Program-made: the position numbers and the translations under genes | Notes under the pieces: model-generated | Databases searched by the model: none | What the model saw: only the letters and a program-made list of their open reading frames with translations | Told to the model about the DNA's origin: nothing | Part shown: positions 1 to 24,509 of the stretch, in pieces | Layout: each line of letters opens with the position of its first letter | Position numbering within the stretch: the stretch's first letter is position 1 | Virus record (IMG/VR): IMGVR_UViG_3300020190_004753 | Span: 1-24,509 of that record | DNA from: a virus | Direction: 5' to 3' (one strand) | Length of the DNA stretch: 24,509 nucleotides

Positions 1-38
1 TAGAAATGCCTATAATGTGGTTAGTAATGTGCCTAGCT

Positions 39-61
39 CACATAAGTCCATGGCTTATGTG
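39..61 (-). other. Short perfect hairpin downstream of the first small gene
   Basis: Arms at 39-46 and 54-61 are an exact 8-bp inverted repeat (CACATAAG / CTTATGTG) around a 7-nt loop. It lies about 20 nt beyond the stop codon of the gene at 80-328, so it could mark the 3' end of that transcript. No T-run follows it on the minus strand, so a classical intrinsic terminator is not supported. I see no gene in bases 1-79. Confidence 0.35.
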
Positions 62-79
62 GTGGCAACAAAGGACTTT

Positions 80-328
80 TCAAAAATTCCAAACCTTACC
101 TGATAAACAGCAGTGATAATGTCCTGCTAAGACAGCAAGTATATCCTTATAAAGGTCCCACAACCTATCTGGATACTGCTCATAATAACCATCAATAATA
201 AAACCTATATCGTAGGCTTTAACCACGCCTTGTGGCCCACGAATGTATAACCAAGTGATTGGCCCATGATCACTCTCTTTGACTATCTCTTGAGCAAATT
301 CAAGATTGTTAATTTTTATCCAGTTCAT
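80..328 (-). CDS. Hypothetical protein, 82 aa
   Basis: I do not recognise this family. The reading frame is open from ATG at 328 to TGA at 80 and begins 13 nt after the 3' end of the tRNA-Arg gene, so it may be made from the processed tRNA transcript. The product is rich in Trp and Tyr, has no obvious membrane segment, and carries a CC pair near the C-terminus. No convincing ribosome-binding site precedes the ATG, so expression is less certain than for its neighbours. Confidence 0.5.
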   Translation of the reverse strand: MNWIKINNLEFAQEIVKESDHGPITWLYIRGPQGVVKAYDIGFIIDGYYEQYPDRLWDLYKDILAVLAGHYHCCLSGKVWNF

Positions 329-341
329 TGATTATTTAACA

Positions 342-419
342 TGGCCTGTCCGAAGGGACTTGAACCCCCGACCCACAGCTTAGAAGGCTGTTGCTCTAAT
401 CCGACTGAGCTACGGACAG
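342..419 (-). tRNA. tRNA-Arg (anticodon TCT), CCA encoded
   Basis: The minus strand folds into a full cloverleaf. The 7-bp acceptor stem CTGTCCG / CGGACAG pairs perfectly, the anticodon stem is ACAGC / GCTGT with loop CTTCTAA, giving anticodon TCT (codon AGA), and the T-loop is TTCAAGT. The discriminator base is G and CCA is encoded at 342-344. It is the last of three consecutive tRNA genes. AGA is a frequent codon in AT-rich phages, consistent with a supplementary role. Confidence 0.93.
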
Positions 420-424
420 ATATG

Positions 425-507
425 TGGTGCGACCGGCCGGATTTGAACCGGCACGCCGAAGCGGGAGATTTTAAGTCTCCTGTGTATACCTATTTCACCA
501 CGGTCGC
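425..507 (-). tRNA. tRNA-Leu (anticodon TAA), CCA encoded
   Basis: A class II tRNA of 83 nt with the acceptor pair GCGACCG / CGGTCGC, an anticodon stem GGAGA / TCTCC around loop CTTAAAA (anticodon TAA, codon TTA), a short extra arm and T-loop TTCAAAT. The CCA end is encoded at 425-427. It sits 5 nt from tRNA-Arg and 37 nt from the upstream tRNA-like gene, so the three are probably processed from one precursor that also carries the upstream epimerase message. Confidence 0.93.
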
Positions 508-544
508 TTTGTTTGGTGCCTCAGAAGAGACCGTCACCGAGGCA

Positions 545-617
545 TGGTACCGAGTAATGGAATTAAACCATTGACCTTCGTATTGTAAACGATGCTCTAT
601 CGCTGAGCTAACTCGGT
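545..617 (-). tRNA. Degenerate tRNA, anticodon ACA by folding (possibly TAC)
   Basis: At 73 nt this is shorter than its neighbours. The acceptor stem ACCGAGT / ACTCGGT is perfect, CCA is encoded at 545-547, and D-stem GCTC / GAGC and T-stem AATGG / CCATT form. The anticodon stem has only four pairs (TCGT / ACGA) around loop TTACAAT, which reads ACA (Cys codon TGT), an unusual A34 anticodon. Moving the loop by one base would give TAC (Val) but destroys the stem. The D-loop AGCGATA lacks the GG pair and the T-loop is TTTAATT. The first base of the tRNA is the last base of the epimerase stop codon. It may be a decayed or divergent tRNA; the tRNA origin is fairly sure, the identity is not. Confidence 0.75.
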
Positions 618-1384
618 CAAATATATTTACTTAATGTTTCTTTTGTTTTAGACATATCAGCACAAGTATATTCTTGATAGAACGGTCTAATGTTGTCAGG
701 AATAGGTATCTCTCGCACATCACTACCAATTGTATTAGCAACATCTCGAAAACTCATTGGTTTTCCAGTGCCAATATTCCAAATACCACTTTCTTGTACT
801 TTCAAGAACTTTATGTGATAGTTCACAACTTCATCAACATGAATAAAATCACGCCGATATTTTTCACTTTGTTCAAATAGTGTAATGTAACCATCTTTTT
901 CTTTTTGTAGTTTAAATTTTGTAAATGGACTTGCTTGTGAACCTTTGTGTTCTTCACCAGGCCCATAAACATTAAAATAACGAAAACCTTGTACAGTTAT
1001 ATGTGGCGGATCATTTTGTTTAACATATCGCTCAAAAAGATATTTCGACCAAGCATATGGTGTTCGTGGATCAACAGGAGCATCCTCACGAAAATCTGTT
1101 CTTAATCCATAAACAGATGCAGAAGAGGCGTATTGCATATTCACGGCATTATCATAACATGCTTCAAACAATGATACAGAAAAATCATAATTCTGTTTCA
1201 TTATCTTTTCAACATTTGTTTCAGTGGTCGAACTGATAGCACCGAGGTGTATAACCCAATCAAAATCAGAAACATCTGGCAAATCATCAACCCAATCGAA
1301 GCCAACCACTGTATGTTCAGATGGTATAGCACGATACAAATTTGAACCAATAAAACCTTTATAACCTGTCACAAGAATTTTCAT
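617..1384 (-). CDS. hldD: ADP-L-glycero-D-manno-heptose 6-epimerase-like (HldD/RfaD family)
   Basis: A short-chain-dehydrogenase-fold epimerase that in bacteria converts ADP-D-glycero- to ADP-L-glycero-D-manno-heptose, the donor for LPS inner core. The NAD(P)-binding motif GYKGFIG is at residues 7-13, the HldD-like SSTTETN at 51-57, the catalytic Tyr110-xxx-Lys114 pair in YAWSK, and RYFNVYGPGE and QASPFTKF follow in the order expected for HldD. At 255 aa it is shorter than the usual 310 or so, mainly in the C-terminal substrate domain. It overlaps the upstream cupin gene by 4 nt (ATGA). The stop codon TGA donates its last A to the tRNA at 545-617. A related UDP-sugar epimerase is possible, but the heptose neighbours favour HldD. 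Confidence 0.85.
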   Translation of the reverse strand: MKILVTGYKGFIGSNLYRAIPSEHTVVGFDWVDDLPDVSDFDWVIHLGAISSTTETNVEKIMKQNYDFSVSLFEACYDNAVNMQYASSASVYGLRTDFREDAPVDPRTPYAWSKYLFERYVKQNDPPHITVQGFRYFNVYGPGEEHKGSQASPFTKFKLQKEKDGYITLFEQSEKYRRDFIHVDEVVNYHIKFLKVQESGIWNIGTGKPMSFRDVANTIGSDVREIPIPDNIRPFYQEYTCADMSKTKETLSKYI

Positions 1385-1737
1385 TTTTGAGAATCTCCGG
1401 GAGCAATGCGATAATTATCTTCAACTGAATCAGGCGTACTTACTTCAATAATAGTGCCTTCTTCAATACAAATGACTTGATGTGGCAACAAAGGCGGATT
1501 GTGCCAAGTGTCACCTTCAGAAAGATACTTTACTTGTTCTTCAGCCGTTTTTGTATCAATTGTTTTAACAATAAATTTACCACTTAAAATATACCAAGTT
1601 TCATCTTTCTCGGCGTGAAAGTGCATACTGAACTTTGCATCTTTATTGAAATGCAAAAACTTACCGCAATACTTATCGTTGGTACACCAAATCTTTTCGT
1701 GACCCCAACCTTTCTTAACAAACCCACTCAATCGCAT
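1381..1737 (-). CDS. Single-domain cupin protein
   Basis: A 118-aa small beta-barrel with cupin motif 1 as H39-x-H41-x4-E46-x6-G53 and a second motif containing G75 and H86, so a metal site appears intact. It resembles the mannose-6-phosphate isomerase type II C-terminal cupins and other sugar-nucleotide-associated cupins. It lies between the heptose kinase and the epimerase, overlapping both by a few bases, so it is translated with them. It may be an isomerase or epimerase acting on a sugar phosphate, possibly replacing a missing heptose step, but the substrate cannot be read from the sequence. Confidence 0.75.
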   Translation of the reverse strand: MRLSGFVKKGWGHEKIWCTNDKYCGKFLHFNKDAKFSMHFHAEKDETWYILSGKFIVKTIDTKTAEEQVKYLSEGDTWHNPPLLPHQVICIEEGTIIEVSTPDSVEDNYRIAPGDSQK

Positions 1738-2498
1738 ATCTCTTCCAATTTTGGCGCATAAACGCCCATATGTTGCACTGTTATTGAACTTGCTTTAATT
1801 GCAAATTGAATTGCCTTTTCAATATTAGATTCTAACAAATATTTGTATGCCAATGCGGCAAGAAATGTATCTCCTGCGCCTGTGACATCTACCACTTCAA
1901 CTTTAGGCGCTGGCAAAACTTTTCGATCAAACATAGCACCATCACGACCAAGAGTAACAATTAGTTTATTAGAAAATGTGGATGTTTGTATTGCATCATA
2001 TTCAATAGAATTTATTTTAACAAAACAACCATCGAATCTATGTAACTCTTTTTTCTTTGTATCAATAAAAATTGGACCTTCAAAAAAATTTCTTAGGTCT
2101 TTAATCAAATCATAAGTAACAGAACCTTTATTGTAATCAGAAATGACAATTGCATCATAGCGATTTAAATTAAAGTCAGAATTTAGTTTAACAGCAATGC
2201 AATTATAATCTTCATCGATTCGCACAATATGTTGGCGACTTCTTAAATCAATTAATCTAGTTTTAGTTGATGTACCGCCATGAAGATATTTTACATCACA
2301 ACCAAAAGTTTTTAAATTCTCTAGTACATTACCAGCCATACCAGGCTTAGTTTCTTCATTAGAAAATTTAAAAACAGGAACTGGTGCTTCAGGAGATATT
2401 CTATCAACCATACCGTATCGATAAACATCGATACAATCATCACCGATGAGCAATATCTTGTATTTTTTGCGTAGTTGAATAACCTTCGATTCGGTCAT
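1728..2498 (-). CDS. hldE: D-glycero-beta-D-manno-heptose-7-phosphate kinase-like (HldE N-domain, PfkB fold)
   Basis: A PfkB/ribokinase-family kinase. The N-terminus LLIGDDCIDVYRYG followed by RISPEAPVPV (34-42) is typical of the kinase half of HldE, which phosphorylates heptose-7-phosphate at O1. GMAGNV (53-58) and VTGAGDTF (around 205-212, with catalytic Asp210) are present. It is 256 aa against roughly 315 for the bacterial domain, with shortened lid and middle parts. It is separate from the adenylyltransferase domain and placed after it, opposite to the bacterial fusion order. Its ATG lies inside the upstream gene, giving a 59-nt overlap; no later in-frame ATG keeps the conserved N-terminus, so this start is accepted. 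Confidence 0.85.
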   Translation of the reverse strand: MTESKVIQLRKKYKILLIGDDCIDVYRYGMVDRISPEAPVPVFKFSNEETKPGMAGNVLENLKTFGCDVKYLHGGTSTKTRLIDLRSRQHIVRIDEDYNCIAVKLNSDFNLNRYDAIVISDYNKGSVTYDLIKDLRNFFEGPIFIDTKKKELHRFDGCFVKINSIEYDAIQTSTFSNKLIVTLGRDGAMFDRKVLPAPKVEVVDVTGAGDTFLAALAYKYLLESNIEKAIQFAIKASSITVQHMGVYAPKLEEICD

Positions 2499-2853
2499 AA
2501 TAAATCACTTTCTTGCAATATGTCTCACCGATAACTGATTTACCTCTGTAATCAGAACCTTTAACCATTATATCAGAATTTTTTACAAGTTCAATTAGTT
2601 CTTCATCAGTATCAAAAACAATTACCTGATCAACCGATTTCAAAGCCTCGAGCATAGTCTTACGCTCAAATTCATTATTGATTGGTCGAGATAAACCTTT
2701 TTTGGTTTTGATTCTTCGATCCGTATCAATAGCAACTGTCAAATAATTACCAAGAGATTTCGCATATTCAAGTAACTTTATATGCCCAATATGCAGAATA
2801 TCAAAAGTACCGTTAACGATTACTTTGTTGTCTTTTTTTTCAGTCAACCACAT
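2440..2853 (-). CDS. hldE: D-glycero-beta-D-manno-heptose 1-phosphate adenylyltransferase-like (HldE C-domain)
   Basis: A stand-alone nucleotidyltransferase of 137 aa corresponding to the C-terminal half of bacterial HldE. It would transfer AMP from ATP to heptose-1-phosphate, making ADP-heptose. VNGTFDILHIGH (residues 13-24) carries the HxGH signature, and a late GYSTTQKI matches the ISTTxxI-type ATP-binding motif of cytidylyltransferase-like enzymes. It overlaps the upstream carboxypeptidase gene by 14 nt and the downstream kinase by 59 nt, so the four sugar genes look like one translationally coupled block. Glycerol-3-phosphate cytidylyltransferase is the main alternative, less likely given the kinase next door. 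Confidence 0.87.
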   Translation of the reverse strand: MWLTEKKDNKVIVNGTFDILHIGHIKLLEYAKSLGNYLTVAIDTDRRIKTKKGLSRPINNEFERKTMLEALKSVDQVIVFDTDEELIELVKNSDIMVKGSDYRGKSVIGETYCKKVIYYDRIEGYSTTQKIQDIAHR

Positions 2854-3580
2854 AGTATGTATGTTGATAGTTATAGGTAGCTATAAATTCAGCTTCAGGT
2901 ATTCGTGTTTTGGTGTTTTTACTGCCTAAAACAATTACAACTCTTTTTCCAATTTCAGTATTTAACATCATCACAATACAACCACCAGCTGGTGTTGTCC
3001 ACCCAGTTTTGCTTACTATGAAAGTATGTCGCTGACCAATAATTGGATTTGTGTTGCGAAAAAAGAACCATTTTTTCTGTATTTTAATTTGTATCACAGG
3101 CGTTTGACTTGCCTGTACAATTTCAGGATATTCTTTGGCTGCCAAAACTAATCGCACTAACTCCTCTGCGGTACTAATATTCATCGGACTAAGACCTGTT
3201 GCTTCAACAAACTTAGAATTTTTCATGCCAAGTTTTTCGGCTTTAAGATTCATATTATAAACACATTGAGATTTGCCACCTGGAAATTTATCACATAACA
3301 AAATTGCAGATTCGTTATTGGAACCAACAAGTGACATTTGTATATGTTGTGCTCGTGTAAACTTTCCTATCTTTTCGTTTAAATCTTGTTTAGCGTCTAA
3401 TACAACCATAGCAGACATGAGTTTTGTAATAGATGCAATAGACCTAACTTCACTGTGATTTTCACCTTGAATAATAGCACCGTTTTCATTTGTAACAAGC
3501 CAACTTTGTGCTGTAATTGGTTGTGAATAAGAAAGCGATGTTAAAATTATTAGTGTAAGTGTGATTAGTTTACTAAACAT
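2840..3580 (-). CDS. Secreted DD-carboxypeptidase/endopeptidase (peptidase S11, PBP7-like)
   Basis: A 246-aa penicillin-binding-protein-fold serine peptidase. Residues 1-25 form a signal peptide (basic start, hydrophobic core, likely cleavage after TAQ or nearby), so it should act in the periplasm. The three catalytic motifs are visible: Ser50-xx-Lys53 (SITK), Ser87-Asn-Asn89, and Lys191-Thr-Gly193. This family removes the terminal D-Ala of peptidoglycan stems or cuts DD-crosslinks. The protein lacks the C-terminal amphipathic-helix domain of larger DacA enzymes. It is the first gene of the heptose block and may remodel the wall during infection or lysis. Confidence 0.88.
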   Translation of the reverse strand: MFSKLITLTLIILTSLSYSQPITAQSWLVTNENGAIIQGENHSEVRSIASITKLMSAMVVLDAKQDLNEKIGKFTRAQHIQMSLVGSNNESAILLCDKFPGGKSQCVYNMNLKAEKLGMKNSKFVEATGLSPMNISTAEELVRLVLAAKEYPEIVQASQTPVIQIKIQKKWFFFRNTNPIIGQRHTFIVSKTGWTTPAGGCIVMMLNTEIGKRVVIVLGSKNTKTRIPEAEFIATYNYQHTYYVVD

Positions 3581-3591
3581 TTTATTAGAGT

Positions 3592-3607
3592 AAGTAAATA
3601 TTTACTT
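3592..3607. repeat. Perfect 16-bp palindrome between carboxypeptidase and DoxX genes
   Basis: AAGTAAATATTTACTT is a perfect palindrome in the only gap (29 nt) between these genes, 12 nt upstream of the carboxypeptidase ATG. It is AT-only apart from the outer G/C positions and has no loop, so it fits a dimeric protein-binding site better than an RNA terminator. It may be an operator for the carboxypeptidase-heptose block. Confidence 0.45.
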
Positions 3608-3609
3608 TA

Positions 3610-4068
3610 CTATTGTTTCTTGTTTACTGCTACAGCCCAGTTACCTCTAAGAGCAAAGTAAAGTCCACCGACCCATAAACTAAAGTGTAGATAGTCAGTT
3701 AAAATAAAAGCAACTAGACTTTCGGGCTTGAGTACTACCCAAATTACTCCAGTCATTACACAACACATAACCAATCCGGAAAATCTAGTAAGTGCATCTC
3801 CAAATTCAGCAACATATGGCAAGTCACGAATCTTTGCTAATGTTGTTAGACCACCTACCAAAAGACCAAAGCCAGCCAATATTTCACCATAAACAACAAA
3901 CCACCAAACCAACGCTGACAATCCAAATGCAGCACCAGCGGCGGGATCAAATGGCATCTTGGCTATACCTTGTGTAATAAACACCATGGCTAGTGGTATT
4001 CGTAACAACAAGTTACTCCAATCAAAATCTGGCAATGCGTTCCAATAATTTTTTAAAATCTGTTTCAT
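3610..4068 (-). CDS. DoxX-family integral membrane protein
   Basis: A 152-aa membrane protein with four hydrophobic segments (roughly residues 21-40, 48-75, 93-113 and 120-140). The N-terminal LLLRIPLAMVFITQGIAKM is the hallmark of DoxX/DoxD proteins. The family includes a subunit of archaeal thiosulfate:quinone oxidoreductase and many uncharacterised bacterial redox-associated membrane proteins. It follows the cytochrome c gene by 25 nt with an AGAG ribosome site, so the two share a transcript. A role in quinone-linked redox chemistry is inference from the neighbour only. Confidence 0.85.
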   Translation of the reverse strand: MKQILKNYWNALPDFDWSNLLLRIPLAMVFITQGIAKMPFDPAAGAAFGLSALVWWFVVYGEILAGFGLLVGGLTTLAKIRDLPYVAEFGDALTRFSGLVMCCVMTGVIWVVLKPESLVAFILTDYLHFSLWVGGLYFALRGNWAVAVNKKQ

Positions 4069-4093
4069 AATTTTTCTCTTACACTTTAAAATA

Positions 4094-4390
4094 TTACTTT
4101 AATGTAGCAGTATAGGCCGCAATATTTTTAATATCAGCGGGCGTCAGTTGTGCAGCAAAACCCCACATCAAAGCGCTTTGTGGTCCAACCTGTTCTTTAT
4201 TTTTGTAGGCAGTGAGTTTTTTCTCAATGGTAGCCGCAGGCTGTCCTGCCAACTTAGGACCTGTACCGCCGCCGGCCTGTGCGCCATGACAGGCAATACA
4301 GGTGCCGTATTTAATTTTACCTGCTGCTACATCTTGCGCCATAGCAGGAACAGATAAAAATACTAAACTTGTTAATACAATCAATTTCAT
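4094..4390 (-). CDS. Secreted class I cytochrome c
   Basis: A 98-aa precursor with a signal peptide ending at AMA (about residue 18) and a mature domain of about 80 aa. The haem site is Cys31-Ile-Ala-Cys34-His35, and Met75 in SALMWGF is the likely distal ligand, as in cytochrome c553 or c4-like domains. GPKLAGQ follows the haem motif as is typical for proteobacterial examples. It would be exported and need host Ccm maturation, then shuttle electrons in the periplasm. An AAGGA ribosome site lies 8 nt upstream, and a promoter is visible at 4430-4459. A phage-borne cytochrome c is unusual. Confidence 0.92.
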   Translation of the reverse strand: MKLIVLTSLVFLSVPAMAQDVAAGKIKYGTCIACHGAQAGGGTGPKLAGQPAATIEKKLTAYKNKEQVGPQSALMWGFAAQLTPADIKNIAAYTATLK

Positions 4391-4429
4391 TTTATTTCCT
4401 TTTAAAAATTAAATTTACTAATACTGTTA

Positions 4430-4459
4430 ATTATAACATAAACATTTTGGTCATGGCAA
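4430..4459 (-). promoter_or_regulatory. Sigma70-type promoter for the cytochrome c-DoxX unit
   Basis: TATAAT (4430-4435) and TTGCCA (4454-4459) are separated by 18 bp on the minus strand, 39 nt ahead of the cytochrome c ATG. The -35 box is also the 3' arm of a hairpin that covers the stop codon of the upstream reductase gene. Confidence 0.7.
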
Positions 4460-4472
4460 CCTTTTATTGCCA
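4454..4472 (-). other. Stop-codon hairpin ahead of the cytochrome promoter
   Basis: TGGCAATAAAAGGTTGCCA forms a six-base-pair stem (TGGCAA / TTGCCA) with the TAA stop of the saccharopine-dehydrogenase-like gene in its 5' part. There is no T-run after it, so it is not a standard terminator. Its downstream arm coincides with the -35 box of the next promoter. Confidence 0.5.
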
Positions 4473-5477
4473 ATAACATTGACTATATTGACTGGACCAA
4501 ATGCTGTCATAATCAATATCTTCAATTCTTACCCATCCACGTTGATTGTCCAAAGCACCTTTTTGCCATGCATCTAATACCGCCATGACACCATCACCTG
4601 TGGTGCGCTGTATGGCAGTGGCACCGGGCACACTTTCAATGCGTTTGCTGTATTGCTTGATGTACATTTGCTCGTCTATAAGTCCTGTGACATTGATCAG
4701 AATATACACGTAGTCTTGGTTTGTTTGTGGCACAGATTTGTTAAATATTTCAACAAAACGCCGGAAATTTGAGGCCAAGCCAAGATCATCTTTCAGGAAC
4801 TTCATTAATGCCCAGTGTCCGGGATAACGCAGAGTTTTGTAATCAACTGATTGCGCTCGCCCTTGCCAAGTATCAGCCATACTGCCTAAGCCTCCGCTGG
4901 TGGTTGCGGCCTCTAGCAGTTGTCCTTCAAAATTGACCCGTTCCAGTTCTTCAAGAGGATCAAGCATGACTCTTTGCTGTTTGCGTATGGCCGGACAAGG
5001 ATGTATGTATTCGTTGATCAAACCTTCAGTGTTCCAAGTTCGGTAATAGCCCATGTGATTATTGGTGTTTGCAGGCAAGGCTCCTACACGAATCTCAATG
5101 TCTTCCACTTGATCAAACTGAGCAGCCATGTGGTTGGCGATCACGCTGACCATACCAGGAGCAAGTCCACATTGTGTGACGAATCGTGCGTTGTTCAAAG
5201 TCTTTACATAGTTGGTGACATCAACGCTTTCTGTGAGATCAAAATAATCAACGCCATGTTCGTTACATATCCCAGCGATCTGTTTGTTCAAAAAGAACGG
5301 AGTCGATGCCAACACGCCATCTACCTGTGCAATAATCCTGTGCAATGTGTCACGGTCATTGAGATCATGGCCATTGGTCTGATCATAGCCTGCAACCGCA
5401 AAGTCAGGATTTTGAGATAAGATATTTTGGACATAAGATCCAATATGACCTAGGCCCAACACAGCTAATTTTTTCAT
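4464..5477 (-). CDS. Saccharopine dehydrogenase-like NAD(P)-dependent reductase
   Basis: A 337-aa enzyme with an N-terminal Rossmann motif GLGHIG (residues 8-13), then a central catalytic part containing CGLAPGM and TSGGLGSMADTW, and KTLRYPGH, all typical of the saccharopine dehydrogenase / lysine-6-dehydrogenase family. Members reduce or oxidise imines of lysine-derived or polyamine compounds; the exact substrate cannot be assigned. The gene is visibly richer in G+C than its flanking genes, which suggests a bacterial origin. It overlaps the upstream 78-aa gene by 4 nt and is two genes from the DadA-like oxidase, so joint action on an amino acid is plausible. Confidence 0.8.
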   Translation of the reverse strand: MKKLAVLGLGHIGSYVQNILSQNPDFAVAGYDQTNGHDLNDRDTLHRIIAQVDGVLASTPFFLNKQIAGICNEHGVDYFDLTESVDVTNYVKTLNNARFVTQCGLAPGMVSVIANHMAAQFDQVEDIEIRVGALPANTNNHMGYYRTWNTEGLINEYIHPCPAIRKQQRVMLDPLEELERVNFEGQLLEAATTSGGLGSMADTWQGRAQSVDYKTLRYPGHWALMKFLKDDLGLASNFRRFVEIFNKSVPQTNQDYVYILINVTGLIDEQMYIKQYSKRIESVPGATAIQRTTGDGVMAVLDAWQKGALDNQRGWVRIEDIDYDSIWSSQYSQCYWQ

Positions 5478-5710
5478 ATTTTATCATCCATTTCAAATTG
5501 TTCTAACATACGATCTCTATCAGCAAATTCTTTATCTTTATTGGCTCTCCACCATTCGAGATACTTATTCCAATCGCTATCGAACTTTTCGCGTTGCAAG
5601 ATTTCTGTAATTTTCGTGCAGGGTATAATGTAGTTTTCTGACAACATAGATCGAACAGCTGCCCATTGACAATGCCAATACATTATTATAATTACTGCTA
5701 AATTTTCCAT
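5474..5710 (-). CDS. Hypothetical protein, 78 aa
   Basis: No family recognised. The N-terminal 15 residues are hydrophobic (ENLAVIIIMYWHCQWAAV), the rest is charged with several Trp (EWWRANKDKEF). The gene is one nucleotide from the DadA-like gene and overlaps the reductase by 4 nt (ATGA), so it is translated in the middle of this metabolic unit. It could be a small membrane-attached accessory protein. Confidence 0.6.
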   Translation of the reverse strand: MENLAVIIIMYWHCQWAAVRSMLSENYIIPCTKITEILQREKFDSDWNKYLEWWRANKDKEFADRDRMLEQFEMDDKI

Positions 5711-5711
5711 T

Positions 5712-6884
5712 TTATATAATCTTCGTTATTTGTTTGGCTGTGGCAGGAGCTATAGTCCAACCCAAATGCCCATGGCCAGTATTATAAAAAACTTTAACTG
5801 ATTTAGTACTAGCCCTCACTATAGGCATCATATCAGGTGTCATGGGTCGAAGGCAAGCCCAAGGATTAAACTGATCGGTCTTTAAAGCCGGAAACATGGC
5901 ATGGCACCAATCCAGTAAAGGTCGCACACGGCTCATAGTTATATCTTTATTATATCCTGTAAACTCTGCGGTACCTGCTATGCGTAATCGATCACCTAGA
6001 GTGCTGGTAACGATCTTGCGTTCATCATCTAACAAACTTACACGTGGAGCATATGTTTTAGATTCCTTATCTAATGGAATAGTAACACTATAACCTTTAA
6101 CTGGATAGACGGGTAATCGTTCTCCAATTTCTCGCGCTAAATTTTTGCTGCCAGTGCCGGCACAAACTACTATACGATTATATGCTGGCACCAATTCCTG
6201 TAAAGTAGTATGAGCGCCATAGTAAAACTTCACGCCTTGTTTTTTTAGATATTCAGCCAAACCCATGCAGAACTTGTGTATATCGCCCACACTATCGCTT
6301 TCAGTCCAAGCGCCACCAATGATGCGAGTATTATATCGTAAAGAAGGTTCTATTTCTTTTACTTGATCTGCGGTGCACATTTGCCAGTCACAACCCATGT
6401 GCCGATAGGTTTTACCTTCTAGTTCGGCTGCTTCTAGATATTTGATATCTGTATATACATGTAGTATGCCGCTGCGTGAGTGATCAAACTGTATGCCAGT
6501 TTCATCAATAATATTATTGTAAAGAATGCGGCTTTCAAGCCCTAATAAAATTGTGTCTTGTGTGCGCTGATGACTGGAATTTTCTTGTGTATGTTTGACA
6601 AACTTTAACAACCAAAAAATCATGTCTAAATCAAATCTAGGTCTTATTAACAAAGGCGCATCTGAACGCAGTAGCCATTGCATACCACGTTGTATATTTG
6701 GCCATGTAGTCCAAACTTGACTATTGCTAACACTGATCTGACCTCCGTTAGCACGGCTGGTTTGCATACCTGCATAGTGTTCGCTATCATAAACAGTAAC
6801 ATCATGGCCCGCTTTGGCCAGGTAGTAGGCGGTGGTAAGACCAACAACTCCTGCACCAATTATCGCACAAAAATATTTTGTCAT
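5712..6884 (-). CDS. dadA: D-amino-acid dehydrogenase-like FAD oxidoreductase (DadA family)
   Basis: A 390-aa DAO-fold flavoenzyme. The FAD-binding GAGVVG motif is at residues 10-15, with an acidic residue about 20 positions later at the end of strand beta 2 (VTVYDSE). The C-terminal motif GHGHLGW matches the DadA GHG-LGW signature. DadA oxidises D-amino acids (D-Ala best) to 2-oxo acids and ammonia and passes electrons to quinone at the inner membrane. It is about 40 aa shorter than the E. coli enzyme. Glycine oxidase-like activity is the main alternative. It overlaps the upstream 65-aa phage gene by 4 nt, showing it is embedded in the phage genome and not an assembly join at this point. Confidence 0.83.
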   Translation of the reverse strand: MTKYFCAIIGAGVVGLTTAYYLAKAGHDVTVYDSEHYAGMQTSRANGGQISVSNSQVWTTWPNIQRGMQWLLRSDAPLLIRPRFDLDMIFWLLKFVKHTQENSSHQRTQDTILLGLESRILYNNIIDETGIQFDHSRSGILHVYTDIKYLEAAELEGKTYRHMGCDWQMCTADQVKEIEPSLRYNTRIIGGAWTESDSVGDIHKFCMGLAEYLKKQGVKFYYGAHTTLQELVPAYNRIVVCAGTGSKNLAREIGERLPVYPVKGYSVTIPLDKESKTYAPRVSLLDDERKIVTSTLGDRLRIAGTAEFTGYNKDITMSRVRPLLDWCHAMFPALKTDQFNPWACLRPMTPDMMPIVRASTKSVKVFYNTGHGHLGWTIAPATAKQITKII

Positions 6885-7078
6885 ACGATTGTTTTTGGTT
6901 CATCGTTATCAAAACAATCTTCTGTAGAAAGAATGTCTTGAAATTCATTTGATAGAACACCAGTGTTATCTTCTTTTAAATCGCGAGCAAAAATAGCATC
7001 CCATCGTTTATCATATTCATTTTGTGAAATACTAAACGGTCTTGGTTTAGAACCCTTACCGCCTTCATTTGTTGTCAT
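6881..7078 (-). CDS. Conserved small phage protein, GGKGS-RP type
   Basis: A 65-aa soluble protein starting MTTNEGGKGSKPRPFSISQNEYDKRWDAIF. This N-terminal GGKGS...RP...S...F...W..IF pattern recurs in small proteins of many tailed phages, whose function is unknown. The gene has a strong AAGGAG ribosome site and begins 24 nt downstream of the 3' end of the tRNA-Pro gene. It marks this stretch as phage DNA next to the bacterial-like oxidoreductases. Confidence 0.8.
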   Translation of the reverse strand: MTTNEGGKGSKPRPFSISQNEYDKRWDAIFARDLKEDNTGVLSNEFQDILSTEDCFDNDEPKTIV

Positions 7079-7102
7079 TTAAAATCTCCTTTTTTTATTA
7101 AT

Positions 7103-7179
7103 TGGTCGGAGTGGTGGGATTCGAACTCACGACCTCCTGCTCCCAAAGCAGATGCGCTACCAGACTGCGCTACACTCCG
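7103..7179 (-). tRNA. tRNA-Pro (anticodon TGG), CCA encoded
   Basis: A 77-nt cloverleaf with acceptor stem CGGAGTG / CACTCCG, anticodon stem CTGCT / AGCAG enclosing loop TTTGGGA (anticodon TGG, codon CCA), T-loop TTCGAAT, discriminator A and encoded CCA at 7103-7105. C1-G72 is the normal first pair of bacterial tRNA-Pro, which supports the identity. Confidence 0.95.
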
Positions 7180-7186
7180 AACTGTT

Positions 7187-7261
7187 TGGTGCCGGATGTG
7201 GGAATCGAACTCACGACCTATCGCTTACAAGGCGATTGCACTACCGCTGTGCTAATCCGGC
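7187..7261 (-). tRNA. tRNA-Thr (anticodon TGT), CCA encoded
   Basis: A 75-nt cloverleaf with acceptor stem GCCGGAT / ATCCGGC, D-stem GCAC / GTGC, anticodon stem ATCGC / GCGAT with loop CTTGTAA (anticodon TGT, codon ACA), T-loop TTCGATT and encoded CCA at 7187-7189. It is separated from tRNA-Pro by 7 nt and starts 10 nt beyond the glycosyltransferase stop. Confidence 0.95.
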
Positions 7262-7271
7262 TAACCAATAC

Positions 7272-8219
7272 TTATGCTAACGTATCATATGATAATTGTT
7301 TAAATAATTTCATCCACTTTTCGGTAAAGTGTTGCGGTGTATGTTTGTAAAGAAGTCTTTCGTAGTCATTTGGCAACTTTTGTGTAGCAATATACTTGTC
7401 AATCAGCTCACTTGTAAGATCAAAACACTTTTGTATGTGTGAAGCGCGGTCAAGAGGCATATCATACAAAACTGAGCGACCTGCAGCAGTTTCTGGCATT
7501 GCAGAAAAATCAGTGTGAATGCAAACACAACCACAAGCTAATGATTCAATCAAACTAATACATGAATTTTCTAACCATGTACACGGATACAGAAAAAAGT
7601 GAGCATCATACTTTGCTTTGATAACATCATTGTAGTCCGGCACAAAACCACGATAAGTCATGTTTTTATGCGCTTTAATTTTTTCATATAATTCTTGATG
7701 AAGGTATTCCATGTCATTCCAAGCATAAAGCTTGTATGAAGAAAAAACAGTCAAGTGAAGATTATCGTATTTTTGACACAACAGGTCAAAAACATCATAC
7801 AAAACATCCAGACCACGATCTGGAACACTTGCATACACAAAATTAATTTTATCTTTTGGTTTTTCTACACTTAAATCTGGAACAAAATCAATAATGTTCT
7901 CAATTATTGAAGTTTTCTCAAAAGGTATGCCATGTTCTCTTATGTACTGACCTCTTTGCCAATCCGAAATGAAAACAAACCAATCCCAGCTGTAAATTCT
8001 TACAGGACTGTCTTGATCACAATGATTATCCATGGCCCAAAGAATTTGCTTCTTGCCATCGATGATTGGTTGTGTTAATTTTGAAATATGAATTTGAAAA
8101 TTTTGATAACTGTCGACCGGAACGTATTTCATAAAGTTCCGAGCCATGTTTTCAGTGCCGCCAACAGATTTATACAATCTTGACGGCATTTTCAGTTCGC
8201 CATTAATAATGCATGACAT
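7272..8219 (-). CDS. Glycosyltransferase, GT-B fold (GT4-like)
   Basis: A 315-aa protein with the two-domain layout of GT-B enzymes. The N-terminal part has KSVGGTENMARNF, resembling the GG-E donor-side loop. The C-terminal part has INFVYASVPDRGLDVL, followed by LYPCTWLENSCISLIESLACGC, the E-x7-E motif that binds the sugar-nucleotide phosphate in GT4 enzymes, and PETAAG. It is likely to glycosylate LPS, a phage structural protein or DNA. The heptose genes in the same window would be a natural donor source, but they are 4 kb away and the link is inferred. Confidence 0.85.
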   Translation of the reverse strand: MSCIINGELKMPSRLYKSVGGTENMARNFMKYVPVDSYQNFQIHISKLTQPIIDGKKQILWAMDNHCDQDSPVRIYSWDWFVFISDWQRGQYIREHGIPFEKTSIIENIIDFVPDLSVEKPKDKINFVYASVPDRGLDVLYDVFDLLCQKYDNLHLTVFSSYKLYAWNDMEYLHQELYEKIKAHKNMTYRGFVPDYNDVIKAKYDAHFFLYPCTWLENSCISLIESLACGCVCIHTDFSAMPETAAGRSVLYDMPLDRASHIQKCFDLTSELIDKYIATQKLPNDYERLLYKHTPQHFTEKWMKLFKQLSYDTLA

Positions 8220-8224
8220 TATTT

Positions 8225-8530
8225 TTAATAAATTTTCTCTCGGCGCATATTTTCGTTGACTTCTCCGTCCATTTTTCGATAATAGAGATAGCCTTCATTG
8301 TCAACACACGCATATCCGTTAAAAAAGTACGAATCCAACTTTCTCAAGCGAGGCAATTCACGCTCATCAAAGTCATAAATGTTCGAAACTTGTAATCCCA
8401 ACCATTTTGAAGCGTTGGAGTCAGAGTTTTTAGCAATTTTTTTTGCCGCTTCTTCATTTTCTGCTTCAACAATGTGAACTTCCGAAAAAGTGTTTACAGT
8501 TTCAACAACAAAAAGACGCTTTTCACTCAT
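8225..8530 (-). CDS. Hypothetical protein, 101 aa
   Basis: No family recognised. The first half (RLFVVETVNTFSEVHIVEAENEEAAKKIA) has the alternating strand-helix pattern of small phage proteins that sense or bind a ligand, ending in basic NENMRREKIY. It overlaps the upstream SH3-like gene by 4 nt (ATGA) and ends 5 nt before the glycosyltransferase start, so all three are co-translated. Confidence 0.65.
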   Translation of the reverse strand: MSEKRLFVVETVNTFSEVHIVEAENEEAAKKIAKNSDSNASKWLGLQVSNIYDFDERELPRLRKLDSYFFNGYACVDNEGYLYYRKMDGEVNENMRREKIY

Positions 8531-8829
8531 TTTTGTACACCTTTACCTAAAGTAAACTCAATCTGACGCACCGAGTCGAATCGAAACGAACGCCAAGCTT
8601 GTTTTTCTAAGTCAAAAACAGCAATTGATTCGTCACTTTGCGCTTTTCCGCTGTTTTTTGGCTTACTTTTATCAGGAATTTTGTTTTCAATGAGAGTGCA
8701 ACACATTTTTCGAGTTGTTCCGTCAAGTTTTTCAAATGTTACAGTGACAATTTCACTTTGCAATGTTGACCGCAACCACTTTTTTCCTTCGGGAGTAACA
8801 ATCTCACTCATTTTCTTCGCTTTTTTCAT
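8527..8829 (-). CDS. SH3-like beta-barrel phage protein (WYL_2/DUF2693-like)
   Basis: A 100-aa protein with a short basic start, then VTVTFEKLDGTTRKMCCTL and DLEKQAWRSFRFDSVRQIE, the two segments that define small Sm/SH3-like phage proteins of the DUF2693 type. They are thought to bind nucleic acid, function unproven. I place the start at ATG 8829 because GCGAGG stands 5 nt ahead of it; an open frame continues to 8859 without a better site. It overlaps the upstream zinc-finger gene by 26 nt. Confidence 0.75.
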   Translation of the reverse strand: MKKAKKMSEIVTPEGKKWLRSTLQSEIVTVTFEKLDGTTRKMCCTLIENKIPDKSKPKNSGKAQSDESIAVFDLEKQAWRSFRFDSVRQIEFTLGKGVQK

Positions 8830-9235
8830 TATAACCTCGCTCTTTAGCATGTTTATCACAAAGGGTTTTTACCCAACTACCTGGTCTAAGGGTGCCAGGA
8901 GAACCACAAACTTCACAAGTACGTGAACTTATCTCTTCAGCATCAGAAATCATCATAGAAATCTCAAAATCTTTACGATCAACATAAAAACGCAGAGTGC
9001 CGAACTTTTCTTTTATTTGTTTTACAAGCGGATAAGGCCGTTTAGTCTCTGGTAAATCGTGGTATTTTAAATTAATGTGTTCTACAATTTGTTTACAAAG
9101 AGAATTCACGATGTTGAACCATCCGGCTTCGTGTTCACAGCCTAAAAAAAAATCTATAGATCGTTTTGGGCTTGAAACATTTTTAAATAATATTGGATAT
9201 TGTGTATACAGAAATTTTTCTAGTTCATCAGTCAT
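8804..9235 (-). CDS. Conserved phage protein with C-terminal zinc finger, 143 aa
   Basis: The core VKQIKEKFGTLRFYV (71-85) and the C-terminal CEVCGSPGTLR...LCDKH (Cys107, Cys110, Cys126, His129) match a widespread family of phage and prophage proteins of unknown function. The four ligands would bind one zinc ion. The C-terminus is highly charged. The gene overlaps the upstream 130-aa gene by 8 nt and the downstream SH3-like gene by 26 nt. Confidence 0.75.
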   Translation of the reverse strand: MTDELEKFLYTQYPILFKNVSSPKRSIDFFLGCEHEAGWFNIVNSLCKQIVEHINLKYHDLPETKRPYPLVKQIKEKFGTLRFYVDRKDFEISMMISDAEEISSRTCEVCGSPGTLRPGSWVKTLCDKHAKERGYNEKSEENE

Positions 9236-9620
9236 TCTTTAAACTTAAAAAAGATTCTATAAATGTTTTAACTTTGTTTAGTTTACATTTAGCCTTAGTA
9301 TCAGCGAGGTACTCTTTCCAAAATTCGCCTGAGTTTTCAGACTTACGTAGAAATGTACCGTATATATTTGAGCCTATAAGATTTTTTACATAAACTTTTG
9401 GATCAGAAAATATTGCTTCAAATTCTTCATCAAAAACTGGAAAACCTTCTTTATTTTTACGAAAAAAGGCGACATGAAACATATCGCCTATTGAATTTGT
9501 TTTTAATGGTTCACCAAGAACACCCTCTTTGACCTTAAAGTAAGCCAATCGCATTTCATCATCAGAGTTAGTTGGCAAAAAATAAAAACCATCAAAGTTT
9601 TCAGCTGAGACTTCATTCAT
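9228..9620 (-). CDS. Hypothetical protein, 130 aa
   Basis: No family recognised. The sequence is a mixture of strands and helices with a basic C-terminus. The start is set at ATG 9620 (MNEVSAENFDGF), which has AGGG upstream and overlaps the previous stop codon; the frame is open two codons further to a TTG. There is no membrane segment or cysteine cluster. Confidence 0.65.
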   Translation of the reverse strand: MNEVSAENFDGFYFLPTNSDDEMRLAYFKVKEGVLGEPLKTNSIGDMFHVAFFRKNKEGFPVFDEEFEAIFSDPKVYVKNLIGSNIYGTFLRKSENSGEFWKEYLADTKAKCKLNKVKTFIESFLSLKND

Positions 9621-9756
9621 AAGCAATTTCCCTACGAATATTATTTTTATCTACATTACGATTATATCGCTTCTTTGAAATAGCAACACGCATACGATAT
9701 TTAGGACTGCGTAAGTCCTTTGCTATCCAATTTCTTGGCTTAGACGGATTCTCCAA
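9613..9756 (-). CDS. Small basic phage protein (RNWIAKDLR-PKYR-RV type)
   Basis: The protein contains RNWIAKDLRSPKYRMRV followed by several Lys/Arg/Tyr pairs, a pattern seen in very small basic proteins of many tailed phages, function unknown. The frame is open to an ATG at 9816, which would overlap the upstream gene by 77 nt. A TTG at 9756 with GAG upstream overlaps it by only 17 nt and still covers the conserved part, so I prefer it (47 aa). The start is uncertain; the reading frame is supported. Confidence 0.6.
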   Translation of the reverse strand: MENPSKPRNWIAKDLRSPKYRMRVAISKKRYNRNVDKNNIRREIAYE

Positions 9757-9979
9757 AGTCTCGTAATATAAGTTTAAGTGCTTCAATTGCTTTCTCCGAA
9801 TGCACAACATCATCATTGTGCAACCACCGATTACCTTTATGATATTCTACCAGGCTATCTTCTAAAGAAGACAAATAAGATTTCAAACCTGCAACCGTAA
9901 TTCGATCAATGGTTTCAAAATCAAGGTAAACGCCGTATCGATTATTTTTTGTATCTTCAAAAAGTTCTAGTTGATCCAT
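9740..9979 (-). CDS. Hypothetical protein, 79 aa
   Basis: No family recognised. It begins MDQLELFEDT and contains the helical stretch AGLKSYLSSLEDSLVEYHKG, with acidic character throughout. The ATG overlaps the upstream TAA by one nucleotide (TAATG), indicating translational coupling. Confidence 0.65.
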   Translation of the reverse strand: MDQLELFEDTKNNRYGVYLDFETIDRITVAGLKSYLSSLEDSLVEYHKGNRWLHNDDVVHSEKAIEALKLILRDFGESV

Positions 9980-10233
9980 TATTTTTCCTTCACAGTTTCA
10001 ATTACAGAAATAGATTCGCTGTATTCATCCATATTTGCAAGTTCGCATTCAATTTGTAGTTCAGTAGCAGCATCTTGTAATTCTAAAGCAAAAGCATTCA
10101 TTAATTCTTGAGCATAAGCAATATCATCATCAGTGCAAGTTTTATACCAATCTTTTATTGTTTCTTCATTTGCTTGAATGAGAAAGGTCAAATTTTTTCG
10201 ATCTTTATCGTTATTAATAAAACCACGAATCAT
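9979..10233 (-). CDS. Hypothetical acidic protein, 84 aa
   Basis: No family recognised. It is predicted mostly helical and acidic (NANEETIKDW..., ...ELQIECELANMDEYSES). The start is ATG 10233, preceded by GGAGGT at 5 nt, an almost ideal ribosome site, and overlapping the upstream stop as ATGA. The frame extends four codons to a GTG that lacks such a site. Confidence 0.68.
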   Translation of the reverse strand: MIRGFINNDKDRKNLTFLIQANEETIKDWYKTCTDDDIAYAQELMNAFALELQDAATELQIECELANMDEYSESISVIETVKEK

Positions 10234-10406
10234 GCAGACCTCCACATATCTTGGCTATCTAGATCATTGTAATAATCTCGCCACTCTTCGGCAGTTTCAA
10301 AGTTCTCTAGAACTTTTATAATGCTTTCGCCAAAAGAATCAACCACATAAAATGTGGTTTGATTTACTGATTCTACAATGTAACGAAATTCAGAAGGAGT
10401 CGTCAT
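10230..10406 (-). CDS. Hypothetical protein, 58 aa
   Basis: The frame is open to 10568, but that longer version would run antiparallel in phase through the better-supported gene at 10390-10638. The internal ATG at 10406, with GGA 8 nt upstream, gives MTTPSEFRYIVESVNQTTF and a 17-nt overlap, so I use it. The product is a small acidic protein with aromatic residues (FYVVDSF, EWRDYYNDL). Function unknown. Confidence 0.58.
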   Translation of the reverse strand: MTTPSEFRYIVESVNQTTFYVVDSFGESIIKVLENFETAEEWRDYYNDLDSQDMWRSA

Positions 10407-10638
10407 AATCATTTTCCATAATGTAGTCTTCATCGGTACCCCAACCAGCTGAGGCAAGCGCTGAAGCATGATCGCCGTCCATTTTATCAAAATCGGCATC
10501 ATCGTAATTATCAAGCATATCAGCAGCTTCAAATACCCACCGAATGGGTACGTCAAAGTGCCTAGCAATTACTTCAAAAGAATCACCATTTGCAATGGCT
10601 TCTTGAAGGTCAAGTACCAAATTACTCATTTTGCTCAT
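10390..10638 (-). CDS. Hypothetical acidic protein, 82 aa (UBA/HTH-like helix bundle)
   Basis: The N-terminal part (LVLDLQEAIANGDSFEVIARHFDVPIRWVFEAADML) has a helix-turn-helix-like rhythm, as in small phage proteins that mimic a DNA-binding fold. The C-terminal half is strongly acidic (Asp/Glu rich). Function unknown; the fold is a guess from the pattern. Confidence 0.65.
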   Translation of the reverse strand: MSKMSNLVLDLQEAIANGDSFEVIARHFDVPIRWVFEAADMLDNYDDADFDKMDGDHASALASAGWGTDEDYIMENDYDDSF

Positions 10639-10647
10639 TTTAAAATC

Positions 10648-10956
10648 TCAAAAAGTGTTAAGTGAAGGTTCAAACTCAGCAATGATTTGACGCTCACGCT
10701 GATACGCATTTTTACGACCACGAACAATTTCAATTACTTCGTAGCGAAACTCAGCATTGACATTGTTACGAATAAAATCACAGAAGGCCCAGGCCTTGTT
10801 TTCACGAAAGGCTCGAGATACGTGCTTCTGCCAGCGAATCTTAACAGAACGAACAAAAGCACGACCACAAGCAACAGTCAGACCGATGTAAGAATCACCA
10901 GTGTCCATGCAGGTCACTTGATACAAAACATAGTTACGATCAGATCGCTTTTTCAT
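10648..10956 (-). CDS. GIY-YIG nuclease domain protein, 102 aa
   Basis: A single-domain GIY-YIG-type endonuclease. The first motif is degenerate (YVLYQVT, residues 9-15), YIG is intact at 23-25, Arg41 and His45 lie on the expected catalytic helix (KIRWQKH), and Glu88 in YQRERQIIAEFEPSLN is the metal-binding glutamate. It could be a homing-type or repair-type nuclease. The ATG lies only 6 nt after the -10 box of the promoter at 10963-10991, so the mRNA may be leaderless. No other start keeps the domain complete. Confidence 0.78.
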   Translation of the reverse strand: MKKRSDRNYVLYQVTCMDTGDSYIGLTVACGRAFVRSVKIRWQKHVSRAFRENKAWAFCDFIRNNVNAEFRYEVIEIVRGRKNAYQRERQIIAEFEPSLNTF

Positions 10957-10962
10957 GGTGCC

Positions 10963-10991
10963 ATTCTATGACAAAAAGTGATATTTGTCAA
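10963..10991 (-). promoter_or_regulatory. Sigma70 promoter (TTGACA-17-TAGAAT), module B
   Basis: TTGACA at 10986-10991 and TAGAAT at 10963-10968 are spaced by exactly 17 bp on the minus strand, just ahead of the GIY-YIG gene. The sequence after the -10 box is GGCACC then ATG. A stem-loop of the repeated family is 36 nt upstream. Confidence 0.88.
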
Positions 10992-11027
10992 GGGCTTGCT
11001 AAGCTCTTGATTTTAAATAACTTTTTT

Positions 11028-11043
11028 GTTGTATTTCTACAAC
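11028..11043 (-). other. Repeated stop-codon stem-loop, module B
   Basis: GTTGTAGAAATACAAC on the minus strand: a GTTGTA / TACAAC stem with a four-base loop. The TAG stop of the 51-aa gene is inside the 5' arm. It is followed by A6, not T, so it does not look like a standard terminator. Confidence 0.7.
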
Positions 11044-11192
11044 AGTGCGACAGCCACTGTGGCGGCGTTCCAGGCGGATCCAAAAATCATTAAAAACCAA
11101 AAGAACTTACTTTTTTCACGAAGCTCTTCGGTGGCTGCACTAAACATCCACAGCGCAAAAGCGGTATTAAGAAACAACCAAAATGTAGTCAT
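11037..11192 (-). CDS. Small two-helix membrane protein, 51 aa
   Basis: MTTFWLFLNTAFALWMFSAA is a hydrophobic helix; a charged turn (TEELREKSK) leads to a second one (FFWFLMIFGSAWNAATVAVALL). This hairpin topology would place both ends on the same side of the inner membrane. Holin-like or superinfection-type roles are possible, none shown. The ATG shares its A with the upstream TAA (TAATG), which supports real translation. Confidence 0.65.
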   Translation of the reverse strand: MTTFWLFLNTAFALWMFSAATEELREKSKFFWFLMIFGSAWNAATVAVALL

Positions 11193-11356
11193 TAAGTATT
11201 TGCTTTAATTTTTGTATCTTTAGAAGTTATCATGGGCACTTTAAGTACCCAAGTTCCCCAATCTTTACGCTTGAGGCGTTCCTGCCAATTATCTATGCCA
11301 TGTTGTTGACACCAAAGCCAGGCATCCAAAAGAAAAGCAAATTCACGGCGAATCAT
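11192..11356 (-). CDS. Hypothetical protein, 54 aa
   Basis: A short soluble protein rich in Trp and basic residues (LLDAWLWCQQHG, DNWQERLKRKDWG). An AGGAG ribosome site stands 7 nt ahead of ATG 11356, and the stop overlaps the next start (TAATG). No family recognised. The ribosome site and coupling are the main evidence that it is a gene. Confidence 0.65.
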   Translation of the reverse strand: MIRREFAFLLDAWLWCQQHGIDNWQERLKRKDWGTWVLKVPMITSKDTKIKANT

Positions 11357-11377
11357 ATTAAACTCCTATAAGTCAAA

Positions 11378-11596
11378 TTAACAAGTGATTTTATTTTTTA
11401 ATCCAAAATGTTTAAGTACATATGTTCCAGGTGTTTCGTACTGATGTGCATTAATTGTAGCAATGTCCGCGCACTCACGAATAATTAACTCTGCAAAAAG
11501 TTCCAAATTATTAGAGTCACCGACCCAGCCTGTACCTTCCGCAGGAATGTAACGAAACCCTGCACGCTTTGCCATGTTGTCTACAAGATCATTCAT
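11378..11596 (-). CDS. FAELIIREC-family phage protein, paralog 1, 72 aa
   Basis: The pattern MNDLVDNMAKRAGF ... LELFAELIIRECADIA ... PGTYVLKHFGL is typical of a very common phage family of unknown function. Two further diverged copies lie at 11903-12139 and 16000-16209. I choose ATG 11596 because it begins at the family's usual N-terminus and overlaps the TGA of the preceding small membrane gene (ATGA); the frame itself is open to 11665. Confidence 0.8.
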   Translation of the reverse strand: MNDLVDNMAKRAGFRYIPAEGTGWVGDSNNLELFAELIIRECADIATINAHQYETPGTYVLKHFGLKNKITC

Positions 11597-11703
11597 ATAA
11601 ACATTGCTGCAAAAAATACCAAAATACCAATGGCCAAAAAAGCCAATTGTAGGCATATCAAACAAACAAAGGTAAGAGCATCACCAAAATCTTTAAAGTC
11701 CAT
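11593..11703 (-). CDS. Small single-span membrane protein, 36 aa
   Basis: MDFKDFGDAL is followed by one long hydrophobic stretch to the C-terminus (TFVCLICLQLAFLAIGILV and more). GGTGG lies 4 nt ahead of the ATG, its stop overlaps the next gene by ATGA, and its start overlaps the previous gene by 11 nt. Such tiny membrane proteins are common in phages and easily missed. An adjacent in-frame ATG at 11706 is an alternative start. Confidence 0.5.
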   Translation of the reverse strand: MDFKDFGDALTFVCLICLQLAFLAIGILVFFAAMFI

Positions 11704-11887
11704 CATTCCACCAATCTTCTTTAACAATTTTTAATGCCTTTGCTAAATCATTTGGATAGACCACCGCATAACCTTCTGCAAGATTATGATTAATTGTTAG
11801 TTGTTGTATTTCATTATACATCTCTTTCAACTTACGAAAGAGAACTGCTTCTTCATTAGAAATTACAGTAAAGTTTCCATCATTCAT
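11693..11887 (-). CDS. Hypothetical protein, 64 aa
   Basis: A small helical protein (SNEEAVLFRKLKEMYNEIQQL) with a second half containing VVYPNDLAKALKIVKEDWW. AAGGA is 7 nt ahead of ATG 11887, which I prefer to a TTG two codons upstream. No family recognised. Confidence 0.62.
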   Translation of the reverse strand: MNDGNFTVISNEEAVLFRKLKEMYNEIQQLTINHNLAEGYAVVYPNDLAKALKIVKEDWWNDGL

Positions 11888-11902
11888 ATACAATCCTTTT
11901 TA

Positions 11903-12139
11903 TTACAGACATTCTTTAACTTCGAAATGTTGTTTAATCCAAGTACCTGCTCTAATGCCTCGCACAAATACGGTTCGTTCGTCAAGTTCACGGGCACACT
12001 CCCGTACAATTAACTCAGCAAATGTATTATAGGCAGTAATAGACTGTTCAGCAGTAAAATTAGTAGGATAAAGATGGCCGTTATCGAGCACGTGGTATAG
12101 TCCAGCCTGTTCAGCAAGTTTTTTAATTTGTTCGTTCAT
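11903..12139 (-). CDS. FAELIVREC-family phage protein, paralog 2, 78 aa
   Basis: MNEQIKKLAEQAG ... TFAELIVRECAREL ... GTWIKQHFEV matches the same family as the genes at 11378-11596 and 16000-16209. Function is unknown. GGAGG is 7 nt ahead of the ATG, but the CCGGAGGT that contains it is exactly complementary to a site 70 nt upstream in a long structured leader, so its translation may be controlled. Confidence 0.82.
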   Translation of the reverse strand: MNEQIKKLAEQAGLYHVLDNGHLYPTNFTAEQSITAYNTFAELIVRECARELDERTVFVRGIRAGTWIKQHFEVKECL

Positions 12140-12174
12140 TCTTATACCTCCGGCTTCTACTTAGGAAAAAATTT

Positions 12175-12207
12175 GGACTCCGGAGCTTTTTTTGAAGCTC
12201 GTAGTCC
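12175..12207 (-). terminator. Terminator-like attenuator hairpin in the leader
   Basis: On the minus strand the outer stem is GGACT / AGTCC (5 bp) and the inner stem GAGCTT / AAGCTC (6 bp), with a small internal loop and a 6-nt A-rich apical loop. Three A and then T6 follow (12166-12174). The gap before the T-run weakens it as a terminator, but the position inside a leader fits attenuation. Confidence 0.55.
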
Positions 12208-12274
12208 ACAGAAATTTTGAATCCGGAGGTTTTTTTCAAGAGAGAAAATAGAAAGCGCAAGTGAATCCTTTAGT

Positions 12275-12302
12275 GGATCCCTTAACATCCAGTAAGGGAT
12301 CC
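12275..12302 (-). other. Perfect 10-bp hairpin in the leader
   Basis: GGATCCCTTA and TAAGGGATCC pair perfectly around an 8-nt loop (12285-12292). It begins about 14 nt into the transcript predicted from the TATAAT at 12316-12321, so it would cap the 5' end of the leader. It could protect the message or be part of the switch. Confidence 0.7.
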
Positions 12303-12315
12303 TTAATCCAAATAT

Positions 12316-12324
12316 ATTATACCA
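12316..12324 (-). promoter_or_regulatory. Extended -10 promoter (TGGTATAAT)
   Basis: The minus strand reads TGGTATAAT, a consensus extended -10 element. The nearest TTGCCA lies 20 bp upstream, too far for a good -35 box, so promoter activity would rest on the TGn motif. It would start transcription near 12309, giving the structured leader. Confidence 0.6.
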
Positions 12325-12358
12325 CCCTCTACTGTAATGTGTGGCAATAGTGAGCTGC

Positions 12359-12559
12359 TTAGCTCTTTACCTGCTTTACAAACTTATGTTCTAGAATTAC
12401 ACGATCACGCACAGCGCCATAGACCTCTACAGGAGATTCTAGTACTACATGGTGGCTCACTTCGCCACCATACTTTACACGAGAGAGCTCTACACGACCC
12501 GCCACAGGGATTGAACCCATGTACAGACCCTTTACTTGTAGACCTTCAAGATTCCACAT
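12359..12559 (-). CDS. Conserved small phage protein, 66 aa
   Basis: MWNLEGLQVKGLYMGSIPVAG then VELSRVKYGGEVSHHVVLE and VYGAVRDRVILEHKFV form a compact beta-rich protein of a type recurring in tailed phages, function unknown. Its ATG shares one base with the TAA of the Lys/Ala-rich gene (TAATG), so the two are coupled. Confidence 0.75.
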   Translation of the reverse strand: MWNLEGLQVKGLYMGSIPVAGRVELSRVKYGGEVSHHVVLESPVEVYGAVRDRVILEHKFVKQVKS

Positions 12560-12888
12560 TACGCGGTCACCTCAACAATGGTTACGGGAGAGGGCTTGCG
12601 AGCGGCGCGCTTTGCGGCAGCACCCACAGGACCAATCTTCATCGCCAGAAGCTTTGCCTCAAGAGCAGCAATGCGATTGGCTTTCTTCAGTGCGCGAGCC
12701 TCAGCAGTGGCCTGACGAGCAACCTTACGAGCGGCACGAAAATCGGCCTTCACCTGTTTGGCGATGGCCTTCTCAGCCTTAACCTTAGTGGCGAGCTCCT
12801 TAACCTCAGAGCGGAGCGCCTTCAGAGCAGTGCGCTTTGCAGCAAGAGAAGCGGTCATATCAGTAAAAGAACCAGAACGAGCAGTCAT
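12559..12888 (-). CDS. Lys/Ala-rich histone H1-like coiled-coil protein
   Basis: From MTARSGSFTDMTASL the 109-aa product becomes an uninterrupted Ala/Lys/Arg helix with heptad-like spacing (KALRSEVKELATKVKAEKA, QVKADFRAARKVARQATA) and ends in a basic KRAARKPSP tail. This resembles histone H1-like or nucleoid-coating proteins, although a scaffold role is possible. The start is ATG 12888 with AGGA 8 nt upstream; the open frame continues to 12948 but runs through the promoter. The gene is much richer in G+C than its neighbours. Confidence 0.7.
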   Translation of the reverse strand: MTARSGSFTDMTASLAAKRTALKALRSEVKELATKVKAEKAIAKQVKADFRAARKVARQATAEARALKKANRIAALEAKLLAMKIGPVGAAAKRAARKPSPVTIVEVTA

Positions 12889-12919
12889 TTTCAATTTCCT
12901 TTTTAAATTCGATGGTGAA

Positions 12920-12948
12920 AGTATATGGCAGAGATGAGGGATTGTCAA
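12920..12948 (-). promoter_or_regulatory. Sigma70 promoter (TTGACA-17-TATACT), module C
   Basis: TTGACA at 12943-12948 and TATACT at 12920-12925 with a 17-bp spacer, about 31 nt ahead of the Lys/Ala-rich gene start. The repeated stem-loop lies 11 nt upstream of the -35 box. Confidence 0.88.
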
Positions 12949-12959
12949 GAGCCTTCGAT

Positions 12960-12975
12960 GTTGTATTTACGCAAC
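12960..12975 (-). other. Repeated stop-codon stem-loop, module C
   Basis: GTTGCGTAAATACAAC on the minus strand, extended outward by GAT / ATC to give a seven-base-pair GATGTTG / CAACATC stem. The TAA stop of the gene at 12967-13116 forms part of the loop. No T-run follows. Confidence 0.72.
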
Positions 12976-13116
12976 ATCAACAGGAAACGGCCAGTATAGA
13001 TTCTCCATCATGGCAATATACTCTTCATCCAGAGCATCACAGTAATCAATTACCTCTTCTTCAAGAGTTTCTTCAGCAATATCCCTACAAAGGGCATTAA
13101 TATCATCAATATTCAT
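12967..13116 (-). CDS. Hypothetical acidic protein, 49 aa
   Basis: From ATG 13116 the product begins MNIDDINALCRDIAEETLEEE and is acidic throughout, ending in aromatic residues (ENLYWPFPVDVA). The frame is open to an ATG at 13161, but that part contains a TTGACA box and no ribosome site. Function unknown. The stop codon lies inside the module C stem-loop. Confidence 0.55.
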   Translation of the reverse strand: MNIDDINALCRDIAEETLEEEVIDYCDALDEEYIAMMENLYWPFPVDVA

Positions 13117-13161
13117 AGCGGACACCAGTATCCTATCATTGTCAAGCATTATGTGAGGCAA

Positions 13162-13518
13162 TTATGTGGGACAAGTCCAAGTCACACGAGAATAATTACC
13201 AACGAAAATATTACCACGAGCAAAGTTTCGAGCGGGAGCTGCCCACGAGGCGGGTTTTAAAATATCTCCTGCCTTGAATTTTCCATCGTCTTTCATTACA
13301 ATAAACGAGTGAACAGAGCGACCGTAGCCAGAGCGACCAGTGCAAACCTTAATATATTTTGAACCAATTTCAACAGAGATATTAGCACAAAATTCTTCAG
13401 ACATTTCGCGGCGTATCTGATCTCCAATAGTATCACCGTCTAGATTCTGCCACTTGCAATAATCGTTTCGAATATGATCAAAATACTTTGTGGTAACTAG
13501 ATCAATTAAATTAGACAT
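13162..13518 (-). CDS. Conserved phage protein, 118 aa
   Basis: MSNLIDLVTTKYFDHIRNDY leads into YGRSVHSFIVMKDDGKFKAGD and ILKPASWAAPARNFARGN, segments I associate with a widespread phage protein of unknown function. AAGGAG lies about 8 nt ahead of ATG 13518. The open frame continues upstream to 13629 in a duplicated region and is not used. That ribosome site is itself part of a 15-bp direct repeat. Confidence 0.78.
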   Translation of the reverse strand: MSNLIDLVTTKYFDHIRNDYCKWQNLDGDTIGDQIRREMSEEFCANISVEIGSKYIKVCTGRSGYGRSVHSFIVMKDDGKFKAGDILKPASWAAPARNFARGNIFVGNYSRVTWTCPT

Positions 13519-13519
13519 A

Positions 13520-13762
13520 TTAAAAAACTCCTTCACGCAGAGATACAAATAATGGCCATTTTGAATTTGCTCCTTCACGCAGAGCTGCAAAAACCTCTTC
13601 ACGAACAGCAGTATCTGTAGCCTCTTCAAAAAATTTTATTTTAGAGAGCTTTATTAGTTCTTTTTCAAGATTATTATAGGAAAAATTTTGATCAATTGCA
13701 AGTTGAACAATCGCGCCAACCACAGCATCACCTTCGGGTGTATACATTCCATAGTGTTTCAT
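13520..13762 (-). CDS. Hypothetical protein, 80 aa
   Basis: A mostly helical protein (DAVVGAIVQLAIDQNFSYNNLEKELI...). GAGG lies 8 nt ahead of ATG 13762, and the module D promoter precedes it. Its C-terminus contains LREGA and LREGV, encoded by two exact 15-bp repeats 42 bp apart. Function unknown. Confidence 0.68.
   Translation of the reverse strand: MKHYGMYTPEGDAVVGAIVQLAIDQNFSYNNLEKELIKLSKIKFFEEATDTAVREEVFAALREGANSKWPLFVSLREGVF
13528..13584. repeat. Exact 15-bp direct repeat, 42-bp period
   Basis: CTCCTTCACGCAGAG occurs at 13528-13542 and 13570-13584. The period is 14 codons, so the reading frame of the 80-aa gene is kept. The left copy holds the AAGGAG ribosome site of the next gene. Confidence 0.8.
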
Positions 13763-13789
13763 ATATCAACCTCACTTATTACAGAATCA

Positions 13790-13817
13790 ATTCTATCAAA
13801 ATCCAGGCAATTGTCAA
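13790..13817 (-). promoter_or_regulatory. Sigma70 promoter (TTGACA-16-TAGAAT), module D
   Basis: TTGACA at 13812-13817 and TAGAAT at 13790-13795, spacer 16 bp, 27 nt ahead of the ATG of the 80-aa gene, which has its own ribosome site. Confidence 0.86.
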
Positions 13818-13821
13818 GCCC

Positions 13822-13837
13822 GTTGCTTTTTTACAAC
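13822..13837 (-). other. Repeated stop-codon stem-loop, module D
   Basis: GTTGTAAAAAAGCAAC on the minus strand, with the TAA stop of the 87-aa gene at the base of the loop. It ends 4 nt before the module D -35 box. Confidence 0.65.
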
Positions 13838-14094
13838 AAGTCAATTTGTACCTCGATTCTTGTACGCTCACTATCTAGATCATGGACCCATTGGCTAGCA
13901 TCCAAAGCCTTAGTGCAAGGTTCTTGAATTACCGCCAGACCAAGGGCGACTAGCGTAGAGGTCACAGCAATCCGTTGGTGAGCCAGAGGCATATCGAAAG
14001 CACCAGCAACCGTAGTGACAAACCCAACACCATCGCAAATCACTCGGATGCGTTGGTTGTTGTTCAGACCCATCACAAATCGCTTGGTTTTCAT
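13831..14094 (-). CDS. Hypothetical protein, 87 aa
   Basis: A basic N-terminus (MKTKRFVMGLNNNQRIRVICDG) is followed by a hydrophobic middle (HQRIAVTSTLVALGLAVIQE) and an acidic end. AAGGA precedes the ATG and a promoter lies at 14120-14148, so it starts a transcript. No family recognised. Confidence 0.65.
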   Translation of the reverse strand: MKTKRFVMGLNNNQRIRVICDGVGFVTTVAGAFDMPLAHQRIAVTSTLVALGLAVIQEPCTKALDASQWVHDLDSERTRIEVQIDLL

Positions 14095-14119
14095 ATCAAT
14101 CCTTAATCAGTATGTATGG

Positions 14120-14148
14120 ATTGTATGGCAGAATGCGGCAATTGTCAA
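14120..14148 (-). promoter_or_regulatory. Sigma70 promoter (TTGACA-17-TACAAT), module E
   Basis: TTGACA at 14143-14148 and TACAAT at 14120-14125, spacer 17 bp, 25 nt ahead of the 87-aa gene. The stretch after the -35 box (ATTGCCGC...GCCA) is shared with modules A and D. Confidence 0.88.
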
Positions 14149-14170
14149 GGGTAAAAATGGAGGTTTTGCT

Positions 14171-14186
14171 GTTGTTTTTGAGCAAC
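14171..14186 (-). other. Repeated stem-loop, module E
   Basis: GTTGCTCAAAAACAAC on the minus strand, 22 nt upstream of the module E -35 box. Unlike the other copies it does not touch a stop codon; it sits alone in the 202-nt gene-free stretch 14095-14296, of which the rest shows no gene. Confidence 0.62.
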
Positions 14187-14284
14187 ATTGTGGCAGTTTT
14201 GTATACACTTTGGTGAAGTTAGTACACACTTGCACTATAATTCATCTGTGCTTTTATACAGAGAATTCGCTATTTTTACTCTAA

Positions 14285-14300
14285 GTAGGTTACTACCTAC
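14285..14300 (-). other. Stop-codon hairpin of the Mom-like gene
   Basis: GTAGGT / ACCTAC is a perfect 6-bp stem with a 4-nt loop; the TAG stop at 14297-14299 is inside the 5' arm. Only TT follows, so a terminator is possible but weak. Confidence 0.5.
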
Positions 14301-14911
14301 ACTGGTTTTGGATACGCCTTCTTAGGATATATTAAATCTTTTAAATATTTTTTATCTTTTATATAAACGTAGCGATACTTTGTGGCATAGGATTTATAAT
14401 ACACATTATTAGCGCCAAATACCTCTTTAATTTTCTCTGCAGTTTTATATTGTTTCCAAAGAGTTTTATTGTGTATTTTATTGTTTTTTATAGCAATTAC
14501 ACCTCCTTTTCTTTCAGATTTGCCTGTATAAAGAAAATTAGAGGCTTGATACACAATTCCCACATGGCCGGCATCAGGATCAGCAAAAGCAACAATAATA
14601 GAATAATTAACTAATTGTAATGTATTGGAAATAAAATATGATTCTATGTTTTTAGGCGTATTATCTTGAACCCATAGGCGAGTTATCTCTATGACATTTT
14701 TACGATTAGATTCACCACATATATTTAGCGTGGTAGGTGCGGTAGGATTGCCATACAAAATAACTCCAACAATTTCATCGGTAGGTATAAAATGTAAAGC
14801 AAATGCATAGGTACAGGAGGCGCGGGTTTGTAAATAGTGATGCTGAATTTGTATATAATTGGCCAGTTTACGATCAATCGAGCGTATGGCGTAAGTGGAT
14901 TTTAATGTCAA
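14297..14911 (-). CDS. Mom-like GNAT-fold protein (candidate DNA adenine modifier)
   Basis: A 204-aa protein resembling phage Mu Mom and its relatives, which turn adenine in phage DNA into a carbamoylmethyl form that blocks restriction. HHYLQTRASCTYAFAL (24-39), EITRLWVQDNTPKNIESYF (75-93) and the family-typical FADPDAGHVGIVYQASNF (109-126) are in the expected order. The start is TTG 14911 with AGGA upstream, because no ATG precedes the conserved part. Mom is toxic and tightly controlled in Mu; here an inefficient TTG start may play that role. Another GNAT acyltransferase of the same fold cannot be excluded. Confidence 0.75.
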   Translation of the reverse strand: MTLKSTYAIRSIDRKLANYIQIQHHYLQTRASCTYAFALHFIPTDEIVGVILYGNPTAPTTLNICGESNRKNVIEITRLWVQDNTPKNIESYFISNTLQLVNYSIIVAFADPDAGHVGIVYQASNFLYTGKSERKGGVIAIKNNKIHNKTLWKQYKTAEKIKEVFGANNVYYKSYATKYRYVYIKDKKYLKDLIYPKKAYPKPV

Positions 14912-14952
14912 ATGTTTTCCTATTTCTATCCTTTTTAATCACGTTTTTTGTT

Positions 14953-15228
14953 TTATATGGGTGTATTTTCAGACAAAGATTCAGAAATACGATCACGCTG
15001 GTCATCGTCAAAATCGTAGGCATAAGCATCAAGCAATTCTACAATATCACTTACAACGGACTCTAGTGTTTCTTCTTCATTAAAATCAAAAGCATTTATC
15101 ATAGAATCTTCAAGACAGAATTGTATAGCAGATTTTAATTCATCAGGCAGCGGCAGATTTTCATAATTAGCATGAACAGCGAGGTATTGAACAAGCGATA
15201 ATAATTGAGTATAAGTAAGTTTAGTCAT
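14953..15228 (-). CDS. Hypothetical acidic protein, 91 aa (downstream half of a fused frame)
   Basis: MTKLTYTQLLSLVQYLAVHAN begins a helical, very acidic protein ending in DDDQRDRISESLSEN. GGAG lies 6 nt before ATG 15228, so it is likely translated separately although the same frame is open upstream to 15387. The two proteins appear to have been joined by a 25-bp tandem duplication. Function unknown. Confidence 0.68.
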   Translation of the reverse strand: MTKLTYTQLLSLVQYLAVHANYENLPLPDELKSAIQFCLEDSMINAFDFNEEETLESVVSDIVELLDAYAYDFDDDQRDRISESLSENTPI

Positions 15229-15387
15229 AATATCTCCAATGTAAGTTCTTGTATTTTCTTTCAATGTGAGTTCTTGTATTTTCTTTTCTACAGATTTTAC
15301 AGCATTTAAATCAAATAAAAGCTTACACAGGTCTTCAAGGCGTTTTATTTCTGCTTTAATTTGTTTAATTTTCTCGGTACGAGTCAT
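14953..15387 (-). CDS. Fused reading frame: coiled-coil N-part plus acidic C-part, 144 aa
   Basis: Starting at ATG 15387 (ATGA overlap with the MazG-like gene), MTRTEKIKQIKAEIKRLEDL forms a basic coiled coil, and the frame runs without a stop into the gene at 14953-15228. Removing one copy of the 25-bp repeat (15237-15286) would end the first protein as ELTLEIL at a TGA that overlaps the ATG at 15228, the standard arrangement in this genome. So the present frame is probably a recent accidental fusion, with the short and the fused products both possible. Confidence 0.62.
   Translation of the reverse strand: MTRTEKIKQIKAEIKRLEDLCKLLFDLNAVKSVEKKIQELTLKENTRTYIGDIMTKLTYTQLLSLVQYLAVHANYENLPLPDELKSAIQFCLEDSMINAFDFNEEETLESVVSDIVELLDAYAYDFDDDQRDRISESLSENTPI
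15237..15286. repeat. 25-bp tandem duplication, one mismatch
   Basis: Copies at 15237-15261 and 15262-15286 differ only at 15243 versus 15268. The unit is not a multiple of three, so it changes the frame. It is a young slippage or repair event. Confidence 0.9.
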
Positions 15388-15641
15388 AGATTTTGAATAT
15401 TACTGTATACTGCAAGTTTTTTTCTTTTATTAATCTTGGCTTCTGCAATTTTATCATAATTAACGCCAATATTCTCAGTAATTAGCAATTCTATCATTGT
15501 TTGTAAATCACCAAGTTCTTTATTTAATCTATTTAAATTATCTTCGGAAAGACCAAATCGTATACATTTACTGATTTCAACAATGACCTCAGCAGCTTCT
15601 TCTTGCAATATGATCATTATTTCACGAGTATGGTCATTCAT
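15384..15641 (-). CDS. MazG-like nucleotide pyrophosphohydrolase, 85 aa
   Basis: A short all-alpha NTP pyrophosphohydrolase-like protein. The metal-binding pattern of the MazG/HisE superfamily is visible as Glu15-xx-Glu18 in QEEAAEVIVEISK and Glu42-xx-Asp45 in KELGDLQTM. These enzymes hydrolyse (d)NTPs to monophosphates; phage forms have been linked to nucleotide-pool or alarmone control. It overlaps both neighbours by 4 nt. Confidence 0.75.
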   Translation of the reverse strand: MNDHTREIMIILQEEAAEVIVEISKCIRFGLSEDNLNRLNKELGDLQTMIELLITENIGVNYDKIAEAKINKRKKLAVYSNIQNL

Positions 15642-16003
15642 ACTAGATTTGCTGCTTTTTTATTGCGTTCTTCATCACTCATTTCCAAATCTCTTTGAGC
15701 ACGATCCGGTTGTCGCAATTGATCGTATTTTGATCGTTCGGGATACTGTTTTTGTACGGTCTTAATTACAATCCAAGTTAAAAACGCCATACTAATGACA
15801 GCACCGTGACCAAATACATTGTAGCCTAGATAATACAATTCGCCAGTATACAATGAAAATGCCAGTGCCCAAAAGCATCCTAGCCAGATACTAATAATGT
15901 ACTTAATTTGCATTGGCGCATTTCTTAGACCATTAAAGTTTGGATCTAATAATTGATAAAAAGTTTTAAACAACAGGCGTAAAAATTTATATAAACCTAT
16001 CAC
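15638..16003 (-). CDS. Two-span membrane protein, 121 aa
   Basis: Two hydrophobic segments (about residues 34-52 and 62-82) follow an amphipathic N-terminus; the C-terminal 35 residues are charged and cytoplasmic-looking (SKYDQLRQPDRAQRDLEMSD). No family recognised. It overlaps both neighbours by 4 nt. Confidence 0.65.
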   Translation of the reverse strand: MIGLYKFLRLLFKTFYQLLDPNFNGLRNAPMQIKYIISIWLGCFWALAFSLYTGELYYLGYNVFGHGAVISMAFLTWIVIKTVQKQYPERSKYDQLRQPDRAQRDLEMSDEERNKKAANLV

Positions 16004-16209
16004 TTTGTAACTCCAAAATGTTTTTGAATTATACTGACAGCATCTTTAACACGAAGCTCTTCATTAAATTCTTTTAAAACATTACAAGATTCTTGAATAA
16101 TTAACTCGGCAAACTTTTGCGAATCAAAATGTAATTGACCGTCAATTAAATAACCATCAATTCGATGACTCCAGCATTGTTTTTCAAGTTCTTTGATTCG
16201 TTGGTTCAT
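16000..16209 (-). CDS. FAELIIQES-family phage protein, paralog 3, 69 aa
   Basis: MNQRIKELEKQCW ... QKFAELIIQESCNVL ... DAVSIIQKHFGV shows the same three-part layout as paralogs 1 and 2, but the Arg-Glu-Cys core has become Gln-Glu-Ser. Function unknown. It overlaps both neighbours by 4 nt. Confidence 0.78.
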   Translation of the reverse strand: MNQRIKELEKQCWSHRIDGYLIDGQLHFDSQKFAELIIQESCNVLKEFNEELRVKDAVSIIQKHFGVTK

Positions 16210-16430
16210 TTATAAAAATCCCTTCTAAACCTGCGGGTTTGAGCCGCTGCTTTTTTCATCAATTCAGACCAATCACCAGATTTTTCTAATCGTTGGATAT
16301 CTGTATTCCGCATGGGAGTGAGAATATGACTTACTGCCGAGTTCATTGATGCCGCCATAGTACCACTATTCATAACCGATTGAAAAGGGTCATTCCGTAA
16401 TTGTCTAAATTTACTCATTTTTGAAACCAT
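16206..16430 (-). CDS. Hypothetical basic protein, 74 aa
   Basis: A basic protein with a Met/Ser/Ala-rich middle (FQSVMNSGTMAASMNSAVSH) and a basic tail (AAQTRRFRRDFYK). ATG 16430 stands 6 nt after a candidate -10 box; a second ATG at 16418 is an alternative. No family recognised. Confidence 0.6.
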   Translation of the reverse strand: MVSKMSKFRQLRNDPFQSVMNSGTMAASMNSAVSHILTPMRNTDIQRLEKSGDWSELMKKAAAQTRRFRRDFYK

Positions 16431-16436
16431 AATTTA

Positions 16437-16466
16437 ATTGTATTCCAAAGGCGTAAAAACCTTGTA
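16437..16466 (-). promoter_or_regulatory. Weak promoter candidate (TACAAG-18-TACAAT)
   Basis: TACAAT (16437-16442) is a good -10 box; TACAAG (16461-16466) is a poor -35. The -10 to ATG distance is 6 nt, as in modules A and B. Confidence 0.35.
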
Positions 16467-16483
16467 GAATGGAAATTAATATA

Positions 16484-16508
16484 GGGCGGGTGCATTGGGC
16501 ACCTGCCC
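16484..16508 (-). other. GC-rich hairpin in the 127-nt gap 16431-16557
   Basis: GGGC and GGTGC pair with GCACC and GCCC around a 5-nt loop; on the minus strand the fifth position is an A-C mismatch, on the plus strand a G-T pair. TATATTAATTT follows on the minus strand. It may end the transcript of the gene at 16558-16872. The rest of the gap shows no supported gene. Confidence 0.45.
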
Positions 16509-16557
16509 TGATTGTAGTCGCAAAGCGGAGAATACTCCTTTTTGCATACTTTACATT

Positions 16558-16872
16558 TTACGCTACTATCCATTTTTCTTTAGATTCTAAAACTAATGAT
16601 TCATCACCATCATATTCATCTATACGAAACCGAGCACCTACGGGCACCCATTGTATCACTAAATCACGAATAGCACTACCATAATAAGGCCCGCCGCCAT
16701 ATTCTTGTATACAGTATGATTCTATTTCAGAGGAATCTACATGAGAATCAACAAGTTGAACAACCTGCGGATCAAACAAAAGAGCTTCTACATTATGCCA
16801 AGAATACCACCCGGCACCAAAACCGGGAGAAACTAATACGGCCACATGGCCATCACGAATTACACGATTCAT
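16558..16872 (-). CDS. Conserved phage protein, 104 aa
   Basis: MNRVIRDGHVAVLVSPGFGAGWYSW starts a protein of a type seen repeatedly in tailed phages; EYGGGPYYGSAIRDLVIQWVP and RFRIDEYDGDESL follow. Function unknown. It lies 9 nt after the next gene upstream and ends before the GC-rich hairpin. Confidence 0.75.
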   Translation of the reverse strand: MNRVIRDGHVAVLVSPGFGAGWYSWHNVEALLFDPQVVQLVDSHVDSSEIESYCIQEYGGGPYYGSAIRDLVIQWVPVGARFRIDEYDGDESLVLESKEKWIVA

Positions 16873-16881
16873 TTTAATCTT

Positions 16882-17250
16882 TCAAACTCTATCTTCACGA
16901 GTATGACCATACGGTACACCGAGATTCCACTCAAGATATTCCCAGTCACCATTACATTCATAGGCTTCCATCAACCAACGCAGCGCCATATTACGATTAC
17001 GAGCACCAAGTTCAATTAACGAAGCAATGCGATTTTCAAGTTGAGCAATACACTTTTGCTTTTCTTCTTCGTCTTTTTCAAGACGGCGCTCAAGCACTTG
17101 ACACAACCAGTCCCATTCAGTTTGCTTTTCAACATCGGTCGCTTCGCGCCAACGCTGCCAGAACCCTTCGCCGGGCCGCATACCATATGCATCTTTGTGC
17201 AGATCGGAAACGGTGTCTTCGCAGAAGGTATAGATCATTTCAGTCATCAT
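16882..17250 (-). CDS. Conserved phage protein with coiled coil, 122 aa
   Basis: EDTVSDLHKDAYGMRPGEGFWQRW is a recurrent signature of small phage proteins of unknown function; a charged coiled coil (RRLEKDEEEKQKCIAQLENR) and LEWNLGVPYG follow. ATG 17250 is only 6 nt after the -10 box of module A, so the message may start at the ATG. ATG 17238 is a possible alternative and begins closer to the conserved part. Confidence 0.75.
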   Translation of the reverse strand: MMTEMIYTFCEDTVSDLHKDAYGMRPGEGFWQRWREATDVEKQTEWDWLCQVLERRLEKDEEEKQKCIAQLENRIASLIELGARNRNMALRWLMEAYECNGDWEYLEWNLGVPYGHTREDRV

Positions 17251-17256
17251 GTTGCC

Positions 17257-17285
17257 ATTCTATAGGCATTTTTAGCAATTGTCAA
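17257..17285 (-). promoter_or_regulatory. Sigma70 promoter (TTGACA-17-TAGAAT), module A
   Basis: TTGACA at 17280-17285 and TAGAAT at 17257-17262 with a 17-bp spacer. The sequence after the -10 box is GGCAAC and then ATG, nearly the same as in module B. Confidence 0.88.
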
Positions 17286-17296
17286 GCGCTTTTTTT

Positions 17297-17312
17297 GTTG
17301 TATTTAAACAAC
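17297..17312 (-). other. Repeated stem-loop, module A
   Basis: GTTGTTTAAATACAAC on the minus strand, starting 2 nt after the TAG stop of the DUF2452-like gene and 11 nt before the -35 box of module A. It is followed by A7. Confidence 0.72.
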
Positions 17313-17314
17313 AT

Positions 17315-17794
17315 CTATTCAACCTCAATCCAAGTATGGTCACCTAACCATTTTACTTTACAAATATATTCATATTCTTCTGGTTTACCTGTATTCCAAT
17401 CATTAGGTCCAGTTAATGCTAATCTTGTAAATTGTTTTCTATGGTCAAAAAGTAACCAATATATAATTCCATGATAAGTTTGAAAATCATATTTGGCACT
17501 ATGCACCATATCAGTAATATCTAATCGTCTTTTAATTTGTTCGGCTTGTTTTTGCAACACCGCAACTAATTCCATAATGCGATTATACTCTTGTTGAGCG
17601 TGCATCCTGGCAACATTAAGCATTATATCCTTTTGTTTTTCAACGGGTACTAAATCAAATTTAGGACCCGATGATTCCGTAGAATATGGTGTTACGTTGC
17701 GATTAATAAAAGCAATTAATTCGCCTGTAGATGTAGAATCAAAACTATTTTGACCATCGGTCAAGTTTGATTTACCATTTTCCTGTTGGTTCAT
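17315..17794 (-). CDS. DUF2452-like conserved phage protein
   Basis: The core SGPKFDLVPVEKQKDIMLN, ARMHAQQEYNRIMEL, QIKRRLDITDMVHSAKYDF and VKWLGDHTWIEV matches a strongly conserved family (DUF2452) found in T4-like and other large phages and some bacteria; function unknown. The start is ATG 17794 (159 aa), overlapping the upstream zinc-finger gene by 23 nt; the open frame continues six codons to 17812. The N-terminal 40 residues are low-complexity Asn/Ser/Gln and less conserved. Confidence 0.82.
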   Translation of the reverse strand: MNQQENGKSNLTDGQNSFDSTSTGELIAFINRNVTPYSTESSGPKFDLVPVEKQKDIMLNVARMHAQQEYNRIMELVAVLQKQAEQIKRRLDITDMVHSAKYDFQTYHGIIYWLLFDHRKQFTRLALTGPNDWNTGKPEEYEYICKVKWLGDHTWIEVE

Positions 17795-18050
17795 AACCAT
17801 CTGGCAATTCATGTATTGTTGGTATATCTACAGCAAAATCTTCTACTGAAATACCAGTGTGAAATAGTTTTTTATGTGCAATTGCTTCAGGTGTTTTATT
17901 ATATTCAGCTACCACTTCACGCATATGTTTACGCATATGTTCGGTTGGTATTCTTGCAGTAGCGGCGCAAGCTTGACAACAATAAATGCCTTTTTTGCGA
18001 TGTTTAGTCGCACAATTAGGACATTCTTTTTCTTTATATATTCCAGGCAT
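17772..18050 (-). CDS. Zinc-finger protein, 92 aa
   Basis: Cys10-xx-Cys13 and Cys25-xx-Cys28 (CPNC ... CQAC) form a treble-clef or ribbon-type finger near the N-terminus, followed by a helix (EHMRKHMREVVAEYNKTPE) and an acidic tail. Such a layout is common in small phage nucleic-acid-binding proteins. Target unknown. TAATG overlap with the upstream gene. Confidence 0.72.
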   Translation of the reverse strand: MPGIYKEKECPNCATKHRKKGIYCCQACAATARIPTEHMRKHMREVVAEYNKTPEAIAHKKLFHTGISVEDFAVDIPTIHELPDGYEPTGKW

Positions 18051-18238
18051 TAGACTTTAATATCTATGTAGCGACCCTTATCATTTTCAATTTGTTGTCT
18101 ATCACGTATTTTTTCAAGTAACATTTTCTCTTGTTGATTTTTTAATCGCTCAAGATTTTCTACACGGTGTTTTTCATTTAACTGTGTAAGATATTCACGC
18201 CTTTCTAAAATATATTGTAATTGAGTTTCAACTTTCAT
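18050..18238 (-). CDS. Coiled-coil protein, 62 aa
   Basis: An almost entirely helical, charged protein (ERREYLTQLNEKHRVENLE ... KMLLEKIRDRQQIENDKG). Its first 14 codons are in the left copy of a 54-bp tandem duplication, so a second ribosome-accessible start lies 54 nt upstream and reads only 17 codons before TAA. Function unknown. Confidence 0.65.
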   Translation of the reverse strand: MKVETQLQYILERREYLTQLNEKHRVENLERLKNQQEKMLLEKIRDRQQIENDKGRYIDIKV

Positions 18239-18302
18239 TTAGCGGACATCACGCCTTTCTAAAATATATTGTAATTGAGTTTCAACTTTCATTTAGCGGA
18301 CA
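18195..18302. repeat. Exact 54-bp tandem duplication
   Basis: 18195-18248 and 18249-18302 are identical. The unit covers the end of the aldolase gene (GTCCGC TAAATG junction) and the first codons of the coiled-coil gene. As 54 is 18 codons, the frame is unchanged. Confidence 0.95.
18239..18292 (-). pseudogene. 17-codon minigene left by the 54-bp duplication
   Basis: From the ATG that overlaps the aldolase stop, the frame reads MKVETQLQYILERRDVR and stops at TAA, immediately followed by the ATG of the full coiled-coil gene. It is a truncated copy and may act only as a translated leader. Confidence 0.6.
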
Positions 18303-18927
18303 ATACTATCTTACAAATATGTTCTAATCGTTCAATATGTTCAAATGCACGCCATGGGCTAGTATCTACAGCAACAACACCATGTCTATCTAAGCCAACA
18401 ATGTTATATTGAATATCACCAGTTTTTTTATTAAGACCAATATTTTCTACACAAGCATCAGCTAATTCTTGTGAAATTGGTGGAATTAATGGCACATTTG
18501 GTGCTACTGAGGTATATCGACTAAGTTCTGGAAACTCTTTTGATAAATCTTGTAAATTAATTCCAGCATATAGTGCTGAAATAGTATATGTTGGATGTAA
18601 ATGCAATACAACACGCACTTCAGAATTAATATTGCTTTGAAGTGCTAAATGTAATGGCAATTCACCAGATGGTTTAAGTTTTTCACTAATATCAGTATAT
18701 GGCACTTCTTCATAATCATCAATCATAAATGGCGGCACTGCTGATAATATTGTATTTAATTTAATTTTTTTAAACATCTCTGGCTGCAAAGTTTGTTTGC
18801 GAATACCAGATGGTGTTATGTAAAAATGGTTTCGATCATGCCAACGAATACTGGCATTACCATCACGCGCTGTGATCCAATTTCTTTTATATGCTTCTTG
18901 AAATAATTCTGAGACAGTTTCTAACAT
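18289..18927 (-). CDS. Class II aldolase/adducin-family protein
   Basis: A 212-aa zinc enzyme of the L-fuculose-phosphate aldolase / methylthioribulose-phosphate dehydratase family. GNASIR (23-28), TPSG (38-41), SGELPLH with catalytic Glu89, the zinc pair His109 and His111 in LHLHPTY, and His182 in LDRHGVV are all in place, so it should be active. It would cleave or dehydrate a phosphorylated sugar in the cytoplasm; the substrate is not evident. It overlaps the coiled-coil gene by 4 nt. A carbohydrate role would fit the heptose genes elsewhere in the window. Confidence 0.83.
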   Translation of the reverse strand: MLETVSELFQEAYKRNWITARDGNASIRWHDRNHFYITPSGIRKQTLQPEMFKKIKLNTILSAVPPFMIDDYEEVPYTDISEKLKPSGELPLHLALQSNINSEVRVVLHLHPTYTISALYAGINLQDLSKEFPELSRYTSVAPNVPLIPPISQELADACVENIGLNKKTGDIQYNIVGLDRHGVVAVDTSPWRAFEHIERLEHICKIVLSAK

Positions 18928-18937
18928 TTATTTCTTT

Positions 18938-19126
18938 CTACCAATGGTGTATTATGTTTGCTATAATAAAAAGGCATGTAATGATATGTATGATAACCCA
19001 AAATGTTCGGAGAAACAATGCAATACAGGCTTCACGGAGTGTTAAAATAGGTATATCTGGCTTATCGTCATCTGTTTTACCTATCAAATGATTTGTAGCT
19101 CTTGCCCATATTAATCGAAATCTCAT
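18938..19126 (-). CDS. Small membrane protein, 62 aa
   Basis: A basic, polar N-terminus (MRFRLIWARATNHLIGKTDDDKPD) and one C-terminal hydrophobic helix (ALFLRTFWVIIHIITCLFII). The pattern resembles small membrane proteins found in other large phages. ATGA overlap with the gene upstream. Confidence 0.62.
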   Translation of the reverse strand: MRFRLIWARATNHLIGKTDDDKPDIPILTLREACIALFLRTFWVIIHIITCLFIIANIIHHW

Positions 19127-19305
19127 GCGACTTTATTGTCCTCATAATCACGAAGCGCTTGTTTTACATCTCGCTCAAGTTTTTCCCAATCAGTTATAAA
19201 TTCAACATGACCATCTTCATATTCAGTGCGAATACTATGACTGCCCTCAGTAATTTTGGGCCATTTTGTTTTATTTGTTGTGGTTTCTTTTTTTTGTCTT
19301 GGCAT
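19123..19305 (-). CDS. Hypothetical protein, 60 aa
   Basis: A basic N-terminus (MPRQKKETTTNKTKWPKI) followed by a strand pair (HSIRTEYEDGHVEFITDWEKL) and a helix. GAGAGGT lies 5 nt ahead of the ATG. No family recognised. Confidence 0.65.
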   Translation of the reverse strand: MPRQKKETTTNKTKWPKITEGSHSIRTEYEDGHVEFITDWEKLERDVKQALRDYEDNKVA

Positions 19306-19326
19306 ATTTTACCTCTCTGTTACTAA

Positions 19327-19956
19327 TTATTTTTGCAATTCTATTTTTAGATTACCAGACATGGATACACGATCATCATTACTAGTTAAAAATGGATAAA
19401 CTGTATGTTCCATATCTGCATGAAATATAATTAATCTGCCTTCATAAGATTTATCTACATCTAAAATTCTATTAATAATATTAGAAAAACGATTACTAAT
19501 ATTTGCAAATTCAAATTTAGAAGCAACTTTATGATTTGAACCTACTGATGATTTATGATTTAATTCGTCTTCCAATTCATATGGTATTTTTATCCATATT
19601 ACAAAAACTAAATCACCATAATGCCAGTGGATTGGATTATATTCTCCTTTTCTTTGAAAATTAACCCAAGAATTTAAAAAATTTAAATTATAATTTTTTG
19701 AACTATTGCTCTTAAAATAATTGTGGCCAAATACTTTTATGTATTCGTGACAACCATCTAAAATTATTTTTTTAACACCTTTGGGAATCAAATCATAATC
19801 AAACCATTTTTCGTTTTCTATTTGACCAGCCAAATTGTCATTCATAGTTTTTTTAAATTCATATGAATCTATATTCATTAATAATTCATTAAAAAAAGTA
19901 AATGGTAAAGTTGTTTCAATATAACCAACCTTAGTAATAATTTTTTCTTGAAACAT
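19327..19956 (-). CDS. 2OG-Fe(II) oxygenase-like protein
   Basis: A 209-aa double-stranded beta-helix protein of the type found in T4-like cyanophages and other aquatic phages. SWVNFQRKGEYNPIHWHYGD (96-115) holds the first iron-binding His (110 or 112), HADMEHTVYPF has the distal His184, and Arg196 in DDRVSMSGN would bind the 2-oxoglutarate carboxylate. This family hydroxylates proteins or small molecules; the target in phages is not known. A low-complexity insertion (Asn/Ser rich, about 130-160) interrupts the barrel. Confidence 0.75.
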   Translation of the reverse strand: MFQEKIITKVGYIETTLPFTFFNELLMNIDSYEFKKTMNDNLAGQIENEKWFDYDLIPKGVKKIILDGCHEYIKVFGHNYFKSNSSKNYNLNFLNSWVNFQRKGEYNPIHWHYGDLVFVIWIKIPYELEDELNHKSSVGSNHKVASKFEFANISNRFSNIINRILDVDKSYEGRLIIFHADMEHTVYPFLTSNDDRVSMSGNLKIELQK

Positions 19957-19963
19957 TATAGTT

Positions 19964-20989
19964 TTACTTTAAAAATACATCATTAATTTGTCGATTAACA
20001 CGAATAAATGTAGTACACTTACTTAGTTGTTTTAAAGATGGCGCACCAACATATGTGCAAGCACTACGCAAACCACCAAGCAAATTAAGTACCGTATTTT
20101 TTACAGGTCCACGATAAGGTATATCTACAGTTCGACCTTCACTTGATCGATACTCTGCAACGCCGCCGTGATGTTTATTCATAGCAGTATCAGAGCTCAT
20201 GCCGTAAAATTTAACACGGCCATCTTTTACAGTGCTGCCACCTTCATCATGCCCTGCTAGCATACCACCTAACATTACAAAATCAGCACCGGCGCCAAAT
20301 GCCTTAGCAACATCACCAGGACAAACACACCCACCATCAGCAATAATATGCGCTCCAAGACCGTGAGCGGCATCAGCACACTCAATAATGGCGGATAATT
20401 GAGGATAACCAACACCGGTTTGAATACGAGTTGTACAAACCGAACCAGGACCAATGCCCACTTTAACAATATCTGCTCCACGTAATATTAACTCCTGTGT
20501 CATGTCCGCTGTAACAACATTACCAGCAATAATAGTTTTAGAAGGATGGTTTTTTCTTACCTCAGCAACAAAGTCACCAAAGTGTTCAGAATAACCATTT
20601 GCTACATCAATACAAACAAATTGTATTAACGTAAGTACATTTAAAATTTGTTTTAGTTTTATTAAATCTGTGTTACTGGTACCTGTACTAATAGCAAAAT
20701 TAGAATAAGCATTATCAAATAGATTTTGTGAATTTGTATAACTCTCTAAATCATAATTCTTCACAAGACAGGTAAACATATTGTGTTTGTTTAGATTTGC
20801 AAGCATCTGAAAAGTACCAACACCGTCCATATTGGCAGCCATAATTGGTACACCAGACCATTTATAATTACTGTGTTTAAACGTATAGGTGCGAGCTAAA
20901 TCTACCTCTTTTCGACTTGATAACGTAGATCGTTTTGGTCGAATTAAAACATCTCGAAAATCAAATTTAACATCATCTTCAATTCTCAT
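19964..20989 (-). CDS. guaC: GMP reductase (IMPDH/GMPR family)
   Basis: A 341-aa TIM-barrel enzyme that reductively deaminates GMP to IMP with NADPH. The active-site loop [10 protein letters not shown] has catalytic Cys185 and Thr187, aligning with Cys186/Thr188 of E. coli GuaC (347 aa). DGVGTFQM (55-62), ADGGC (217-221), [13 protein letters not shown] (237-249) and EYRSSEGR (from about 280) are conserved, and there is no CBS insertion, which supports GMPR over IMPDH. It lies 7 nt before the oxygenase gene. A phage GMP reductase could redirect host guanine nucleotides to adenine. Confidence 0.9.
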
Positions 20990-20990
20990 T

Positions 20991-21383
20991 TTAAACTTTC
21001 ATATTATTACGAATTGCTCTAATTTGTGTATCTGGTGTTGCATAAATTCTTGCACGATAATGCGTAAAACCATTTGCAGAATCAGTTTGACTAGTAAACT
21101 CAATGAGATTATTTTTTACAATTTCATCCAATAATTTTCTTAGAAGTTGTTTTTTTACCTCATCTTTAAACTCGCCCATATTCATCTTTAACATTTCTGC
21201 ATTTGTATCAGAAATAGTATGTTGAACTGTGACCATTTGTCCTTGATAGGTATGATCGTGTATGCTTACAGTTTGAATACCACTAGTAATGCCATTAGGT
21301 CCAGGTCCAATTGACAAAGAATATGGATAATTTGTGTTGGTAATTGTATCAATCTGGCTGGATGTGAGCGCTGTAATTGTCAT
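20991..21383 (-). CDS. Hypothetical protein, 130 aa
   Basis: A Thr/Ser/Gly-rich beta-type N-terminal half ([20 protein letters not shown]) and a helical C-terminal half ([20 protein letters not shown]). The start is ATG 21383 ([14 protein letters not shown]), which has GGAG 6 nt upstream; a GTG four codons earlier overlaps that site. The composition is like that of virion-associated proteins, but no family is recognised. Confidence 0.68.
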
Positions 21384-21708
21384 TGTTTTCTCCACTTATT
21401 TGATGTAGTTCACGCATTTTACCATTAACAAAATAGGCAGAAAACTCTTCCCATTGTGTATGTTTTTTATCTAGGTGCCGATAGAATCGAATCTCACCAA
21501 TAAACTCGGCACAAAATTCTTCACGCTGATTAAATTCTCTAAGGTAAGATTTTAAAAAATAGTTTTTTTCTTCAACCCATTCAGTATCATATGCAGTATG
21601 CCATAGTGTACCATCTTCACGAATTTTATAATGATCTAATAATTGTGCTGGAGTATCTTTAGTTTGATAATCATGCCCATCATATTGAATATAGTCAAAC
21701 ATTCCCAT
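21349..21708 (-). CDS. Conserved phage protein, MGMFDY type, 119 aa
   Basis: MGMFDYIQYDGHDYQTKDT followed by AQLLDHYKIREDGTLWHTAYD is typical of a common phage and prophage family of unknown function. The C-terminal half (EIRFYRHLDKKHTQWEEFSA) is also family-like. It overlaps both neighbours (14 and 35 nt). Confidence 0.78.
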   Translation of the reverse strand: MGMFDYIQYDGHDYQTKDTPAQLLDHYKIREDGTLWHTAYDTEWVEEKNYFLKSYLREFNQREEFCAEFIGEIRFYRHLDKKHTQWEEFSAYFVNGKMRELHQISGENNDNYSAHIQPD

Positions 21709-22111
21709 TTTTAAATGCCTTATATAGCTTATAACCTTTATTCCAAGCTTCTATTTCCCATGGTTGTTTAGCGTAAGGTATTTCATTTGAATCTACTTTT
21801 TTGCCGCGCCATACAGACATTTCTTCATCTAATTCACCGTAAGCATATTGTTTCACATGAACCATTTCGTGCGCTATTGTATGTAATTTTTCATCAGTAT
21901 CGAGGTTAGAATTCACCTCAATGATAAAGTATCTTGGATTACCTGCAATATTATAAGATTCTATCTCTGCGAACCCATATGCATCTTTCATTGTTCTTCG
22001 AAATATAACTCGCACATTAATATTTCTACGCATTTGCGGAGTAAATAGTTTTTTGGCAAAGAAATTCATTGCCTGTTTTTGAACGCCAGATAATTTGCCT
22101 TCTATTTGCAT
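21695..22111 (-). CDS. HExxH metallopeptidase-like protein (SprT-like)
   Basis: A 138-aa protein with the zinc-binding HEMVH motif (His81, Glu82, His85) in DEKLHTIAHEMVHVKQYAYG, followed by YAKQPWEIEAW, which may give the third ligand. Small SprT-like or Zn-peptidase-like proteins of this layout are frequent in large phages; their substrates are unknown. AGGATGG precedes the ATG. A terminator hairpin lies just upstream, so a separate transcript or readthrough is needed. Confidence 0.78.
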   Translation of the reverse strand: MQIEGKLSGVQKQAMNFFAKKLFTPQMRRNINVRVIFRRTMKDAYGFAEIESYNIAGNPRYFIIEVNSNLDTDEKLHTIAHEMVHVKQYAYGELDEEMSVWRGKKVDSNEIPYAKQPWEIEAWNKGYKLYKAFKNGNV

Positions 22112-22130
22112 ATTTCCATCCTAACACGAC

Positions 22131-22167
22131 CAAAAACAAAAAGCGGCATTCTTTCGATATGCCGCTT
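22131..22167 (-). terminator. Intrinsic terminator
   Basis: AAGCGGCAT (22159-22167 on the minus strand) and ATGCCGCTT (22141-22149) form a perfect 9-bp stem with a 9-nt loop, followed by TTTTTGTTTTTGG. The TAA stop of the gene at 22166-22480 overlaps the first arm. Confidence 0.92.
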
Positions 22168-22480
22168 ATTCAAAGATTAATTCTTTTGTTGCGTTTTTTT
22201 CAACCACAAAGTTGATAAATCCCACTGCTTCATCTTCCTCTTGAAAAAACCGTACAACCGTTTGCCCGGTAAACATTGAAGTAAACATCAATAATATGGA
22301 ATTGTCTCCATTAGTAGAAAACTTAATCCACCAACCATTACGATTTACCGGTGCAAACGATTTGCATTTCTTTTCAGTTTCTATGAAACTTTCAGTTTTT
22401 TGAGGTTTTCCAATCTTTTTCTGCATACCTCTATGTATGCTTTGAAAAATTTTGTAAATTACAGACCTTTCAATGGCCAT
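22166..22480 (-). CDS. Hypothetical protein, 104 aa
   Basis: A basic N-terminus (MAIERSVIYKIFQSIHRGMQKK) leads into a beta-rich part (GWWIKFSTNGDNSILLMFTSM, TVVRFFQEEDEA). It overlaps the upstream gene by 22 nt and ends in the terminator. No family recognised. No good ribosome site precedes ATG 22480, so coupling to the upstream gene is likely. Confidence 0.65.
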   Translation of the reverse strand: MAIERSVIYKIFQSIHRGMQKKIGKPQKTESFIETEKKCKSFAPVNRNGWWIKFSTNGDNSILLMFTSMFTGQTVVRFFQEEDEAVGFINFVVEKNATKELIFE

Positions 22481-22686
22481 TGAGGTAGATCTTTTAGACC
22501 AATTTTTTGAAATTGGTTTTGAATCTCTCTTCCAAAATACTCTGTAGTTTTAATTGATTGCTTTACAAAATCAGTTTGAGCATCTACAAATTTGATTAAA
22601 ACATCACGAGAACCTTTATCTGCAATGTAAGTGGTTACAAAGGTCTTCTTGTAATTTTGAATTGTATCAATGTATAAATCTATCAT
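22459..22686 (-). CDS. Hypothetical helical protein, 75 aa (phasin-like pattern)
   Basis: MIDLYIDTIQNYKKTFVTTYI ... VLIKFVDAQTDFVKQSIKTT resembles short phasin-type helix pairs, which also occur in some phages; this is pattern resemblance only. AAGGAG lies 6 nt ahead of the ATG. The 89-nt gap upstream (22687-22775) shows no convincing promoter or gene. Confidence 0.65.
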   Translation of the reverse strand: MIDLYIDTIQNYKKTFVTTYIADKGSRDVLIKFVDAQTDFVKQSIKTTEYFGREIQNQFQKIGLKDLPQWPLKGL

Positions 22687-22775
22687 TTTTATCTCCTTTA
22701 GACGATTAATATGCCATGACCTCTTCTGAGCGTCACATAACTATATATGTTTTTTGATGTTGCAATGCACAAAAA

Positions 22776-23183
22776 TTATTTTGTATTGTGAAATTTTATG
22801 TTGTCTTTTCTTACTTTTACCATGATCCAATCATTGTAAAAATTACCAGATTCTAATACTCGCCGATCTATTTGTTCTCTTAATTCCAAATAGGCACAAT
22901 CAGAACGGGTGTTACATAAATGAAGTATTTCGCGGCGAAAATTTTGTTCGCCATGTTCTTGTATGTCCTCAAGGAGAGTTTTGTTTGAACCCCAATAGGT
23001 CAACCAATCAGATGATTTTCTAATCTTTTTTCTTTTGCCTTTGACTGTTTTATAACCAGCCTTTGAAAAGAATTTTTTACCTATGTATTGTTTGCCAGTA
23101 AATGTGTTGGTAATACAGTAAACGTAACCATAAGAATTACCAATATGTTCTTCTAAAAATTCTTGACCTTTGTATATCCACAT
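22776..23183 (-). CDS. GIY-YIG endonuclease, 135 aa
   Basis: GYVYCITN (19-26) and YIG (33-35) are the two defining strands; the basic stretch KTVKGKRKKIRKSSDW and YWGSN (63-67) follow, and a Glu in YLELREQID (100 or 103) supplies the metal ligand. This resembles the phage homing-type GIY-YIG nucleases (Seg-like). It shares one base with the TAA of the zinc-ribbon gene (TAATG). Confidence 0.85.
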   Translation of the reverse strand: MWIYKGQEFLEEHIGNSYGYVYCITNTFTGKQYIGKKFFSKAGYKTVKGKRKKIRKSSDWLTYWGSNKTLLEDIQEHGEQNFRREILHLCNTRSDCAYLELREQIDRRVLESGNFYNDWIMVKVRKDNIKFHNTK

Positions 23184-23335
23184 TATTCATCATCTTCTTC
23201 TTCTACATAATCATCCTCGATTATATAGTCTCCGCAAAATGGACAATAATGTGGCGCATCTTCACAGAGTTCTTCATCGTAGCTAACCGTAAATACTGAG
23301 TCACAGGTATTGCAGGTGTGTCTAAGTGTTGGCAT
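23183..23335 (-). CDS. Small zinc-ribbon protein, 50 aa
   Basis: MPTLRHTCNTCDSVF ... HYCPFCGDYIIEDD contains two CxxC knuckles (Cys8/Cys11 and Cys31/Cys34) 19 residues apart, a typical zinc ribbon, and ends in an acidic tail (EEEDDE). The ATG has only a weak ribosome site, but the TAATG junction with the nuclease supports it. It probably binds nucleic acid or a protein partner. Confidence 0.75.
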   Translation of the reverse strand: MPTLRHTCNTCDSVFTVSYDEELCEDAPHYCPFCGDYIIEDDYVEEEDDE

Positions 23336-23396
23336 AATTTTCTTCTACTATTTCAAACGCAGCATTCGCGGCTGAGACGGCCACTAGAATACCGGT

Positions 23397-23693
23397 TTAT
23401 ACTGGTTTTGTCGGCCAAATTATGTTTTCGGGAAACCCGGCTTGCTGCGGGACATCTCGCAATGCCTGACGATATAACGCGAATTCTTGCTTTTTAGTGT
23501 TTGACAATGAACAGCTGGGTAGCTCAATCCAATCTGAAGTTAGCAACAAGTAATTTCTTTTTTCTCGTGCTGTTGCCGCAAATATGGCTTTTTGTTCAGC
23601 TGCTGCCACATCTTGATAATGCAAAAATTCTTGCAATTCTTTGCCGGTAAGCTCAAATGTGCCGTTGACGGTGGTTCTGTAGATTTTTTCCAT
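23397..23693 (-). CDS. Tail-fibre assembly chaperone-like protein
   Basis: 98 aa. The C-terminal half KRNYLLLTSDWIELPSC, KKQEFALYRQALRDVPQQAGFP and IIWPTKP is characteristic of phage tail assembly chaperones (Phage_tail_APC type), in which a Tyr-Arg-Gln-Ala-Leu-Arg-Asp core is strongly conserved. Such proteins help fold or trimerise the adjacent tail fibre. It begins 9 nt after the tail-fibre gene. Confidence 0.83.
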   Translation of the reverse strand: MEKIYRTTVNGTFELTGKELQEFLHYQDVAAAEQKAIFAATAREKRNYLLLTSDWIELPSCSLSNTKKQEFALYRQALRDVPQQAGFPENIIWPTKPV

Positions 23694-23702
23694 GTTTACA
23701 CC

Positions 23703-24509
23703 TTAGCCGGTGGTTTTCCAGGCCCAAAGCTGGATGCTTGAACCAGCAACGAAAACGGAGCCACCAAAAGTATTGTTTAACCTAATACCCCGCAAATTTG
23801 GGTTATTGGTTGGTGTGTCATAGGTTCCATACCCACCACCGAATATAGTCGGGACTGGGTAAGTAGACTGATTTCCCCAAATAGTGCCGCTGATTCCATG
23901 AGATGGGCGCAAACCGTCTTTAGATTTTACAACCGTGAAATCAAGTAAAGCAGGGCTTGTAGTTGTGTCCAGGGTTCCATTATTGTTTACAGTATAAAAA
24001 CCAATCGTGCTTGAAACATTCCTGGAAGTAAAAGGGTTTGATACATTTTCAGAACCAAGACCTATAGAACAATAGTATGTTCGGCCGGTTGATGTAGGAC
24101 TTGGTAATGGGTTATTGCTAGAATCTAAAAGCACAACATTTAGATTTAAGTAAGACGCCCCGGCGCTAGCCGGTATGTATACTATCACCCGATAAAATTG
24201 ATAAGTATCCGAAAGACCCGTTAAGTCTATAGAACTAGATGGGCTCGTTGGGTTTATATTTTGCAGTAGAGTATAATTCCCACCTGCTGGCGTGCTACTT
24301 GTCCATGTCGTGCCGTTACTGGTCAGCACATTACCGCTGCTACCCGGAGCCACCGCTTGAAGCGCGGAGGTACCGTTGCCCAATAAAACATAGTTGGCCG
24401 TCAGGGAGGCTGCGCCTGTACCGCCATTAGATACACTAAGGGCTGATCCTAAATTTTGAAGGACTCTACTGTCATCAATGACAGTAGTTTCGTTTATTTG
24501 AATTGCCAT
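23703..24509 (-). CDS. Tail-fibre / receptor-binding protein
   Basis: At least 268 aa. The start MAIQINETTVIDDSRVLQNL is usual for tail-fibre and collar-type proteins, with an ATG exactly at the window edge, so it could be complete or continue upstream. SVSNGGTGAASLTANYVLLG and GNVLTSNGTTWTSSTPAGG are glycine/serine/threonine-rich fibre repeats. The rest is beta-rich and low in Lys, as expected for a trimeric receptor-binding tip that decides host range. A chaperone gene follows. Confidence 0.85.
   Translation of the reverse strand: MAIQINETTVIDDSRVLQNLGSALSVSNGGTGAASLTANYVLLGNGTSALQAVAPGSSGNVLTSNGTTWTSSTPAGGNYTLLQNINPTSPSSSIDLTGLSDTYQFYRVIVYIPASAGASYLNLNVVLLDSSNNPLPSPTSTGRTYYCSIGLGSENVSNPFTSRNVSSTIGFYTVNNNGTLDTTTSPALLDFTVVKSKDGLRPSHGISGTIWGNQSTYPVPTIFGGGYGTYDTPTNNPNLRGIRLNNTFGGSVFVAGSSIQLWAWKTTG

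Follow-up and report, generated by a model that had tools for sequence, protein, structure and literature searches.

T4-like phages are described as carrying promoter-early stem-loop cassettes (PeSLs; Arbiol 2010; Comeau 2014; cited in PMC4503421, PMC4177764, and PMC5931544), which according to secondary descriptions are present many times over in the shuffled regions of a genome, with their density noted in PMC4503421. In T4, RBS-sequestering leader structures are known for e, soc, 49, and I-TevI (PMC3014915). Rapid turnover is typical of the small genes in T4-like variable regions, and it raises the question of how incoming genes come to be expressed. The window (the whole stretch of DNA that was analyzed, 24,509 nucleotides of an IMG/VR virus record) contains a structured, strongly conserved, and unclassified non-coding element, among whose pairings only the 5' hairpin is common to the lineages that carry it. 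The element and its neighbors comprise the following features:

12948-12920, minus strand: strong sigma70-type promoter TTGACA-17-TATACT, from sequence
12359..12559, minus strand: 66-aa gene, upstream of the element in 4/4 lineages
12324-12316, minus strand: extended -10 TGGTATAAT, candidate promoter, from sequence
12261..12309, minus strand: conserved core with three copies of a GGATCC-centered word, TAAGGATCCCTTA, TAAGGGATCC, and the degenerate TAAAGGATTC; 88-94% identical to three lineages, with a reciprocal nhmmer alignment to the group-2 arrays (see below)
about 12302-12275, minus strand: 5' hairpin of 10 bp, GGATCCCTTA-loop-TAAGGGATCC, predicted fold
12196..12238, minus strand: tandem repeat 1 (~43 nt), with an A-tract, CCTCCGGA including the anti-SD ACCTCCGG, and the RBS-like GGACTACGAGCT, from copy alignment
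12230-12223, minus strand: anti-SD ACCTCCGG, exact complement of the SD, from sequence
12174..12208, minus strand: terminator-like hairpin across the repeat junction, window-specific, MFE -15.5 kcal/mol
12146..12195, minus strand: tandem repeat 2, with an A-tract, GCTCCGGAG, T6, and then the RBS CCGGAGGT, from copy alignment
12171-12166, minus strand: T6 run after the terminator-like hairpin, from sequence
12153-12146, minus strand: SD/RBS CCGGAGGT, from sequence
11903..12139, minus strand: 78-aa gene of a family of unknown function, first gene after the element in the window

Inspection of the minus-strand sequence recovered, each at its expected position, all the features named by the original prediction, namely the extended -10, the SD with its exact complement, the hairpin followed by T6, and the 10-bp hairpin. 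For the 176-nt leader, the predicted folding energy is -50.7 kcal/mol (z -3.2 relative to dinucleotide shuffles), and the plus strand of the region folds about equally well in the shuffle comparison. The leader had also been called exceptionally long, which holds insofar as its gap of 219 nt is the longest without a tRNA in the window, and is tempered by a second gap of 202 nt at 14095-14296. Strong TTGACA/TATAMT promoters are found throughout the related phages, and the one in the window lies upstream of a 129-aa gene, from where transcription would probably continue across the 129-aa gene and the 66-aa gene and reach the element. A transcription start at the extended -10 is predicted for the window; this promoter has a weaker, partial counterpart in L112 (TGTTAAAAT) and none in L110 or L111.

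Homologous elements were identified in three more lineages of uncultivated T4-like phages, L110, L111, and L112/L117. Relatives of the 66-aa gene led to L110 (=L099) and L111 (=L100), both with a clearly homologous element, and a pattern scan led to L112 together with the near-identical L117, so that the search for homologous leaders in related phages, proposed by the original prediction, did yield the element, with the switch pairings kept in 0/3. L111 lies on a 145-kb contig (G002) with a T4-type major capsid gene, Gp23, which confirms that the phages carrying the element are T4-like. The element follows the same 66-aa gene in all four lineages (with one extra small gene between them in L111), while the gene after it differs in each, beginning MNEQIKK in the window, MGMFDYV in L110, MWALKII in L111, and MGLDMYL in L112. 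A profile of the 66-aa gene, together with GIY-YIG as a marker, added well over 100 loci. Run across everything gathered, an HMM built on the element was significant only in the four lineages, and a covariance model run on 94 loci returned as significant matches only the members already known. In the records tested, that of L110 and the 145-kb contig of L111, the element is single copy, which rules out a mobile multi-copy repeat.

Elsewhere, the element was not encountered. No family in Rfam 15 matched the leader at the gathering threshold or at a permissive E-value of 5, which bears out, for that collection, the statement that no known class was recognized. Annotated phage and plasmid collections, searched as DNA and protein, gave no relative of the leader or of the 78-aa, 66-aa, or GIY-YIG genes, with a single 25-nt blastn match at E 0.4; the exact three-part pattern occurred in three stretches across IMG/VR, none with a similar architecture; and the bacterial genomes gave no match to the 5' hairpin. 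One MAG contig has a GIY-YIG relative and lacks the element. L122, which matched GGASTACGAGCT, was set aside as a chance match, and L263, L264, L266, L270, and L271 as what look like chance coding matches. The window itself encodes two GIY-YIG proteins (10648-10956 and 22776-23183), one of ~100 aa and the other SegE-like; the ~100-aa protein is 76-83% identical across the clade, with a Pfam GIY-YIG score just below the cut-off.

The original prediction had placed the leader ahead of the 78-aa gene. IMG/VR has many relatives of this gene, for the most part no more than ~50% identical to it, and the leader is absent from all the matches listed. The 63 usable relatives show a median upstream gap of -4 nt to the preceding ORF, and an exact 8-nt complement of the SD region occurs in 0/63. 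The leader is thus not tied to the 78-aa gene, and phages that keep this gene without the pairings, named in advance as evidence against the prediction, do exist. The 78-aa gene is one of three genes of the MNERIRELAEQ/FAELIVRECA small-protein family in the window (11378-11665, 11903-12139, and 16000-16209). This family is very common in uncultivated phages, with at least 346 members confirmed in an IMG/VR scan, and the member tested had no match in PHROGs, Pfam, or the cultured-phage collection. Other gene content of the window includes a minus-strand run of sugar-nucleotide-type genes at 617-3580 (NAD epimerase, cupin, PfkB kinase, and cytidylyltransferase) that forms a split heptose-like pathway, with a D-Ala-D-Ala carboxypeptidase in the same run, and host-like metabolic genes at 4094-6884 and 18289-20989 (cytochrome c, saccharopine dehydrogenase-like, FAD oxidoreductase (DAO), class II aldolase, and GMP reductase/IMPDH).

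Over its first 50 nt, the element of the window is 88-94% identical to those of the other lineages, while 4-fold degenerate sites are 9-52% identical in the 66-aa gene and 40-53% in the GIY-YIG gene; the constraint on the element far exceeds that on neighboring synonymous sites. The 5' hairpin has z scores of -3.2, -4.4, -4.0, and -4.0 across the four lineages. In the relatives, its 5' arm pairs preferentially with the third GGATCC copy to form a hairpin of 10+5 bp (about -24 kcal/mol), while in the window this third copy is degenerate and the 10-bp hairpin is favored. Two of the three variable pairs of the 5' helix remain paired through G-U on the sense strand. The consensus fold of 26 pairs, drawn from four independent sequences only, has no compensatory double change, so that covariation speaks neither for nor against it, and the SD and terminator pairings are missing in the relatives. 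The claim of a structured leader thus survives in the conserved 5' hairpin and fails for the switch half.

These observations are best accommodated, with moderate confidence, by a cis-acting intergenic cassette, single copy and specific to this clade of T4-like phages, that would drive the translation of whichever gene follows, as the element occupies one and the same position in four lineages, each with its own first gene, under strong constraint, and with a conserved 5' hairpin. Its ~50-nt core of GGATCC-centered repeats folds into a strong hairpin and is followed by two ~43-nt repeats with an RBS-like segment at the end of each; the second repeat runs up to the start codon of the gene currently heading a fast-turnover block of small genes. 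Transcription would start at the upstream TTGACA promoter and perhaps, in the window, at the extended -10 too; the 5' hairpin may insulate or protect the downstream mRNA, and the repeat tract may serve as a portable, structure-modulated ribosome site. With a portable ribosome site behind an insulating hairpin, genes recombined into this position would be expressed without signals of their own. In the window, the repeats would have drifted into a form able to attenuate through the terminator and to mask the SD, a local tuning and not a conserved function.

The main rival to the cassette is a DNA operator or iteron array, in which the clustered palindromic words TAAGGATCC(C)TTA, GGGAWCCAC, and CTCYGGAG would be putative sites of a phage DNA-binding protein controlling the operon, and the RNA hairpins by-products of palindromic repeats. 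We regard this as unlikely, though it is the best placed of the alternatives. The repeated sites are clustered at one locus, 4 of the 17 GGATCC words of the 145-kb genome lying within 122 nt inside the element, and that genome has no other clusters of operator-type words, nor is there a recognized regulator for the putative operator. Further evidence comes from a second group of phages, in which CTCTGGAG words and others resembling TAAGGATCCTTA form arrays beyond the gene following GIY-YIG:

L171:6585-6800, L136:6467-6705, L128:6521-6772, L267, and L269: intergenic arrays in which GCCCCCCGTCATTCTCTGGAG alternates with TAAGGWTCC words, located past the small gene that follows GIY-YIG and before the gene that comes next

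These group-2 phages retain GGATCC words, some of them perfect palindromes, and lack the 5' hairpin (z -0.45 to -1.4), which keeps the DNA-site explanation alive, whereas in the four lineages above (group 1) the hairpin arms stay matched. An HMM of either group retrieves the other as its top outside matches, in the same register and on the same strand, and reciprocal nhmmer links the two at E 0.013 one way and 0.06-0.13 the other (0.97 for the window), which is suggestive, and not proof, that group 2 comprises distant relatives of the element. The number of units varies between close relatives within group 2, and in L171 the array is followed by an extended -10 (TGTTATAAT). Neither a GC-skew nor a strand switch marks the element, so that nothing points to a replication origin there.

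Improbable, by comparison with the cassette and the operator array, is the window-specific transcription-attenuation or translation switch of the original prediction, in which ACCTCCGG would alternate between an off state, paired with the SD, and an antiterminator on state, paired with the 3' arm of the terminator. Both alternative pairings are possible in the window sequence, where the 3' half alone has a z of -4.6 against shuffles and the terminator-like hairpin, at -15.5 kcal/mol, is followed by T6. Against this, the three pairings are conserved in none of L110, L111, and L112; in all three the T-run after the homologous hairpin is absent and the 3' half is not significantly better than shuffles (z -1.5, -0.45, and +0.18), and an SD paired in the long transcript is predicted in the window only. 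The riboswitch or attenuator logic is therefore not upheld in the relatives, and Rfam has no match for it. The complement of the SD is 8 nt long in the window and 5 nt in each of the three relatives; at 146 SD-bearing gene starts, pooled from the window phage and related phages and scanned over the upstream 170 nt, its mode is 5 nt and an exact 8 nt is reached at four, because of which the 8-nt complement alone is only marginally unusual.

The tandem repeats largely account for such pairings. In all four lineages, the 3' half is a ~43-nt tandem duplication with scores of 15-25 against shuffle maxima of 8-10 (15 against 9.3 for copy A versus copy B of the window), and this duplication is old. 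Each copy has CCGGA words, often as the self-complementary TCCGGA, together with an RBS-like segment (GGAGTACGAGCT in the relatives), and the last RBS-like segment of the tract is the real RBS. Tandem copies with self-complementary TCCGGA pair by construction, so that the mutually exclusive pairings arise automatically and need no selection. In the genome of L111, seven TCCGGA words also lie within about 1.1 kb at 47777-48863, probably in repetitive coding sequence. A wider proposal, which we consider just as doubtful as the switch, is a new class of phage cis-regulatory RNA, in which a GGATCC-repeat hairpin, open to either of two 5' pairings, would act together with duplicated decoy ribosome sites to regulate whichever gene is inserted behind it, the window lineage having further evolved into a terminator/SD switch.

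Still less probable is a phage small RNA of ~140 nt, starting at the extended -10 and ending at the T6 terminator, with its anti-SD-like ACCTCC acting in trans; promoter, structured body, and terminator do follow in order in the window, but the promoter is not conserved in L110 and L111 and the terminator is missing in all relatives. A small protein gene, suggested by a long frame (GLRIPYW..RDPL..) that is open for 60+ codons in L110, L111, and L112 and largely so in the window, is very improbable and was rejected on its substitution pattern, since the differences between distinct types are mostly non-synonymous (6/6, 5/7-8, and 8-9/9-10) and in the 3' half of L112 the frame is shifted, which means that nucleotides and not a peptide are conserved, and the window frame is without an upstream start codon.

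The intergenic cassette, as the favored explanation, gives these results a wider meaning. A non-coding cassette that is more conserved than its flanking genes, and behind which each lineage has another gene, offers a concrete candidate for expressing newcomers. Tandem repeats of self-complementary words can, moreover, mimic a riboswitch in a single sequence, and a few relatives suffice to distinguish the two.

Among the known systems, bacterial attenuators and riboswitches resemble the window in its terminator-like hairpin with an alternative pairing, and differ from it in that the leader has no Rfam match and its mutually exclusive pairings are not conserved in the relatives. As in the RBS-sequestering leaders of T4, a complementary strand lying upstream could mask the SD of the window; unlike in those leaders, no T4-type late promoter (TATAAATA, one mismatch allowed) occurs within 12137-12330, and the masking is not conserved in the relatives. 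The PeSLs, known by titles and secondary descriptions, are set apart by their multiple copies and adjoining early promoter. Both features were tested, and the element occurs once each in G001 and the 145-kb G002, while its adjoining sigma70-type promoter is not conserved (the extended -10 being weaker in L112 and absent from L110 and L111), for which reasons it is not classed as a PeSL; it is further distinguished by RBS-like repeats in tandem that reach the start codon. With the PeSLs as so described, it shares the form of a short conserved intergenic stem-loop cassette that sits in a block of small, variable genes and stays conserved beside genes that vary (four different downstream genes), and by analogy it would work like these cassettes.
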